Below, piece by piece: positions 1 to 64,000 of a stretch of DNA of 64,000 nucleotides (position 1 is the first letter of the stretch; every line of letters starts with the position of its first letter). The DNA lies in the NCBI GenBank assembly GCA_022402525.1, contig JAKRSB010000141.1, positions 1-64,000 on the forward strand. Direction: 5' to 3'. The position numbers and the translations under genes were made by a program. Source of the DNA: Thermosynechococcaceae cyanobacterium MS004 (GTDB taxonomy: Bacteria > Cyanobacteriota > Cyanobacteriia > Thermosynechococcales > Thermosynechococcaceae). The notes beneath the pieces are model-generated. The model worked only from the letters and a program-made list of their open reading frames with translations. It made no database searches and had not been told where the DNA came from.

Positions 1-255
1 CGTAATCATGTGAGGCCAATCGAGGGTGCTTTCGACTGGACTCCAGCCATACCCCTGGGCTTCTTCAAACTGAGCGGGAAAGTGGGAGGCATAGACCATC
101 AGCTTTTTAGGCACACAGCCGCGATTGACGCAGGTGCCCCCTAACCGCCCCGATTCTACGATGCCAACCTTGGCACCATAGCTTGCGGCGCGCCGAGCTG
201 AGGCAATGCCGCCAGAGCCAGCACCAATGACAAATAAATCGAAGTCGTAACTCAT
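1..255 (-). CDS. gor: Glutathione reductase, N-terminal part (cut by window edge)
   Basis: Only the first 85 codons are inside the window; the gene continues past base 1. The start ATG is at 255-253. The product begins with an FAD-binding Rossmann motif ([16 protein letters not shown]) and then the redox-active disulfide motif [13 protein letters not shown], whose two cysteines are four residues apart. This is the pattern of class I flavoprotein disulfide reductases. The Arg in CVNRGC and the following text fit cyanobacterial NADPH-dependent glutathione reductase, which regenerates GSH from GSSG in the cytosol. It lies directly downstream of the peroxiredoxin gene on the same strand, which suggests a shared antioxidant transcription unit. 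Other disulfide reductases cannot be fully excluded without the C-terminal half. Confidence 0.85.
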
Positions 256-279
256 ATCCCACCTTTTGCTCAATAACTG

Positions 280-309
280 CATGGAGCCAAACCTCTGTTT
301 AGCTCCATG
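280..309. other. 8-bp inverted repeat between prxII and gor
   Basis: CATGGAGC (280-287) and GCTCCATG (302-309) form a perfect 8-bp stem with a 14-nt loop. It sits in the 94-nt gap between the peroxiredoxin stop and the gor start. No T-run follows on the minus strand, so it looks more like an mRNA processing or stability hairpin than a Rho-independent terminator. The function is inferred from position only. Confidence 0.5.
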
Positions 310-349
310 AGACTTTCGGGTATTACGGACAGCTTAAACCAAGCTCAAC

Positions 350-883
350 CTAGTGGGCGCCTTTGAGGTAAGCCAGCATGGTATCTGCATCAGATACTTC
401 AAAGGGATCGGTAGGACAGTTGTCAGAATAACCAGGCTCTGCAAAGACTTTTTCAATGGTGCCGTCGTTGACGACCATAGAGTAACGCCAAGAGCGCAGC
501 CCAAAGCCCAGGTTTGATTTGTCTACGAGCATACCCATCTTGCGGGTAAACTCAGCATTCCCGTCTGGCAGAAGCTTGACCTTGTCTGCACCTAGGTTCT
601 TGCCCCACTGGAACATCACAAACGCATCGTTGACAGAGATACAGTAAATTTCATCAACACCCAGCGCTTTAATTTCGTCATACAGCTCTTCATAGCGAGG
701 CAGGTGGGTCGAAGAGCAGGTGGGCGTGAAGGCACCGGGCAAAGAAAACAGCACAATTTTTTTGCCAGCAAAAATTTCGTCGGTGGTTACATCCTGCCAG
801 CGAAAGGGGTTAGGGCCGCCAACGGACTCATCCCGGACGCGGGTCTTGAAGATGACATGAGGGACTTTTTCAATAACTGCCAT
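350..883 (-). CDS. Type II peroxiredoxin (Prx5 family)
   Basis: A 177-residue thiol peroxidase that reduces H2O2 and alkyl hydroperoxides with glutathione- or thioredoxin-type reductants. The peroxidatic cysteine is Cys56 in the Prx5 signature PGAFTPTCS, and a second cysteine follows in YCISVND. Conserved text such as [13 protein letters not shown] is typical of the family. The ATG at 883 is preferred over the GTG at 901 because a purine-rich AAGAGAAA ribosome-binding stretch precedes it and the protein then has the usual length. The gene is divergent from a PerR regulator and upstream of gor. The same prxII/perR divergent arrangement is known from Synechocystis (sll1621/slr1738), where PerR represses prxII. 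Confidence 0.93.
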
Positions 884-920
884 GGTGTTTCTCTTGTGCA
901 CGACTTAAGTCAGAATAATT

Positions 921-936
921 CTTATTTAGGAATAAG
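921..936. promoter_or_regulatory. Candidate PerR operator between prxII and perR
   Basis: In the 162-bp divergent spacer, CTTATT (921-926) and AATAAG (931-936) form an inverted repeat with a 4-nt centre, in AT-rich sequence about 40 bp upstream of the prxII start. PerR boxes are AT-rich inverted repeats, and PerR regulators commonly act on the adjacent peroxidase gene and on themselves. The assignment is by position and symmetry only. An AT-rich stretch near 996-1010 is an alternative site. Confidence 0.4.
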
Positions 937-1045
937 TCAATAGTTTAAGTTACTTCGTTAAGCTATCAACTCATTTCTGGCTGAAGTTCTGATCTATCAA
1001 TTATTATAGTGACATTGAGCTCCTTCGTCTGTCGGCCAAACCACC

Positions 1046-1477
1046 ATGTCTGCACTCCCCATCAACCTTGTTGTGCAAACCTTAAAAGAAAAAGGGCTGC
1101 GGGTTACGCCCCAGCGTTGTGCGGTCTACGCGAACCTACTGGGACGCACCGATCACCCAACCGTTGAGCAGCTTTTGCGGGATCTCAACCAGTCTTTTCC
1201 CATTTCTTCCCAGGCGACGGTCTACAGTTCACTTCAGTCGCTACGGGAGGCTGGCCTAGTCCGGGAGGTGCTGCTGGATGAAGGGGTTTTACGCTACGAC
1301 GCGAATGTTGAGCCGCATCATCACTTTCGCTGCCGGTGCTGTGGCGACATTACGGATGTTGCCTGGTCTGCATTTCCGGCCTTAAATCTGTCCAAGCTTC
1401 CCACCAATCTCCACCCTGAAACCTATGAGGTGACAGTGCATGGTGTTTGCGATCGCTGTGAGTCTACCCAGGTCTAG
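1046..1477 (+). CDS. perR: Fur-family peroxide sensor PerR
   Basis: A 143-residue winged-helix metalloregulator. The residues that form the regulatory metal site in Bacillus PerR fall at the same numbers here: His37 (RTDHPT), Asp85 (RYDAN), His91 and His93 (HHHF) and Asp104 (DITD). Asp85 is the residue that separates PerR from iron-sensing Fur, which has Glu there. Two CxxC pairs, Cys96/Cys99 and Cys135/Cys138, make the structural zinc site. PerR proteins sense H2O2 by iron-catalysed oxidation of the metal-site histidines and then release DNA. The gene is divergent from prxII, its probable target. Confidence 0.93.
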   Translation: MSALPINLVVQTLKEKGLRVTPQRCAVYANLLGRTDHPTVEQLLRDLNQSFPISSQATVYSSLQSLREAGLVREVLLDEGVLRYDANVEPHHHFRCRCCGDITDVAWSAFPALNLSKLPTNLHPETYEVTVHGVCDRCESTQV

Positions 1478-1734
1478 TCCAGCGTTGTGTGGATGGGTGC
1501 TTGTAAAAGTACTTGTGAAGGGTGCTTTCAAAAAATATTAATGAGCCACGTGAACATTCACTCTCTAGGCACTCGTTGACCGTACTGAGATCGTTTAATG
1601 TACTGAGTAGAGCTTCAATTCTGAATCAATAGCTGTGTCGCGTTGGGCCCTATTCGGGGCTGGCTTAAACCCATTAAACCGCGATGGGGTAGGGGAAACT
1701 CTAGGGTATTAGTCCTATCAAGGTCGTTGGTGCA

Positions 1735-2400
1735 GTGGACAATCCAAAGCGGAATTTAGCATCAGGGTCAATACCGAAATCGGCACCCAAATCTCCAGCA
1801 TCGGAAGCGACACCCCAGGCTTTGGCTACAGGAGCTTTTGACATTGTGGCTCTAGCCGCCTCTGCGGGAGGACTGACCGCCGTGAGTCAGGTGCTGGGGC
1901 AGCTTCCTGACAATTTTCCAGCCGCGATCGCCATTGTGCAGCATCTTGACCCAACGCACCGATCCTTCATGGCTGATATTCTCGGCCGCAAAACAGCCCT
2001 GTCGGTTAAGCAGGCGGAGGCAGGGGAACAAGTTCAGGCAGGAACCGTCTATATTGCCCCGCCAAATTATCATCTTTTGGTGAATCCCGACAAGACTCTG
2101 GCCTTAACTCAAACTGAACGGGTACATTTCCTGCGTCCTTCCGCAGACCTGCTGTTTGAGTCCGTGGCGGTGGCCTACCAAGACCACGCGATCGCCGTTG
2201 TCCTGACCGGAACCGGAAACGATGGTGCAGTGGGGGTTCAGGCAATTCATCAAAATGGCGGGAAGGTAATTGCTCAAGATGAGGAAACTTCAGACTTCTT
2301 TGGGATGCCTGGTTCTGCGGTTGAGACAGGAGCGGTAGACTTTGTACTACCCTTGTCGGAGATTGCGGCGGCGCTGATGAGGCTGGTTTTTCAAGGTTAG
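1735..2400 (+). CDS. Stand-alone CheB-type protein-glutamate methylesterase
   Basis: A 221-residue protein consisting of a CheB methylesterase domain preceded by about 30 low-complexity residues. The catalytic triad is visible: Ser43 in ALAASAGG, His70 in VQHLDP and Asp163 in TGTGNDG. There is no receiver domain, so it is not controlled by CheA phosphorylation in the usual way. The only plausible start is the GTG at 1735. The next gene encodes the matching CheR methyltransferase with PAS domains, followed by a hybrid histidine kinase. CheB and CheR domains in such settings often act outside classical chemotaxis, and no chemoreceptor gene is nearby. The substrate is unknown. Confidence 0.9.
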   Translation: MDNPKRNLASGSIPKSAPKSPASEATPQALATGAFDIVALAASAGGLTAVSQVLGQLPDNFPAAIAIVQHLDPTHRSFMADILGRKTALSVKQAEAGEQVQAGTVYIAPPNYHLLVNPDKTLALTQTERVHFLRPSADLLFESVAVAYQDHAIAVVLTGTGNDGAVGVQAIHQNGGKVIAQDEETSDFFGMPGSAVETGAVDFVLPLSEIAAALMRLVFQG

Positions 2401-2522
2401 GCGGTTAAGTCTGTTAAGGTTCTAGCTCTGCTTCAGTCAGACTAAGGTTAAGGTTCAATGCCGATACAACTTGAGACCAATTCAACCTTAATACCAATAC
2501 AAAATAACGTAGAAATGAGACT

Positions 2523-4367
2523 ATGGAGCAGGAAGTAGACCCATCTTTTGAGACTTTGCTAGAGTACCTTCGGCAGTCGCGGGGGTTTGACTTTACGGGC
2601 TATAAGCGAGCCAGCCTTTCCCGTCGGGTGCTGCGGCAGATGCAGTCCTATGGCATTGAAACCTACCGAGACTACCAGGACTATCTGGAAGTTCATCCCG
2701 ATGAGTTTGTGCTCCTGTTTAATACGGTCTTAATCAACGTCACCGCCTTTTTTCGGGATACGATCGCCTGGGAGTACCTGCAAAACGAAGTATTGCCCCA
2801 GCTCTTTGCAACCAAGCCAGAGCGATCGCCCATCCGCATCTGGAGTGCCGGGTGCGCCTCTGGAGAAGAAGCCTATACCCTGGCCATGATTCTGGCCAAA
2901 CTGCTGGGGCGAGAACAGTTACGGCAGCGGGTCAAAATCTACGCCACCGATATAGATGAAGAGTCTCTGTCCCAAGCGCGTCAGTCTCTCTATAGGGCCC
3001 AAGACCTTGAGGCTGTGCCAGCAGACCTTCAAACGCAGTTTTTTGAGCCCGTTGGCGATCGCCTTATCTTTGATCCAGATCTGCGCCGCGCCGTCATCTT
3101 TGGCCGCCACGACCTGCTTCAGGATGCGCCCATTTCGCGCCTCGACCTGCTGGTTTGCCGCAATACCCTCATGTATTTCAATGCAGAAACCCAGGGAAGG
3201 GTTTTGAAGCGGCTACACTTTGCCCTAAATCCTACAGGCGTATTATTTTTGGGCAAAGCCGAAATGCTGCTGACCCACGCTAATTTATTCACGCCCATTA
3301 ATTTGCAGCATCGCATCTTTCGTCGGGTTACACCGCAAAATCGACGGGACTTCAGCCTACTAGATACAAGTCCCCTTGAAGAAGACCTCAGCAATATCCT
3401 AGAAGACCATCGGCAAATCGGGGAATTGGCCTTTGAGTCCTTGCCGATGGCTCAGATTGTGATCAACATCAACGGGATTTTGGTCTTGGCCAATGCCACA
3501 GCCCGTGAGCTGTTTGGCCTTAACCTGATGGATTTGGGGCGTCCCCTGCAAGACTTAGAGATTTCTTACCGTCCCTTGGAGCTGCGCTCTTATATTGATC
3601 AGGTGTCCCGAGAGCGCGCCTTGATCTTAATTCATGATGTTTTGCGAAACCTGTCAGGACAGAGCAGCCAATCCTTTGACGTGCAGTTTAAGCCTTTAGA
3701 GAATAAAAGCGCTGAATTCCTGGGGGTCAGCATCACCTTTGTAGATGTGACGCGCTACCACGACCTCCAGGAAATGCTGACTCATTCTAATCAAGAGCTA
3801 GAAACCACTAACGAAGAGCTGGAGTCAAGCAACGAAGAGCTAGAAACCACCAACGAAGAACTCCAGTCGACCAACGAGGAACTCGAAACCACCAACGAAG
3901 AACTCCAGTCCAGCAACGAAGAACTGGAGACAATGAATGAAGAACTTCAGTCCACCAACGAAGAATTACAGACCATCAACGCAGAGCTTCAGCAGCGCAC
4001 GGGGGAACTCAATGAAGCCAATGCATTCTTAAGTTCTCTCTTCACCAGTCTGAGTCTGGGCGTCATTGTTATCGATCGCCAACTTCACATTTTGACCTGG
4101 AATCACGCTGCTGAAGAATTATGGGGACTTCGATTTAACGAAGCCCAAGGCAAGTCTTTCCTAGGCCTAGACATTGGCTTACCCGTAGAGCAACTGCGAG
4201 ATCCCATTCTTCAATGCCTCAAGGGAGAGAAAGATCGCCAGGAGCTGGTTTTAAAGGCCAGAAATCGTCGAGGTCAAGAGATCCAGTGTCGCTTGAGTAT
4301 TAGTCCCCTTGCAGGGGGGGAAACCCAACAGCGAGGCGCGATTCTCTTGATGGAAGAGGTAAAATAG
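2523..4367 (+). CDS. CheR-type methyltransferase with PAS domains and long coiled coil
   Basis: A 614-residue protein. Residues about 10-270 form a CheR SAM-dependent glutamate methyltransferase, with the SAM loop SAGCASGEEAY near residues 108-119. A PAS-like domain covers about 290-415. A heptad-repeat coiled coil (units of the type ELETTNE and ELQSTNE) runs from about 425 to 494, and a second PAS domain covers about 500-610. The order CheR, PAS, coiled coil, PAS is that of the C-terminal half of known CheB/CheR-PAS fusion proteins; here CheB is a separate gene 122 bp upstream. It probably modifies or scaffolds a signalling partner, perhaps the adjacent kinase. A start at ATG 2523 gives the normal CheR N-terminus. 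Confidence 0.9.
   Translation: MEQEVDPSFETLLEYLRQSRGFDFTGYKRASLSRRVLRQMQSYGIETYRDYQDYLEVHPDEFVLLFNTVLINVTAFFRDTIAWEYLQNEVLPQLFATKPERSPIRIWSAGCASGEEAYTLAMILAKLLGREQLRQRVKIYATDIDEESLSQARQSLYRAQDLEAVPADLQTQFFEPVGDRLIFDPDLRRAVIFGRHDLLQDAPISRLDLLVCRNTLMYFNAETQGRVLKRLHFALNPTGVLFLGKAEMLLTHANLFTPINLQHRIFRRVTPQNRRDFSLLDTSPLEEDLSNILEDHRQIGELAFESLPMAQIVININGILVLANATARELFGLNLMDLGRPLQDLEISYRPLELRSYIDQVSRERALILIHDVLRNLSGQSSQSFDVQFKPLENKSAEFLGVSITFVDVTRYHDLQEMLTHSNQELETTNEELESSNEELETTNEELQSTNEELETTNEELQSSNEELETMNEELQSTNEELQTINAELQQRTGELNEANAFLSSLFTSLSLGVIVIDRQLHILTWNHAAEELWGLRFNEAQGKSFLGLDIGLPVEQLRDPILQCLKGEKDRQELVLKARNRRGQEIQCRLSISPLAGGETQQRGAILLMEEVK
3795..4004 (+). repeat. Ten tandem 21-bp units encoding coiled-coil heptads
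   Basis: Ten consecutive 21-nt units inside the cheR-PAS gene encode heptads starting with EL and mostly ending in NE. Neighbouring units are very alike at DNA level as well as protein level, which points to growth by unit duplication. Heptad number sets the length of the helical connector between the two PAS domains. Confidence 0.9.
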
Positions 4368-4379
4368 GGATAGACAACA

Positions 4380-4437
4380 AATAAAGCTGCCAAATAAAGC
4401 CGCCAAACAACAACTGCCAGCAATAAACCCGCCAAGA
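4380..4437. repeat. Degenerate short tandem repeat in spacer
   Basis: Units resembling AATAAAGC(T/C)GCCA recur with a spacing of about 14 bp between the CheR gene and the hybrid kinase. It is one of many such arrays of locus-specific sequence in this window. Confidence 0.6.
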
Positions 4438-4523
4438 GAACTGTCTACCGGACTATGCCAAAGGACATTTTTATAGATTTAAATCAAGCCCTTTCATCAA
4501 GCTGAATTTCAGCTTTATCCGTC

Positions 4524-6623
4524 ATGAACGTGATTGACTTCGAGCGACAGATCCAATCTGCGCAGACTCGTCTCCAGACGATGCAGACGGCAGCAAGCGG
4601 CTCTCAGGCTTCATCTAAAGCGCTACAGGATGAGGCGATCGCTGAATTTTCGATCACCCTAGAAGAACTACACGTCACCACAGAAGAACTGCGATCGCAA
4701 AACGAAGCCTTGCTGGCCAGCCAGCGTGCCCTTGAAGTAGAGCGTCAGCGCTATCAAGAGCTGTTTGACTTTGCCCCAGACGGCTACCTCGTCACAGACT
4801 CCCAAGGGGTGATTCAAGAAGCCAACCACGCGGTCAGTCGCCTCTTCAACCTGCGCCAAGATTTACTGATAGGCAAGCCGCTTGCTGTCTTTGTAGACAA
4901 AAGAGATCAGACTTCCTTTCATACCCAACTCGCTCAGCTCATCCATCAGGGACAGTCTTTATTTGACTGGGAGGTTCGTCTTAAGCCCAGGGATCAATTT
5001 GCTTTTCCCGCAGCCATCTCTGTCTCCACCATGTACTACGATCCCCAAGGTCATCTGAGCGGCTTTCGCTGGCTCCTGCGGGATCTGAGTCAGCGAAAGA
5101 TCCATGAACAAGCGATTCAGGAACAGGCCAATTTGCTGAATATTGCCACAGACGCCATTCTGGTTCGCGGCTTAGAAAATCAGATCCTGTTTTGGAACCA
5201 AGGGGCGGAGCGACTCTACGGATGGACTGCCGAACAGGCAAAAGGGCAAGATATTGTTGAGCTGCTGTACTCCGCAGATTTACCAAACCCCGAAGCTGTC
5301 CGAAACGACCAGGTCATGAAAAATGGTGAGTGGCGAGGAGAGCTAGAGCAAATTACCCAGTCCCAACAACCCATTATTGTCGAAAGCCATTGGACTCTTG
5401 TCCGGGACGAAGACAATCACCCCAAGCAAATCCTGATCGTCAATACGGATATTACCCAGAAAAAGCAGCTTGAATCTCAGCTATTTCAGGCTCAGCGGAT
5501 TGACAGCTTAGGAACCCTCGCTCGCGGCATTGCCCACGACCTAAACAATATCCTGACGCCCATCCTCGGCATTGCTCAACTGCTCCCCTCCAAACTTCCG
5601 CACATGGATGCAACCGCACTCCGGCTCGTTCATCTGTTAGAAAGCAGCGTGAAGCGAGGCATTGATTTAGTGCAGCAGATTCAGCTCTTTACGGGCAAGG
5701 CCCAGAGTCAGCGCAAAGTGCTGTGTATTGACACGCTAATCTCAGATATTGCACAACTGACCCAGACGTTTTTGCCCAAGTCGATTGTCTTTTCCAGCTA
5801 CAGCACCCCAGATCTTTGGTATATCGAAGGGGACGCTACGCAGCTCCACCAGATTTTAATGAACCTCTGCGTCAATGCCAGAGATGCGATGCCCTTGGGC
5901 GGAACTCTACACCTCAGCGCCCACAATTTTGTCATTGATGAGAATAATATCCAGATGCATCCAGATGCCCGACTGGGTGCCTACGTGGTTATTACCAGTC
6001 GAGATACTGGTACGGGCATTCCGGCAAATATTATGAGCCGAATGTTTGAGCCGTTTTTTACCACCAAGCCCCAAGGACAGGGTTCGGGACTAGGCCTATC
6101 GATTGTAGCGGGGATTGTCAAAAACCATGAGGGGTTTATGCTGGCATCCAGCCGAGTGGGTCGAGGGAGTCAATTCCAGGTATTTTTGCCTGCCTTAAAA
6201 ACCGTCGCATTTTCGCGAGAAGACGAGCTGAACTTTCCGCGAGGCAATGCAGAGCTGATCCTGGTGGTTGATGATGACCTCGCCATTCTGGAATCGACGA
6301 AGCTGACGCTCCAGAACTTTGGCTACCAGGTGGTGACAGCCCAGGACGGCCTTGAGGCGATCGCCGTCTATCGGGCACAGCAAGACAACATTCGCGTCAT
6401 TTTGATGGATTTAATGATGCCGTCTATGGATGGAGAAACGGCAAGCTTCGGCTTAAGGGAGATTAACGCACAGGTCAAAATTATTGCCACTAGCGGACTC
6501 AGCATACAGCACCCCTCCCTAGAACCTGATCTGCCTATCAGCGCCTTTTTGCCTAAGCCTTACGCTGTTGAGACGCTCTTGACGACGGTGCGTAAGGTCA
6601 TTGAGCAATGCGCTCCCGAATAG
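4524..6623 (+). CDS. PAS-PAS hybrid sensor histidine kinase
   Basis: A 699-residue soluble hybrid kinase with no membrane segments. A short N-terminal coiled coil (about 1-75) is followed by two PAS domains (about 77-190 and 200-315) and a HisKA dimerisation domain with phospho-acceptor His338 in GIAHDLNNIL. The HATPase domain (about 430-545) shows an N box (MNLCVNARDAM) and glycine boxes (DTGTGIP, GSGLGLSIV). A C-terminal receiver domain has Asp629 in VILMDLMMP and the acidic pocket VVDDD. The GIAHDLNN type H-box is common in hybrid kinases that transfer phosphate to an attached receiver. It probably works with the upstream CheB and CheR proteins; the stimulus is unknown. Confidence 0.93.
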   Translation: MNVIDFERQIQSAQTRLQTMQTAASGSQASSKALQDEAIAEFSITLEELHVTTEELRSQNEALLASQRALEVERQRYQELFDFAPDGYLVTDSQGVIQEANHAVSRLFNLRQDLLIGKPLAVFVDKRDQTSFHTQLAQLIHQGQSLFDWEVRLKPRDQFAFPAAISVSTMYYDPQGHLSGFRWLLRDLSQRKIHEQAIQEQANLLNIATDAILVRGLENQILFWNQGAERLYGWTAEQAKGQDIVELLYSADLPNPEAVRNDQVMKNGEWRGELEQITQSQQPIIVESHWTLVRDEDNHPKQILIVNTDITQKKQLESQLFQAQRIDSLGTLARGIAHDLNNILTPILGIAQLLPSKLPHMDATALRLVHLLESSVKRGIDLVQQIQLFTGKAQSQRKVLCIDTLISDIAQLTQTFLPKSIVFSSYSTPDLWYIEGDATQLHQILMNLCVNARDAMPLGGTLHLSAHNFVIDENNIQMHPDARLGAYVVITSRDTGTGIPANIMSRMFEPFFTTKPQGQGSGLGLSIVAGIVKNHEGFMLASSRVGRGSQFQVFLPALKTVAFSREDELNFPRGNAELILVVDDDLAILESTKLTLQNFGYQVVTAQDGLEAIAVYRAQQDNIRVILMDLMMPSMDGETASFGLREINAQVKIIATSGLSIQHPSLEPDLPISAFLPKPYAVETLLTTVRKVIEQCAPE

Positions 6624-6711
6624 CGTGAGTTTGATGAGGCACTTGAAGCCCATAAACCAAAACCCCTCTCCCGAAGGCGAGGGGCTTGAGAAACTTGATT
6701 TTTCACAGTTG
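6624..6711 (-). repeat. Dispersed hairpin repeat, copy A
   Basis: The reverse complement of this stretch aligns over about 85 bp with 52755-52839 at roughly four bases in five. The core is a palindrome of the form CCCCTC-gcctt-GGGAGAGGGG, and the end is ATCAAACTCACG in both copies. It lies exactly between the stop of the hybrid kinase and the stop of ctaB, two convergent genes. It may serve as a bidirectional terminator, but as a repeated sequence it may also be a small non-autonomous element. Confidence 0.75.
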
Positions 6712-6739
6712 AGAACGAGGGAGTCCTGCTGAGGGAGTC

Positions 6740-7723
6740 CTACTGAATCATGGGAATTTCATGGAGGAGGGCCATGAGGCTCTGCTGCCACTGCCCCATC
6801 AGCACTCGCGTGAGGGGAAGGCTATCCACGGTCATCCCCAGGCAAAGCATCATCATATAAACAATCGAAAACTTAAAGACAGACTTTGCCACGGTTTTGT
6901 CTTCAGGCGACTGGATGAGCTGCCAGGCTTTAAAGATAAAAATGCTGCCCAGAATCAGCGCGATCGCCCCATAAAGTAAGCCAGAGGCACCACAGGGATA
7001 AACCAGCAGCAGCGTGACGGGCAAAAGCAGCAGCGCATAGTAAAACGTCTGCCACGCCGTAGAGCGCGCCCCAGCCACCACGGGCATCATGGGCACATTT
7101 ACCTTGGTATAGTCATCCTCCATCATGAGGGCGAGGGGCCAGAAATGGGGCGGTGTCCAGACAAAAATAATGGCAAACAACACCCAGGCCGTCCAGCTTA
7201 GCTCACCCGTGACAGCAGCCCAGCCCACCAGTGGCGGAATAGCACCAGCCGCGCCGCCGATCACGATATTTTGAGGCGAGGAGCGCTTGAGCCAGGTGGT
7301 ATATACCCCGATGTAGACTGCAATGCCGGACATGGCCAGCCACGCACTCAGCAGATTAACGAAGTTGGCCAGCAGAATAAAGGAGAGCGAGGCAAGGGCG
7401 ATCGCAAAAATCGCAGCCTGCCAGGGCAAAATGCGGCCAGAGGGCAGTGGACGATGCTGGGTGCGCTCCATAATGCTGTCAATATCGCGATCATAGAGAC
7501 AGTTAATGGTGTTGGCAGAACCTGCTGCAAAGGCCCCCCCTAGAAGGGTGATGCAAAACTGTCCACCATGAATCACCCCTTGGGAAGCCACCCACATACT
7601 TGCGGCAGTGGTGATTAAAAACAGCAGAATTAAACGAGGCTTAGTGAGCTGGTAATAGTCCAGCAGACGGGCGGTTAAAGGGGGTCGGATAACTGAACTT
7701 CTGTCCGACAGGGTTTTTAACAT
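6740..7723 (-). CDS. ctaB: Protoheme IX farnesyltransferase (heme O synthase)
   Basis: A UbiA-superfamily membrane prenyltransferase of 327 residues that adds a farnesyl group to heme B to make heme O. The signature [20 protein letters not shown] with its aspartates for Mg-diphosphate binding is present, as are about eight or nine hydrophobic segments. The ATG at 7723 is chosen over a GTG at 7729 because GAGAAG sits at good distance before it. It follows ctaA by 117 bp on the same strand, and both lie divergent from ctaCDE. The cluster supplies heme A for the oxidase encoded next to it. Confidence 0.96.
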
Positions 7724-7840
7724 AAACACTTCTCTGCTGAATAAACAAACTTATAAACGAGACAGACTACTCAAGCAAACCTATAAGGCACTGCTGAGGC
7801 GCTGCTGAGGCATGATATGGGAACAAGCACCCCTGAGAAA

Positions 7841-8830
7841 TCAGCCCTGCTGGACGGGCAGTGATGATTCAGGCCGATGTGCCGACACTGCAAAAAGCTG
7901 AGCATCAGCCTGGGAGCGATCGCGCAGCGCAATAACGCTCAGGATAATCAACGTGCCAAACAGCGCAGCGGCGATCGCCTGATGGGAAACCGTCAGCCAC
8001 TCGACCTGCAAGTGGAGATGGAGTGTCGAAACCCCAATCCCAATCTGGAGTGTGAGCAGCCCCAAAGCAATCTGGTTCAGTCGACGCAGGAGAGGGTGCA
8101 ACGCTGGAGTTTTCCAGGCTTTGTAGGCCAGCAGCAACACCGATAGACTAGCAGGCACCGCGCTAATCATGTGGCTATGGAGCACGCGACACAAAAGCGC
8201 CGTATCCAGACATTGATGCACCGCCCAGCGGGAGGCCACAAGCGCCCCTAAGATGCTCTGCAGATAGATGCAAATTGCCGCGACCGCTCCGTAGATGTAG
8301 AGGCTACCGCTCACCCCTGTCCCTTGGAAGGGCGTCAAAAAGCTGCCGATAATCACCATGCTGCTAAAAAACAGCAGCGCTGTAGCCAAATGGGCGGTGA
8401 CAATATCAAATCGGAGGAGCTGGGTGACGGTCAAGCCACCCAAAATTCCCTGAAGCACCACCAGTCCAAGGCTAAGCGTGACCGAAATCGGTAGCCACCC
8501 CGGAAGCGATCGCCGATACCGCCAGCAGGTCGCCGCTAGGACAATCATGACCAAGCCAATTGAAGAGGCCGTCAGACGATGAAACCATTCTAAAAAGACC
8601 TGAAAATTCATCTGGGCAGTGGGCACCAGGGTACCGTAGCAGAGCGGCCAGTCGGGGCAGGCTAGACCCGCATTCATCACGCGCGTTGCGCTTCCGATCG
8701 CCATCAACACTAAGGTTTCAAGGCCAATCCCGTAGATAAACTTACGGATTAGCGGCAGCGGTGCGTCGGCAAGGGGAGCCTGAGGAACGAAAGGCTGCTT
8801 AGAGTGAGGATCAAAGAAACTATCAGCCAT
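7841..8830 (-). CDS. ctaA: Heme A synthase (COX15/CtaA family)
   Basis: A membrane enzyme of about 329 residues that oxidises the C8 methyl of heme O to the formyl group of heme A. Eight hydrophobic helices are visible, with conserved text such as GSATRVMNAGLACPDWPLCYG, EWFHRLTAS and HSHMISA, whose histidines ligate heme in this family. The ATG at 8830 (MADSFF) is preferred; an upstream ATG at 8884 would add 18 residues. The gene is upstream of ctaB and is separated from the divergent ctaC by nearly 1 kb of gene-free DNA. Confidence 0.95.
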   Translation of the reverse strand: MADSFFDPHSKQPFVPQAPLADAPLPLIRKFIYGIGLETLVLMAIGSATRVMNAGLACPDWPLCYGTLVPTAQMNFQVFLEWFHRLTASSIGLVMIVLAATCWRYRRSLPGWLPISVTLSLGLVVLQGILGGLTVTQLLRFDIVTAHLATALLFFSSMVIIGSFLTPFQGTGVSGSLYIYGAVAAICIYLQSILGALVASRWAVHQCLDTALLCRVLHSHMISAVPASLSVLLLAYKAWKTPALHPLLRRLNQIALGLLTLQIGIGVSTLHLHLQVEWLTVSHQAIAAALFGTLIILSVIALRDRSQADAQLFAVSAHRPESSLPVQQG

Positions 8831-8918
8831 GAATCCGCCAAAATCCTGGGTGAAAGAGTAGATGAAACACAGTAGATGGAGCACAATGAGCGAAACTTGC
8901 TGCTCCCTTGACCTCTTT

Positions 8919-9050
8919 ATTGAGAGACCTTTGTATTGAGGCCTTTTGTATTGAGGCCTTTTGGATTGAGACCCTTTGGATTGAGACCCTTTGGATTGAG
9001 ACCTTTGGTATTGAATCTCATGTATTAAATCTCATGTATTGAATCTCAGG
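8919..9050. repeat. 15-bp degenerate tandem array, nine units
   Basis: Units starting ATTGA begin at 8919, 8935, 8950, 8965, 8980, 8995, 9010, 9024 and 9038. Six consecutive steps are 15 bp or within one base of it, and the last two are 14. Unit sequence drifts from ATTGAGGCCTTTTGT through ATTGAGACCCTTTGG to ATTGAATCTCATGT. There are no unique spacers, so this is not a CRISPR array. Confidence 0.9.
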
Positions 9051-9797
9051 CCGCACAGGAAGCCTTCACGAGCGCGACCCGTATCGCGCTGTCTGTATTG
9101 TAAGGACTTCTTCAGAAAGAACTAGATCGATTGATAGCAGAAAAGCCTTAGAAGATGGCCAATCCAGCCATTCTGCCGATAAAAAGAGCCTCCATAGAAC
9201 TATAGAAAACCTTAAGAAACTGGCCAAAAGTTTGCCAAAAGCGATGGCAGGAGAATGATTTAAAGCATCTGAAAACACTGAACCATAAGAGCCTGAGTCA
9301 CTTTGTCACCGACGAACAGAAAAAACATTGGGACTGAATGTACGTTGACATTGCGAAGAATCAACCGTGATCCCTAAAAAAATCAGGAGAATTGTCACAA
9401 ACCTTTATCGGTTTTGGCAGTTCTTTGACTGACTGGTTTACCTTATAACTGTGACTCAGCTTCAGTTTTACGACGAATGGGTGCAATATTGGGTGCGATA
9501 TGAGTGCGATATGGCCCTGCTTTGTAGAGCGCTAACCAATCTGACCAGAAGTATTCAGGACAAAACAGCGACTCAAATAGCGTCTCGATACAGGCTCTAT
9601 AGGGGTTAAATCCTGGGAGTTAGATCCTGGACGTTAATCTTGGATTGGTTCTCGGCTCTAGATTATTGGTCAGTATTATTGGTCAGTGGTCAGGTCAAAC
9701 AGCGTGTTCCAATGTTGTAAAGACGTCAAAAATCTCTGTTTAAGAAGGCTAAACCTAAGCGGCCTGAGCAGTTTCCTGAATTGATAGAGGCTATCCC
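9051..9797. other. Long gene-free spacer upstream of ctaC
   Basis: About 750 bp with no convincing gene; the short open frames here lack ribosome-binding sites and family resemblance. It holds further short direct repeats (TGCGATATGAG-type around 9479-9514, TCCTGG-type around 9605-9650, ATTATTGGTCAG around 9663-9690). It must contain the ctaC promoter and the ctaA promoter, but no clear consensus promoter stands out. Confidence 0.6.
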
Positions 9798-10880
9798 GTG
9801 AAAGTTCCAAGTACGATAACAACCCTGCTTGTAGGCGTTTCCATTGCCCTTCTGAGCGTTTGGATTGGCCAGCACCACGGACTGATGCCTGTGGCCGCCT
9901 CTGAAGAGTCAACCCAAATTGATGAGCTATTTAGCGCCATGCTTGCGATCGCGGCGGGGCTCTTTTTCTTGGTTCAGGGAGCGCTGCTTTACTCCTTGAT
10001 TGCGTTTCGAAAGAAGCCAGGGGATGAGACGGATGCAGAACCCATTGAAGGCAATGTGCCCCTCGAAATTCTCTGGACGGCGGTGCCAACCGTTCTGATG
10101 ATGTGGCTGGCGGTCTACAGCTTTGACGTTTATAAGTCGGTGGATGGGGGCAACGCCATTGGAGCAGACCACATGGCCCATGTTCACCACGCTTCTCACA
10201 CTGTGGCCAGTGCTGACGCACCTTCTCCAAAACTTGCTGCGATGTCTGGAATGGCGATCGCCGCGCCCCTTCCCACAAATGCGCCAGCAGTTGGACAGCC
10301 ATCGGGAACCGAATTAGCGCAGTTCTCAATGCCAGAAATGGAGCAAGGAACCGACAAAGAAGATAATCCGCTGGTGGTCAACGTTAATGGTTTGCAGTAC
10401 GCCTGGATTTTTAACTATCCCGACACGGGCGTTGTGGCGGGAGAGCTGCATCTGCCCCTGGGTAAGCCCGTCTATCTAAATATCAACGCTGCTGACGTGA
10501 TTCACGCCTTCTGGGTGCCAGAGTTTCGTCTGAAGCAGGACGCAGTACCGGGCATTGAAACCCACATGAGCTTTGTGCCTTCAAAGGTTGGCAACTACCC
10601 TCTGATCTGTGCTGAGCTTTGCGGGGCCTATCACGGGGGCATGAGAACCCGCGTGATTGTGCAAACGCCAGAAGACTATCAGGCTTGGGTCAAGAGCAAT
10701 CAGGTGGCGGCGGCGGATACGGCAACCCGCACAGCAAACCTCATTGCCCAGGCCCAGGATGCAGCGATGCATTCTCAGATTCACGCCCTAGGGTTGACGG
10801 CAGATGCCTCCAGCCTAGAACATCTGCACCACCAAGCCATGTCTTTTGCACAGACCTCTGAGCTGGCTCAATCCCTCTAG
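9798..10880 (+). CDS. ctaC: Cytochrome c oxidase subunit II with extended linker
   Basis: A 360-residue CuA subunit that accepts electrons from cytochrome c6 or plastocyanin. There is one N-terminal hydrophobic segment (about 5-25) and two more (about 45-70 and 90-108). A cupredoxin domain follows with CuA ligands His236, Cys271, Glu273, Cys275, His279 and Met282 (motif CAELCGAYHGGM). Between the last helix and the cupredoxin domain there is an insert of about 70 residues (118-190) rich in His, Met, Ala and Pro, and the C-terminus has a 60-residue tail. It is the first gene of ctaCDE. The ATG at 9798 gives the signal-like N-terminus. Confidence 0.96.
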   Translation: MKVPSTITTLLVGVSIALLSVWIGQHHGLMPVAASEESTQIDELFSAMLAIAAGLFFLVQGALLYSLIAFRKKPGDETDAEPIEGNVPLEILWTAVPTVLMMWLAVYSFDVYKSVDGGNAIGADHMAHVHHASHTVASADAPSPKLAAMSGMAIAAPLPTNAPAVGQPSGTELAQFSMPEMEQGTDKEDNPLVVNVNGLQYAWIFNYPDTGVVAGELHLPLGKPVYLNINAADVIHAFWVPEFRLKQDAVPGIETHMSFVPSKVGNYPLICAELCGAYHGGMRTRVIVQTPEDYQAWVKSNQVAAADTATRTANLIAQAQDAAMHSQIHALGLTADASSLEHLHHQAMSFAQTSELAQSL

Positions 10881-11040
10881 TCTCATTCCCTCTAGCATTG
10901 AGCTTGGTTCAACTTTAATTTGGCTAGGGCGCTGCAAGACAAAGCGGTACTGAAGGCTAAGCCTCTTGACGATTGCGAACTAGGTATTGTGCGTTTTGAT
11001 TTGTACGTTTTTAACGCTGTGCGTTTTGTAGGACTTCTGT

Positions 11041-12699
11041 ATGGCTCAAGCTGAACTACCCAGACAAATCCCCCTAGATCCGCTAGGGGAACAAGAGCAA
11101 GGGCCTAACTGGCGAGAATATTTCGGATTTAGTACAGACCATAAGGTCATTGGGATTCAATACCTGGTCACGAGCTTCGTGTTTTACCTGATTGGTGGGG
11201 TGCTGGCAGAGCTGGTTCGGACAGAGCTTGCTACGCCGGAGGTAGATTTTGTGAGCCGCGAAACCTACAACGCGCTGTTCACGATCCACGCCACAATCAT
11301 GATTTTTCTGTGGATTATTCCGACCCTGACGGGCGGCTTTGGCAACTACCTAGTGCCGCTGATGATTGGCGCACGGGATATGGCATTTCCTCGGCTGAAC
11401 GCGATCGCCTTCTGGATTATTCCGCCCTCTGGTGTACTGCTGCTGTGCAGCTTTTTTATTGGCCCCGCCAGTGCGGGCTGGACCTCCTACCCACCCCTGA
11501 GCTTGATGGTCAATAAAGGGGGCGAAGCCATCTGGATTGCGGGCGTCATTTTGCTGGGCACTTCTTCCATCATGGCGGGGCTGAACTTTATCGTCACCAT
11601 CTTAAAAATGCGCATCCCCAGTATGCCGCTGATGAAGATGCCCCTGTTCTGCTGGGCAATGATGGCCACCTCTGCCCTTCAGCTTGTGGCAACCCCTGTC
11701 CTGACGGGCGCAATGGTGCTGCTGGGCTTTGACCTACTGGTGGGGACTGCTTTCTTTAACCCCACGGGCGGCGGCGACCCGATTGTGTACCAGCATATGT
11801 TTTGGTTTTACTCCCATCCGGCGGTCTACATCATGATCTTGCCGGCCTTTGGGATGATTTCTGAAATCTTGCCCACCCACGCCCGTAAGCCGATTTTTGG
11901 CTATCAGGCGATCGCCTATTCCAGTATTGCCATAAGCTTTTTGGGTCTGATTGTCTGGGCACACCATATGTTTACCAGCGGCACCCCAGACTGGCTGCGA
12001 ATGTTCTTCATGATTGCCACCATGATTATTGCCGTGCCGACAGGCATCAAGGTCTTTAGCTGGGTGGCCACGGTCTGGGGCGGCAAGCTCCGGCTGTGCT
12101 CCGCCATGTTGTTTGGGATGGCCTTTGTCTCAATGTTTGTCATCGGCGGATTGAGCGGCGTCATGGTGGCTTCTGTGCCCTTTGATATCCACGTCCACGA
12201 TACCTACTTTATTGTGGCTCACCTGCACTACGTGCTGTTTGGGGGCAGCGTCTTTGGTATTTATGCAGGGCTATACCACTGGTTCCCTAAAATGACGGGT
12301 CGCTTCCTCAACGAAGGCTGGGGTAAGGTGCATTTCGTTTTGACTTTTGTGGGCTTTAACATGACCTTCTTGCCCATGCACGTCCTGGGGCTTCAGGGCA
12401 TGAACCGCCGCATTGCAGAGTATGACCCTCAGTATGCGGGCATTAATATGTTCTGCACCATTGGCTCCTACATTCTGGCTGTGTCTACGATCCCTTTCTT
12501 GTTCAACGCGATTTGGAGCTGGTCTCAGGGCGAGAAGGCAGGGGACAACCCCTGGAATTCCCTCACCCTAGAGTGGATGACCACCTCTCCACCCCCTGTC
12601 GAAAACTTTGAAGAAGATCCTGTCTTGGTCAGCGGCCCCTACGATTACGGCCACACCTACTACCAAGACCTAGAGGATAAAGCGATCGCTCAGTCGTAG
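11041..12699 (+). CDS. ctaD: Cytochrome c oxidase subunit I (aa3 type)
   Basis: A 552-residue, 12-helix catalytic subunit that holds heme a and the heme a3-CuB centre. Typical motifs are present: HATIMIFLWIIPTLTGGFGNY with a heme a His, WFYSHPAVYIMILPAFG with the cross-linking His-Glu-Val-Tyr region in cyanobacterial form (SHPAVYI), AHHMFTSGTPDW with the two CuB histidines, and VHDTYFIVAHLHYVLFGG with heme ligands. It is spaced 160 bp after ctaC and 173 bp before the ctaE start. It acts in respiration in the thylakoid or plasma membrane. Confidence 0.97.
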   Translation: MAQAELPRQIPLDPLGEQEQGPNWREYFGFSTDHKVIGIQYLVTSFVFYLIGGVLAELVRTELATPEVDFVSRETYNALFTIHATIMIFLWIIPTLTGGFGNYLVPLMIGARDMAFPRLNAIAFWIIPPSGVLLLCSFFIGPASAGWTSYPPLSLMVNKGGEAIWIAGVILLGTSSIMAGLNFIVTILKMRIPSMPLMKMPLFCWAMMATSALQLVATPVLTGAMVLLGFDLLVGTAFFNPTGGGDPIVYQHMFWFYSHPAVYIMILPAFGMISEILPTHARKPIFGYQAIAYSSIAISFLGLIVWAHHMFTSGTPDWLRMFFMIATMIIAVPTGIKVFSWVATVWGGKLRLCSAMLFGMAFVSMFVIGGLSGVMVASVPFDIHVHDTYFIVAHLHYVLFGGSVFGIYAGLYHWFPKMTGRFLNEGWGKVHFVLTFVGFNMTFLPMHVLGLQGMNRRIAEYDPQYAGINMFCTIGSYILAVSTIPFLFNAIWSWSQGEKAGDNPWNSLTLEWMTTSPPPVENFEEDPVLVSGPYDYGHTYYQDLEDKAIAQS

Positions 12700-12733
12700 C
12701 GATCAGTCCCAGCGCTCAGTCGGAGTGCCCAGT

Positions 12734-12781
12734 TCTGGCATCCAGCTCTGGAATGCGGCTCTGGCATCCAGCTCTGGCACT
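12734..12781. repeat. Short tandem repeat before ctaE
   Basis: CTGGCATCCAGCT- and CTGGAATGCGGCT-like units follow one another at roughly 13-14 bp spacing in the ctaD-ctaE spacer. They lie inside an open frame that runs into ctaE, but the sequence looks like repeat DNA, not the start of the protein. Confidence 0.55.
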
Positions 12782-12872
12782 CATCCATAGCTTTCAGTCC
12801 CGTCAACCATTATTGGCTCCTACCCCTAGCAAGCCTCCATCAGCAGATTTAGCAGAAGGTTTTAGAAGATTT

Positions 12873-13496
12873 ATGCAAGGCTCCACCGTCAATCAAGGCT
12901 CAGAACTGGGCTACACCGAAGCCCATGCTCCAGAGGCGGGACATCATGGCGAACACCCTGACCTGCGGCTGTTTGGGTTCATCGTGTTCCTAATTTCTGA
13001 GAGCATGCTCTTTTTAGGACTGTTTGTGGCCTACTTTACCTTCAGAGCCGTGGCCACGAGCTGGCCACCCGTCGGCACCCCAGACCTTGAAATTCTGCTG
13101 CCGGGGATCAACACGGTCATTTTGCTTTCCAGCAGCTTTGTGATCCACAATGCCGACACCGCCATCAAAAAGAACGATGTGGCAGGCTTTCGCCTTTGGT
13201 TTCTAGTCACAATGGCCATGGGAGCCACCTTCCTGGCAGGCCAGATCTATGAGTACGCCCATCTGGAGTTTGGCCTCAAGTCAAATTTGTTTGCGAGCAC
13301 CTTCTACGTGCTGACCGGATTCCACGGTCTGCATGTGCTGGTGGGCATTTTAATGATGGGAACCGTTCTCTGGCGATCGCGCCAGGAAGGACACTATTCT
13401 TCGGAGAAGCACTTTGGCATTGAGGCGGCTGAAGTGTACTGGCATTTTGTAGACGTAATTTGGGTGCTCTTGTTTACAATTCTGTACATCCTTTAG
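12873..13496 (+). CDS. ctaE: Cytochrome c oxidase subunit III
   Basis: A 207-residue membrane protein with five hydrophobic helices that stabilises the oxidase. Conserved text includes RLFGFIVFLISESMLF, LTGFHGLHVLVG and VYWHFVDVIWVLLFTILY. The frame is open to 12753, but the ATG at 12873 is chosen because the upstream part is repetitive and unlike the family, and cyanobacterial subunit III proteins start a short distance before HPDLRLFG. It is the last gene of ctaCDE. The residues HAPEAGHHGEH before the first helix are His-rich. Confidence 0.93.
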   Translation: MQGSTVNQGSELGYTEAHAPEAGHHGEHPDLRLFGFIVFLISESMLFLGLFVAYFTFRAVATSWPPVGTPDLEILLPGINTVILLSSSFVIHNADTAIKKNDVAGFRLWFLVTMAMGATFLAGQIYEYAHLEFGLKSNLFASTFYVLTGFHGLHVLVGILMMGTVLWRSRQEGHYSSEKHFGIEAAEVYWHFVDVIWVLLFTILYIL

Positions 13497-13524
13497 CAAT
13501 CAGTAGGTTTGAGGTCATGAGGGG

Positions 13525-13554
13525 TTGACAAAGGGCATCATTCTTCGTTAGCTT
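13525..13554 (+). promoter_or_regulatory. Probable sigma70-type promoter of tRNA-Glu
   Basis: An exact TTGACA at 13525-13530 is followed after 17-18 bp by TTAGCT/TAGCTT (13548-13554). The tRNA gene starts about 22 bp later, a sensible distance for a primary transcript start. The -35 is perfect and the -10 is weak. Confidence 0.5.
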
Positions 13555-13575
13555 AGTAAACGTTGCAAGTGACCT

Positions 13576-13648
13576 GCCCCCATCGTCTAGAGGCCTAGGA
13601 CACCTCCCTTTCACGGAGGCGACAGGGATTCGAATTCCCTTGGGGGTA
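13576..13648 (+). tRNA. tRNA-Glu (anticodon UUC)
   Basis: A 73-nt cloverleaf: acceptor GCCCCCA pairs with TGGGGGT (including the G1-U72 wobble known from plastid and cyanobacterial tRNA-Glu), discriminator A73, anticodon stem CCTCC/GGAGG with loop CTTTCAC and anticodon TTC, and T-loop TTCGAAT. No CCA is encoded. In cyanobacteria this tRNA serves protein synthesis and is also the substrate of glutamyl-tRNA reductase at the start of heme and chlorophyll synthesis. Confidence 0.97.
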
Positions 13649-13660
13649 CTTAATCAGAAA

Positions 13661-13688
13661 GGGTTCCAAATTATTGGAACCCTTTTTT
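13661..13688 (+). terminator. Rho-independent terminator after tRNA-Glu
   Basis: GGGTTCCAA (13661-13669) pairs perfectly with TTGGAACCC (13674-13682) around a 4-nt loop and is followed by six T. It ends 13 bp after the tRNA. Confidence 0.95.
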
Positions 13689-13726
13689 GATGGCTGTTTT
13701 ATGACTGGGCTGAGGGAAAAGGCTGG

Positions 13727-14539
13727 ATGAAGATTGCGACCTGGAATGTCAACTCGATTCGCTCTCGCCTCACCCACGCTCTAGACTGGCTGGAGGTCAG
13801 TGGGGTGGATGTGCTGTGCCTCCAAGAAACGAAGGTTGTGGATGCAGATTTCCCGCGATCGCCCTTTGAAGCAGCCGGCTATCATCTCTATACCTTCGGC
13901 CAAAAGTCCTACAACGGCGTCGCCCTCGTCAGTCGTCAGCCACTCACGCAGGTCATCTGCGGGTTTAGTCCGGTGTTTGAGGCGGCAGGAAGCCTCACAG
14001 AAGCCATCCAGGCCTTTGATGAACAAAAGCGCGTGATTTCAGCAGTAGCGGCAGGGGTGCGCCTAGTGAACCTTTACGTCCCCAATGGTTCATCCATTGG
14101 CAGCGAGAAGTACGACTACAAGCTGCGCTGGTTTGGCGTATTGCGCCAGTACCTTGAACTGCTAAAAGCCGAAGGGCGACCTATTGCGATGTGTGGAGAC
14201 TTCAATATTGCCCTAGAGGATCGCGACATCCATAATCCAGAGGGCAAGGAAGCCCACATTATGGCGTCTCCTCTAGAGCGCGAGACGCTGCGGGGCATCT
14301 TAGACCTGGGGTTTGCCGATGCTTTTCGCAAATTTACCCAAGAGGCTGGCCACTATAGCTGGTGGGACTACCGAACCGCCGCCTTTCGGCGCGATATGGG
14401 CTGGCGAATTGACCACCACTACCTCACCCCCGACCTTTACGAACAGGCGATCGCCTGCACCATCGACAAAGCACCGCGATCGCTCCCCCAACCCAGCGAC
14501 CATACGCCCGTTATCGTGGAGCTGGATTTAGAGCGCTGA
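13727..14539 (+). CDS. xth: Exodeoxyribonuclease III (AP endonuclease)
   Basis: A 270-residue Mg-dependent nuclease of the EEP superfamily that cuts DNA 5' to abasic sites and removes 3' blocks in base-excision repair. Family motifs occur in order: KIATWNVNSIRSR, CLQETKV (metal Glu), NLYVPNGSSIGSEKYDYKL, CGDFNIALEDRDIHNP, YSWWDYR, RIDHHYLTP and PSDHTPVIVEL (catalytic Asp-His). The length is standard and the ATG at 13727 is 38 bp after the tRNA terminator. Confidence 0.97.
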   Translation: MKIATWNVNSIRSRLTHALDWLEVSGVDVLCLQETKVVDADFPRSPFEAAGYHLYTFGQKSYNGVALVSRQPLTQVICGFSPVFEAAGSLTEAIQAFDEQKRVISAVAAGVRLVNLYVPNGSSIGSEKYDYKLRWFGVLRQYLELLKAEGRPIAMCGDFNIALEDRDIHNPEGKEAHIMASPLERETLRGILDLGFADAFRKFTQEAGHYSWWDYRTAAFRRDMGWRIDHHYLTPDLYEQAIACTIDKAPRSLPQPSDHTPVIVELDLER

Positions 14540-14543
14540 GATC

Positions 14544-14600
14544 GGTATAGCCAAGCCGATTCAGTCAAACCGATACAGCCAAGCCGATACAGCCAAACCG
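14544..14600. repeat. 14-bp degenerate tandem array, about four units
   Basis: Units of the form CGATACAGCCAAGC repeat directly after the xth stop with small changes (CCGATTCAGTCAAA, CCGATACAGCCAAG, CCGATACAGCCAAA). Confidence 0.8.
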
Positions 14601-14649
14601 TTATCAGGCTCGAATCACCGCCAGAGCTTAATCATCCGCACCTGCCGAT

Positions 14650-16476
14650 ATGCCTGTCTTGCGCAGAATTTTACGGAACTATAAGGGCCAAGGTCTGATG
14701 GGTCAAGACCTCCAGACTTGGGGGTTGGGGATTGCCCTGCTGGTGGGTCTGCTGCTGCGCTTCTGGAATCTAGAGTTGAAGCCCCTCTGGCTGGATGAAA
14801 CCATTACGCTGCTATTTTCCCTGGGGCATGACTATGACTCAATTCCCCGCGAAGCCTTGCTGCCGCTGGCTGACTTGTTACGCATTCTGAGCTGGAAGCC
14901 TCAGAGCTGTAGCGCGATCGCCTTGGCTATTAGCGACCAGTCTACTCATCCACCCCTGTTTTTTTGTCTGATGCACCACTGGCTGGGTGCGCTGAAAGAG
15001 ATGGGATTCTCGCTCCGTTGGCAAGGGCGATCGCTTCCCGCCCTGTTTGGGGTAGCTGAAATTGGGGCAATGTATGCCCTCAACCGAGCCGCCTTTTCTC
15101 GTCAGGCGGGGTTAGGAGCGGCAGCTTTGATGGCGGTGTCACCCTTTGCCGTGTATTTATCTCAAGAGGCGAGGCACTATACCCTGCCCATGCTGATCAT
15201 TACTCTATCCATGATTCCACTGGTGCGAATTGCCCAGGAGTTATCAGCCCCACTGCTGCAAAAGCCCAGCAGTGGGAACGGGCTGCGCTGGGTGGACTGG
15301 ATGGACTGGGGGGCCTGGGCGGCACTGAGCAGCCTAGGGTTTTACGTCCACTACTTTTGTCTCCTGGTCTTTGTAGCCCAGGTTGCGGTGCTTTTGGGCT
15401 TAATTCTGTATCGTAGACAGTGGCAGCAGCTGACTGGCCTGGGCCTTGTATTGGGGACGGTAGGGATAAGTCTCCTGCCCTGGCTACCCTTCCTACTGGG
15501 GCACACGCAGCGCTCCGAGACCGACTGGCTCCGGTTTAATGGGGGCGGAGTTTTGGACTGGATTGGCCCCATTGCTCGGCTGCTGGCGGGTAGTATTGTG
15601 ACGGTCGTGATGCTACCTGTCGAGGCGCAGCCCTGGACAATAACCCTCTTGAATGGATTCGTGATGCTGGCGATCGCCCTAGGTGTGGCCAGACTCCTTT
15701 GGACACAGATTCCCCACCTATGGCATAAGCCTCAGACCCAAATGGGAACTTTAATATTGGGCGCTGTGCTGGTAATCATTTGGGTGGAATATCTAATACT
15801 GGTCTACGGACTCCGCAAAGACCTCACCCTTGCACCTCGCTATGGCTTTGTGTTTTACCCAATGCTGTGTGGGCTAATTGGAGCCAGCTTAACCGAACCT
15901 ATTCAATCAGTGGGTCGATCAGCCACCGCGTCATGGCGATTATGGCTGACCTGGGGGGTACTGTGGATAGGTCTAATCAGTACGGGCTGTGTTGTGAATG
16001 ACCTGGCTTTTCTCAAGCCCTTCCAGCCAAAGCAGGTCGCCCAACAGCTTCTTCAGACCGCAGGTACGCCCCTTATGGTGCTGCAAACCTATCAGGGAAC
16101 GCAGGATCTGGCCCTTGGCCTCAGTACGGCCTTAGCGGTTCAGCAATTCACCCCTGAGTCTTCCTCTATATCTATCAAGACAGTTCCCAGGGCAGCTCCC
16201 AGGGCAGTTCCCATCCCTCAATCCATTCAATGGGGTTTTGTAGAGGCACAGGGGAGACAGCAAATCGAGGGGCGATCGCCTGCGCCCCTTGTCCTTTGGC
16301 AGATCAGCGCACTACGGCAGACTAAGCCAGCAGAATCTCTCAAAAGTTCAGAACTAGATCGTTTAGATCTGAAGACTCCAGCCCAGACAAAGATGACCTG
16401 TGCCGCACAGAAGCAGCCTAGTCTAGTGATGGGGGTTGCCTACCAGCCCTTTTTCTGCGAGGCAAAGAAGGCGTAA
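14650..16476 (+). CDS. GT39-like polytopic membrane glycosyltransferase
   Basis: A 608-residue protein with about 11-12 hydrophobic segments. Near the N-terminus LELKPLWLDETITL matches the loop of ArnT/PMT-type (GT-C fold) glycosyltransferases, where an acidic pair follows the first helix. A second family-like segment is HPPLFFCLMHHWL. Such enzymes use polyprenyl-phosphate sugars to glycosylate proteins or lipids on the outer face of the membrane. The C-terminal 150 residues are a soluble tail with a short duplication (PRAAPRAVP). The start may be ATG 14650 or the ATG at 14698 (MGQDLQ). Donor and acceptor are unknown. Confidence 0.75.
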   Translation: MPVLRRILRNYKGQGLMGQDLQTWGLGIALLVGLLLRFWNLELKPLWLDETITLLFSLGHDYDSIPREALLPLADLLRILSWKPQSCSAIALAISDQSTHPPLFFCLMHHWLGALKEMGFSLRWQGRSLPALFGVAEIGAMYALNRAAFSRQAGLGAAALMAVSPFAVYLSQEARHYTLPMLIITLSMIPLVRIAQELSAPLLQKPSSGNGLRWVDWMDWGAWAALSSLGFYVHYFCLLVFVAQVAVLLGLILYRRQWQQLTGLGLVLGTVGISLLPWLPFLLGHTQRSETDWLRFNGGGVLDWIGPIARLLAGSIVTVVMLPVEAQPWTITLLNGFVMLAIALGVARLLWTQIPHLWHKPQTQMGTLILGAVLVIIWVEYLILVYGLRKDLTLAPRYGFVFYPMLCGLIGASLTEPIQSVGRSATASWRLWLTWGVLWIGLISTGCVVNDLAFLKPFQPKQVAQQLLQTAGTPLMVLQTYQGTQDLALGLSTALAVQQFTPESSSISIKTVPRAAPRAVPIPQSIQWGFVEAQGRQQIEGRSPAPLVLWQISALRQTKPAESLKSSELDRLDLKTPAQTKMTCAAQKQPSLVMGVAYQPFFCEAKKA

Positions 16477-16507
16477 ACACGGTTCTTTTCCTTTATTTTT
16501 AAGTGGC

Positions 16508-16560
16508 GTGATTAGGGTGATGTGATTAGAGTGGTGTGATTAAAGGGGTGTGATTAAAGT
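16508..16560. repeat. 14-bp tandem array, four units
   Basis: GTGATT starts units at 16508, 16522, 16536 and 16550, an exact 14-bp period (GTGATTAGGGTGAT, GTGATTAGAGTGGT, GTGATTAAAGGGGT, GTGATTAAAGT). It lies between the glycosyltransferase and the diguanylate cyclase. Confidence 0.9.
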
Positions 16561-16704
16561 CAAATATTCTATTGTTCAGTGCCTTGAAACGCCGAGTCGC
16601 AACTGACGAATAGGGCAAATGATGATTGGGGCAGATAATTTTGAAGACTTGCCAACCACGGCCCCAAAAGGGTTCTGTACGTTGTTCCAGAGGATGTGAC
16701 ACCT

Positions 16705-17568
16705 ATGGCAGAAGATATATCGCCAAAAGGGGTTGATATGAGCAGCCTTCTTGCAGAAATTACAGCACTTAAGCAAGAAATTATCGCCCTCAAGCGAGAT
16801 AACGAAGACTTACAGATGGCCATGTCCACCATTGCCGAGCATGGCGACACCATTGAAACGCAGCTTTACGAAACCAATATCAAGCTCCAAACCGAAGTTG
16901 CAGAGCGGCAGCGCGCCCAAACTGTTTTACAGTCGCTGCTGGATATGCTCTATCGGGAAAAAGGAGATCTTGAAGTGATCGTGGAAACCATTGTGGAGCA
17001 TGGCGATATTCTAGATACCCAGTGGAGTCAGCAGTTGCGGAAAGCCGATATGCTAGCGGCCTCCGATGGACTGACTCAAATTTCCAATCGACGAGGGTTT
17101 GATGCCCACCTTGACCATCAATGGGCTTTGATGTTGCGATCGCAAGAGCCGATTTCCATCATTCTGTGTGACGTAGACTACTTCAAATTATTTAATGACT
17201 ATTACGGCCACCTTGCCGGAGATGACTGCCTCAAAAGCATCGCTCAAGCCCTCCATGCCTCCCTCGCAAGACCTGGCGACCTGGCGGCACGCTATGGAGG
17301 AGAAGAGTTTGCTGCCATTTTGCCTGAAACCAGCCTAAATGGTGCACTAAAAGTTGCGGAGCGAATTCAGGGGGCGATCGCGCAGTTGCAGATCCCCCAT
17401 GAGCGCTCGCTGATTCATCCCTACATTACCCTCAGCATTGGAGTTGCCTGTACCGTTCCATCCTATGAAGGATCGCCCAGTTCACTCCTTGAGAAGACAG
17501 ACCAGCTTCTATATCTGGCCAAAGCAAAGGGTAGAAATCAAATTAGACACCATTTTGATGGAGAATAG
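16705..17568 (+). CDS. Diguanylate cyclase (GGDEF domain) with N-terminal coiled coil
   Basis: A 287-residue soluble protein. Residues 1-110 are helical with heptads; two similar stretches (STIAEHGDTIETQ and ETIVEHGDILDTQ) look like an internal duplication. The GGDEF domain (about 115-285) has the active-site motif GGEEF at 198-202 and an inhibitory-site RPGD at 189-192, exactly five residues before it. It should therefore make c-di-GMP and be product-inhibited. The ATG at 16705 has AGAGGA nine bases upstream and is preferred over the GTG at 16696. It precedes a partner-switching cluster on the same strand. Confidence 0.94.
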   Translation: MAEDISPKGVDMSSLLAEITALKQEIIALKRDNEDLQMAMSTIAEHGDTIETQLYETNIKLQTEVAERQRAQTVLQSLLDMLYREKGDLEVIVETIVEHGDILDTQWSQQLRKADMLAASDGLTQISNRRGFDAHLDHQWALMLRSQEPISIILCDVDYFKLFNDYYGHLAGDDCLKSIAQALHASLARPGDLAARYGGEEFAAILPETSLNGALKVAERIQGAIAQLQIPHERSLIHPYITLSIGVACTVPSYEGSPSSLLEKTDQLLYLAKAKGRNQIRHHFDGE

Positions 17569-17784
17569 AGGTAAGAATGCTTAATGCCTTACCAGGGTCT
17601 AATTTTGTGCTGCATACAGAGATAGCAACTCATGGAACTTCGATTCCTGGGAGTATCAAAATAGTGATTTCTTGTCCCCAAGGCTTCTGTGTCTAGACCT
17701 CCCTGGGCAGAACAAGGCGGCATATAAAATCAATCTTTTCAATCAATCTTTTTAATCAACCTTTTTAAAAAGTCTAGAATTACG

Positions 17785-18447
17785 ATGAATGCACCCCATC
17801 CAGTCCAGACTTTTGGAAATTTCCTGGAGGAAATTCCCGCAAGTGATGAATACCTGATCTTGAACTTTTCTCCAAGTTCTGCACCCCGTAAACGCCGCTG
17901 GGGAAACTATGGACTTTCGGCAGATTTCTTGGGAGACTACTTTTCAGCCTTCTTTCCAGGAGATGAGCCATCTGAGCAAAAAATTAACCGCAGAGAAACC
18001 GTTAAGGCAGCAGTGACCTATATTGCCAATGAACTGATCGAAAATGCGGTTAAATATACGGATGAAGTAGCTGGCTTACCCATTGGAATTGCACTTTATC
18101 TCTATGAACAAGAAATTATTTTCCGCGCAACTAATTATGCACCTCAACAGTCTGTTGAAAAATATCAAGCCTTTATTCGGGATTTTTTGAGCGCAGACCC
18201 AGAGGAATTTTACGCCAATCAGCTAGAAAAAACTGCTCTCGGCCAAGAAGAGTCGAGCTTGGGGATTCTAACCATGAGTAATGACTATGGCGCAAAATTT
18301 GGCTGGCTATTTCAACAGCAAGCGACAAGCTCCAGTTCGACTTCCGGTTCAGTCCCCAGTTTAGTCCCCAGTTTAGTCCCCAGTTCAGTTTCCAATTCAG
18401 TTGCCAATCCAGTACAAGTTGTCGTGATGGCTCGATTAGAGGTGTAG
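17785..18447 (+). CDS. SpoIIAB/RsbW-like ATP-binding protein
   Basis: A 220-residue protein with a GHKL-type ATPase N box, NELIENAVKYT, beginning at Asn82. It has no HisKA domain or phospho-acceptor His, so it resembles anti-sigma-type serine kinases more than histidine kinases. The C-terminus carries a run built of 12-bp repeats (SVPSLVPSLVPSS), probably an unstructured tail. It lies just before a STAS antagonist and a SpoIIE-type phosphatase, the three classic parts of a partner-switching circuit, as in the Synechocystis icfG region. The typical SpoIIAB glycine boxes are weak, so kinase activity is inferred. Confidence 0.75.
   Translation: MNAPHPVQTFGNFLEEIPASDEYLILNFSPSSAPRKRRWGNYGLSADFLGDYFSAFFPGDEPSEQKINRRETVKAAVTYIANELIENAVKYTDEVAGLPIGIALYLYEQEIIFRATNYAPQQSVEKYQAFIRDFLSADPEEFYANQLEKTALGQEESSLGILTMSNDYGAKFGWLFQQQATSSSSTSGSVPSLVPSLVPSSVSNSVANPVQVVVMARLEV
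18348..18410 (+). repeat. 12-bp in-frame tandem repeat at ATPase C-terminus
   Basis: CCCCAGTTTAGT-like 12-bp units repeat three to five times with drift. Because 12 is a multiple of three the frame is kept and the protein gains SLVP-type tetrapeptides. Confidence 0.8.
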
Positions 18448-18524
18448 GGAAGTGCAAATAGGGGGGGGGCAAATGGGGGTACAAAAATGAGGATGAAAGA
18501 ATGAAGGCGAGAGCGAGAGAGTGA

Positions 18525-18914
18525 GTGACAGAAAGCGTGGAGAGTACGTTGAACGAGAGTCAGCAGTCGATGGAAATTAAGACCGAAGACTATAGGATTT
18601 GGTACGAGCCAGATATTTCAACGATTTTTTTGCAGGGATTCTTGCGCCTAGACGGAATGGAAGCCTACAAGCCCGTCATGGATCTCGCTATCAATGCCCT
18701 AGAGCGATCGCCCCTTCATTTGACGCTGAATTTAAGGGAGCTAGAGTTTCTCAATAGTTCCGGCATCAGTATGCTATCAATGTTTGTGGTAAAGGTTCGC
18801 CAAAAGGGAGATGTGGAGATGACCCTGGAGGGGTCTGATAAAATTCTCTGGCAGACAAAGTCTCTCAAAAATCTTCAGCGATTAATGCCAAGCTTGACCT
18901 TGATCCTTTCGTGA
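18525..18914 (+). CDS. STAS-domain anti-sigma factor antagonist
   Basis: A protein of 129 residues or fewer with one STAS domain. The motif LNSSGISML (Ser78 and Ser79 counted from the GTG at 18525) is where SpoIIAA and RsbV antagonists are phosphorylated on serine. It should cycle between phosphorylation by the upstream SpoIIAB-like protein and dephosphorylation by the downstream SpoIIE-type phosphatase. The start is uncertain: GTG at 18525 follows a GAGAG-rich stretch, while the ATG at 18570 would remove 15 poorly conserved residues. Confidence 0.85.
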   Translation: MTESVESTLNESQQSMEIKTEDYRIWYEPDISTIFLQGFLRLDGMEAYKPVMDLAINALERSPLHLTLNLRELEFLNSSGISMLSMFVVKVRQKGDVEMTLEGSDKILWQTKSLKNLQRLMPSLTLILS

Positions 18915-19023
18915 GCCTGAGGGGATTAGGTCAGGGGGAAGGGGGATTGCTGATCTGCTATTCCTGAACGGCCATAACCAAACGGCCATACCTGAATCAA
19001 GTCCCCCAACGATCGCCAAGACC

Positions 19024-21249
19024 ATGCCCAAAGACGGGTCTATTCAGACCGTTCGCCCAGCCCATAAGTTCCGTCGCCTGCCCCTGCGTCTAGTGCTGAC
19101 GGTTCCTTTTGTGGTGCAAACCATCGGCCTTGCGACCCTAGTCGGCTATCTTTCCTATCAAAACGGCCAGAAGTCCGTAAATGACCTGGCACAGAGCCTC
19201 CAGACCGAGGTACAGTCTCGCATCCGCGATCGCCTGAACAACTACTTTGCCATTCCGCCCCAGATTAACAAAATCAACTCAGATGCCCATGAATTAGGCC
19301 AGCTCAACCTATCGGACTTCAAAACAACGGGGCAATACTTTTGGAGACAGCTCCAGGTCTTTGACGTGAGCTTTGTGAACTATGCCACCCTCAAGGGTGA
19401 ATACATCGGCACGGGAGACTTTGGAGACGGCACCATCCGCATTGAGGAAATTCCGCTCAACACCCAAAAGACATCCTTCCAGTATGGAACAGACTCTAAG
19501 GGCAACCGCACCCAGCGCCTCGGCACGCAGTCCTACAACCCCTACGAAGAGGCCTGGTTTATAGACACGCTCAAGGCTAAAAAGCCGATCTGGAGCCAGA
19601 TTTATAACTGGGACGGATACCCCCAAATTCTGTCTATTTCGGCCAACCATCCCATCTATGACGCAAGGTCAACGCTCATCGGCGTCCTTGGCGTTGATTT
19701 AAAGCTTTCGACCATCAGTGATTATTTAAGTCAGCTTAAGATTGGACGCTCTGGGAAGGCTTTTATTCTGGAGCGCTCTGGGTTGCTGGTTGCTAGCTCT
19801 GTTAAAGAGCCGCCCTTTTTGATGGTCAATGGAGCAGCCCAGCGCCTTCCTGCCCTTAAAAGTCAAGATGCCGATATACGGGGCACCACGGCTGCGCTTC
19901 TGGCCAATTTCGGCAGCTTCACAACCCTTCAGGGCGATCGCCGTTTAACGCTAGAAATTGCAGGACAAAGAAAATACGTTCAGCTCGGCTCCTGGCGCGA
20001 CAGCCTAGGCCTAGACTGGCTGGTGGTGATGGTGGTGCCAGAGTCAGACTTTATGGCTCAGATTCAGAACAATACCCAAAGAACCATCCTACTTTCCCTG
20101 GGCGCTTTAGCCATTGCCACCGCTCTGGGCATTTTGACGGCGCGCTGGATTTCTAACCCCATTTTGCGCTTAAGTCGAGCCTCCCAATCTTTGGCCCAAG
20201 CAGCGCAAGACCGCTTTAGAGTCACCTCTCCCCAATTGAATGGCGCTAGCGCCATTCAAGAACACATTCAAGAACTCGACACTCTCTCTCAGTCGTTTTA
20301 TCAAATGGGGACTCAGCTTCAGCAGTCTTTTGCAGAGCTTGAAACCATTAATCAAGACCTAGAGCAGCGGGTCGAGCAAAGAACAAAAGATCTCCAGCAA
20401 GCCAACGCCACCATTACCGAGCTAAATAAAACCCTGCAAACCGACAACCTCCGGATGAGTGCGGAGCTAGATGTGACGCGCCGCCTGCAGCAGATGATTT
20501 TGCCAAAGCCGTCTGAATTTGAGCACCTGAAGGACTTAGACATTGCCTGCTTTATGGAAGCCGCCCAGGAGGTTGGCGGAGACTATTACGACGTGATTCC
20601 GGGCGATCGCTACTTGACTCTGGGCATTGGTGATGTGACGGGACATGGGCTAGAAAGCGGTATTTTGATGATCATGGCGCAAACAGCGGTGCGCACCCTG
20701 ATTGCGGCAGATGAACTGGTTACGACAAAAGAACCTGATTCGGCAAAATTCCTCATTGCGCTGAATCAGGTGCTCTATGACAATGTCCAGCGACTTAGAC
20801 CGGGCAAAGATATGTCGATGACCCTGCTCCGGTATTGGGATAACCAAATCCAGATTAGCGGCCAGCATGAAACGGTCTTGGTCTTTAGGGCAACGGGAGG
20901 CGTTGAGAAGGTGGACACCATTGATTTAGGAATGCCCTTGGGCCTGACCGAGAATATCCAGGACTTTGTCGGCAAAACACAGATTGACCTCAATCCTGGC
21001 GATGGCGTTGTGCTATATACCGATGGCGTCACAGAAGCGGAGGGTGCCAATCGATCTCTCTACGGCCTAGAGCGCCTCATTGCGGTGGTGCAGCGCCACT
21101 GGTCAGAACCCGCTCAAACCATTCAGGAACAGGTTATTGCTGATGTGCGATCGCATATCGGCAACCATCGCGTCTATGACGACATTACCCTAGTCATCCT
21201 TAAGCAGAAAGCGCCACAATCTGACGGTGATACTCTTGCTCACTCATGA
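19024..21249 (+). CDS. Membrane sensor phosphatase: Cache, HAMP and SpoIIE PP2C domains
   Basis: A 741-residue RsbU-like protein. One transmembrane helix (about 25-45), an extracytoplasmic double-Cache sensor (about 46-335) and a second transmembrane helix (about 345-365) are followed by HAMP, a coiled coil (about 425-480) and a PP2C/SpoIIE phosphatase domain (about 490-735). Phosphatase motifs are VGGDYYDVI, GIGDVTGHGLESGILM, VVLYTDGVTEAEG and YDDITLVIL, with the metal aspartates present. It should dephosphorylate the STAS protein upstream in response to an external ligand. Its last 50 bases overlap the 3' end of the convergent def gene. Confidence 0.93.
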   Translation: MPKDGSIQTVRPAHKFRRLPLRLVLTVPFVVQTIGLATLVGYLSYQNGQKSVNDLAQSLQTEVQSRIRDRLNNYFAIPPQINKINSDAHELGQLNLSDFKTTGQYFWRQLQVFDVSFVNYATLKGEYIGTGDFGDGTIRIEEIPLNTQKTSFQYGTDSKGNRTQRLGTQSYNPYEEAWFIDTLKAKKPIWSQIYNWDGYPQILSISANHPIYDARSTLIGVLGVDLKLSTISDYLSQLKIGRSGKAFILERSGLLVASSVKEPPFLMVNGAAQRLPALKSQDADIRGTTAALLANFGSFTTLQGDRRLTLEIAGQRKYVQLGSWRDSLGLDWLVVMVVPESDFMAQIQNNTQRTILLSLGALAIATALGILTARWISNPILRLSRASQSLAQAAQDRFRVTSPQLNGASAIQEHIQELDTLSQSFYQMGTQLQQSFAELETINQDLEQRVEQRTKDLQQANATITELNKTLQTDNLRMSAELDVTRRLQQMILPKPSEFEHLKDLDIACFMEAAQEVGGDYYDVIPGDRYLTLGIGDVTGHGLESGILMIMAQTAVRTLIAADELVTTKEPDSAKFLIALNQVLYDNVQRLRPGKDMSMTLLRYWDNQIQISGQHETVLVFRATGGVEKVDTIDLGMPLGLTENIQDFVGKTQIDLNPGDGVVLYTDGVTEAEGANRSLYGLERLIAVVQRHWSEPAQTIQEQVIADVRSHIGNHRVYDDITLVILKQKAPQSDGDTLAHS

Positions 21250-21796
21250 GTTCCGTGGTTTGCTCCACCCGATCAAGAAATACCACACCCTGAAGATGGT
21301 CATATTCATGCTGAAAGATACGCGCCACAAACCCTTCCAGCACTTGAGTGTGGGGCTGTCCCGTGCGGTCTAGATAGGCAATCTCAATTGAAGAATAGCG
21401 AGGCACCAGCCCTCGGATTCCGGGAACGCTCAGGCAGCCTTCCCAGCCTTTCTCTTGGTCTGGCTCATGGGACACCAAGCGTGGATTGAGCATGGGAATC
21501 GGAGCCATTTTGGGCGCATGGGGATAGCGCGGAGTGGGGCGCGACGCCACAATCATAAGCTGTACCAAAACGCCAATCTGTGGCGCAGCAATTCCAACTC
21601 CACCGGCCTGCTCCATCATGGTAAGCATTCGGTCAATCAGCGTCTGGATTGATGGGTCTTGCGGATTCTCAATCGGTTGAGCGTGCTCTCTTAAAACGGG
21701 CCGGCCAAGCTGGGCAATCTCAAGCTGAGGTGTCGCAACTTGAGTGGTGTCAGGATGACTTGTGCCAGGGTAGGCAAGGCGAGCGATGGGAGTCAT
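21200..21796 (-). CDS. def: Peptide deformylase
   Basis: A 198-residue metalloenzyme that removes the formyl group from nascent proteins. The three family motifs are present: GVGIAAPQIG, EGCLSVPGIRG (metal-binding Cys) and QHEYDHLQG (two metal histidines and catalytic Glu). The ATG at 21796 is chosen; a TTG two codons upstream is possible. The N-terminal 25 residues are longer than in compact deformylases. The 3' end overlaps the convergent phosphatase gene by 50 bp. Confidence 0.96.
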   Translation of the reverse strand: MTPIARLAYPGTSHPDTTQVATPQLEIAQLGRPVLREHAQPIENPQDPSIQTLIDRMLTMMEQAGGVGIAAPQIGVLVQLMIVASRPTPRYPHAPKMAPIPMLNPRLVSHEPDQEKGWEGCLSVPGIRGLVPRYSSIEIAYLDRTGQPHTQVLEGFVARIFQHEYDHLQGVVFLDRVEQTTELMSEQEYHRQIVALSA

Positions 21797-21809
21797 GGGC
21801 AATCCTCAA

Positions 21810-21935
21810 TCTCTAGTTCTAATCTCTAGTTCTTTAGAGGTCTATTCATTCTTTAGAGAGCTATTCATTATGAAATTTGTTCGTTAAAAAGTCTGTTCAT
21901 TAAAGCTGTTCATTAAATCTGCTCATTAAAACTGT
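21810..21935. repeat. Short degenerate repeats upstream of def
   Basis: Between pheS and def there are repeated TCTCTAGTTCT, CTATTCATT and GTTCATTAAA units at 14-19 bp spacing. The latter motif recurs about five times between 21878 and 21930, up to the pheS stop. Confidence 0.65.
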
Positions 21936-22921
21936 CGTAAAAACCGGAGATCGCTGGTGTACAGCCGCCGAATATCATCAATTTGGTGCAGCACCATGGC
22001 AAACCGCTCTACGCCAAAGCCAGCGGCAAAGCCTGTGTATACTTCGGGGTCGTAACCCACTGCCTTCAGAACGTTGGGGTCAACCATACCGCACCCCAAG
22101 ACCTCCAGCCAGCGGCCATTCCACTGCACGTCTACCTCTGCGGAGGGTTCGGTAAACGGAAAGTAGCTAGCCCGAAACCGAATCGGCACGGAACCAAACA
22201 TTTCTTCTAAAAAGATTTTGATGGTGCCCTTCAGATCGGTGAAGGTCAACCCTTCATCGATCGCCAAGATTTCAATCTGGTGAAAGACCGCTGCATGGGT
22301 TGCATCTTCCGTATCGCGTCGATAGCAGCGTCCAGGAGCCACGATGCGGATGGGCGGATCGTTTTCTTCCATGTAGTGGATCTGCACGGAGGAGGTATGG
22401 GTTCTCAATAAGTTCCCATCGGGCAGGTAGAAGGTGTCCTGCATATCTCGTGCAGGGTGATCCGGTGGAGTATTGAGAGCTTCAAAGTTATAGTAGTCGG
22501 TTTCCATTTCGGGGCCGTCGGCGACGGTGTACCCTAGCCCCACAAAGGTATCCAGAATCCGATCCGTCATGCTGTTGAGTGGATGTACACGGCCTTGGGG
22601 GAGGTAAACCCCTGGCATAGTTACGTCTAGGGTTTCTGATTCAAGCTGCGCTAGGATTTGAGCCGTTTGGAGGTCTGCTTTTTTCTGCTCTAGGGCATGC
22701 TGCACGACCTCTTTGACGTCATTGGCTACTGCGCCAATCCTGGGGCGATCGCCTGCCTCTAGCTTCCCCATTCCCTTCAAAATTTGGGAAAGTTCTCCCT
22801 TTTTTCCTAAATAGCTAACCCGCAATTGCTCTAGGGCCTCTAGGGAATCAGCCCCAGAGATTTCGACAACCGCGACCTTTTGTAGATCAGTAAGCTGGGT
22901 TTCCAGGGAGCTTGTAGGCAT
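21926..22921 (-). CDS. pheS: Phenylalanyl-tRNA synthetase alpha subunit
   Basis: A 331-residue catalytic subunit of the alpha2-beta2 class II synthetase that charges tRNA-Phe. It has an N-terminal coiled-coil arm (about 1-90), class II motif 2 ([13 protein letters not shown] followed by FHQIE) and motif 3 ([15 protein letters not shown]). The ATG at 22921 ([10 protein letters not shown]) gives the usual cyanobacterial length. The frame is open to a GTG at 22972, but the extra residues are unlike the family. It is divergent from the NCS2 permease. pheT is not adjacent, as is common in cyanobacteria. Confidence 0.96.
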
Positions 22922-23093
22922 AGGAAGTAAGGTTAAAACCGGAACAATCAGCCCGGATGTGAAGGTGGGCACTGGTGCGTTTTTGATCTTAACCCATCGT
23001 ACTGAGCTATCCAGGCATTTATGTAGTTACAGATGAGAGGCTCACGATACTTTGGGCTGGAACCAGAAGTTTTTTTAAGTCAATCGGGTAAGT

Positions 23094-23107
23094 GTAACAA
23101 GGGGTAC
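23094..23107 (+). promoter_or_regulatory. NtcA-binding site (GTA-N8-TAC) of the purine permease
   Basis: GTAACAAGGGGTAC is an exact match to the NtcA consensus GTA-N8-TAC. A TATACA (23130-23135) follows after 22 bp, inside the 20-24 bp window expected for NtcA class II promoters, although it lacks the final T of TAN3T. The start codon is 130 bp further on. NtcA is the global nitrogen regulator of cyanobacteria. Confidence 0.75.
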
Positions 23108-23127
23108 ACTTCTATTTTTTTGCAGAC

Positions 23128-23142
23128 TGTATACAGGATACA
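23128..23142. promoter_or_regulatory. Inverted repeat overlapping the -10 region of the permease promoter
   Basis: TGTAT (23128-23132) and ATACA (23138-23142) flank a 5-bp centre and overlap the putative -10. Such symmetry is typical of operators of small dimeric repressors, so the permease may be under a second regulator besides NtcA. Inference only. Confidence 0.4.
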
Positions 23143-23264
23143 TACTTACCTTAAAATCAATCCCTTGAAACTAAACACGGCTTTTGCAGGAGATTGAGAC
23201 GCGGGGTTTCTGCAATTGATCTCGATCCCAGAGATGCCAGCAATACATCCTTCTAAACTGCCCT

Positions 23265-24680
23265 ATGACTAACTTAAACTCTGAACTTGCCTTAGATGAC
23301 TTAATTGAAGACCAGGAGGCAGCACCCAAGACAGAGCTGATTTATGGCCTAGACGATAAGCCTCCTGTTGCAGAAGCAATTTTTGTGGCGATTCAGCACG
23401 TTTTGGCCTCTTTTGTAGGGATTATTACGCCACCCATCATTATTAGCTCTGCTCTGGGTTTAGATCCGGCAACCACGAGCTACATCATTAGCATGTCGCT
23501 GTTTGCAAGCGGGATTTGCACCTTTATTCAGTGCAAGCGCATCGGCCCAGTAGGGTCAGGGTTGCTGAGTTTACAGGGCACCAGCTTTGCGTTTTTAGGT
23601 CCCATTATTGGGGTCGGGACAACCGCAATCCAGGGCGGTTCCACTCCTCCAGAGGCACTCGCCCTAATTTTTGGAGTTTGTTTTTTTGGCTCCTTTGTCG
23701 AAATTATCCTGAGCCGCTTCCTGCACTTAATGAATAAGATTATTACCCCGGTCGTCTCCGGCTCTGTGGTGATGATTATTGGGTTGAGTCTAATTAAGAC
23801 TGGCATCCTCAGCATGGGCGGTGGTGCAATTGCGGTCAAAAACGGTACGTTTGGCAGCTCTCAAAATCTAGCCTTGTCTGGCTTAGTGCTGCTCATTGTG
23901 GTGTTTTTGACACTCTCAACCAATCGAATCCTACGCATGGGTGCGATCGCAATTGGTCTAGTCGTAGGCTACGTTATTTCAATCTTCCTAGGCATCGTCA
24001 ACTTTAGCGCCTTGAGCAGCCTCTCCATCGTGAGCCTGCCTATCCCGTTCCGATATGGAATGCGGTTTGACTTAGGTGCATTCTTACCCTTCATTCTGCT
24101 CTATGTCCTCACCGCTATTGAAACCGTCGGTGACTTGACGGCTACTTCTGCAGTATCGGGCCAGCCCGTCAAGGGCAGGGTCTACGTGCGCCGTATTAAG
24201 GGTGGTGTTTTAGGCGATGGCGTAAATTCTCTCATTGCTGCGGTACTCAATACCTTCCCCAACACGACGTTTAGCCAAAACAACGGTGTGATTCAAATGA
24301 CAGGTGTGGGGAGCCGCTACGTGGGGTTCTTTGTCGCCGGGATTTTTGTCATTCTTGGCCTCATGCCCATTGTGGGCGGTGTTTTTCAGGCCATCCCACA
24401 GCCCGTCCTCGGCGGTGCAACCACGGTGATGTTTGGCTCAATCGCCGTAGCAGGTCTCAATATCGTGACTTCAACGCCCCTCGACCGACGCTCAACAATT
24501 ATTGTGGCGGTGTCTCTGGCAATGGGGCTTGGGGTGGTTTATTCCCCTGAGATTTTTGCGGATAAGGCACCAATCATTAAAAATGTGTTCGGCTCTGGGA
24601 TTTCAACCGGTGGCTTGACCGCCATCTTGCTGAGCTGGCTATTGCCTAGAAGTGCAGCGGATGCAGAAGAAGCTGCCTAA
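23265..24680 (+). CDS. NCS2-family purine (xanthine/urate type) permease
   Basis: A 471-residue membrane protein with 12-14 hydrophobic helices. The NCS2 signature near helix 10 reads SQNNGVIQMTGVGSRYVG, close to the xanthine/uric acid branch (QNNG plus GxxSR), and helix 8 has the acidic segment ETVGDLTATSAVSGQP. It should import a purine base by cation symport. The upstream NtcA box fits use of purines as a nitrogen source. The substrate (xanthine, urate, guanine or uracil) cannot be fixed from sequence alone. It is divergent from pheS and ends at a strong terminator. Confidence 0.92.
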   Translation: MTNLNSELALDDLIEDQEAAPKTELIYGLDDKPPVAEAIFVAIQHVLASFVGIITPPIIISSALGLDPATTSYIISMSLFASGICTFIQCKRIGPVGSGLLSLQGTSFAFLGPIIGVGTTAIQGGSTPPEALALIFGVCFFGSFVEIILSRFLHLMNKIITPVVSGSVVMIIGLSLIKTGILSMGGGAIAVKNGTFGSSQNLALSGLVLLIVVFLTLSTNRILRMGAIAIGLVVGYVISIFLGIVNFSALSSLSIVSLPIPFRYGMRFDLGAFLPFILLYVLTAIETVGDLTATSAVSGQPVKGRVYVRRIKGGVLGDGVNSLIAAVLNTFPNTTFSQNNGVIQMTGVGSRYVGFFVAGIFVILGLMPIVGGVFQAIPQPVLGGATTVMFGSIAVAGLNIVTSTPLDRRSTIIVAVSLAMGLGVVYSPEIFADKAPIIKNVFGSGISTGGLTAILLSWLLPRSAADAEEAA

Positions 24681-24744
24681 CATCACCCTGCTGAGTCATC
24701 GCTCAGCCTACTTTTCAGAAATCAAACTGCACTCTAAAGACACC

Positions 24745-24784
24745 AAGGAGGCCATGTTCGCAACATTGGCTTCCTTATTTTTTT
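24745..24784 (+). terminator. Rho-independent terminator of the purine permease
   Basis: AAGGAGGCCA-TGTT (24745-24758) pairs with AACA-TTGGCTTCCTT (24762-24776) around a CGC loop, about 14 bp with one bulge and one G-T pair. ATTTTTTT follows. Confidence 0.9.
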
Positions 24785-25104
24785 GTGCTGCTTTTTCTGA
24801 ATGGATTTCTGGGGGGAATTGCTTTAGATTGCTATCAATGCTCAGAATTAGCGCGCTTTCTAGCTCCAATCGATGAAGGCGCTTAATATATGAATATATC
24901 TATCTCTCGCAATGGTCTGATCTGTACTTTGCCTCTGTACTTTGTCTCCTTACTTTGTCCAACGCTTACCAAACTTAACCCAGCCATTCTTCGCGCAGCA
25001 GTCCATTCCTCATTCATTGCCCACAACGTTGGAAGATGCCTACGTTAAGCCCTTTACGCTAAGCCGCCTGCCTCATTCAGTCATTCAGCCCCAACGCAAA
25101 GACT
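24785..25104. other. Spacer between permease terminator and ferredoxin
   Basis: About 320 bp with no credible gene. Two overlapping short frames (24652-24876 and 24942-25193) have no family resemblance, and one of them runs across the terminator. CTGTACTTTG(C/T)CTC-like sequence is duplicated near 24923-24955. The ferredoxin promoter must be here, but no clear hexamers stand out. Confidence 0.5.
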
Positions 25105-25428
25105 ATGTTCAGCCCAACGGACCAGGTATATCGGGTAACGTTGCTCGATGCAGCAACCGAGTCCACTACCACACTCCAGGTCGGCAGCGATGAAACCATC
25201 CTAGACTCTGCCCTAGATCAAGGCGTTGATCTCCCTGCATCTTGCTACACCGGAAAATGTATTACCTGCGTGTGTCGCCTCGTGGAAGGCTCGGTTGAAC
25301 AAGAACAGGTTGCCCTCAAGCCCACTGAAATTGAAGCTGGATTTATTTTGACCTGTAAATCCTATCCGCGATCAGACTGTGTTTTACTCATTCATCAAGA
25401 AGAGGAACTGCTGAACTGGGAGGATTAA
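25105..25428 (+). CDS. [2Fe-2S] plant-type ferredoxin, divergent
   Basis: A 107-residue ferredoxin with the cluster motif CYTGKCITC plus a further Cys in ILTCKSYPRSD, i.e. C-x4-C-x2-C...C. The usual sequence at the first cysteine is CRAGAC(S/A)TC; CYTGKC is the variant seen in minor, non-photosynthetic ferredoxins. It probably delivers electrons to a specific partner instead of serving as the main PetF. The C-terminus has an acidic tail (HQEEELLNWED). The ATG at 25105 sits ahead of a normal beta-grasp start (YRVTLLD). Confidence 0.93.
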   Translation: MFSPTDQVYRVTLLDAATESTTTLQVGSDETILDSALDQGVDLPASCYTGKCITCVCRLVEGSVEQEQVALKPTEIEAGFILTCKSYPRSDCVLLIHQEEELLNWED

Positions 25429-25476
25429 AACAGGTGGCTCTATAGTCGTTTCAGGGAGATGAACAATCATAAAAGG

Positions 25477-25550
25477 CTGGGATCATTACGGCTCTTGAAC
25501 CTCGACTGAGAAGGTTAATGCGCTATCAGATGGCTAAATCCCAGTCTTTT
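25477..25550 (+). terminator. Possible structured 3' element or terminator after ferredoxin
   Basis: CTGGGAT (25477-25483) can pair with ATCCCAG (25538-25544), which is followed by TCTTTT. An inner stem AACCT/AGGTT (25498-25502, 25512-25516) lies in the long loop. The geometry is unusual for a plain terminator. Confidence 0.4.
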
Positions 25551-25651
25551 CACTGTGATTTTGGACAGGGCTTTTTATTTTCGCCAGCTATTCCTGCATC
25601 TGGAGTTCTAGATTGGCTAGGGCGGTGGCAAAGAATCACGGACTGAATAAA

Positions 25652-25704
25652 GCTTAGTCTAGAGAACGCTTAGTCTGGAGAATGCTTAGTCTAGAGAACG
25701 CTTA
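25652..25704. repeat. 16-bp tandem array ending at the TerB stop codon
   Basis: GCTTAGTCTAGAGAAC units start at 25652, 25668 and 25684, with a partial fourth at 25700, an exact 16-bp period. The partial unit runs into the stop codon of the minus-strand TerB gene. Confidence 0.9.
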
Positions 25705-26127
25705 GCCGATCTGCATAACGCGCCGGAAAAACTGACCAATTTTCTCTAGCAGTTTGGGGCCGTGATGAAATTCACTGGACTCTCGCGGGGCGGGTAAGCT
25801 TGCCATGAGATCATGGAATTCGTCCAGCAGGTCATGCTCGACAGCGGACACAACGTGGTCAGAAATGAGCAGATTGCCGATCGCCGCAAGGAGCTTTAGG
25901 CGTTCGGAGTCGGGGGTGTCTCGCAGATAGGCTACCAGCCAACGCTCGGTTTGCTCCGGTGGGACAGGGGTTTTCAAAAGCGCTTGAAGATCGCGATCGC
26001 CTTCTAGATGAAACCGCTTGAGGACGCTATTGAGGTAGGTCACTTCCTCCGGCTCTAGGTGGCGATCAACCCAGGCTGAGCCAATTAAAATCTTGAGCAT
26101 TAACTGATGCTGATGCGCGAGGTCCAT
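25702..26127 (-). CDS. TerB-like helical protein
   Basis: A 141-residue protein that resembles the TerB (tellurite-resistance/co-chaperone-like) helical fold: LMLKILIGSAWVDRHLEPEEVTYLNSVLKRF, then AIGNLLISDHVVSAVEHDLLDEF. These paired acidic helices are typical of TerB domains, which bind metal in some members. The function in cyanobacteria is unknown. The ATG at 26127 (MDLAHQ) is chosen as the start of the conserved part; the frame is open further upstream (ATG at 26214), but that stretch is built of short repeats (26143-26196). It follows an amidase gene on the same strand. Confidence 0.7.
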   Translation of the reverse strand: MDLAHQHQLMLKILIGSAWVDRHLEPEEVTYLNSVLKRFHLEGDRDLQALLKTPVPPEQTERWLVAYLRDTPDSERLKLLAAIGNLLISDHVVSAVEHDLLDEFHDLMASLPAPRESSEFHHGPKLLEKIGQFFRRVMQIG

Positions 26128-26142
26128 CGGAATAGGTCTCCA

Positions 26143-26196
26143 GTCTGGGGCTTGAATCTGGGGCTTGAGTCTAGGGCTTGAATCTAGGACTTGATG
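26143..26196. repeat. Short tandem repeat upstream of TerB start
   Basis: TCTGGGGCTTGAA- and TCTAGGGCTTGAA-type units recur about four times at 14-15 bp spacing. They lie in the open frame upstream of the preferred TerB start, which argues against the longer reading. Confidence 0.75.
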
Positions 26197-26269
26197 CGGC
26201 CTTCCTTTGATCATGCCGCCTTCCGAGAAGACAGACAAGTTTCTAGCTTGGCGGTTTACCGGTGGAAAT

Positions 26270-28033
26270 CTAGGGCTGATGAAACCAAGCGGTGATACCG
26301 TCGGCCAAGGTTGCAGCAAGCCTACGCTGAGCTTGAGGGTTCGTGATCCATTCAAATTCCTGGGGGTTAATCATAAACCCCAGCTCTAGCAGCACGGAAG
26401 GGGCGATCGCCGGACGGGTAAGGGCAAGGTTGTTCCAGTAGACACCGTAGGATGGGCGCTGAAGCTTTTGGGTGAGGTAATCATGAAGAAAGACGGCAAG
26501 GTTTTGCGCCTGGGGATGGTACCAGTAGGTGCTAATGCCTTGGGTCTTCCAGGCATCCCCCGCATCGGGCAGGGCGTTGTAATGCAGGCTCAGGGCCAGG
26601 GTGGGCGAGGTCTGCTCAATTTTGGCAACGCGATCGTTCGGGTAAAGGTCATCCTCTCCTTCACGGGTCATGATAACCTTTGCGCCGCGCTGCTCTAGTT
26701 CTGTACGCAGGAGCTTACTCACAATCAGCGTCACGTCCTTTTCAGGATAGCCCGTGGGACCCAGGGCACCTAAGTCATTGCTGCTGCCGTGGCCGGGGTC
26801 GAGCAGAATGGTGGTGCCGCTCAGGGAGGTTTTGCTGCTGGAAGATCGTGCCGTGAGCTTGGGTGGATGGCGGAGAGACAGGACTAAACTGGTGCCTTCG
26901 TAGTTCAGCGCATAGCCCCACTGCTGCTGCGTTTTGAGCTGAATTTGATATTCAATGCGGTTGGGGGCGACCTGCTGCCAATCGAGGCGAGACAGGACGG
27001 CATCCGGGGTCTGGAGGATGGTGTCGGTTTGGGCGATGGTGTTGTGCAGGGTGAGGGTAACGGTGCCGGGGCGTTGCTGGACGGTCACGGGGACAGGCGA
27101 CTGAAGGGGAAACAGAATGCGGGTGCGATCACCAAGGGTCTGCACGCGCACGCTGCGAATGAGGGATTGGGTTTGAGTGGTGGAAATCGGTCGCGTTTCG
27201 CCTTGCTTAATCCAGCCGCCGTAGTCAAGACGCAGCCACTCTCCTTCTCGTCCGGTTACGCTCGCCTGGGTGCCTTTGGGTAGGGGCGTGAGGCGGGAAA
27301 AATCTGTGCTGGGGCCAGTACGAGCCACACCCTGAGCGCTGGTGACTTCAATGCTTGATTGAGTTTGGGGCGAGAGAATTTCCACTTGGCCTGTCCCTGG
27401 TTGTGAAACCAGGGCGTTCCCTTGACGCACCTCAAAGACTGGCTTCCCCAAGACTGTGGGCTTCACGTCCGAGAATTTAGTGCAGCCCTGATACAGTCCG
27501 GGCTGGGCGGTGATGGGCTGATTGGCTGCGGTTAATACGGCTGAGTTGGGCGGCAGTGCTGCCTGAGTTTGTGGCACAAGCGCCAAGACTTGATTGCCTA
27601 GCCGAACGGAAACCTGGGCATTGGGGGTGGCGATCGCGCTGAAGCAAACGGGATCCTGCGGCAGTCGGGCAATATCAACCTTAGGGGTCAGCGACCCCTC
27701 AGCAAAGCCGAGAGTGGAGGGCAGCACTAGCGTGGTTGATTTTCGACGCACCGTGAGGGTAAGGGTTTGGGTGCCGCTGCGCAGAGTGAAGGTATTGTCG
27801 CCAATTTGGAGCGGCAGACTAGGCGAGAAGTGTCCGCCCGGACTGCGATCGCGAATGACTTGACCATTGACCGTGACCTCAGTATTGGGTGATGCCGTCC
27901 CAATCAAAAAGATCTGGTTTGCGGTTGTTTCATGATTTTGAGGTGGATACACCACCTTCAGCACTTCTTCTGCAAACACAGGCTGCACCACGACCAACGC
28001 CCAAGCCAAGCCAAAAAGACCAAACTTACTCAA
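26270..28033 (-). CDS. Secreted N-acetylmuramoyl-L-alanine amidase
   Basis: A 587-residue exported cell-wall hydrolase. A signal peptide (1-21, ending QPVFA) is followed by an Ig-like N-terminal region, a bacterial SH3 domain near 225-280 (VARTGPSTDFSRLTPLPKG), an AMIN-like region, and a zinc-dependent amidase_3 domain (about 400-585). The zinc and catalytic residues lie in LLDPGHGSSND, MTREGEDD, LSLHYNALPD and VLLELGFM. It cleaves the bond between MurNAc and L-Ala of peptidoglycan, as needed for daughter-cell separation. The start ATG at 28033 opens the signal peptide. Confidence 0.94.
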   Translation of the reverse strand: MSKFGLFGLAWALVVVQPVFAEEVLKVVYPPQNHETTANQIFLIGTASPNTEVTVNGQVIRDRSPGGHFSPSLPLQIGDNTFTLRSGTQTLTLTVRRKSTTLVLPSTLGFAEGSLTPKVDIARLPQDPVCFSAIATPNAQVSVRLGNQVLALVPQTQAALPPNSAVLTAANQPITAQPGLYQGCTKFSDVKPTVLGKPVFEVRQGNALVSQPGTGQVEILSPQTQSSIEVTSAQGVARTGPSTDFSRLTPLPKGTQASVTGREGEWLRLDYGGWIKQGETRPISTTQTQSLIRSVRVQTLGDRTRILFPLQSPVPVTVQQRPGTVTLTLHNTIAQTDTILQTPDAVLSRLDWQQVAPNRIEYQIQLKTQQQWGYALNYEGTSLVLSLRHPPKLTARSSSSKTSLSGTTILLDPGHGSSNDLGALGPTGYPEKDVTLIVSKLLRTELEQRGAKVIMTREGEDDLYPNDRVAKIEQTSPTLALSLHYNALPDAGDAWKTQGISTYWYHPQAQNLAVFLHDYLTQKLQRPSYGVYWNNLALTRPAIAPSVLLELGFMINPQEFEWITNPQAQRRLAATLADGITAWFHQP

Positions 28034-28322
28034 TGCTTTTCCCTCACTCCATTCTCATTTCACAGTCTTGGCGCGATCGCACGTTAGAAGTTAATCTCAA
28101 CAATAGATCAATCTCAACAGTAAAATTTACCGAATCGATTTATATTCAAATATATTCAAGCGTTCAACTCATGGAATTCTTTATTTAGTCAACAAGTAGC
28201 AAGTCTTCTAGACTGACATGTTTTCATGGAGAAGTCTTTTGATTAATCATATTTTAAAATTTTCCTACATTCTCAGGCAAAAAGATTTTAGAGAACATTG
28301 AATTAATATATATCCAATACTA
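28034..28322. other. AT-rich spacer upstream of the two-gene island
   Basis: No gene is seen. Base composition shifts sharply to AT-rich after about 28080 and stays so to about 29490. The stretch must hold the amidase promoter (minus strand). Sequences such as ATTTATATTCAAATATATTCAA (around 28136-28157, given here in part) are simple AT-rich DNA. Confidence 0.5.
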
Positions 28323-28332
28323 ATCAATACAA
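28323..28332. repeat. Left copy of 10-bp direct repeat flanking the AT-rich island
   Basis: ATCAATACAA at 28323-28332 is repeated exactly in the same orientation at 29491-29500, directly after the second gene's stop codon. The pair brackets the two AT-rich genes and may be a target-site duplication or attachment-site remnant. Chance recurrence in AT-rich DNA is possible. Confidence 0.55.
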
Positions 28333-28345
28333 AATTATAGTTGAC

Positions 28346-28381
28346 AACCATAAAATATTGTCTTTGAACCATAAAATATTG
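28346..28381 (+). promoter_or_regulatory. Direct-repeat operator-like site before the island genes
   Basis: AACCATAAAATATTG occurs at 28346-28360 and again at 28367-28381, a 15-bp exact repeat with 21-bp spacing, i.e. two helical turns. TTGACA at 28341-28346 overlaps the first copy. The arrangement suggests two binding sites on one DNA face at the promoter of the two-gene island. The second copy ends next to the ribosome-binding GGAG (28381-28384). Confidence 0.6.
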
Positions 28382-28392
28382 GAGATTGATGT

Positions 28393-29004
28393 ATGTCAGG
28401 CATGCGGAGGGCAGATCGTAGAGATTCTAACGATGATAATAATCTCAAAAACCCTCAGGCTCGGAGGCATGAGCCTGCCTCCGAAAAACAGCTAAAGCTA
28501 TCTCTGCAAAATTCTAGAAGTCAATGTGATGAATATCGAGTCAAATTAAAAGAAATTAAAATAATTCATGAAGAAACTGAATCTCAACTTGTAAATGTCC
28601 AACAAGAGTGTCAACAAATACGTTACTTATATCAAGAGGAACAAGCGAGGTCTTCTGACTTACTTGTTAAATATGAACAAGTTAATGCTGAACGTATAAG
28701 GTATATAGGCTTATACGATGAGTCTCAAAGGCAGTTAAAATATGAGCGGCGTTCTAAAGCTGGCATCCGTGGCTGGGAAACGCGTCGCAAAAATGAAAAT
28801 GAACGCCTCAAACAAGAAATTGCTGAGATGATAATTTTGCTAAGAGAATCATTAGCCAGAAAGGAAGAAGCAGTCAGTAAACTCTATGGATTGGCAGAAC
28901 GAATGGATAAAATTCAGCCACTCATTGAGTCAACTGAAGAAGATGCGAATACTCCAAAGCTTAGAAGAATCTGGGTTATTCTTAAAGAGATTATTGGAGA
29001 GTAA
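28393..29004 (+). CDS. Coiled-coil protein of unknown function, AT-rich island gene 1
   Basis: A 203-residue protein not recognised as any family. A basic, polar N-terminus (about 1-30) leads into a long predicted coiled coil (about 30-175, rich in Glu, Lys, Gln and Leu) broken by a short basic segment (RRSKAGIRGWETRRKNE, about 118-134). There is no signal peptide or membrane helix. Codons are AT-rich (many AGA, ATA and AAA), unlike flanking genes, which suggests transfer. GGAG eight bases before the ATG is a good ribosome-binding site. It is separated by only eight bases from the next gene and is very probably co-transcribed with it. Confidence 0.75.
   Translation: MSGMRRADRRDSNDDNNLKNPQARRHEPASEKQLKLSLQNSRSQCDEYRVKLKEIKIIHEETESQLVNVQQECQQIRYLYQEEQARSSDLLVKYEQVNAERIRYIGLYDESQRQLKYERRSKAGIRGWETRRKNENERLKQEIAEMIILLRESLARKEEAVSKLYGLAERMDKIQPLIESTEEDANTPKLRRIWVILKEIIGE
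28456..28484 (+). other. Two overlapping, mutually exclusive GC-rich hairpins inside gene 1
   Basis: CAGGCTC (28456-28462) pairs with GAGCCTG (28471-28477). TCGGAGGC (28461-28468) pairs with GCCTCCGA (28477-28484). Both stems have 7-8 bp and 8-nt loops and cannot form together. The GC-rich segment stands out in AT-rich DNA at codons about 22-31, so it could be an inserted palindromic repeat or an RNA switch. Confidence 0.65.
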
Positions 29005-29012
29005 AAATTTAT

Positions 29013-29489
29013 ATGAATGGAGATTTATTGCCTTTTATCGATAATTCAAATAACAAGACCATAGGGAATCAAATTCGTAAGATAGCCGATCAGATTAGGG
29101 AAGAGACAGCCTTACAGATTAAAGTAACATCCCGAATCTTGGGAGCTGCTGCCAAAATTAGTGAAAACAACGACCGTCTCATTGATGAAGTTGTTGAGAT
29201 GGTTGAGGAAGATCTCGTTGAGAAAGAAAATCAAGTTTTCAATAAGTCCTGCTCTGTTGAAGATCTTAAAAAACGATATAAAACCTTAAAAGAGGCTAAG
29301 TTACAGCTAGGCATAAAAGCAAATGGATGGGTGGCACTTGTTAGCAAGCTAAACGGTACAACTTATCAAAACTTGACATCTACTAATTTACCTGTGAGCC
29401 TAATATTGAATCGTCTTGACACATTAGAAGCTGAGATTAGTGCTTTGCGACTGGAAGTCAGTCAATTGTGCTCTTTATTGAAGAAATAA
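29013..29489 (+). CDS. Helical protein of unknown function, AT-rich island gene 2
   Basis: A 158-residue protein with no recognised family. It is mostly helical: an amphipathic N-terminal half (IGNQIRKIADQIREET), an acidic middle (IDEVVEMVEEDLVEKENQ), a lysine-rich segment (LKKRYKTLKEAKLQLGIKAN) and a C-terminal leucine-rich coiled coil (LNRLDTLEAEISALRLEVSQL). No membrane helix or catalytic motif is visible. Codon use is AT-rich like gene 1. The GGAGAG of gene 1's last codons probably serves as its ribosome-binding site. The pair may form a hetero-complex through coiled coils; this is inference. Confidence 0.72.
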   Translation: MNGDLLPFIDNSNNKTIGNQIRKIADQIREETALQIKVTSRILGAAAKISENNDRLIDEVVEMVEEDLVEKENQVFNKSCSVEDLKKRYKTLKEAKLQLGIKANGWVALVSKLNGTTYQNLTSTNLPVSLILNRLDTLEAEISALRLEVSQLCSLLKK

Positions 29490-29490
29490 T

Positions 29491-29500
29491 ATCAATACAA
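29491..29500. repeat. Right copy of 10-bp direct repeat flanking the AT-rich island
   Basis: Exact second copy of ATCAATACAA, starting one base after the stop codon region of gene 2. A further inverted repeat (ATCAATATT at 29515-29523, AATATTGAT at 29570-29578) lies just downstream. Confidence 0.55.
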
Positions 29501-29625
29501 GAGCGCTGAACTCAATCAATATTCTCTAGACATTCAAGTTCTAGGTATTTTAGCGCTAGGCGTTCTGGAAATATTGATAAGGCTAAGCCTAAGGTAAACG
29601 CAATTTAGGAACGTCAAAAAAACGC

Positions 29626-30411
29626 TCATAGAGCAATTCCCTGAGCAGTCTTTATCCAGGGCATTTCACCAGGCTGATAGCTGCGCACCACGCGCCCTGC
29701 CCCCCGCACTTGAGAGCAGTAGGTGTGGCTCACTGGCTCTGTTAAGTCTAAGAGGCTATCGATTCCAATTCCATTCCGGCCTTGGGAAATTCCAGAGCTG
29801 TGAATATAGGTGCCTTCGCCTAAATAAATTGCGACGTGGGTGGCCTTTACGGGGGTGCCAAAGAAAATTAAGTCACCTGGTGCCAAAACATTGACTAAAT
29901 CTTGAGGGCGATCGCCAGGGTTAGCGAGGGGCTGCACAAAGGCTTCTTGCTGATAGGCATCTCTGGGTAGCCAAATTCCTTGGCTGGAAAAGGCGTGCTG
30001 CACCAGCCCAGAGCAGTCGTAGTTGGGGCCAACGGTGCCCCCCCAAAGATACACATTCGGCTGGGACAGGGCCGCATGGACAAAGGCGATCGCGGCTGGA
30101 ATGCGTTCCTGAATTTCGGCGAGGCTGGGCTGGGGCGGCTGGTAGGGGCTTGCAGCAGGCTTCAGGGTTTCTAGGGACTTCAGGGCGACCCAGCCCCCAT
30201 AGTCATCTTCGCAAAGCGTCACCTGTACGACTGAGGGTTCTGCTAGGGGCGAGGCCGAGGGCTGAATTTTAAGGTGTAGACCAGCTCTTGCCTGGGTTGC
30301 TAAGGAGTCCAGCGCTGGTGAGTCAAATAAATCCAGACAGACCGTTGCTTCATACTCTACCGCTGACGAGAGACCCTCTGTTTCAAACTGCGATCGCATT
30401 CGCTGACCCAT
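29626..30411 (-). CDS. NlpC/P60 cell-wall endopeptidase with SH3 domain
   Basis: A protein of about 261 residues. An N-terminal bacterial SH3 domain (about 15-90) precedes an NlpC/P60 cysteine peptidase domain (about 105-255). The catalytic Cys is in GPNYDCSGLVQHAF, the His in THVAIYLGEG and the third polar residue in YIHSSG. The order matches the cyanobacterial gamma-D-glutamyl-L-diamino acid endopeptidases of known structure from Anabaena and Nostoc, which recycle cell-wall peptides. The start is chosen at ATG 30411, which has AGGCG six bases upstream; ATG 30426 and 30399 are alternatives. It is 22 bp after mtnB on the same strand. Confidence 0.9.
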   Translation of the reverse strand: MGQRMRSQFETEGLSSAVEYEATVCLDLFDSPALDSLATQARAGLHLKIQPSASPLAEPSVVQVTLCEDDYGGWVALKSLETLKPAASPYQPPQPSLAEIQERIPAAIAFVHAALSQPNVYLWGGTVGPNYDCSGLVQHAFSSQGIWLPRDAYQQEAFVQPLANPGDRPQDLVNVLAPGDLIFFGTPVKATHVAIYLGEGTYIHSSGISQGRNGIGIDSLLDLTEPVSHTYCSQVRGAGRVVRSYQPGEMPWIKTAQGIAL

Positions 30412-30433
30412 CCTTCGCCTAAGCATCAATCGC

Positions 30434-31201
30434 TTAAGAGTATAGCTGCCCAGCCAAGAGGTACTGAAACAAAAACTCAATGACCTCAACTCGGTTTCTG
30501 GCCTCTTCGGGAGAAGCGCCCCAAACCGTCACGCCATGATTGCGAATCAGACAGGCCGGCACGTCCGGCGTTTGTTCCCGAAATTGCGCGGCGATCGCCT
30601 CGGCAATGCGGGGCACCTGAAGATGGTTTGGAAATAGCGCCAGCTTAACCACGGGGTTTTCGTTCCAAACGCCTAACCCTTTAATCATTTCGATCGCTGG
30701 CAGAGCAAGCTGATCGTCTACAACTCGATTCGACAAAAGCGTAGCAGGGACAGAGTGAACGTGATAGCAGGCACAAGCCTCTGGAAAACAGGCATAAATC
30801 GCCTGATGAATGCTGGCCTCAGCGGAAGGTTTAGCGGCTGGAGTCGGCTGGGTCAATAGCTCCCCCGTGGCGGAAAGGCGCACAAACTGTAAGGGCGTCA
30901 GTTCGCCTTTGGAGCAGCCGCTGGCGGTAATCCAAAAGCTGCCGTCGGGAAGCTTTGCAGAAAGATTTCCAGCAGTCCCAAACATCCAGCCCCGCTGATG
31001 AAATGCATGGGCATGGTGAATTAACTGGGGTCTGGGGTCTGGAGTGCTGGGGTCTGGAGTGCTGGAGTCTTGTGAGCATGAATCGATTGAGCGTGGATCG
31101 ATGCTCGGAACAGTCACGCCTGCGGCAGCGCTGGCTGAGGCATCTTGAGAACCCAAGCTAGAGGATGCAGAGGCAGATGAAGCAGAAGAAGCGGATGACA
31201 T
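30434..31201 (-). CDS. mtnB: Methylthioribulose-1-phosphate dehydratase
   Basis: A 255-residue class II aldolase-family enzyme of the methionine salvage pathway, which dehydrates 5-methylthioribulose-1-phosphate. Zinc and substrate motifs are GTAGNLSAK, ITASGCSKG, YHVHSVPATLLSN (two metal His) and LIRNHGVTVWG. The first 58 residues are a Ser/Ala-rich extension with small duplications (STPDPSTPDP, SSASSASS) that the family lacks. No internal ATG allows a start after it, so the extension is probably translated. It lies just upstream of the NlpC/P60 gene. Confidence 0.9.
   Translation of the reverse strand: MSSASSASSASASSSLGSQDASASAAAGVTVPSIDPRSIDSCSQDSSTPDPSTPDPRPQLIHHAHAFHQRGWMFGTAGNLSAKLPDGSFWITASGCSKGELTPLQFVRLSATGELLTQPTPAAKPSAEASIHQAIYACFPEACACYHVHSVPATLLSNRVVDDQLALPAIEMIKGLGVWNENPVVKLALFPNHLQVPRIAEAIAAQFREQTPDVPACLIRNHGVTVWGASPEEARNRVEVIEFLFQYLLAGQLYS
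31026..31071. repeat. 15-bp in-frame tandem repeat in mtnB N-terminus
   Basis: TGGGGTCTGGAGTGC units repeat about three times at 15-bp period inside the mtnB reading frame and give the repeated pentapeptide STPDP. Confidence 0.85.
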
Positions 31202-31298
31202 GGGGCGTGGGTCGTTTATGTTTAAGCTTGAATGGAAGATCGAGGGTTGCCTTTCAATTTGTCTTTCAATACTTTAGCCAAAATGCATTAAGCACCCA

Positions 31299-31916
31299 AT
31301 GAACCAAGATGAAGCGCGACTTCAAGAAACACCACTTCAAGAAACGCCATCTAAACTAAAAACCTTTATTCAAGCCTGTGAGCAGATTCAGCCAGAACAC
31401 CCTAACGATATTCGTCGTTTTTTTGAAGGGGTGGTGGGGTTTCCCTACGATAAGGAGCTGCTGCTCCAGGCGTTTGTATTTCTCAATATTGAGCGCTATC
31501 TGCCGGACTGCGATCGCCTGCTGCTTTTTGAGAAATCCCCTGACCTGGGCAACCGCACCGACTTAGGCAAGTGTGATTTTGTGTACCTCACCCATCGTCA
31601 AACCCTCTGCCTCATTGAAACAAAGTATATTGACTTAGATGCCCACGGCACCACCGCTCAGCGGCGACGCACCAAAAAACGAAAAGAGGTTCTAGCCCAG
31701 GTTGAAAAGCTCAGACAGTTTCTGAGCGCCCACTGGCAGATTCCGGTCGCGCATTTTGAAGGAATTGTCTTCACCACCGATCCGAGCTTGGCAGCAAGGG
31801 AAGCAGCGCAAGGCATCACGACCGAATTTGTCTCCATTGACGCGCTCTTTGCGTGGCAGGCCAGTCAACGGCAGACCTTAACGCCCCGCCCCCCAACTCG
31901 TAACGCCCACCCTTAA
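31299..31916 (+). CDS. Putative PD-(D/E)XK-fold protein of unknown function
   Basis: A 205-residue protein. The core KCDFVYLTHRQTLCLIETKY shows an Asp on one hydrophobic strand and an E-x-K on the next, the metal-binding layout of PD-(D/E)XK nucleases. An arginine- and lysine-rich helix (TTAQRRRTKKRKEVLAQVEKLRQF) follows, compatible with nucleic-acid binding. The N-terminus has a duplication (LQETPLQETPSK). It is monocistronic or leads into a DUF952 gene 28 bp downstream. No methyltransferase partner is nearby, so a restriction role is not supported. Confidence 0.6.
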   Translation: MNQDEARLQETPLQETPSKLKTFIQACEQIQPEHPNDIRRFFEGVVGFPYDKELLLQAFVFLNIERYLPDCDRLLLFEKSPDLGNRTDLGKCDFVYLTHRQTLCLIETKYIDLDAHGTTAQRRRTKKRKEVLAQVEKLRQFLSAHWQIPVAHFEGIVFTTDPSLAAREAAQGITTEFVSIDALFAWQASQRQTLTPRPPTRNAHP

Positions 31917-31943
31917 CCCTTCGCAACCCTTAAACAGTCCAAA

Positions 31944-32309
31944 ATGCTCCCTCCCCATTGGCCCGGACACTGGATTTATCACATCACCACTGCGATCGCC
32001 TGGGAGGCGGCTCAGCCAGTGGGGCAGTATATCCATCCCAGTCTAGAAACCGAAGGCTTTATCCACTGCTCTTACCCCGATCAGGTCATCGAAACGGCTC
32101 GTGTTCACTTTCAAGGACAGTCAGGTTTGGTGCTCCTGTGCATTGACCCCAACCAGCTCCAGGCAGAACTGAAGGCAGAGGTAAGTCGGAATGGGGCAGC
32201 GTTTCCGCACCTTTATGGCGCGCTCAATGCAGCGGCAGTGGTAGAGACGGTGCCTTTTGCGCCGCCACCCCTGGAGACAGTGCTGGAGGCGTTGCTGGCG
32301 CGGCCTTAA
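31944..32309 (+). CDS. DUF952 family protein
   Basis: A 121-residue protein of the DUF952 family. The recognisable pattern is WIYHITTAIAWEAA, then EGFIHCSYPDQVIETA and PHLYGALNAAAVV. These proteins are small, soluble and related in fold to ADP-ribosyltransferase-like domains, but no activity is established. The ATG at 31944 gives the standard start. Its last 86 bases overlap a minus-strand frame, 32224-32619. Confidence 0.88.
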   Translation: MLPPHWPGHWIYHITTAIAWEAAQPVGQYIHPSLETEGFIHCSYPDQVIETARVHFQGQSGLVLLCIDPNQLQAELKAEVSRNGAAFPHLYGALNAAAVVETVPFAPPPLETVLEALLARP

Positions 32310-32619
32310 GCACCGATGGTTGAGAGGCTTTAACGCCGGAAGCCTTAGCCCCAGTGCGCAGGGTTGAGCGCGGCTGCGTAAAGTCTGCTGAGTTTAAATC
32401 TTCCGAATCTTCTGAGGAAGACTGCTCTGCGGCCTCTTCTTCAGGAAAGAGGGGCAAGGGAAAGTTAAGATCGCTGGCGGTTTGGTTAATGAGGGTCTGA
32501 AGATCTTCGGGTAGCTCAAGAGCCGCAGGCTTTAAAAGCGACACCTGTAGGTTTGGCACTCCCCAGAGGACGATGATCGTTAGAATGCCCGTGAGGCGGA
32601 CGAAAAAAGATTTCACCAT
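32224..32619 (-). CDS. Small exported or membrane-anchored protein, unknown function
   Basis: A 131-residue frame with a positively charged start and a hydrophobic segment (FFVRLTGILTIIVLWGV), then an acidic, Ser/Ala/Pro-rich tail of low complexity. It looks like a signal-anchored protein. It overlaps the 3' end of the DUF952 gene by 86 bp, so either its C-terminus or the whole frame could be wrong. The first 90 residues lie in otherwise empty DNA, which supports it being real. Confidence 0.5.
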   Translation of the reverse strand: MVKSFFVRLTGILTIIVLWGVPNLQVSLLKPAALELPEDLQTLINQTASDLNFPLPLFPEEEAAEQSSSEDSEDLNSADFTQPRSTLRTGAKASGVKASQPSVLKAAPATPPALSPGVAAQKAPSLPLPLH

Positions 32620-32760
32620 GACAGCTTTGCGATCGCTCCAAGGGGTAAGCCCCTCTATCCTAGGCAGGGAATCCTAAAACCGCCGCAGTTCCCAGATCTT
32701 TTTCTGATCTTCTTTTTCTAATCCATCAAGCCCTATCAATCCAGTACAGCTTGCTGCACC

Positions 32761-34041
32761 ATGCCTCGATTTCTTCACCTCGCCGATGTTCATCTAGGGT
32801 TTACAAAGTACGATTCCCCAGAGCGCACTAAGGACTTTTTCTATGCGCTTCAGGATGCTATCTATCACTATGCTCTGGTGCCCCAGGTTGATTTTGTGCT
32901 GATTGCCGGCGACCTCTTTGAGCAGCGGCAGGTGCTGCCCGCCACGCTCAACCAAGCCCAGATCTGCCTCAGTCAGCTTCGGGAAGCAGGCATTCCGGTA
33001 TTTGCCATTGAGGGGAATCACGACTACAGGCCCTATGGCACCCAAACCAGTTGGTTGCGCTACCTCTCGGACTGGGGCGTACTCAAGCTTTTAGAGCCGA
33101 GCGATCGCCCAACGGGAGAAATTCTAGAGCCTTGGTCAGAGGAAACCCAGCGCGGCGGCTATATTGACCTTCCCTGTGGGGTTCGGGTTGTGGGTTCGCG
33201 GTGGTACGGGGCATCGGCTCCCCAGGCAATCCATCGTCTGGCTGAACAGGTCGAGCAGCTTCCTGCTGGCCCTAAGTGGACGGTGATGATGTTTCATCAT
33301 GGGCTAGAAGGCCAAATTGCGCGGTACAGTGGGGCGCTTCGCTACCAAGACTTTTTACCCCTCAAGCAGGCAGGGGTCGATTACCTTGCCCTCGGCCATA
33401 TCCATCGGGAATATAGCCTCGAAAACTGGATTTTCAACCCTGGCTCCATTGAGGCCAACAGCATTGCCGAAAACCAAGAGCAAAGCCCCCGTGGCGTCTA
33501 CCTAGTGGAACTATCGGCAGCGGGGGTCACGGCAGAGCATAAGCAAGACTATCAGCAGCGCCCCATTGTGCGCCTCAGCATTAAGGCCGACCCCGCCCAA
33601 ACAGCGGATCAGCTTCAGGAAATGGCGATCGCCACCATCACCAAAGCCGCCCAAGACCACAAAACCCAAGATTCCCTGACGGAGCTACGGCTGCACGGCA
33701 GCATCGGGTTTGAGCGATCTGAGCTCGATATTCGTCGCTTACGCTCAACCCTGCACGACCTAAGCGGTGCGCTCATCTTTTTGCTGAAATATGATGTCAC
33801 GGGGCGTGAATTCCAGAGCTACATCAACGAAGACGATGAGCTACCCTCCCGCCTCGATATTGAGCGCACGGTCTTTGCCGACTTCCTGTCCGCCAACGTC
33901 AACTACCGCAGCGCCACAGAACCCCTCGTCAAAGGACTCCTCGATCTCAAGAGCAGAGTGCTGAGCCAGGAGCCAGAATCCGAGCTTTACAGCTTCATAG
34001 AAACTCTCCTAGAAGGACTGCCACCAGAAAGTCCTGCCTGA
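32761..34041 (+). CDS. sbcD: SbcD/Mre11-like DNA repair exonuclease
   Basis: A 426-residue metallophosphoesterase. Motifs for the two metal ions occur in order: HLADVHLG, IAGDLFEQ, EGNHDYRP, MMFHHG and LALGHIHRE. The C-terminal half (about 270-420) resembles the capping domain of SbcD-type nucleases. It normally pairs with an SbcC/Rad50 ATPase to process hairpins and double-strand ends; no sbcC gene is adjacent. The ATG at 32761 starts directly before the first motif, as in the family. Confidence 0.9.
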   Translation: MPRFLHLADVHLGFTKYDSPERTKDFFYALQDAIYHYALVPQVDFVLIAGDLFEQRQVLPATLNQAQICLSQLREAGIPVFAIEGNHDYRPYGTQTSWLRYLSDWGVLKLLEPSDRPTGEILEPWSEETQRGGYIDLPCGVRVVGSRWYGASAPQAIHRLAEQVEQLPAGPKWTVMMFHHGLEGQIARYSGALRYQDFLPLKQAGVDYLALGHIHREYSLENWIFNPGSIEANSIAENQEQSPRGVYLVELSAAGVTAEHKQDYQQRPIVRLSIKADPAQTADQLQEMAIATITKAAQDHKTQDSLTELRLHGSIGFERSELDIRRLRSTLHDLSGALIFLLKYDVTGREFQSYINEDDELPSRLDIERTVFADFLSANVNYRSATEPLVKGLLDLKSRVLSQEPESELYSFIETLLEGLPPESPA

Positions 34042-34103
34042 GTCTAAGACATCAGGAGGACAGAATTAGGGGTCATGATTGCCTAAGAGATTTGCTCTGG
34101 ATC

Positions 34104-34145
34104 ATTTGTGCCGGATCATTTGCTCTAGATAATTTGTTTCTGAAT
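34104..34145. repeat. Short degenerate repeat upstream of ilvC
   Basis: Units like GGATCATTTGCTCTA and GGATCATTTGTGCC recur three to four times at 15-18 bp spacing between sbcD and ilvC. Confidence 0.65.
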
Positions 34146-34200
34146 CAAACGTTATGCTTAAGTTTCGCAGTAAAATAAAAAGTTTGCACCCCATACCTAA

Positions 34201-35223
<1,023 letters not shown>

Positions 35224-35237
35224 AAATGTGGACAAAA

Positions 35238-35269
35238 TGATTTTACGGGCGAGTTTATCCCTAAAATCA
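35238..35269. other. Inverted repeat after ilvC
   Basis: TGATTTTA (35238-35245) pairs with TAAAATCA (35262-35269), with an inner GGG/CCC extension (35247-35249, 35259-35261) after a one-base bulge. No T-run follows, so termination activity is uncertain. Confidence 0.55.
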
Positions 35270-35294
35270 AGGCATTCTTTCCGAGGATTCGGCC

Positions 35295-36236
35295 ATGCGT
35301 TGGCAGATGGGGCGCAAAAGCGACAACATTGAAGACCGTCGAGGAGGTGGCTCAGCCCCTCAGGCTGCGTTAGGGGGCAGCGTAGGGGTTCTTGTTCTTG
35401 CGCTGATTGCAATGGCCTTGGGCATTGACCCCAGCGTGGTGCTGAACTCTAGCTCCATTGATTCGGGTGCAGATAGCCCAAGTTTGCAGAATCCGAATCT
35501 GCAGAATCCGAATCTGCAGAATCCTAGCTCGCAGAACCCTAATCTGCCAGCTCGCCGCTCTCGTCCAGGGGCGGCTCCAGTCCCTCCTGGTCAAGATCAG
35601 CTTGCGCAGTTTGTCTCGGTGGTCTTGGCCGATACAGAAGATACCTGGCGATCGCTTTTTCGCGAGATGGGCCGCACCTATGAAGATCCAAAGCTGGTTT
35701 TATTTTCTGATTCTGTAAATTCAGCCTGTGGGTTTGCCAAGTCTGCCGTGGGGCCTTTCTACTGCCCAAGCGATCGCAAAGTATACATTGACCTGAGTTT
35801 TTATCAGGATCTTAAAAATCTCCACCAAGCGCCAGGCGACTTTGCCCAGGCCTACGTCATTGCCCATGAGGTGGGGCACCATGTCCAGAATTTACTGGGC
35901 ATTTCAAGAAAGGTCCAGTCCCTCCAGCAGCAAGTCAGTCAGGTTCAGGCCAATCAGCTTTCAGTGCGCCAAGAGCTACAGGCAGACTGCTTTGCTGGCG
36001 TATGGGCACACAGAGCCCAGGCCGAGCGACAAATCTTAGAAGCCGGAGACATTGAAGAAGCCCTCAACGCGGCCAGCCAAATTGGCGATGATCACCTCCA
36101 GCAGCAGTCTCGCGGCTACGTGACGCCGGAGTCCTTTACCCACGGTTCCTCAGCGCAGCGGGTGCAGTGGTTTACCAGAGGGTTTAAGACCGGAAATGTG
36201 TCTCAGTGCAACACCTTTGAAGCTTCTGCAACGTGA
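35295..36236 (+). CDS. YpfJ-type membrane-anchored zinc metallopeptidase
   Basis: A 313-residue protein of the neutral zinc metallopeptidase (YpfJ) family. A short charged N-terminus (RGGGSAPQ) leads into one membrane helix (about 27-45). A repeat linker, then a peptidase domain (about 100-305) with HEVGHH at the zinc site and a downstream QELQADCFAG glutamate follow, plus paired cysteines (CGFAKSAVGPFYC). The helix places the peptidase outside the cytoplasm. The linker contains NLQNPNLQNPNLQNP from a 15-bp tandem repeat (35484-35545), which other family members need not share. The substrate is unknown. Confidence 0.9.
   Translation: MRWQMGRKSDNIEDRRGGGSAPQAALGGSVGVLVLALIAMALGIDPSVVLNSSSIDSGADSPSLQNPNLQNPNLQNPSSQNPNLPARRSRPGAAPVPPGQDQLAQFVSVVLADTEDTWRSLFREMGRTYEDPKLVLFSDSVNSACGFAKSAVGPFYCPSDRKVYIDLSFYQDLKNLHQAPGDFAQAYVIAHEVGHHVQNLLGISRKVQSLQQQVSQVQANQLSVRQELQADCFAGVWAHRAQAERQILEAGDIEEALNAASQIGDDHLQQQSRGYVTPESFTHGSSAQRVQWFTRGFKTGNVSQCNTFEASAT
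35484..35545 (+). repeat. 15-bp in-frame tandem repeat in the peptidase linker
   Basis: CAGAATCCGAATCTG units repeat with exact 15-bp period at least three times, then decay (CAGAATCCTAGCTCG, CAGAACCCTAATCTG). They encode repeats of NPNLQ. Confidence 0.92.
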
Positions 36237-36321
36237 GGGATTGCCCAAAATGTAGTGATCGCATTCATCAATCCACTCAGCAACAGGGTATCGTTAGACC
36301 AACCGCACTCAAGTAACGAGA

Positions 36322-37905
36322 ATGGATCCAGCTCAACTCTGGCAACGCTATCAAGATTGGCTCTACTACCACGAGGGGCTAGAAATCTACCTCGATATCA
36401 GTCGCATGACCTTCACCGAAGCGCAGGTCGAAGCGCTGCTGCCCAAATTTGATCGGGCTTTTGCTGACATGGTTGCTCTAGAAAAAGGAGCGATCGCCAA
36501 CCCAGACGAAAACCGAATGGTCGGCCACTACTGGCTCCGCAACCCCGACCTGGCCCCTACGCCAGCGCTCAAAGCAGACGTAGTCAATACGCTCCAAAAA
36601 ATTGAAGACTTTACCCAGGGTGTGCATACTGGACGCATCCATCCGCCCCTAGCGCCGAAATTTACCGATATTTTGTCCATTGGCATTGGTGGCTCCGCCC
36701 TCGGCCCCGAATTTGTGGCCCAGGCCCTGGCTCCAACCCATGCGCCTTTAGCCATTCACTTTCTCAACAATACTGACCCCGACGGCATTGATCGGGTACT
36801 CACCGCCCTTCAGGATCGGCTGGCGACAACCTTAGTAATCGTCATTTCTAAGTCCGGCAGCACCCCCGAACCCCGCAACGGAATGCTGGAAACCCAAAAA
36901 CGCTTTCGCGATCGCGGCCTAAACTTTGCCCAGCAGGCCGTCGCCGTTACGGGTGAAGGGAGTCAGCTTGACCAAGTCGCCAAAGGTGAAGGCTGGATTG
37001 ATAGCTTTCCCATGCATGACTGGGTGGGAGGACGCACCTCTGAAATGTCCGCCGTAGGACTCCTGCCTGCCGCCCTTCAGGGCATTGCCATCCGCGAACT
37101 CCTGGAGGGCGCAAAAATGATGGATGAGGCCACCCGCGTCCCGTCCCTGCGCCAAAATCCAGCGGCACTCTTGGCCCTAAGCTGGTATCTGGTGGGTGAG
37201 GGTAAGGGCCTAAAGGACATGGTAGTCCTGCCCTACAAAGATAGCCTTCAGCTTTTTAGCCGCTATCTCCAGCAGCTTGTCATGGAGTCCTTGGGCAAAG
37301 AATATGACCTAGACGGCAACGTGGTGAATCAGGGCATTGCGGTCTACGGCAACAAAGGCTCCACCGACCAGCACGCCTATGTTCAACAGCTCCGTGAAGG
37401 GTTATCTAACTTTTTTGCCACCTTTATTGAGGTCTTAAAAGACCGCGAAGGCCCCTCCATTAACCTAGAGCCTAACGTGACCGCAGGGGATTACCTGTCC
37501 GGATTCTTACTCGGCACCCGTGAAGCGCTCTACGAAAAAGGTCGAGACTCCATTACCCTCACCCTCCCGACCGTCAACCCCAAGCAGGTGGGTGCCCTCA
37601 TTGCACTTTACGAGCGTGCTGTAGGGCTCTATGCGTCGCTAGTCAACGTCAATGCCTACCACCAGCCTGGCGTTGAAGCTGGCAAAAAAGCCGCCGCCAA
37701 TACCCTAGCCCTTCAGCAAAGTCTGATTGAAAGTCTGGGGCAGGTGGGGGGAGCCGTCACGATTCAGGATCTAGCCGCCAAGGTGGGTGCAGGCGATCGC
37801 ATTGAAACGGTCTACAAAATTCTGCGGCACCTCCACGCCAACGAGCGGCTTCAGCTAGAGGGTTCTTTCGCTCAGCCAGGGCAGTTGCGAGTGACTCGTC
37901 TTTAA
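36322..37905 (+). CDS. pgi: Glucose-6-phosphate isomerase
   Basis: A 527-residue enzyme that interconverts glucose-6-phosphate and fructose-6-phosphate. Sugar-phosphate and catalytic segments are visible: [54 protein letters not shown] (catalytic His region) and [13 protein letters not shown] (catalytic Lys). The length and motifs fit the cyanobacterial form. The ATG at 36322 is the first in frame after a gene-free 85-bp gap. Confidence 0.97.
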
Positions 37906-37967
37906 GCAGCAGCGCGAGTTGAGTCAGCGTCTCTCGCCCTTGCCTGAGCGCCTAAAATAGACAGGTT

Positions 37968-38126
37968 ATGGCCTACGCTATGTCTCCAGAGGGGTCGCAC
38001 CGGATTGAACAGTCTCAGGCTCTGCCAGACCTCAAGATTGCAGTTTTGACAGAAGCCCTTCAGCGATCGCGCCAGAGCGATCAGTCTGTGGTTGGCGCGT
38101 GGCTGATGACGCAGTTTCAGCCCTAG
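37968..38126 (+). CDS. Possible small protein, 52 residues
   Basis: ATG at 37968 to TAG at 38126 gives a 52-residue frame with coding-like sequence (MSPEGSHRIEQSQALPDLKI, then QRSRQSDQSVVGAWLMTQFQ). It has a normal amino-acid mix and ends cleanly before the next gene. A second ATG (37980) follows an AGA-rich stretch and may be the true start. No family is recognised with certainty. It lies alone in the 312-bp gap between pgi and the next gene. Confidence 0.45.
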   Translation: MAYAMSPEGSHRIEQSQALPDLKIAVLTEALQRSRQSDQSVVGAWLMTQFQP

Positions 38127-38217
38127 AGGCGGGCATACTATGGGGGCAGAGGCGACAAAATCGGCAAACTTTGCGCAGCCTCGCTAGGATAGAAACCATC
38201 GCCCTCATGGAACCCCT

Positions 38218-38607
38218 ATGGACGAGAACTTACAGGATCTTTTAGCCAGCCCCACGCTCCATCGCCTTCGCCTTTTTACTTACCTGATTCCAGTCTTTGG
38301 TATGGTGCCTGCGGTTTGGACAATGACCCAGGGCAAGCGCGATCGCCAGTATCGTCCCATCAGCCGGCTGGCGCTGGGGCTAGGGAGTCTGTGGCTGCTG
38401 GGCTATTTTGGACTTAATTCAGCCCTGTCCCCGTCCGAAAGCGGCATGAGCGCTCAGATGTCGCTGATGCTTATCCAGACGGTATTTACATCGGGCTATT
38501 TTGTTCTGTGCCTAGGGCTGATGGTGCGGCTCTGGAAGCAGAGAGCCACGGGTCTATCCGACTTAAGCCAAAGTCTTAAAGTTCTCTCGGCTAAATCTTT
38601 ACCCTAG
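38218..38607 (+). CDS. Small membrane protein, unknown function
   Basis: A 129-residue protein with three hydrophobic segments (about 18-36, 50-68 and 82-106) separated by a basic loop (QGKRDRQYRPISR). No family is recognised. It ends six bases before the GTPase gene, and the two are probably translated from one mRNA. It may be a membrane partner of that GTPase. Confidence 0.75.
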   Translation: MDENLQDLLASPTLHRLRLFTYLIPVFGMVPAVWTMTQGKRDRQYRPISRLALGLGSLWLLGYFGLNSALSPSESGMSAQMSLMLIQTVFTSGYFVLCLGLMVRLWKQRATGLSDLSQSLKVLSAKSLP

Positions 38608-38613
38608 CTGCCC

Positions 38614-40176
38614 ATGCGTCTTTCTCGGTTCGCTTTGCTGCTGCTCGGCTTTGGGGCTGTCCTGGGGCTGATGGTGTGGCTGGCGACGACGCTGGTTCAG
38701 CTTTATGGCACCATTGCGGCCTCCTCAGTCTTTTTGGCAAATCTGCTGCTGGGGGGTCTGATTACGCTGTTTATTGCCTTGGCTGGGGTGGTGATCTATT
38801 ACGGGGTGGTGTTTAGCCATCCAAAGCGAAAGTCTTCTGCTGACACAGTACTGCCTCCCCACAAAACTGGGGTTGCAGAGAAAGCCCTAGACGCCATCCG
38901 CGCCCAGGTGGATCAAATTCAAGATGAAGTTGCGCGTCAGGTGCTGCGGGTGCGATCGCAGGAAATTGAGCAGGCTCTCAAGTACCGCGAACTTCAGATT
39001 GTGGTGTTTGGCACTGGCTCAGCGGGCAAGACTTCTTTAGTCAATGCGCTCCTGGGGCGGATGGCGGGGGAAGTTTCACCCACCCTCGGCACCACGACCG
39101 TTGGCGAAACCTATCGCCTGGAGCTAAAGGGCATTCAGCGAGATTTATTGATTACCGATACCCCTGGCCTACTAGAAGTAGGCGTTGCGGGGACAGCACG
39201 AGAGCAGGCCGCTCGTCAGCTTGCCACCGAGGCAGACCTGTTGCTATTTGTGGTGGATGCAGACCTCACCCAGTCGGAATACAGTGCCCTGGAATCGCTG
39301 CGCCAGATCGGAAAGCGCTTCATCCTGGTCTTTAACAAAGTCGATCGCTACACTGCCTCAGACCGCGACAGAATTCTGCAAAAGCTCCAGACACATCTCC
39401 AGAAGGGGTCAGAAACTCAATCGCCAGACTCCGTGGTGGCGATCGCCGCAAATCCTCAGCCCATCCGCCTCGACAACGGCGAAGTGCTCCAGCAACAGCC
39501 TAAGATCCTAGGGCTCCTGCGGCAGCTTGTCGCTATTTTGCGAACCGAAGGCGAGGAGCTTCTGGCCGATAATATTTTGCTCCAGGCCCAGCGCCTCGGT
39601 GAAGATGTACGGCAGATGATTGACGAGGAGCGATCGCGCAAAGCGGCAAAGCTAGTGGATCGCTTTCAGTGGATTGGGGCAGGCGTGATCTGGGTGACGC
39701 CGCTGCCCGTGGTGGATCTGCTGGCAACGGCAGTGGTCAATGCCCAAATGGTTGTAGAAATTGGGAGGGTCTACGGCTGTGAGATGGACTTCGAGCGGGG
39801 CAAGGAATTAGCGCTGTCTCTGGCCAAAACCCTAGCTGGGCTTGGGATTTTGACGGGGGTCGTAGAAGTGGTGACGACGGCTCTGGAGTTGAGCGTGGGC
39901 GGCTACGTTGTTGGCAAATCCATTCAGAGCATTAGCGCAGCCTACCTCACCCGCATTGCCGGGAAAAGCTTCGTAGAATACTTCCGCAACGACCAAGACT
40001 GGGGTGATGGCGGCATCTCTGGGGTTGTGCAGCGCCAGTTTGAGCTAAACCGCCGCGATGCTTTTGTCAAAGCCTTTGTCAAAGAAGCGATCGCGCAGCT
40101 CCCCAAAGAAGCGATGAATCTTCTCAATCCCAAGTTCACTTCAGCCGATCAAGTCACCGAGCAAGAACAGCACTAG
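38614..40176 (+). CDS. Membrane-associated Era-like GTPase with DUF697-type C-terminus
   Basis: A 520-residue protein. Two membrane helices at the N-terminus (about 5-28 and 40-65) are followed by a G domain (about 125-300) with G1 GTGSAGKTS, G3 DTPG and G4 NKVD, and a C-terminal region (about 340-500) with hydrophobic stretches resembling DUF697. Cyanobacteria have several such GTPases of unknown role; YcjF/YcjX-type and dynamin-like proteins are the nearest described relatives. It is coupled to the small membrane protein upstream. Confidence 0.85.
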   Translation: MRLSRFALLLLGFGAVLGLMVWLATTLVQLYGTIAASSVFLANLLLGGLITLFIALAGVVIYYGVVFSHPKRKSSADTVLPPHKTGVAEKALDAIRAQVDQIQDEVARQVLRVRSQEIEQALKYRELQIVVFGTGSAGKTSLVNALLGRMAGEVSPTLGTTTVGETYRLELKGIQRDLLITDTPGLLEVGVAGTAREQAARQLATEADLLLFVVDADLTQSEYSALESLRQIGKRFILVFNKVDRYTASDRDRILQKLQTHLQKGSETQSPDSVVAIAANPQPIRLDNGEVLQQQPKILGLLRQLVAILRTEGEELLADNILLQAQRLGEDVRQMIDEERSRKAAKLVDRFQWIGAGVIWVTPLPVVDLLATAVVNAQMVVEIGRVYGCEMDFERGKELALSLAKTLAGLGILTGVVEVVTTALELSVGGYVVGKSIQSISAAYLTRIAGKSFVEYFRNDQDWGDGGISGVVQRQFELNRRDAFVKAFVKEAIAQLPKEAMNLLNPKFTSADQVTEQEQH

Positions 40177-40308
40177 CCATTGCTGAACGTGACGCTCTCA
40201 GAGAAATTTCAGGGCAAAACTCCGGTATCTAACCACACAGAAACTCTCTGACAGCCTTGATATGTATACCGGATGCACGGCTGCATCGATGGCCGGATGT
40301 TTGTTTCG

Positions 40309-40376
40309 TCAGCCTTTTGTCAACCTTGAGCCAACCTTGAGTCAGCCTTTTATCAACCTTGAGTCAGCAGATGGTT
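40309..40376. repeat. Degenerate tandem array upstream of guaD
   Basis: GTCAGCCTTTTGTCAACC- and TTGAGTCAGCC-like units recur about five times with a 12-14 bp sub-period in a gene-free spacer. Confidence 0.8.
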
Positions 40377-40558
40377 TAGAAATGGGTGCCTGTTGACTGG
40401 CAAAGGTTTGATACTCCCTCTCTACCCTAAAGGAGCCGTCAAAGCGGCCTTGATTTTGGACTGATGGACAAAACAAAGAGTTTCGACACCTATGTTTCCC
40501 TCAAAAAATGCCTGAAACCCTTACAGAGTGTCAGGCACCAAATTTCAAACGATGTGGT

Positions 40559-40636
40559 GTCAAGAATATCCAATGGGATGACCTCACAGAAGCAATTCCA
40601 GCCTTTGCAACCGTCTTCTTTATTCTCTTGGGCTTC
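40559..40636 (+). pseudogene. Remnant of an AzgA-type purine permease
   Basis: In one frame the DNA reads VKNIQWDDLTEAIPAFATVF, which matches the conserved segment of AzgA-family guanine/hypoxanthine permeases (I-x-W-D-D-x-T-E-A-I-P-A-F-x-T before a membrane helix). The match stops at about 26 codons and the rest of the permease is absent. Its position just upstream of guanine deaminase suggests that a guanine permease-deaminase pair once existed here. Short alignments can mislead, so confidence is moderate. Confidence 0.5.
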
Positions 40637-40682
40637 AAGAACGTAACGTCAACATCACACAAGGCTGAGGATCCAGAGGGTA

Positions 40683-42029
40683 ATGGGTATAGTTCCAGCG
40701 GAATTAAGCTCAACGGAGCTAAGCGCTATTCGCGGTGCATTTTTAGACTTTGTGGGCGATCCGTTTTTTCAGTCCGTCGCTGAAAGCGTGCGCTATCTGC
40801 CGGATGGGCTGTTGGTACTCAAGGACGGTACGATCGCCGACTTTGGCCCCTACGATCAGCTCCAGGCAAAGTACGGAAAGGTTAAGACCACCCATTACCC
40901 TGACAAGCTGATTCTGCCAGGGTTTATCGATATCCATATCCACTACCCGCAGACCGAAATGATTGCCTCCTACGGGGCACAGCTCATGGAGTGGCTGGAA
41001 ACCTATACTTTTCCCACCGAAGCAAAGTTCAAAGATACAGTCTATGCCCGCCACATTGCAGAGTTTTTCCTAGATGAGCTTCTGCGCAATGGCACCACCA
41101 CCGCCCTTGTCCTGCCCACAACCTTTCCTCAATCCGTTGAGGTACTTTTCGAGGAAGCGCAGCGGCGCAATATGCGACTGATTGCGGGACAGGTGCTCAT
41201 GTCCCGCAACGCGCCTGAAGATTTGCTCACCCCTGCCCAAACGGCATACAGCCAGATGCGCGAACAAATTCAGAAGTGGCACGGTAAGGGGCGATCGCTC
41301 TATGCCATTACGCCCCGCTTTGCCGTGACTTGCACCGAGGAAGAATTACAGCTTGCGGGCAGCCTCGCCGCAGAATTTCCTGAAGTGTACGTTCACACCC
41401 ATCTCGCTGAAAACAAAAAGGAAGTTGCCCTGACCGCCGAGCTGTTTCCAGACCGCTCCGACTACCTCAACGTCTACGAACACTATGGCCTCGTGCGAGA
41501 TCGCGCCGTGTTTGCCCACTGCATCCAGCTTGATGAGTCCGCCTTTGAGCGGCTGTCTCAGGCCGGGGCCACCATTGCCTTTTGCCCCACATCCAACCTC
41601 TTTTTAGGGAGCGGCCTATTTCCGCTGCACCAAGCCAAACATACAGAGCACCCCATTAAAGTGGGCCTTGCCACCGATGTGGGGGGCGGCACCAGCTTCT
41701 CTCAGCTCCAAACTATGGCGGCGGCCTATCAGGTCATGCAGCTTCAGGGCAAAAGCCTCTCCCCTTTTCAGGCGTTTTATCTGGCCACCTTGGGCGCTGC
41801 TCAGTCCCTATCCCTAGAGGACAAGCTCGGTAACTTTGCGATCGCCAAAGAAGCCGACTTCATTGTGCTAGATGCCCAGGCGACCCCCCTCATGCAGCTT
41901 CGCAATCCAGTGCCCGTCCCCCAGTCCATTGAGGCGATCGCCACCACCCTGTTTGCCATCATGCTGCTGGGAGATGACCGAGCCATCACCGCAACCTACG
42001 TTGGTGGAGCCTTAACGACAAAACTTTAG
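40683..42029 (+). CDS. guaD: Guanine deaminase
   Basis: A 448-residue amidohydrolase that converts guanine to xanthine and ammonia. Zinc-binding segments are FIDIHIHYPQTE (HxH), VYVHTHLAENKKE and VFAHCIQLDE, with Asp in LATDVGGGTSFSQ. The PQTE and GGGTS texts distinguish guanine deaminase from related amidohydrolases. The ATG at 40683 has AGAGGG just upstream. It fits with purine uptake by the NCS2 permease at 23.3 kb as a nitrogen-salvage route. Confidence 0.95.
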   Translation: MGIVPAELSSTELSAIRGAFLDFVGDPFFQSVAESVRYLPDGLLVLKDGTIADFGPYDQLQAKYGKVKTTHYPDKLILPGFIDIHIHYPQTEMIASYGAQLMEWLETYTFPTEAKFKDTVYARHIAEFFLDELLRNGTTTALVLPTTFPQSVEVLFEEAQRRNMRLIAGQVLMSRNAPEDLLTPAQTAYSQMREQIQKWHGKGRSLYAITPRFAVTCTEEELQLAGSLAAEFPEVYVHTHLAENKKEVALTAELFPDRSDYLNVYEHYGLVRDRAVFAHCIQLDESAFERLSQAGATIAFCPTSNLFLGSGLFPLHQAKHTEHPIKVGLATDVGGGTSFSQLQTMAAAYQVMQLQGKSLSPFQAFYLATLGAAQSLSLEDKLGNFAIAKEADFIVLDAQATPLMQLRNPVPVPQSIEAIATTLFAIMLLGDDRAITATYVGGALTTKL

Positions 42030-42076
42030 TGACAAAACCTTAACGACCAACCCAGTCCCCCTGACTGCAAACCAGT

Positions 42077-42370
42077 CTAATTGGGCGGTCGCTTCTTTGT
42101 AATGGACAGCATGGGCAGTTCGGATTGGGAAGACTGAGGCGGCAAGTAGTGCTGCACCGTCTGCTCAGCAAAAAGGTCAGCGCGGCGCTGGCTTTGGCTC
42201 CACTTAAGACCTAAGGCACCACCAACAACCACAAGACCCAGTACAGCTAGGCCACCATGACCACTCATCCCGCCCAGCGCCAGATCGGCTGTTCCTACGG
42301 TAATCAAAAAGCTGACGATGGGGTCATGCCGAAAAGCAGATCTTATAAATCGGGGCAAAAAGATATTCAT
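42077..42370 (-). CDS. Small membrane protein, unknown function
   Basis: A protein of about 97 residues with one or two hydrophobic segments (VSFLITVGTADLALGG and GGLAVLGLVVVGGALGL) and a polar C-terminus. No family is recognised. The ATG at 42370 is preferred because the sequence before it, in the open frame to 42469, is less coding-like. It is downstream of hliP on the same strand. Confidence 0.6.
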   Translation of the reverse strand: MNIFLPRFIRSAFRHDPIVSFLITVGTADLALGGMSGHGGLAVLGLVVVGGALGLKWSQSQRRADLFAEQTVQHYLPPQSSQSELPMLSITKKRPPN

Positions 42371-42496
42371 TGTGGCGTTAAAACATCCCGTCGTGAAGTT
42401 GAAGATCGCCAGATTATACCCAAACGTGATTGGTTTATTGGGGGCTTTAATACCCAAGCGAATACTCAAGTTAGCTCAAGCCAAAGCCACCCTGGG

Positions 42497-42682
42497 CTAA
42501 AAGCCTAACCATGTTAAAACGCCTTTTCCCGTTATCGCTTCAATGACAACGGCGGCGACAAAGCCTATCATGGCAGCGCGGCCATTAAGCCGTTCAACAT
42601 AGTCATTAAACCCATACTTAGGGGTTGAATCTCTGGGAAGCTGGGTGGGCTGTGAAACGGGTTTGGGTGCGGATTGGGTCAT
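42497..42682 (-). CDS. hliP: High-light-inducible protein (Hlip/SCP)
   Basis: A 61-residue one-helix protein with the chlorophyll-binding motif ERLNGRAAMIGFVAAVVIEA, homologous to a helix of plant LHC proteins. Hlips bind chlorophyll and carotenoid and protect photosystem II assembly under high light. The ATG at 42682 (MTQSAPKP) is chosen; an upstream start would add 18 residues of low similarity. Confidence 0.95.
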   Translation of the reverse strand: MTQSAPKPVSQPTQLPRDSTPKYGFNDYVERLNGRAAMIGFVAAVVIEAITGKGVLTWLGF

Positions 42683-42840
42683 GGAAACACCAAGGGTATT
42701 CTGATTTTTGAGCTGCTGACTTTTGTTCTGCTGCATCGTAACAGTCTACGGGCTACTTTTGCGACTCTCTTGCAGCTACATCTTTGCAACCATATTGATT
42801 TGCTGTTCTATTTTAATAATCTAGTCGATTTTCAGCTTGC

Positions 42841-43716
42841 TCATCTTACCTCTCGCCAAACGGCATCGGCAACCCGACAAACATCGTGCATGACACCATC
42901 ATGCACCCGCAAAATATCAGCCCCTCCCGCGATCGCCGAACAGCAGGCCGCTGCGGTTCCCCAGACCCGCTCCTTAGGGTCAGGTTGATTTAAGATGCCG
43001 CCAATAAAGCTTTTGCGAGAAGGCCCCACTAAAATCGGAGCATTGAGCGTGGTGAAGGCGCTCAGTTTTTTGAGTAGTTCCAGGCTTTGAGCCCCTGTTT
43101 TGGCAAAGCCAATCCCTGGGTCAACAGCAATATGGTGGGGCAAAACGCCCGCAGCAAGGGCGGCATCAATCCGCTCTTTTAGAAACGTCACAACCTCTCC
43201 CACCAAGTCTTCATAATCCGTAAGCTGCTGCATGGTCTGAGGCGTTCCCCGCAAATGCATCAGAATAATGGGCACGCCCAACCTTGCTGCGGTAGCCAGC
43301 ATTTCTGGGTCATAGGTTGCCCCCGACACGTCATTAATGATATCGGCTCCAGCCGCGATCGCCGCCTCAGCCACAGCCGCCTTGGTCGTATCCACCGAAA
43401 TCGGAATACTAGACGAGGCACGCAGCGCTTTAATCACGGGAACCACCCGATTTAGCTCCTCTTCCAGTCCTAGATCTACCGCATTGGGGCGTGTAGATTG
43501 GCCGCCCAGATCCAGAATATCCATCCCAGCAGCCACCAAGGCCTGCCCCTGAGCAACGGCCGCGTCCACAGAATCAAACAGTCTCCCATCACTGAAGCTA
43601 TCTGGGGTCACATTCAGAATCCCCATCAGGTAGGTTTTTGTCCCCCAGTCAAAGGTCTGGCCACGAATGATCCAGGGCGACAGCTTTTCTGAAGTGGTCT
43701 TTGACTGGGAATTCAT
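42841..43716 (-). CDS. folP: Dihydropteroate synthase
   Basis: A 291-residue TIM-barrel enzyme of folate synthesis that joins p-aminobenzoate to the pterin diphosphate. Signatures are LMGILNVTPDSFSDGR, DILDLGGQSTRPNA, ADIINDVSGATYDPE, IILMHLRGTPQTMQ, AVDPGIGFAKTG and VGPSRKSFIGG. The ATG at 43716 (MNSQSKTT) is chosen over an upstream frame start because the added residues are not family-like. Confidence 0.97.
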   Translation of the reverse strand: MNSQSKTTSEKLSPWIIRGQTFDWGTKTYLMGILNVTPDSFSDGRLFDSVDAAVAQGQALVAAGMDILDLGGQSTRPNAVDLGLEEELNRVVPVIKALRASSSIPISVDTTKAAVAEAAIAAGADIINDVSGATYDPEMLATAARLGVPIILMHLRGTPQTMQQLTDYEDLVGEVVTFLKERIDAALAAGVLPHHIAVDPGIGFAKTGAQSLELLKKLSAFTTLNAPILVGPSRKSFIGGILNQPDPKERVWGTAAACCSAIAGGADILRVHDGVMHDVCRVADAVWREVR

Positions 43717-44008
43717 GCAAGAGCTGTAGGAAAGGTAATCATGCGGCAACACCGTGTAGACCAGCCTCGACCAAGCCAATGAACCCTCAAGGTCAAGCGT
43801 CCCAGATCTACCTGACTAGCATTTAGAGATTTGGGCGATGGAATGTAGATTAAAATGGCGCACGGTAGAGTTAGCTGAGAAGCTACATGAATCGATGAAA
43901 GAACTTGGGAACTTTTCAGGAGAGCCTGGTTGTCTTCACTGTAGAGCCCGCTCATTCGCTAGAATTTGCTAGCTCACGGCCACTGCTTCCCTGGCTTACT
44001 CGATAATT

Positions 44009-44260
44009 ATGCAGAAGAATATTAACTTACTCTCTACCCTATTTGGTATTTTGTGCATTTACTTACTGAGCTATGCCTTCGCTAGAGTGTTCATTTTTCA
44101 CGCAGTAGAACGTTACGCAGGCGCGGAAGGCAAAGGCTATCCAAGACAAGACTACATTGCTAAAAAGGATCGCCCTGCTGGAGAAGGATGGCAGTACCAG
44201 TTGTTTTTGCCTGCCATCAAAGCTGAAGAGGGTATTGTTAATTACTTCCACAATCTATAG
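44009..44260 (+). CDS. Small single-helix membrane protein, unknown function
   Basis: An 83-residue protein with an N-terminal membrane helix (about 7-30) and a soluble tail with KGYPRQDYIAKKDRPAGEGW. The coding-like tail supports it being real. No family is recognised. It stands alone between folP and another small gene. Confidence 0.6.
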   Translation: MQKNINLLSTLFGILCIYLLSYAFARVFIFHAVERYAGAEGKGYPRQDYIAKKDRPAGEGWQYQLFLPAIKAEEGIVNYFHNL

Positions 44261-44469
44261 TCTGGCATTAGTCTGGTATTGAAAATTTCTGAAATACCTC
44301 CAGAGCGTAAGCCAGTCATTCATCCAGTCGATGTACAAGGCTCAAACTCCATAAAGTCATTGGATCTAACAACTCCGATGCACACTGACTGCTGAGAGGT
44401 TAGCGATTGAAGTTCGAGGCTTGCTGCGGCTGAGATTGGGAAAGTTAGATAGAGTTTCTGTTAGGCAGA

Positions 44470-44658
44470 CTACTGTGGACGCTGAACCAAGGCAGGGGAT
44501 GTAGCGGGGGTGCCTAGGGGGGCTGCTGTACTGGAGTAGTGAGCCATGATATAGACAGGCAAGCCAAGGGTCAAGAGGGCAATAAAGCCACCCACAAGGC
44601 TTTGTAAAGGACTTTGACTTTCCGGGCGGGGCTGGTCGACGGTACTATGAACTTCCAT
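44470..44658 (-). CDS. Small single-helix membrane protein, unknown function
   Basis: A 62-residue frame with one central hydrophobic helix (SLVGGFIALLTLGLPVYIMA) flanked by Pro- and Ser-rich ends. The size and shape resemble minor photosystem or NDH subunits, but no specific family is recognised. Confidence 0.5.
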   Translation of the reverse strand: MEVHSTVDQPRPESQSPLQSLVGGFIALLTLGLPVYIMAHYSSTAAPLGTPATSPALVQRPQ

Positions 44659-44880
44659 AAAAGCTTAAAACAAAGGGCAGTGGTGTACTGCGAGCAATAG
44701 GTTAAATCTATTACTAGTCTAGCACTCACCCAAGATACCGGACTGATCTCCATAAGGCTGTATCTGATACAACAACTGACAACGCCGCCTATAAAGCCAC
44801 TTGCAAAATCATCAGCATGACAACTGGCCCAACAGCTTGTACAATCTGGCAAAATGGGCTAATCACCAAACCTTCAATAG

Positions 44881-45846
<966 letters not shown>

Positions 45847-45896
45847 TTCCTACCAGGTTAATTTCCAGGCTAATTCTAGAAGTCTGCCCAATCTCG

Positions 45897-45950
45897 TCAA
45901 GCCTGTCTTTTCAAGCCAATCTTTTCAAACCAATCTTTTCAAGCCTTTTT
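45897..45950. repeat. 14-bp tandem repeat after fcl
   Basis: TTTTCAAGCCAATC units repeat about three times at 14-bp period (TTTTCAAGCCAATC, TTTTCAAACCAATC, TTTTCAAGCC) and run up to the stop of the minus-strand oxidoreductase. Confidence 0.88.
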
Positions 45951-47447
45951 GGAGAGATTGCTTTTTGTTGCGTTACGTCGTTTGTAAAACCAGCGCTCAT
46001 TGCGATCGCGGTTTTGCTGCGATCGCCGCCAGTCTGCTGCAACCGACTGAATGACCTGAGAGAAGGTTGGCGAGACGTAGCCCATTGTACCTAGAGCCTG
46101 CAATGGAACCCCTTGCTGGATCGCAAGGGCAAACACATGAATCAACTCTGGCGCTTCTGTCCCCACCAGATGAGCGCCGAGCAACTTCCCGTCTGGCTGT
46201 ACCAGCACCTTACAGAATCCTGCTGGAACTTGCGCCAAAACTGCACGACGAGACGCACGGTAGGTTTGGCGAAGGATCTGGGTTTCGGGACAATATCGCA
46301 GCGCTTGCCGCTCCGTAAAGCCAACCCGTGCTAGGGGCGGATCGCTCAAAATTGCGTAGGGAAGCTGGAAATATTGGCAGGAGGTTTGGCGCTCAAATAG
46401 GGCATTTTGCACTGCTAGCTGGGCCTCATAACACCCTACACTGGGGATCTGATAGCCGCCCAAGAGTCCTCCACAGGCATAAACCGAGGGGATAGAGGTC
46501 TGGAGTGCCGCATTAACCCAGAGTCCCTGGGGGGTTTGGTGGAGGTTGAGGAGCGCAATACTTGGGGGAAGCGCACTCAATAATCCAGAAGATTCAGGAG
46601 ATTCAGAAGGTTCTGGAACGATCACCAAGCCATTGACCCTTCGCTTGTGGCGATCGCTGTTTTGCTGACCCATCTCTAGGGTCAGTCCATCGGGATGGGG
46701 ATGTACTGCCAGCAGAGAGCTTTGGGTGTCAATGCTGACTCCGCATCCTTCGAGATAGGTTTGTAGTGTAAAAGCAGCTTCTGCGTCTTCCTGTGGCAAT
46801 AACCTTTGGCCATTCGTGAGCAAAACAACAGAAAGTCCTACAGACGCACCCAGCCGCTGAAGACTGTGACCGATCTCAACAGACTGGGGGCCAGCCCCTA
46901 ATATTCCAATGACCTGAGGTTCGCCTGAATTGGAAGCCTGAAGAACCTGAGCAAGCTGCCCATGGACAAGTTGCTCATAAAGCTGGGCAGCTGTCCAGAC
47001 CCTAGGATGGTTAATCCCTGGAATATCGGGCATCTGAGAGGCTCGATTTAGGGCCAAGAGGTAAGCCCGCGATCGCAGTTCCTGTCCTGCAACAACCAAC
47101 CCGCTCGATTCAAGCTGGAAAGCGCCCTCAATATAGTGAACGCCCGCAGCCTGTACAGCCGCAGCAGGACTTTCCAAAGCGCTGGCCAAAAGTTCGTGAG
47201 CAAAGCTCAGGCGTTCGGAATAGGCAAATTTAGCATGGGCAAATTTAGCATGGGCAAATTCAGCATGGGCAAATTCAGGGTGCTGCGAAACAAGCCGTGC
47301 ACCCTCCCGCAACAGCAGCAGGGGGTCAACCTCTAAAGGCTGTTCCACCACCCAAGCCACGCGACCATGAGCTTGAGCCGCTGCGATTGCAGCGCTATAA
47401 CCTGGTTCTGTTGCACCCAGGATGACTAAATCATAATCAACAGCCAT
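45939..47447 (-). CDS. Flavoprotein disulfide-reductase homologue lacking redox cysteines
   Basis: A 502-residue protein with the fold order of dihydrolipoamide dehydrogenase and mercuric reductase: FAD motif VILGATEPGYSAAIAAA, NAD motif IGILGAGPQSVEIGHSL, a second FAD segment SVYACGGLLGGYQIP, and a C-terminal dimerisation domain. Where the family has GGxCxxxxC, this protein has PLEVDPLLLLREGAR with no cysteine. Disulfide reduction is therefore not expected, and the second glycine of the first FAD motif is altered (GATEPG). A linker has FAHAKFAHAKFAH from a 15-bp repeat. It could be a diaphorase or a non-enzymatic flavoprotein. It ends 10 bp before a pentapeptide gene's stop on the same strand. 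Confidence 0.8.
   Translation of the reverse strand: MAVDYDLVILGATEPGYSAAIAAAQAHGRVAWVVEQPLEVDPLLLLREGARLVSQHPEFAHAEFAHAKFAHAKFAYSERLSFAHELLASALESPAAAVQAAGVHYIEGAFQLESSGLVVAGQELRSRAYLLALNRASQMPDIPGINHPRVWTAAQLYEQLVHGQLAQVLQASNSGEPQVIGILGAGPQSVEIGHSLQRLGASVGLSVVLLTNGQRLLPQEDAEAAFTLQTYLEGCGVSIDTQSSLLAVHPHPDGLTLEMGQQNSDRHKRRVNGLVIVPEPSESPESSGLLSALPPSIALLNLHQTPQGLWVNAALQTSIPSVYACGGLLGGYQIPSVGCYEAQLAVQNALFERQTSCQYFQLPYAILSDPPLARVGFTERQALRYCPETQILRQTYRASRRAVLAQVPAGFCKVLVQPDGKLLGAHLVGTEAPELIHVFALAIQQGVPLQALGTMGYVSPTFSQVIQSVAADWRRSQQNRDRNERWFYKRRNATKSNLSKKA
47223..47280 (-). repeat. 15-bp in-frame tandem repeat in the oxidoreductase
   Basis: GGGCAAATTTAGCAT units repeat four times at exact 15-bp period, with only one or two changes per unit. 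They encode repeats of the pentapeptide (A/K)FAHA. Confidence 0.93.
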
Positions 47448-47456
47448 TCGTTCCGC

Positions 47457-48977
47457 CTAATCCAGACGGGTGCCGTCAGGCATAATGACATTATCTAAGA
47501 CTGCATTTTTGAGATTGGCATCCGTCAAATTTGCCCCCGTCAAATTTGCCCCCGTCAGGTTAGACCAACTCAGATCTGCACCGCTCAAGTCGGCATTTAA
47601 GAAATCTGTCCCTCTCAAATTTGCGTTGCGGAGGGTTGCGCCTTTCAGGTTCGCCTGCCGCAGCTTTGCCCCCAATAAATTCACGTGGTACAGGCTAGCA
47701 CCCTCCAGATTCGACCACACCAGATGGGCTTCTTGGAGGTCGGCCAAGGTGAGGCTAACGCCCGATAAATCCGAATCACTTAGGTCAATTTTGATAAACG
47801 ATCGCTCCCCAGCAGCGTAGCGCGCCAAAAAAGCTTCCACAGCCTTTCGCTTTGCCGTCGTCTCAAGGTTTTCAACGACGGGCTTGAGTTCTGGGCTTAT
47901 ATCTGGGCTTACCTGGGATACAGATTCGGAATCGGGGACGGGAGAATCGAGGGAGATCAGAACATCAGAAGAAGCACCTGCTTGGGCATCGCGCGACAAT
48001 TCGTTTGATCCTTCGTTTGATCCAAGTCCTGAAGGTGCTGGGTCTATGAGTGGAGTCTCTAGAGACGCTATCGGCGCAGAATTTACATCTAGCGAGACAG
48101 GATCTAACGAGACCGTTGAAAAGCCCGAATCAGACTCTTCCTGACGCTCGTGATCGACATACCCTAATGCGCCGGAATCTGAGTCCCCAGAATCTGAGTC
48201 TCCAGAATCTGAGTTCCCAGAATTCAGAGCGTTAGAATTCAGGGGGCCATGCTCAGGAAGCGAGCTTAAACTTTGAGTCGCAATCGGTTCTGGCAGCACA
48301 TCAGCGTCTTTTAAGACAGCCTCATGCACATTTGCTGTGGACTGGGAAGAGGTTCCAGAAAAAATGAAGGTAACGGGCTTCACCTCTGGAGGCTTTTGGC
48401 GGGGTGCGGTGCGCTCCAGTTCCGCAGGCTTAAAAATAGACCGCCAAAAGGGAAGATCGCTCCCCTCTTTTTGCCCATAGAGTTCAATGGTCTGAATCTT
48501 AGTCAGGCCAAGCTGCACGGTACATTCTTTAACCAGTGGTTCAAGAATTTCTTGATCGGGGACTTCACGCCCAGACAGGCTGACCTGTAAACCGACCCCT
48601 CGAAGTTCAACATCCACTTGCGTCACGCCATAGGCTGCAAGTTCCTGACGAAAAAGATCCTGCAATGCCTCTGGATCTGCCTGCCCTGCACGCACGAACC
48701 GCTCATCTTGAGTGAGCTGTAGGGTTGCAGCAGCCCAGTGGGATGCTGCACTTTCGTCCTCTCCATCTAAACTCAAGTCAAGCGTGGGCCGTTTCTCTAT
48801 TCCGGACTGCGCGATCGCCACAGATTCATGCGTCACGCCAGATTCATGCGTCACGTCAGGGACAATCTCTGTCCCTAATGCTTCAGCCACTGGGGGTTCA
48901 GTCTCCAGCTCCATCAAGGATTCCTGAGTCAAGGAAAAATCTGGATCTAAAGGCTGAGGCGCGATTGAATCTGACAT
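47457..48977 (-). CDS. Pentapeptide-repeat protein with long disordered middle
   Basis: A 506-residue protein. Residues about 55-180 hold two small globular segments (DERFVRAGQADPEALQDLFR, then LGLTKIQTIELYGQ). The middle (about 180-375) is low complexity, rich in Ser, Asp, Pro and Glu, with SDSGDSDSGDSDSG from a 15-bp repeat. The C-terminus (about 390-500) is a run of A(D/N)LxX pentapeptides that should form a right-handed quadrilateral beta-helix. Such proteins are common in cyanobacteria and mostly of unknown role. The ATG at 48977 (MSDSIAP) is preferred over the longer frame to 49097. Confidence 0.85.
   Translation of the reverse strand: MSDSIAPQPLDPDFSLTQESLMELETEPPVAEALGTEIVPDVTHESGVTHESVAIAQSGIEKRPTLDLSLDGEDESAASHWAAATLQLTQDERFVRAGQADPEALQDLFRQELAAYGVTQVDVELRGVGLQVSLSGREVPDQEILEPLVKECTVQLGLTKIQTIELYGQKEGSDLPFWRSIFKPAELERTAPRQKPPEVKPVTFIFSGTSSQSTANVHEAVLKDADVLPEPIATQSLSSLPEHGPLNSNALNSGNSDSGDSDSGDSDSGALGYVDHERQEESDSGFSTVSLDPVSLDVNSAPIASLETPLIDPAPSGLGSNEGSNELSRDAQAGASSDVLISLDSPVPDSESVSQVSPDISPELKPVVENLETTAKRKAVEAFLARYAAGERSFIKIDLSDSDLSGVSLTLADLQEAHLVWSNLEGASLYHVNLLGAKLRQANLKGATLRNANLRGTDFLNADLSGADLSWSNLTGANLTGANLTDANLKNAVLDNVIMPDGTRLD
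48175..48225 (-). repeat. 15-bp in-frame tandem repeat in the pentapeptide protein
   Basis: CAGAATCTGAGTCCC-like units repeat three to four times at 15-bp period and encode SGDSD repeats in the disordered linker. Confidence 0.88.
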
Positions 48978-49356
48978 ACGAACTTGCTCTTGAGAATCGT
49001 CGCTCTTGAAAATCGTCAATCGGTCACGGCTGGACTGCTTCAGGGAGACCGAATGCAGAATTGACTTATCCCTCAAGCTTACCCCTGTTTTTATCAAAAA
49101 AGTGCATGAAAGTCAGTCTCTATATCAATAAACAGCGTTTAGAAAGCCTCGCCCTAGCCGCTTCGCCCTAGCCTACGGCAGATATTAGGCAACCCCTTCA
49201 GGATCTGGAGCGCGATCGCCTACTCCCCATCCCTCGAATTCCCCAGACTCGACAAGGGTTTATGGCCAGCCAATAGACACAACACCCAGCAAAGCCAGCC
49301 ATAATTTAAGAAGGAGTCATGCAGAAATTGCAACGCATAATCTTATTCTTCGCATC
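48978..49356. other. Spacer between pentapeptide gene and glnN promoter
   Basis: About 380 bp, including a non-coding stretch upstream of the chosen pentapeptide start. It holds TCGCCCTAGCCGCT-like duplicated sequence around 49146-49172. No gene is seen. Confidence 0.5.
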
Positions 49357-49398
49357 GTTACTAAAAGCACAATTTGAAAATAAACGACACAGTACCAT
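49357..49398 (+). promoter_or_regulatory. Relaxed NtcA-type promoter of glnN
   Basis: GTT-N8-CAC at 49357-49370 is a partial match to GTA-N8-TAC (four of six positions). After exactly 22 bp TACCAT (49393-49398) matches the NtcA -10 rule TAN3T. The start codon lies 33 bp further. glnN is NtcA-dependent in other cyanobacteria, which supports the reading. Confidence 0.5.
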
Positions 49399-49431
49399 CT
49401 TTGGTTATGACTTCCCAGGAGAATAGATAAC

Positions 49432-51603
49432 ATGAGTCACGAATTGCGCGTCCAGGCAGTTTCTCAGGTCACTGACCGATCGCCACTGCCCACCAAAGTC
49501 CCGCAGCGACTCGAAGCTCTGTGGGCGACGGATGTCTTTACCTTGAGCAAGATGCAGGCAAGTCTGCCCAAGGATGTGTTTAAGTCCATTCAAAAGACCA
49601 TTAAAACAGGCGAAAAACTAGATGTGGCTGTGGCTGGGGTCGTCGCCTCCGCCATGAAAGATTGGGCAACGGCAAAGGGTGCTCTCTACTACGCCCACGT
49701 CTTTTACCCCATGACCAATGCCACAGCAGAAAAGCATGACGGGTTCATTTCATTGCAGAGCGATGGCTCCGTGCTGACGGAATTTTCAGGCAAGGTGCTG
49801 GTGCAGGGCGAGCCGGATGGGTCATCTTTCCCGAATGGGGGTCTGCGCTCAACCTTTGAAGCCAGAGGCTACACCGCGTGGGATGTGACAAGTCCCGCCT
49901 ACGTGATGGAAACTGACAATGGCGTGACCCTGTGTATTCCAACGGTCTTTATCTCTTGGACTGGGGAAGCCCTCGACAAAAAAACGCCGCTCCTGCGCTC
50001 TAATGCAGCCATGAATAAGGCCGCAACCCGCCTGCTCAAGCTGCTCGGCAATGAAGATGTTGCACCCGTAAATTCTAGCTGCGGTGCGGAGCAAGAATAC
50101 TTCTTGGTGGATGCCCACTTTGCCCACAACCGTCCTGATTTGTTGCTCACCGGCAGAACGCTTTTTGGAAAGTCTGCGGCAAAGGGTCAACAGTTTGACG
50201 ACCACTATTTTGGAGCCATTCCAGAGCGTGTCCAGGTCTTCATGCAGGACGTAGAAGAAAAAATGTATCGGCTGGGGATTCCGGCCAAGACCCGCCATAA
50301 CGAAGTGGCTCCTGGACAGTTTGAGCTTGCGCCGTTTTTTGAGGCGGCAAACGTGGCGAGTGACCACCAGCAGCTCATCATGACCATTCTCAAGCTGACG
50401 GCCAAGAAGCACGGCTTTGTCTGTTTGCTTCATGAAAAGCCATTTGCAGGCATCAACGGCTCTGGGAAGCACGTCAACTGGTCCGTGGGCAATGCCACCC
50501 AAGGAAACCTGCTAGACCCAGGCGATACGCCCCATGCCAACATTCAGTTCCTGCTCTTTTGCAGCGCGGTGATTCGCGGTGTGCATAAGTATGGGCCACT
50601 GATGCGGGCTGTCGTAGCAACAGCCAGCAATGACCATCGACTGGGCGCAAATGAAGCACCGCCCGCCATTATTTCGGTCTACCTAGGGTCTCAACTTGAA
50701 GAAGTCTTTCAGAAGATCCAGAAGGGTGAAACCCAGTCTGCTGGGCAAGTTAGTCTGATGGATTTAGGTGTACCTTCCCTGCCGATCTTCCCGAAAGATC
50801 CGGGCGATCGCAACCGGACTTCTCCCTTTGCTTTTACGGGCAACCGCTTTGAGTTTAGAGCCGTGGGCTCTGGGCAGTCTGTCGCAGGGCCACTGGTCGC
50901 CATGAACACCGTTCTGGCCGACTCCCTTACCTGGATTGCAGACGAGCTAGAAACCAAAATGGCTGGCGGCGCAGATGTTGATTCCGCTGCCCTAGCTATT
51001 ATCAAAGAGGTGATGGATAAGCACAGCAATGTGGTCTTTGGCGGCAATGGCTACTCCGAAGAGTGGCATCGAATTGCTGTTGAAGAGCGCGGCCTTGCCA
51101 ACCTGCGCACCACTGCCGATGCCCTGCCCGTCCTCAAAGCCGACTACATTGAAGAACTCTTTAGTCGCGTAGGCGTGCTCTCCCCCGTTGAGCTAGAAAG
51201 CCGCTTTGATGTCTACTCTGAGCAGTATATTCTCGCGATTGGGGTAGAGGCAAAGCTGGTGGTGGATATCGCAAAAACCATCATCTATCCGGCTGCGGTG
51301 CGGTATCTCTCTGAGCTTTCTAGCACAATTTCTAGCCTGAAAGCCATTGGCATTGAGCTAGAAAAAGAAACGGCAGAGAAGGTTGCATCCTTGGTGCACT
51401 CAATGATGGAATACGTGAGCAAACTCAGCACAGCGCTGAGCAAGCATGATTTTGAGTCTACAGAAGACCACATGCAGTATTGTGCTCAGACGATTCGTCC
51501 ATTAATGGATACGGTGCGGGAGTATGCAGATGCCCTGGAAGGGGAGGTGGCCGATGACTTCTGGCCGCTGCCGACCTACCAGGAAATGCTGTTTGTGAAG
51601 TAG
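49432..51603 (+). CDS. glnN: Glutamine synthetase type III
   Basis: A 723-residue hexamer-forming glutamine synthetase that joins ammonia to glutamate with ATP. Class III text is present: [38 protein letters not shown], and a long C-terminal helical region (about 560-720) absent from GlnA. In cyanobacteria GlnN acts mainly under nitrogen starvation and recovery. AGGAG is placed ahead of the ATG. A strong terminator follows, then apcF. Confidence 0.97.
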
Positions 51604-51634
51604 AACCCATGCCTGAAGTGCTGGTTTGATTGAT

Positions 51635-51663
51635 GGGGGCGACCTAGCGATCGCCCCTTTTTT
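51635..51663 (+). terminator. Terminator of glnN, built on a HIP1 site
   Basis: GGGGCGA (51636-51642) pairs with TCGCCCC (51651-51657) around an 8-nt loop and is followed by six T. The 3' arm includes the HIP1 octamer GCGATCGC (51647-51654). Confidence 0.9.
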
Positions 51664-51919
51664 GCGTCTATTTAGGAAATACCTGGGCGGTTGAGCCGTC
51701 TTGATGCAATTCTTAACGATTTTGAATAAGCCCCTCCAAGCATCTACAATCTTTAGGGAGAGAGACTTTGAGCCTTACTGAGTTAAATGCTGGGTAAAGA
51801 ATTTTGCAGAGTTGGCTGCCTAAATCTGCGAAAATTAAAAGCGATAGCGAGACCCCTATAAAAAGCCGCAGCCCTTAAATCATTACTAAACTTACTGAAA
51901 ATCTTTGGGAGAGAGACTC
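51664..51919. other. Promoter and leader region of apcF
   Basis: About 256 bp with no gene. It holds a likely 5' leader with GGGAGAGAGAC directly before the apcF ATG as ribosome-binding site. A near-copy of that purine run (GGGAGAGAGACTTTG) occurs at about 51755-51769. No unambiguous -10/-35 pair was identified. Confidence 0.5.
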
Positions 51920-52429
51920 ATGCAGGATGCAGTGACTGCTGTCATTGAAAACTACGATATCAAGGGTCGTTACCTAGACCGAGATGCGATCGATACCTTG
52001 AAGGACTACTTTAGCAGCGGCATTGCTAGAGTAAAGGCGGCAGCAGTAATTAATGGCAATGCTGCAAAAATTGTAAAAGCAGCTGGCTCCCAGCTCTTTG
52101 ATGAACAGCCAGAGCTGATTCGTCCAGGCGGGAATGCCTATACAACCCGACGCTATGCAGCCTGCCTACGGGATCTGGACTACTATTTACGCTATGTCAG
52201 CTATGCCCTGGTTGCAGGCGATGTGGATGTGCTGAACGAACGCGTGCTTGAAGGACTGCGCGAAACCTACAATTCCTTGGGTGTGCCCATTGGGCCGACG
52301 GTGCGCGGTATTCAGATTCTGAAGGCTGTGGTTCAAGCCCAAGTCAGTGAAGCTGGAATTGATGCGGCAGACATTGTAGCTCAGCCCTTTGATTACCTTT
52401 CACGTCAGTTTAGTGAGCAGAATATTTAG
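51920..52429 (+). CDS. apcF: Allophycocyanin beta-18 core subunit
   Basis: A 169-residue phycobiliprotein of the phycobilisome core. The phycocyanobilin-binding Cys82 lies in RYAACLRDLDYYLRY, and the asparagine near 72 that is methylated in beta subunits is present (PGGNAYTTRR). FDEQPELIRPGGNAY and GVPIGPTVRGIQI separate ApcF from ApcB. It sits in the basal core cylinders with ApcE and helps pass energy to photosystem II. The ATG at 51920 gives the exact family length; an upstream TTG start is rejected. Confidence 0.97.
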   Translation: MQDAVTAVIENYDIKGRYLDRDAIDTLKDYFSSGIARVKAAAVINGNAAKIVKAAGSQLFDEQPELIRPGGNAYTTRRYAACLRDLDYYLRYVSYALVAGDVDVLNERVLEGLRETYNSLGVPIGPTVRGIQILKAVVQAQVSEAGIDAADIVAQPFDYLSRQFSEQNI

Positions 52430-52556
52430 CCCAATGTTGAGCTAAATATTGAGCCTAGTCTTAGGGGAACTCAAGCCCATTGAGATGGGGTCTATGGTTC
52501 CCAGGGTAAAAAGCTGAGGTTGTTCTCTAGCTTCTTTACCATTCTGAAGCAATCTA

Positions 52557-52585
52557 AGAGGCTGGGACTATCCCAGCCTCTTTTT
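52557..52585 (+). terminator. Terminator of apcF
   Basis: AGAGGCTGGGA (52557-52567) pairs perfectly with TCCCAGCCTCT (52571-52581) around CTA and is followed by four T. The 3' arm with its T-run, CAGCCTCTTTTTAT, is repeated 17 bp later (52591-52604), another small tandem duplication. Confidence 0.93.
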
Positions 52586-52605
52586 ATTCTCAGCCTCTTT
52601 TTATA

Positions 52606-52754
52606 ATGAAGCGATGGATTCAACTGTGGATTCAAAATTTTGAATCCACTGATCTGTGCAAATTAAATTAAATCTGTGCAAAATAACGTGAGTTCGACAA
52701 AAAACGACCGCTCCTCATCCTCCCATCCTCTTGCTATCTAGGGAGAAGGAGGGG
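52606..52754. other. Spacer with short repeats between apcF and the dispersed repeat
   Basis: TGAATCCACTGATCTGTGCAAATTAAA-type short units (given in part) recur here and again at 52840-52895. No gene. Confidence 0.55.
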
Positions 52755-52839
52755 CAACTAAAAATCAAGCTTCTTAAGCCCCTCGCCTTTGGGAGAGGGG
52801 CTTGGGGTGAGGGGCTTTAAGTACATCATCAAACTCACG
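52755..52839 (+). repeat. Dispersed hairpin repeat, copy B
   Basis: Second copy of the element at 6624-6711, in the opposite orientation. The core AAGCCCCTC-gcctttggga-GAGGGGCTT is palindromic, and GAGGGGCTT is present twice. It again lies between the stops of convergent genes (apcF and rmlB). Confidence 0.75.
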
Positions 52840-52889
52840 TCAAATTAAATCTTTGCAAATTAAACCTGTGCGAGCTAAATCTTTGCAAA

Positions 52890-53954
52890 CTAAACCGTGA
52901 GTCCTAATCGTTGTCGTTCATAGTTTTGAGCGGTGACTTGCTGGCACCAGTCCCGATGGTCAAGATACCACTGCACCGTTTTGCGAAGGCCTGACTCAAT
53001 ATTTTCCTGAGGCGACCAGCCCAGCTGAGTATGGAGCTTCGTAAAGTCGATCGCATAGCGTCGGTCATGGCCAGGACGATCTTTGACGTAGCTGACCAGG
53101 TTCAGGTGAGGCACATGAGAGGAGTCAGGCAGTAGCTCATCTAAGATGGCGCAAAGCTGCTGCACGAGCCAGAGATTCGTCCGCTCTGCTGCGCCACCCA
53201 CGTTGTAGGTTTCGCCCGGTGTCCCTTGATCCAGAACGAGACGAATTGCGCGACAGTGGTCTTCCACAAAAAGCCAGTCTCGAATATTCTGCCCATCTCC
53301 ATAGATGGGCAGGGGCTGCCCCTCGATCGCATTTAAGATCATCAGCGGAATCAGCTTTTCGGGGAACTGGTAAGGCCCATAATTATTGGAGCAGTTTGTA
53401 ATTAGCGTGGGTAGGCCGTAGGTGTGAAAGTACGCTCGAACGAGATGATCAGAGCTGGCCTTAGAAGCAGAGTAGGGGCTATTGGGGGAATAGGGGGTGG
53501 TTTCAGAGAATGCTGGATCTTCGGCATTCAGCGAGCCAAAGACCTCATCTGTTGAAACATGGAGGAATCTAAAGGCATCCTGGGCGGGTGCGGGTAGACT
53601 TTTCCAATAGTTCCGCGCTTCTTCAAGGAGGTGGAAAGTACCGACCACATTGGTCTGAATGAAGGCATCCGGCCCATCAATAGAGCGATCGACGTGGGTT
53701 TCGGCAGCAAAGTTGAGGATGGCGTCGGGCTGGTAGGTGGTGAGCAGATCCTGAACTAGACCGCGATCGCCAATATCTCCCTGCACAAAAATATGGAGGG
53801 GATCGTCGGCAAGGGTGGCGAGGGTTTCGAGGTTGTCAGCATAGGTCAGCTTGTCGAGGTTAATAATGCGTAGGTCTGAACTTTGGCGCTGCTGGAGTAC
53901 AAAATTAGCGCCAATAAATCCTGCACCGCCCGTCACTAAAATTGTTGTTGCCAT
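52890..53954 (-). CDS. rmlB: dTDP-glucose 4,6-dehydratase
   Basis: A 354-residue extended short-chain dehydrogenase that makes dTDP-4-keto-6-deoxyglucose for rhamnose and related sugars. Motifs: [15 protein letters not shown] for NAD, FAAETHVDRSIDGP, FLHVSTDEVFGSL (catalytic Thr, Asp, Glu) and YSASKASSDH (Tyr, Lys). The length is standard. The other rml genes are not adjacent. Confidence 0.96.
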   Translation of the reverse strand: MATTILVTGGAGFIGANFVLQQRQSSDLRIINLDKLTYADNLETLATLADDPLHIFVQGDIGDRGLVQDLLTTYQPDAILNFAAETHVDRSIDGPDAFIQTNVVGTFHLLEEARNYWKSLPAPAQDAFRFLHVSTDEVFGSLNAEDPAFSETTPYSPNSPYSASKASSDHLVRAYFHTYGLPTLITNCSNNYGPYQFPEKLIPLMILNAIEGQPLPIYGDGQNIRDWLFVEDHCRAIRLVLDQGTPGETYNVGGAAERTNLWLVQQLCAILDELLPDSSHVPHLNLVSYVKDRPGHDRRYAIDFTKLHTQLGWSPQENIESGLRKTVQWYLDHRDWCQQVTAQNYERQRLGLTV

Positions 53955-54050
53955 ATGTCAAGGTTAGGGGGAGGTCTGGACTGATTCTTTTTCTTCTCGA
54001 TGCCAACATGATTCTAAACGATGAATCATGAGTGGCCTAGCAAGGGTGAT

Positions 54051-55349
54051 TTAAGCGCGCACATAGTAGTCGCGGGTGCCTTTGACGGCGATCGCCTCCC
54101 CAATGCGCTCTAGGGCTAGCACGTAACCTGCCGTGCGAATCGAAATAGCTTTCTTTTGGGCAAGGTGCCAAAGGTCTTCGGTAGCCTTGACCATTCGCTT
54201 CTGAAGCTGCTGCTGCACCTCTTCTTCTGACCAGTAGAGTCCGCTTCGGTTTTGGACCCACTCGAAGTAGCTCACAGTGACGCCCCCTGCGTTTACTAAA
54301 ATGTCTGGAAATACCACAATTCCCTTGCGATCCAGAATGGTATCCGCAGCGGAGGTGATGGGGCCATTGGCGACTTCAAAAATATACTTGGCCTTGATTT
54401 GGTCTGCGTTGGCCTCTGTAATTTGGTTTTCTAGGGCGGCGGGTATCAAAATATCGACCTCAAGCTTCAGGAGATCTTCATTCGAGATGGCTTGGTGATC
54501 GACAACGCTACACACGCTGCCATCACAATAGACCGCCTGCAGCCTGCGGGTGGATTCTTTTTGGTACTGAATACTCGGAATATCCAGCCCCTGTGCCGAA
54601 TAGATCCCCCCTTGGGAGTCGCTCACAGCGACAATCCGATAGCCTGCCTTCCAAAGCTGAATAGCAAGGATACTGCCCGCGTTGCCAAAGCCCTGAATCG
54701 CGACCGTGGTTTCGGCGGGTACTAACCCCAGCTTGGGCGCAATGGTCTCAATCACCATAAAGGCACCCACTCCAGTAGCCTCATCCCGGCCTTCGCTACC
54801 GCCCATGGCCAGCGGCTTGCCCGTGACCACAGCGCGGGTAATCTTGCGCTGGATCACGTTGTACTGATCCATCATCCAGCCCATGATCATGGGGTTGGTG
54901 TATACATCAGGTGCCAAAATATCAACGTCTGGGCCAATGAAGTCGGCGATCGCATCAATATAGCCCCGACTCAGGCGCTCTAGCTCCATTTTTGAGAGGG
55001 CTTTAGGGTCAAGCGTAATACCGCCCTTCCCGCCCCCGAAGGGTAGATTAAGCACCGCACATTTAAACGTCATCCAAAAGGCTAGGGACTGCACTTCATC
55101 CAGAGAGACCTTGGGATGATAGCGGACGCCCCCTTTGGTGGGGCCACGGGTATCGTCATAGCGGACGCGATAGCCTTGAAACACCTGAAGCGACCCGTTG
55201 TCCATGCGTACAGGAATTGAGACGCTCAGGGATGACTTGGGATGGCGCAGGTACTCAAGGGCATCTTCGGGCAGGGTGACATACTGAAGGGCTTTTTCAA
55301 GGCGGAGACTCGCGTCTGCAAATAAACCGGATTGCGGCTCTAAGGTCAT
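54051..55349 (-). CDS. gdhA: Glutamate dehydrogenase (Glu/Leu/Phe/Val family)
   Basis: A 432-residue hexameric dehydrogenase that interconverts glutamate with 2-oxoglutarate and ammonia. Substrate motifs are MTFKCAVLNLPFGGGKGG (catalytic Lys) and LAPDVYTNPMIMGW (catalytic Asp), and the coenzyme domain has VAIQGFGNAGS. The GFGNAG pattern does not settle NAD versus NADP. With glnN nearby it adds to the nitrogen-assimilation content of this end of the window. The ATG at 55349 is standard. Confidence 0.95.
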   Translation of the reverse strand: MTLEPQSGLFADASLRLEKALQYVTLPEDALEYLRHPKSSLSVSIPVRMDNGSLQVFQGYRVRYDDTRGPTKGGVRYHPKVSLDEVQSLAFWMTFKCAVLNLPFGGGKGGITLDPKALSKMELERLSRGYIDAIADFIGPDVDILAPDVYTNPMIMGWMMDQYNVIQRKITRAVVTGKPLAMGGSEGRDEATGVGAFMVIETIAPKLGLVPAETTVAIQGFGNAGSILAIQLWKAGYRIVAVSDSQGGIYSAQGLDIPSIQYQKESTRRLQAVYCDGSVCSVVDHQAISNEDLLKLEVDILIPAALENQITEANADQIKAKYIFEVANGPITSAADTILDRKGIVVFPDILVNAGGVTVSYFEWVQNRSGLYWSEEEVQQQLQKRMVKATEDLWHLAQKKAISIRTAGYVLALERIGEAIAVKGTRDYYVRA

Positions 55350-55519
55350 GATGGCATCTCTCCTAGCAGCGTATGTGGCTGGCTATCTGTAGCTTAGGAT
55401 GAGTGGGCGATCGCCTTGGAGCCGCTTTACCAAAAGTGATGGAAAAGTTATTGAACTGAACTTTAAAGCCACGGATAGCCTCGTATCGAGCATATCGAGG
55501 CATACACCACTCAGGCGCA

Positions 55520-55765
55520 TTAGGCGGCTAGGGGGCTTTCCTGGCTCGTTTCATCACAGTGGCAAAATTCTGGCGCATGGGCATCGTAAACCTTTTGAGC
55601 CTGCGCCATGTGCATCTCAATATTTCTCATTAAGAACTCATGGCTAGAAGAAGCCTGAGTATTCATTAGCGCCGTAACAAGCGTGGCGCTTTCTTTCACC
55701 GTGACGGGGCGCTGCCAGTGTATCTCTAGGGCTTTCTCTGCACGATGTCTACAGTAGGGCTTCAT
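55520..55765 (-). CDS. Small protein, unknown function
   Basis: An 81-residue protein from ATG 55765 (MKPYCRHRAE). It is helical, with TVKESATLVTALMNTQ and MRNIEMHMAQAQKVYDAH, and ends with a Cys/His/Asp-containing tail (PEFCHCDE). No family is recognised. It lies upstream of gdhA on the same strand, 170 bp away. Confidence 0.55.
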   Translation of the reverse strand: MKPYCRHRAEKALEIHWQRPVTVKESATLVTALMNTQASSSHEFLMRNIEMHMAQAQKVYDAHAPEFCHCDETSQESPLAA

Positions 55766-56915
<1,150 letters not shown>

Positions 56916-56977
56916 CGCAGCTTGGCAGACGGCCTTCAACGATGATCTTCAACGATGGTCATCCACTCTTGATTCGT

Positions 56978-57041
56978 GATTAACGACCCTGATAATTAAC
57001 GGCCCTGGTGATTGGCAACTCTGATGATTAGCGACCCTGAG
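56978..57041. repeat. 16-bp tandem array, four units
   Basis: Four units start at exactly 16-bp steps (56978, 56994, 57010, 57026): GATTAACGACCCTGAT, AATTAACGGCCCTGGT, GATTGGCAACTCTGAT, GATTAGCGACCCTGAG. They lie just before the HDAC-family gene and overlap its rejected upstream start. Confidence 0.93.
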
Positions 57042-57053
57042 CATGGGGGCGGC

Positions 57054-57974
57054 ATGACTTCTATTATTTATTCAGACGTTTTTTTGCAGCACGATACAGG
57101 GCTAGGGCACCCAGAATGTGCTGATCGTCTTCGGGCAGTGGTGCAGCAACTCCAGACAGAGCGCTGGGTGGGTCGGTTGCGCTGGCAGTCTCCTACCGCG
57201 CTGGAACAGCGAGATCCAAGTCCCTGGATTCTGATGGCGCATGATGCGGCCTATCTAGAAAAGGTGGGCGCTATTGCAGGGCAGGGGGGAGGGTTTCTCG
57301 ACCCCGATACACCCCTTTCTCGCGCCAGTCATGAAGTCGCTCGTTTGGCTGTAAATGCTTGGCTGGATGGAGTAGATGCGGTCTTAGGGAAGCATCAGCC
57401 TGCTTTTGTCTTAGCGCGTCCGCCTGGACACCATGCATTACCCCATCAGGGGATGGGATTTTGTGTGTTTGCTAATGCCGCGATCGCTGCCCTGTACGCA
57501 CTTACACAGCCTGGAATTAAGCGGGTCGCCATCTTAGACTGGGATGTGCATCACGGCAATGGAACCCAGGCGATCGTGCAGGATTCTCCACAAATTTGTT
57601 ACTGTTCGCTCCATCAATCCCCTGCCTATCCCGGTACAGGGGCAGCAGCAGAAACGGGACGTTACAACAATGTACTGAATATTCCCATGCGCCCCGGCAG
57701 CACCATTGCGGAGTATGCCCCACAGTTTGAGCAGAAGGTGGTGCCGTTTCTCCAAGCCTTTAGGCCGGATTTGCTGATCGTAAGCGCTGGGTATGACGCA
57801 AACCAGCGCGATCCGCTGGCAAATATGCGCCTCCAACCATCGGATTACGGGCGGTTTATGGCCCATTGCTTAGAAGTGACTCCCAAGGTGCTCTTGGGAT
57901 TGGAAGGCGGCTATGACTTTGACAGCTTAGCAGAGTCTGTGGAGGCGACGTTGTTAGCCTGTCCAGCAACTTGA
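57054..57974 (+). CDS. Histone-deacetylase superfamily protein (AcuC/HDAC-like)
   Basis: A 306-residue zinc amidohydrolase of the arginase-deacetylase fold. Motifs: LARPPGHHALPHQGMGFC (charge-relay histidines), ILDWDVHHGNGTQ (zinc Asp and His), SAGYDANQRDPLA (zinc Asp) and LEGGYDFDSLAE. It should remove acyl groups from lysines or polyamines; the physiological substrate is unknown. The ATG at 57054 is chosen because the longer frame (TTG at 57012) begins inside a 16-bp tandem array. Confidence 0.92.
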   Translation: MTSIIYSDVFLQHDTGLGHPECADRLRAVVQQLQTERWVGRLRWQSPTALEQRDPSPWILMAHDAAYLEKVGAIAGQGGGFLDPDTPLSRASHEVARLAVNAWLDGVDAVLGKHQPAFVLARPPGHHALPHQGMGFCVFANAAIAALYALTQPGIKRVAILDWDVHHGNGTQAIVQDSPQICYCSLHQSPAYPGTGAAAETGRYNNVLNIPMRPGSTIAEYAPQFEQKVVPFLQAFRPDLLIVSAGYDANQRDPLANMRLQPSDYGRFMAHCLEVTPKVLLGLEGGYDFDSLAESVEATLLACPAT

Positions 57975-58021
57975 CGCTGAATCATCGCCAAATAAAGCTC
58001 ATTTTTGATCCGCCCCCATAC

Positions 58022-58066
58022 CCAGGCCAATCTCCCAGGCCAATCTCAGGCGCTGCTCAAGTGCTG
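58022..58066. repeat. Short tandem repeat after the HDAC-family gene
   Basis: CCAGGCCAATCTC is followed by a near-copy, and GCGCTGCTCAA by AGTGCTGCTCAG, at 12-15 bp spacing. Confidence 0.6.
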
Positions 58067-58129
58067 CTCAGGGCGATCGCCCATGATGGCAGTACGGCTC
58101 AAAACGGACGTTGGTAGATCTAGAGCAGG

Positions 58130-58177
58130 CTCCCCGTCTTGTCCTCAACCGGGACGGAAACCCGCCTTGTTTTTTTA
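58130..58177 (+). ncRNA. Terminator-like element, possibly the 3' end of a small RNA
   Basis: GTCC-TCAACCG-GGAC (58141-58155) forms a hairpin, followed by an unpaired GGAAAC motif, CCCGCC and an eight-base T-run (58170-58177). GGAAAC in a single-stranded position is a hallmark of the cyanobacterial Yfr2 small-RNA family, but the match here is limited. It could simply be the terminator of the HDAC-family gene. Confidence 0.35.
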
Positions 58178-58293
58178 CTGAATCTTGGTGAATGATGAAG
58201 GAGGGAAAGGGCGATCGCCGCTACAGAAGGAGCCGATAGACGGTGACTTTCTAGTGGCCAGCCAATTTCTCCCTGATACCTTCAGCCTCCACT

Positions 58294-58797
58294 ATGAACA
58301 AACGCACCTTTTTAACCGCAGGCATTACGTGGCTAGGCACCACCTACTTCCTCAACCAAAGTTTTAGGAGAACAACCGTCATGGCAGCCTCACAGGAACA
58401 GTTCACCGTTGCAAAGACGGAAGATGAATGGCGTCAAATTCTGACCCCAGAGCAGTTCAAGGTGCTGCGAAAGCACGGCACAGAACGCGCTGGTACCAGC
58501 CCTTTAGACAAACAGTACGGCAAAGGAACCTACCTATGCGCCGGGTGCGGCCAAGCGCTCTTCTCCTCAGAGACAAAGTTTAACAGCGGCACCGGCTGGC
58601 CTAGCTTTTATGCACCCCTTGAAGGGAGCGTCAGCAACACTGTAGATCGCTCTTTCTTTATGGTGAGGACCGAGGTTCACTGTAGTCGCTGCGGTGGACA
58701 CCTCGGTCATGTCTTTGACGACGGCCCTGCCCCAACCGGAAAACGATACTGCATGAATGGTGTTTCCCTGGAATTTAAGCCAGAAGGCGAAGCCTAA
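58294..58797 (+). CDS. msrB: Peptide methionine-R-sulfoxide reductase with N-terminal membrane anchor
   Basis: A 167-residue MsrB that repairs oxidised methionine. Zinc cysteines are in CAGCGQALF and [12 protein letters not shown], and the catalytic Cys is in KRYCMNG. The conserved text [12 protein letters not shown] is present. The first 20 residues ([20 protein letters not shown]) form a basic-hydrophobic leader, suggesting export or anchoring. A start at ATG 58381 would give a cytosolic form. Confidence 0.95.
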
Positions 58798-58853
58798 GCG
58801 TAACGGCATCTACTAAGTACACTTAACGTCCCCAAAATACTAAATTTCCAATA

Positions 58854-58893
58854 AAAAGCCCTAGACTTGCAAAAACCGCAGTCTAGGGCTTTT
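58854..58893 (+). terminator. Bidirectional-looking terminator after msrB
   Basis: AAAAGCCCTAGACT (58854-58867) pairs perfectly with AGTCTAGGGCTTTT (58880-58893) around a 12-nt loop. The A-run and T-run at the two ends allow termination on both strands. Confidence 0.93.
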
Positions 58894-59404
58894 AAAGTCT
58901 CAATACCCGTCTTTTAAAAGACTTTATTCAAAAACTTTGTATAGTTTAGCCCTACTTTATAGCTCAAAAACAGATCTAGAGAATCCTCATAAAGACATAC
59001 ATTTCTTAAAAATATTTGTTTCTTTACATTAAAACATCTTTGTTTATAAGGAAAAGTCTGAAATCTAAAGAAAAGCTGAAGCCCATATTCCGTAACGATT
59101 TGGGGAGAAAGAATAGCCTGATTGGGTTGCGGGGATCGCTACTAGAAGTAGGCAAATGAGAAGAAACCTATGATGGGGATATGAGTCTATTGTTACGGGC
59201 TGTGTCAAATAGACAAACATTTTACTCAGAAAACCTCGATGGTTTGATTTTCTCTTTTAATGAATGTCCAGATTCAGCGCTCTACTTTAAATGCCCTAGT
59301 TTAAATCCTCTCGTTAAACACCTCAGTTCAATACTCAAGTTCAATACTCAAACCACTTCTCCCAAATCGACTCAATATAACTCAGGCAGTACTGCCTAAA
59401 CTTT
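58894..59404. other. AT-rich spacer after msrB
   Basis: About 510 bp with no credible gene. A 72-residue frame at 59181-59399 has no ribosome-binding site of note, an odd amino-acid mix and repeats at its end (TTCAATACTCAA near 59328-59349). The spacer probably contains the promoter of the next small gene. Confidence 0.5.
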
Positions 59405-59662
59405 ATGAAATCCCCATTAAACAAGTTATCTCTAAAAAGTCATGCAGAATTTTCTTGCCGACACTGTTCACACTATGTTCCTGAGGGTCGTCGCGGGGGA
59501 ACTTGCGAACTCTTAGGCGTGGGGGTACAGAGTCAGTGGGCTGCCTGCGGTCAGATTTTACCCGTGCTGAGCGGGGCAGAATCTGTACCTATCAGTCATT
59601 CAGCCAGTCATTCAGCCGATGGCTCAAGTTTGGTCAATGCCTCAAGTTCGGTCAATGCCTAA
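59405..59662 (+). CDS. Small cysteine-rich protein, conserved in cyanobacteria
   Basis: An 85-residue protein with EFSCRHCSHYVPEGRRGG, then TCELLGVGVQSQWAACG: four cysteines arranged as CxxC...C...C, suggesting a metal site or disulfides. The function is unknown. The C-terminal 30 residues are repeat-derived (SHSASHSA, LVNASSSVNA) and differ from the compact core. The ATG at 59405 is the only start. Confidence 0.7.
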   Translation: MKSPLNKLSLKSHAEFSCRHCSHYVPEGRRGGTCELLGVGVQSQWAACGQILPVLSGAESVPISHSASHSADGSSLVNASSSVNA

Positions 59663-59716
59663 TCATCTGTCCCATTGTCCAGCACCCCATTGTCCAGACC
59701 CCCATTGTCCAACACT
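59618..59716. repeat. Three adjacent short tandem arrays
   Basis: CATTCAGC(C/G)-, CAAGTT(T/C)GGTCAATGC- and CATTGTCCA(G/A)-type units follow one another at 12-16 bp spacing. The first two lie in the frame of the small cysteine protein and the third lies after its stop. Confidence 0.75.
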
Positions 59717-59798
59717 GAAGAGCAATATGCGATCGCGCAACCCAGTCCTAGAAATAGGCCCGGAAATACAGTTCGCTAAAAGCACCGCTCAATAAAGG

Positions 59799-60416
59799 TC
59801 AAGACCCTCTCGCAAAAGCGACAATCTTTAGCTCCAGCGTCGGGGACTGAGATAGTGAGCTTTGCACCCCCTTCAGGCAAATCTCAATTTTCTTACCGTC
59901 AGGTACAGTTTTAATGCCTAGATTGTTTGGGTTAGGGCTTGCTGTGCAGTTTGTAATTGGCTGGGTCGATAAAGCATCAACCAGCGGTTCTGCACTGGCC
60001 AGCGTTGTTGGAGACGTCGTGGCGCGATACAGCACTTTTGGCCCTTGCCAGAGGGTGCCCCCTGGCGGAGAACAGACATAATACGCCACATTCGGTTCAA
60101 CGGGGTTTGGCTTGAGCAAAGAAAAAATTCCATCACACCCGCCTGGGCTAGTCCAGCCAGCAGGAGGCCCAGCCGTGATCGCCCTTGCCTCACGCACTTC
60201 ATCGGCCATGAAGTCGAGCGCCCGATTGAGTTGAGCCTGCTGGCGCGTTTCGGCTTCATTAATTTGATTGATGCGAATAACCGCAATAAGTCCATTTCCG
60301 GCCAAGAGCAAAATAATGACTGAAGCCAGAATGGTCACTAAAAGTTCAATTAGCGTAAAGCCCTTGGCAGAGACCATTACAGGGAAGTGAATGAATGATC
60401 GAGGTTGGTCACTCAT
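59799..60416 (-). CDS. Type IV prepilin-like protein
   Basis: A protein of about 205 residues with a prepilin leader ending K18-G19 and the motif GFTLIELLVTILASVIILLL, cut by the prepilin peptidase between Gly19 and Phe20. Glu at position 5 of the mature form, needed for assembly, is present. The soluble part has four cysteines. The context (alone, no pil operon) suggests a minor pilin or pseudopilin of the PilW/PulJ type. The start is uncertain among ATG 60416 and ATG 60377. Confidence 0.85.
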   Translation of the reverse strand: MSDQPRSFIHFPVMVSAKGFTLIELLVTILASVIILLLAGNGLIAVIRINQINEAETRQQAQLNRALDFMADEVREARAITAGPPAGWTSPGGCDGIFSLLKPNPVEPNVAYYVCSPPGGTLWQGPKVLYRATTSPTTLASAEPLVDALSTQPITNCTASPNPNNLGIKTVPDGKKIEICLKGVQSSLSQSPTLELKIVAFARGS

Positions 60417-60463
60417 GGTTAAAAGCTCATGCTCAGAGACTGTTTCACTGCAGCGCCCATACG

Positions 60464-60513
60464 TCATAAAACCTACAAGTCATAAAACCTACAAGTCGTA
60501 AAACCTACAAGTT
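60464..60513. repeat. 16-bp tandem array, three units
   Basis: CATAAAACCTACAAGT repeats with exact 16-bp steps (about 60465, 60481, 60497), the last with one change (CGTAAAACCTACAAGT). Confidence 0.92.
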
Positions 60514-60567
60514 ATAGAAATTGAACTACAGGGATCAAAGAATCGATAAAATCGGTCCAGAAAAGAT

Positions 60568-61761
60568 CTATAGCAGTTCCGCCAGGGTTGATGTAAATTC
60601 ATCAATTTCTGATTCTAGGGTGAGATAGTGGACGCAAGCGCGCAGGCAGTTTGGATTCGCAATCGACCGAATCATAATCTGTTTTGTCTCTAAAGCTGCC
60701 ACCCAGTCCCCGTTAGCCCCCCCTCGAATCCTAAAGGAGACTAGGCCCGCATCTGGAGCACGCTGGCTTAAACATTCCACACCTTTGATAAGGGTTAGGT
60801 TCGTCCACAGACGCTTGCTCAGTGCACAGATTCGCTGATAGCGCTGGGTGGCGTTGCCCCACTGCCGATGCAGGGCGATCGCCTCACTCAGTCCGCGATA
60901 CAGCGGGAAGGCTGCGGTTGCCATTTCATACCTGGTTCCGTCAGCTTTCCAGCCCGTTGGATTGCCCACCTGATCGACTCGAATCCCTCGCCAGCCAATA
61001 AAGGTAGGGCTTAGCTTATCTCGCAAATCGGGGCGAACATAGAGCGCCCCCACCCCATCTGGGCCACACAGCCACTTGTGTCCAGTCAATGCGTAGAAAT
61101 CCACATCCAGATCTGCGAGATTGAGCGGCAGTACACCCACGGACTGCGCCGCATCGACCAAAATCAGTACATCGGGATTTTGCTGGCGGCAGGCTAGAAT
61201 AACGTCCGCAAGGGGCAGCACTTGACCTGTATTCCACAAAATATGGCTCAAAACAACGAGGCGGGTGTCAGAGTTCACTTGAGCGGCGATCGCCGCAACC
61301 GGATCGCCCTCGTTGAGGGTTTGGAGGACAGGGCAGGTTTCAACACAAACTCCATATCGCCGACCAAGCTCTTGTGTCGCAGCCACAATACCGGGATGCT
61401 CACAGTCTGTAATCAGGAGATGATCGGCTTTCCGCCAGGGAAGACCCCACAGGGCAATATTGCAGCCTGCTGACACCGAGTCCGTGAGGGAAATGGTGTC
61501 TGGACTTACGCAGAGTTCTTGAGCGATCGCGCTGCGGGTCTGCTGTGCTTGTGCCGTCACCCAATCAAACGCCTTTTTTGAAAAAGGTCCATCGCTCTGC
61601 ATCTGGCGATAGCCTTCTAGAATGGCGTCCAGAGCGAGCTGAGGTAGAGGCCCTTGCCCTCCATAGTTAAAGTACCCCTTATTGCTCAATGCAGAAAATT
61701 GACGGCGATGGGCCTCCAGTGCGCTCAATGATGCTGGAGTATCGTGCAGTGAATGGGGCAT
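60568..61761 (-). CDS. L-cysteine/cystine lyase (C-DES-like, aminotransferase class V)
   Basis: A 397-residue PLP enzyme. The lysine in FYALTGHKWLCGPDGVGALY should bind PLP, with the aspartate/glutamine pair in LVDAAQSVG and the histidine of CEHPGI. The overall pattern (YFNYGGQGPLP start, missing active-site Cys loop of IscS/SufS) fits Synechocystis C-DES, which splits cystine or cysteine and delivers persulfide for iron-sulfur cluster assembly. SufS or a related aminotransferase is the alternative. The ATG at 61761 (MPHSLHD) is preferred over a longer frame. Confidence 0.8.
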   Translation of the reverse strand: MPHSLHDTPASLSALEAHRRQFSALSNKGYFNYGGQGPLPQLALDAILEGYRQMQSDGPFSKKAFDWVTAQAQQTRSAIAQELCVSPDTISLTDSVSAGCNIALWGLPWRKADHLLITDCEHPGIVAATQELGRRYGVCVETCPVLQTLNEGDPVAAIAAQVNSDTRLVVLSHILWNTGQVLPLADVILACRQQNPDVLILVDAAQSVGVLPLNLADLDVDFYALTGHKWLCGPDGVGALYVRPDLRDKLSPTFIGWRGIRVDQVGNPTGWKADGTRYEMATAAFPLYRGLSEAIALHRQWGNATQRYQRICALSKRLWTNLTLIKGVECLSQRAPDAGLVSFRIRGGANGDWVAALETKQIMIRSIANPNCLRACVHYLTLESEIDEFTSTLAELL

Positions 61762-61954
61762 GGCAAAGTCGGTCAAGGTGGGCAAGCACACCTCCATACT
61801 CTACCAAACCCCGATAGAGGGCGAACCTTCGGAAGATCTGTTGGGTCATTTTACCGTTGGGTAAATCAAGATTCCAGATCTCCTGATCGAGATCGTGAGA
61901 TCGCCATGAAAACAATTCACGTACCCAACATCTATTTAAAAAAAGTACCCACTA

Positions 61955-63055
61955 TTAAGCTTTGAAAGGCTCAGCGATCCTGAATTGCCTTAGGAATAAG
62001 AGTGAACTATAAAGATGAAAAGCAGGATCCCAGTTGCTATCTTCTCGGCGGAATAGGTCGAGATTTGCGGGAATCTTATCCAGGAGATCAGGGTGATCTA
62101 GAGCCGCCTCTGCAAACGCGCTAAAGTCTGAGGCGAGCAATTTATGGACAATCTGCTGCTCCAAAATTTGGGTGAGATGCCGCCAGTTGGCCCAGGCTGT
62201 ACTTTGATCTAAACGAGAGCCTTGAGCGGGGCTGTTCAGAGCAACGCCATGATTAAACTGATAGGTACTGTCTGAAAGCCGCAGAATACAGTTTTGTTTG
62301 GGAAGGTGCAGATCCCAAATGTTGACGTAGTCCTGGGTTTGCTCCTTGCGCTTGAGTTTCCCCCGTGAGTCGCGGTCTACGACTTCTTCAAAAATAGGAA
62401 TTTGCCCTTCAATGCGCTGAGCAATATCTGACCAAGGGAAGCAAAGCGTTGTCTCCTGGTCAGAGCCGCTTTTTTTGACTTTCACCTGGGCCTGATTTTC
62501 AATGGCCTCAAAGTAAGTAACTGCATAAACCGTCACGGACTCTAAGGCCGAGATTGGTGTCCAGAAGGTCGGAACTCCCTTGGCCTGGAGCTGCTGTCCA
62601 TAAAACGCGAGTTCCCCGATCGCGCCAGATCGATAAAGTCGAATCCCTCGGCTGGGCAAAATGATCCGAGCTGAGTAGGGATCAATATTCATAATTGCCG
62701 CCATAGCTTGGGCGGCGGCGGTTTTTGCCGCTGGCTCAATGGGCTCCAAGATCAGCACACCCAGCTCGGTTTTTTCAGGAGCGGCCACTGCTTCAGCGAT
62801 CGCCTGTTTGCGCTCTTGACTGCGCTGCTTTTGAAGGCGATCTAGTCCTTGACGGGCGGCCAGGGTAATTTTGGAGCCGTGGTCGTGGCGCAGAAGTTCT
62901 TTCAAAATCGCCTCAGCATTGCTCCATTCCTGCTGCCTCTCCAGAATTTTTGCCTGATAAATCTGTGTCCAAGGATCCTGCACATCCAGGGCTTCGACGA
63001 GTTGAGCAGCTTTTGTGTAGTCGCCTTTTCTGAGTGCTGCGTCAATAGCATCCAT
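61955..63055 (-). CDS. TPR-containing protein, conserved in cyanobacteria
   Basis: A 366-residue soluble protein. Residues about 1-75 form TPR-like helix pairs (RKGDYTKAAQLVEAL, ERQQEWSNAEAILKELL). The rest is a globular domain with no recognised family (LPSRGIRLYRSGAIGELAFY, PTFWTPISALESVTVYAVTYF). The function is unknown. It lies 66 bp after rsmE on the same strand. Confidence 0.75.
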   Translation of the reverse strand: MDAIDAALRKGDYTKAAQLVEALDVQDPWTQIYQAKILERQQEWSNAEAILKELLRHDHGSKITLAARQGLDRLQKQRSQERKQAIAEAVAAPEKTELGVLILEPIEPAAKTAAAQAMAAIMNIDPYSARIILPSRGIRLYRSGAIGELAFYGQQLQAKGVPTFWTPISALESVTVYAVTYFEAIENQAQVKVKKSGSDQETTLCFPWSDIAQRIEGQIPIFEEVVDRDSRGKLKRKEQTQDYVNIWDLHLPKQNCILRLSDSTYQFNHGVALNSPAQGSRLDQSTAWANWRHLTQILEQQIVHKLLASDFSAFAEAALDHPDLLDKIPANLDLFRREDSNWDPAFHLYSSLLFLRQFRIAEPFKA

Positions 63056-63098
63056 TCGTGATCATTTCTCCTAGGCAAAACAACAGCAGCACGCTTCA

Positions 63099-63135
63099 TT
63101 CCTGGACTCAATTCCTGGATTCTATTCCTGGACAT
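63099..63135. repeat. Short tandem repeat between rsmE and the TPR gene
   Basis: ATTCCTGGACTCA, ATTCCTGGATTCT and ATTCCTGGACATT follow at a 12-13 bp period. Confidence 0.75.
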
Positions 63136-63919
63136 TTTTGAGATGAGTCGATTCGAGGTGAGTAGAGAGAATGGAGACTGCCGCAATAGAAGCGGTGACA
63201 GCCCTCAGCACGCGACGCCCCAAAGAAACTGGCGTAAATCCTTGCGCGATCGCCAGATCTTCCTCGGCGGCTGTCCAGCCTCCCTCTGGCCCTACCATGA
63301 TTAACATGCCCAGTTTTGGTAATTTTCCTAAAGTGCTTAAAAGATTAGGCGTCTCTTCACGGGTCACACAAATAAGGTGGTTTTGCCCATCATGCCCATC
63401 AGTTGTCTGAACGGCTTGTAACCCGTCCTTTCCGCTCCTTCTGTCCTGGTTGACACAAAGGCTAAGCGCCTGCTCAAAGCGAATGGGAAACAGAATTTCA
63501 GGCACCTGCTGCCGACAAGACTGCTCAGCAGCCTCCACCGCAATTCGCCGCCAGCGCTCTAGCTTTTGCTCGCTAGGGTTTACGAGGGTGCGATCGCTCA
63601 GGAGCGGGACAATGTGGCTCACGCCTAGCTCAGTGGCCGCTCGCACCACATCTTCAAACCCCTGACCTTTCATTAGCGCGGCGCAGAGGGTAATCGGCTG
63701 CATCAACTCAGTTTGGGCAGCAATCTGCTCAATCATCTGGGCCGTCTGATCGGGACAGAGTTCAGCAAGCCACCAGTCTGAACTGCACAGCGCAATAAAG
63801 CGATCGCCCTCCTTAAGCCGCAACACTCGGCTGAGGTAATGCTGTTGCGCTGCGGTCAGCAAAATGGTCGGATGACGACACTGATGGACTGCGATCGCCA
63901 ATCGCTGAAGCTGTCCCAC
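63122..63919 (-). CDS. rsmE: 16S rRNA m3U1498 methyltransferase
   Basis: A 265-residue SPOUT-family methyltransferase that modifies U1498 of 16S rRNA. N-terminal PUA-like residues (HYLSRVLRLKEGDRF) and the trefoil-knot SAM motifs IMVGPEGGWTAAEEDLA and SLGRRVLRAVTASIAA are present. The GTG at 63919 with GAGG seven bases upstream is chosen over the TTG at 63925. An unusual Gly/Asp/His-rich insert (RRSGKDGLQAVQTTDGHDGQ) interrupts the C-terminal domain. Confidence 0.94.
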   Translation of the reverse strand: MGQLQRLAIAVHQCRHPTILLTAAQQHYLSRVLRLKEGDRFIALCSSDWWLAELCPDQTAQMIEQIAAQTELMQPITLCAALMKGQGFEDVVRAATELGVSHIVPLLSDRTLVNPSEQKLERWRRIAVEAAEQSCRQQVPEILFPIRFEQALSLCVNQDRRSGKDGLQAVQTTDGHDGQNHLICVTREETPNLLSTLGKLPKLGMLIMVGPEGGWTAAEEDLAIAQGFTPVSLGRRVLRAVTASIAAVSILSTHLESTHLKNVQE

Positions 63920-64000
63920 GCTCAATCCTCAAAATTTTGATTCAGAATTTTTGCCAGAAAATCTTGAAACGCTTTTTACCAAAGCGCCTTAACCCAAAGG

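Follow-up and report, generated by a model that had tools for sequence, protein, structure and literature searches.

Between two cell-wall genes of the cyanobacterium MS004 (Thermosynechococcaceae) lies an AT-rich block encoding two small coiled-coil proteins, and the question addressed here is how this block came to its present position and what its two products might do. The DNA analysed, hereafter the window, is the 64,000-nucleotide stretch at positions 1 to 64,000 of contig JAKRSB010000141.1. A first-pass annotation had described the block, at 28.32-29.50 kb, as looking like an inserted cassette that contains an operator-like repeat and is bracketed by a 10-bp direct repeat, and as a candidate for an undescribed two-protein helical complex under its own repressor site. 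The features of the locus are as follows.

26270-28033, minus strand: N-acetylmuramoyl-L-alanine amidase (Amidase_3; Pfam, 7.5e-40), native left flank
28034-28392, no strand assigned: AT-rich gap 5' of gene A (27% GC from 28090), apparently part of the gained block
28323-28332, plus strand: left copy of ATCAATACAA, judged a chance repeat
28346-28381, plus strand: two copies of AACCATAAAATATTG (starts at 28346 and 28367, 21 bp from start to start) just 5' of the start codon of A, possible regulatory site
28393-29004, plus strand: gene A, 203 amino acids (ORF listing)
29013-29489, plus strand: gene B, 158 amino acids (ORF listing)
29250-29363, plus strand: core domain of B, SVEDLKKRYKTLKEAKLQLGIKANGWVALVSKLN (profile A5, 7.6e-17)
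29491-29500, plus strand: right copy of ATCAATACAA, directly after the stop codon of B, judged a chance repeat
29626-30489, minus strand: NlpC/P60 hydrolase (Pfam, 1.3e-22), native right flank

The sharp drop in base composition reported in the first pass was borne out (35-37% GC, where the window as a whole averages about 52%). GC content falls from 57-59% at 26.5-28.0 kb to 35-36% at 28.0-29.5 kb and rises again to 49-56% beyond, and the block is the lowest-GC 1.4-kb stretch in the window (about 35% against a mean of 51.6%), with 38% in gene A, 37% in gene B, and 27% in the gap upstream of A, a segment (28034-28392) that occurs only once in the genome. Because the change in composition begins near 28.04-28.09 kb, the AT-rich feature is better delimited as about 28.04-29.62 kb, wider than the interval given previously. 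Genes A and B, both on the plus strand and 8 bp apart, proved to be as tightly coupled and their coiled-coil products as unrecognised as had been claimed; searches of both proteins against Pfam, NCBIfam, PHROGs, and PADLOC gave nothing above weak coiled-coil noise, and a search for RNA families found none. A second AT-rich dip (38% GC), with short ORFs only, was observed at 59001-59500 of the window, flanked by a methionine-sulfoxide-reductase-like gene and a prepilin-like gene.

By sequence comparison, the block looks acquired, as a copy of a two-gene operon that arrived by horizontal transfer. None of the other 28 genomes in the window's family has the A-B pair, and in congener G001 the ortholog of the amidase adjoins an NlpC/P60 gene, with 51 bp separating the start of the former from the stop of the latter against 1,592 bp in the window. 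This empty site, which supports the proposal of a block gained between cell-wall genes, was seen in only one of the two congeners (G001, 76% complete); the second, 82% complete, has a differing gene order around the amidase. In a tree of A plus B, large lineages cohere and the window copy stands on a long branch beside G111 (branch support aside). The cell-wall neighbours are incidental because the pair adjoins unrelated genes elsewhere. Terminal inverted repeats, an integrase, a transposase, or a nearby tRNA were all absent from the site, and the event would have been an insertion or a replacement, by a mechanism not traceable to visible mobility machinery.

That the block is a cassette, transposable or site-specific, with ATCAATACAA as its bracketing target-site duplication, as the first-pass annotation had suggested, is highly improbable, notwithstanding the exact match of its two 10-bp copies (starting at 28323 and 29491, the only two in the window) and the position of the right one directly behind B. 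A shared 10-mer arose in 168 of 2000 dinucleotide shuffles of the two flanking gaps (about 8%; 24 of 2000 when limited to the nearest 113 and 74 bp), and the repeat pair is therefore weak evidence. Measured from the amidase start, about 290 bp of the gained block precede the left copy, most of them very AT-rich; if ATCAATACAA were a duplication, the DNA to its left would be native, against which the 51-bp gap of G001 argues. The repeat is thus present on both sides of the two genes, but it does not bracket the AT-rich block. A search for an empty site with a single ATCAATACAA led to that of G001, which carries none, intergenic DNA being not alignable base by base at this distance (about 70% protein identity), and ATCAATACAA was also absent upstream of A in every relative examined. 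An empty site lacking the repeat had been named beforehand as the observation that would speak against an insertion footprint; its finding removes the repeat claim and leaves that of acquisition unaffected. A repeat at both ends of the block with a single copy in the empty site was not found, nor was any of the mobility elements named above.

The operator-like repeat is a different matter. The 15-bp unit AACCATAAAATATTG is present twice, as claimed, and a direct repeat as long was found in 0 of 1000 shuffles, a result that speaks against chance. With a period of 21 bp, the element would fit a regulator that binds as a dimer. The upstream regions of A in 59 relatives contained no comparable exact direct repeat, no AACCATAAAATATTG unit, and no conserved operator, and for lack of a comparable repeat there, the element appears to belong to the window copy rather than to the operon family.

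The pair is conserved as a unit elsewhere, bearing out the claim of an undescribed two-protein helical unit. Matches to B with E values of 0.001 or better were obtained in 46 of the 388 genomes of the class, about 40 of which gave good matches across most of its length, and B is present in about 10% of the sampled species; it is present in neither congener, and the one weak match elsewhere in the family (G010) represents a sister pair type with a HicA-like partner. A single-sequence search of genome contigs with B gave no match. Both genes were present, A directly upstream, at 38 of 40 loci in one set of sampled genomes and at 64 of the 65 loci with named hosts obtained by a profile search from the A alignment, the exceptions being copies at contig ends or visibly degraded ones. 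The two genes mostly lie 5-18 nt apart or overlap slightly, 12 nt being the most frequent distance. Neighbouring genes are shared only inside genera, as in nine genomes of one genus, in which the pair stays at one locus, and are unrelated across lineages; no conserved third gene was found beyond this synteny within genera. The A-B pair is a real, unusual, and uncharacterised two-protein unit, and its family is defined by the A segment together with an adjacent B that carries the B motifs and core. The window pair has all of these elements, with ERRSKAG-GWETRRK-EN-LK-EI in A and with SRILGAAA...VEMVEEDL followed by the core domain in B.

So far as searched, the A-B operon appears to be confined to cyanobacteria. 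The hosts include Nostoc, Calothrix, Tolypothrix, Leptolyngbya, Nodosilinea, Phormidium, Oscillatoria, and others, and further Hydrococcus (Pleurocapsales) and metagenome-assembled genomes without genus assignment. Apart from Hydrococcus, the named genera are filamentous, and the named hosts as a whole are filamentous or pseudofilamentous, or unclassified metagenome-assembled genomes. Phage records gave no match to the pair and viral contigs none to A, and the pair is nearly always chromosomal, with one case of plasmid carriage (pNSMS101 of Nostoc sp. MS1). In one Nostocaceae-type genus, A-B is present in 4 of 13 genomes, and a B core domain of any kind in about a fifth of the sampled genomes of that family. 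In G656, B is truncated and A is missing (L268 6264-6641), and in G317, B is frameshifted (L089 1947-2407); these degraded pairs indicate that A-B can be lost.

Protein A consists of an N-terminal motif (MRRxDRR...EP), a central coiled coil, the invariant ERRSKAGIRGWETRRKNENERLKQEI, and a C-terminal motif (AERMDKIQ...LRRIWVILKEI). Its homologs are 39-56% identical, and the 30 invariant columns among 37 sequences cluster in ERRSKAGIKGWETRRKRENERLKQEI and the C-terminal third; this most conserved part is strongly basic and continues straight into the coiled coil. The centre is built of 14-residue repeats, with autocorrelation peaks at 14, 28, and 42, and the N-terminal motif and ERRSKAG are separated by distances that change in steps of 14 (94, 108, 122, 136, 150, 164, 178, and 192), from which whole two-heptad units appear to have been gained and lost. 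These distances, all equal modulo 14, were observed in 32 of the 75 distinct cores, a count that includes kinship among the sequences; the motif finder was a simple pattern, and the remaining values include other N-termini. Steps of 14 residues would keep the heptad register, as expected for a rod of variable length, and the model of an A homolog was one helix over residues 36-215 (pLDDT of about 90 and above across the repeat). Many A proteins of Nostocales have a different stretch in place of the N-terminal part; two of them (L172 5401-6450 and L240 1860-3014) begin with MSQERPYI... instead of MRRxDRR, with no Pfam match.

Protein B, aligned with 38 homologs, has a long N-terminal helix with TSRILGAAAKI...DRLIDEVVEMVEEDL, a core domain of about 35 residues, and a C-terminal helix. 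Its AlphaFold2 model (mean pLDDT 77.6, pTM 0.30) contained helices at residues 17-76, 82-88, 92-99, 106-119, and 128-157, of which the first, 60 residues long, is the N-terminal helix, and the three short ones form the core, with the consensus TVxxLKxxFKTFxxAKxHFGIKAxSWxxLAxKLN. The core is present as a single copy in the window genome. Profile searches of PDB with A and B gave coiled-coil or chance matches only, and Foldseek found no match in PDB and none below E 2.6 among viral models; neither an enzyme domain nor a structural homolog was found for the pair. A weak likeness between the core and the tryptophan-containing helix of Mn/Fe superoxide dismutase (E 0.4) was treated as chance.

For the role of the pair, the closest precedent by description is ZicK and ZacK of Anabaena, which are Alr4504 and Alr4505, with consecutive gene numbers. 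These coiled-coil-rich proteins of Anabaena sp. PCC 7120 are strictly interdependent in forming heteropolymers (PMC7766704). A and B are likewise an adjacent pair of coiled-coil-rich proteins encoded together by neighbouring genes of filamentous cyanobacteria, the likeness being one of description; for ZicK/ZacK polymers were reported, whereas A-B is known here from genes and helical models. Other coiled-coil-rich proteins proposed to be intermediate-filament-like in cyanobacteria, Fm7001, All4981, HmpF, and Slr7083 (PMC7766704), are described as single proteins and are set apart from A-B by these descriptions.

By this analogy, it is close to an even prospect, if somewhat short of it, that the gained operon encodes a heteromeric coiled-coil scaffold or filament working like ZicK/ZacK. 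A and B would co-assemble into one hetero-oligomeric structure, in which A would supply the rod, its length set by the count of 14-residue units, the invariant basic segment and C-terminus of A would dock B, and the long N-terminal helix and core domain of B would close off the rod and link it to a partner. The constant pairing, the repeat-built rod, the highly conserved segments, and the finding of no catalytic domain are consistent with such a scaffold. On the other side, the small single-contig genomes of several relatives in the family suggest unicells, and the joint structure prediction proposed in the first pass gave no confident interface: a read-through fusion of a homologous A-B pair, folded as one chain, reached a pTM of 0.29, and no A-B interface is therefore supported. 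If the pair assembles, it would be a transferable two-gene heteromeric scaffold with a rod length tuned in 14-residue steps, and would enlarge the small group of bacterial coiled-coil systems that are known to require two partners.

Binding of nucleic acid is an equally possible role for the basic segment of A. In the corresponding alternative, which we regard as unlikely, A would be a coiled-coil dimer that grips DNA through the basic ERRSKAGIKGWETRRKRENERLKQEI in a bZIP-like manner, with B as co-factor, in nucleoid organisation, partition, or regulation. Besides the strongly basic character of the most conserved part of A as it runs into the coiled coil, a sister pair type in the window's family, with a weak HicA-like match on its A-like partner, points in this direction; HicA has a dsRBD-type fold. 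A proteomics paper citing STRING suggested a link to DNA metabolism for Alr4504/Alr4505, a pair without demonstrated kinship to A-B (PMC8147232). Against nucleic-acid binding, however, neither a DNA-binding family match nor a structural homolog was obtained, genes of partition or replication are not enriched among the neighbours, and the location of the pair is, as noted, nearly always chromosomal.

The patchy distribution and foreign composition would also fit an anti-phage or toxin-antitoxin module on a small genomic island, as would the position of one pair on a Nostoc plasmid, where a type I cas operon lies 1.5 kb away, that of a distant A-B-like pair directly before a cas10-like gene in G010, and the tandem B N-terminal segments in large proteins of two viral contigs, such as a decoy or counter-defence might use. 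This reading is nevertheless quite improbable. The profile search against defence and phage families that had been proposed gave no PADLOC family for either protein and nothing in PHROGs beyond coiled-coil noise; only isolated defence genes, with no enrichment, were found among 134 representative neighbour proteins, and the pair neither matches a known defence family nor lies in a defence island. It is kept at one locus within a genus, a toxin-like domain is absent, and A has no Pfam match to HicA such as a HicAB toxin-antitoxin system would show. An association of the pair with CRISPR was considered and judged incidental (two cases, one of them the distant pair).

Searches that started from B and continued with the core alone revealed the core of B in other settings. 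It is part of the second gene product in two other types of coiled-coil pair. Within the window's family it is present in eight genomes, the window genome and seven others, and in six of these seven a HicA-like partner lies beside it. The HicA-like pairs (G004, G010, G011, G018, G020, G022, G032, and G103) resemble A-B in having a coiled-coil gene first and a small B-core gene second, but differ in the first gene, where a HicA-like stretch is N-terminal and the ERRSKAGIKGWETRRK segment is lacking, and in the second protein, which is shorter and without most of the N-terminal module; the HicA-like stretch on the rod was matched at E about 1e-4, below Pfam's cut-off. In the other type (G141, G243, and G316), a coiled-coil partner marked by RLxNAIxSRNSMxGxLGNMT is again first and the core is C-terminal in the second protein, whereas the partner family and the N-terminal half of the second protein are other than those of A-B.

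It is possible, though rather doubtful, that cyanobacteria have modular two-gene coiled-coil systems built on this shared, undescribed core of about 35 residues, in which rods of the 14-residue-repeat type, the HicA-like type, or the third type pair with the core, and the core also serves as a recruitment tag on kinase, J-domain, and membrane proteins, while some cyanophages carry the B N-terminal module, perhaps to interfere with such systems or exploit them. The core ties the pair to several uncharacterised proteins, and one structure or pull-down could thereby annotate a set of cyanobacterial orphan genes.

Among the proteins with a core, a Ser/Thr protein kinase carries it at the C-terminus (L218 7810-7932 within 5824-7935). 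In a two-gene unit, a protein with a J-domain and a B core is encoded ahead of a gene bearing an HNH-like motif (L215 6119-7245, L214 626-1883, and L262 5699-6841), a setting also present at L261. Several diverged copies of the core were observed in proteins with putative membrane segments (L217 7419-8567, L219 6984-8276, and L237 541-1833). In G010, the HicA-like coiled-coil gene and its B-core gene (L098 4373-7774; G010:C11) lie directly upstream of the cas10-like gene and of further genes that resemble a type III CRISPR locus, a CARF-like gene among them, the types being judged by eye from the sequences. In two IMG/VR viral contigs, two tandem B N-terminal modules were found in large multidomain proteins resembling polyvalent proteins (L183 8001-8432 and L184 8016-8480), and such phage copies offer a possible handle on the role of the B module.
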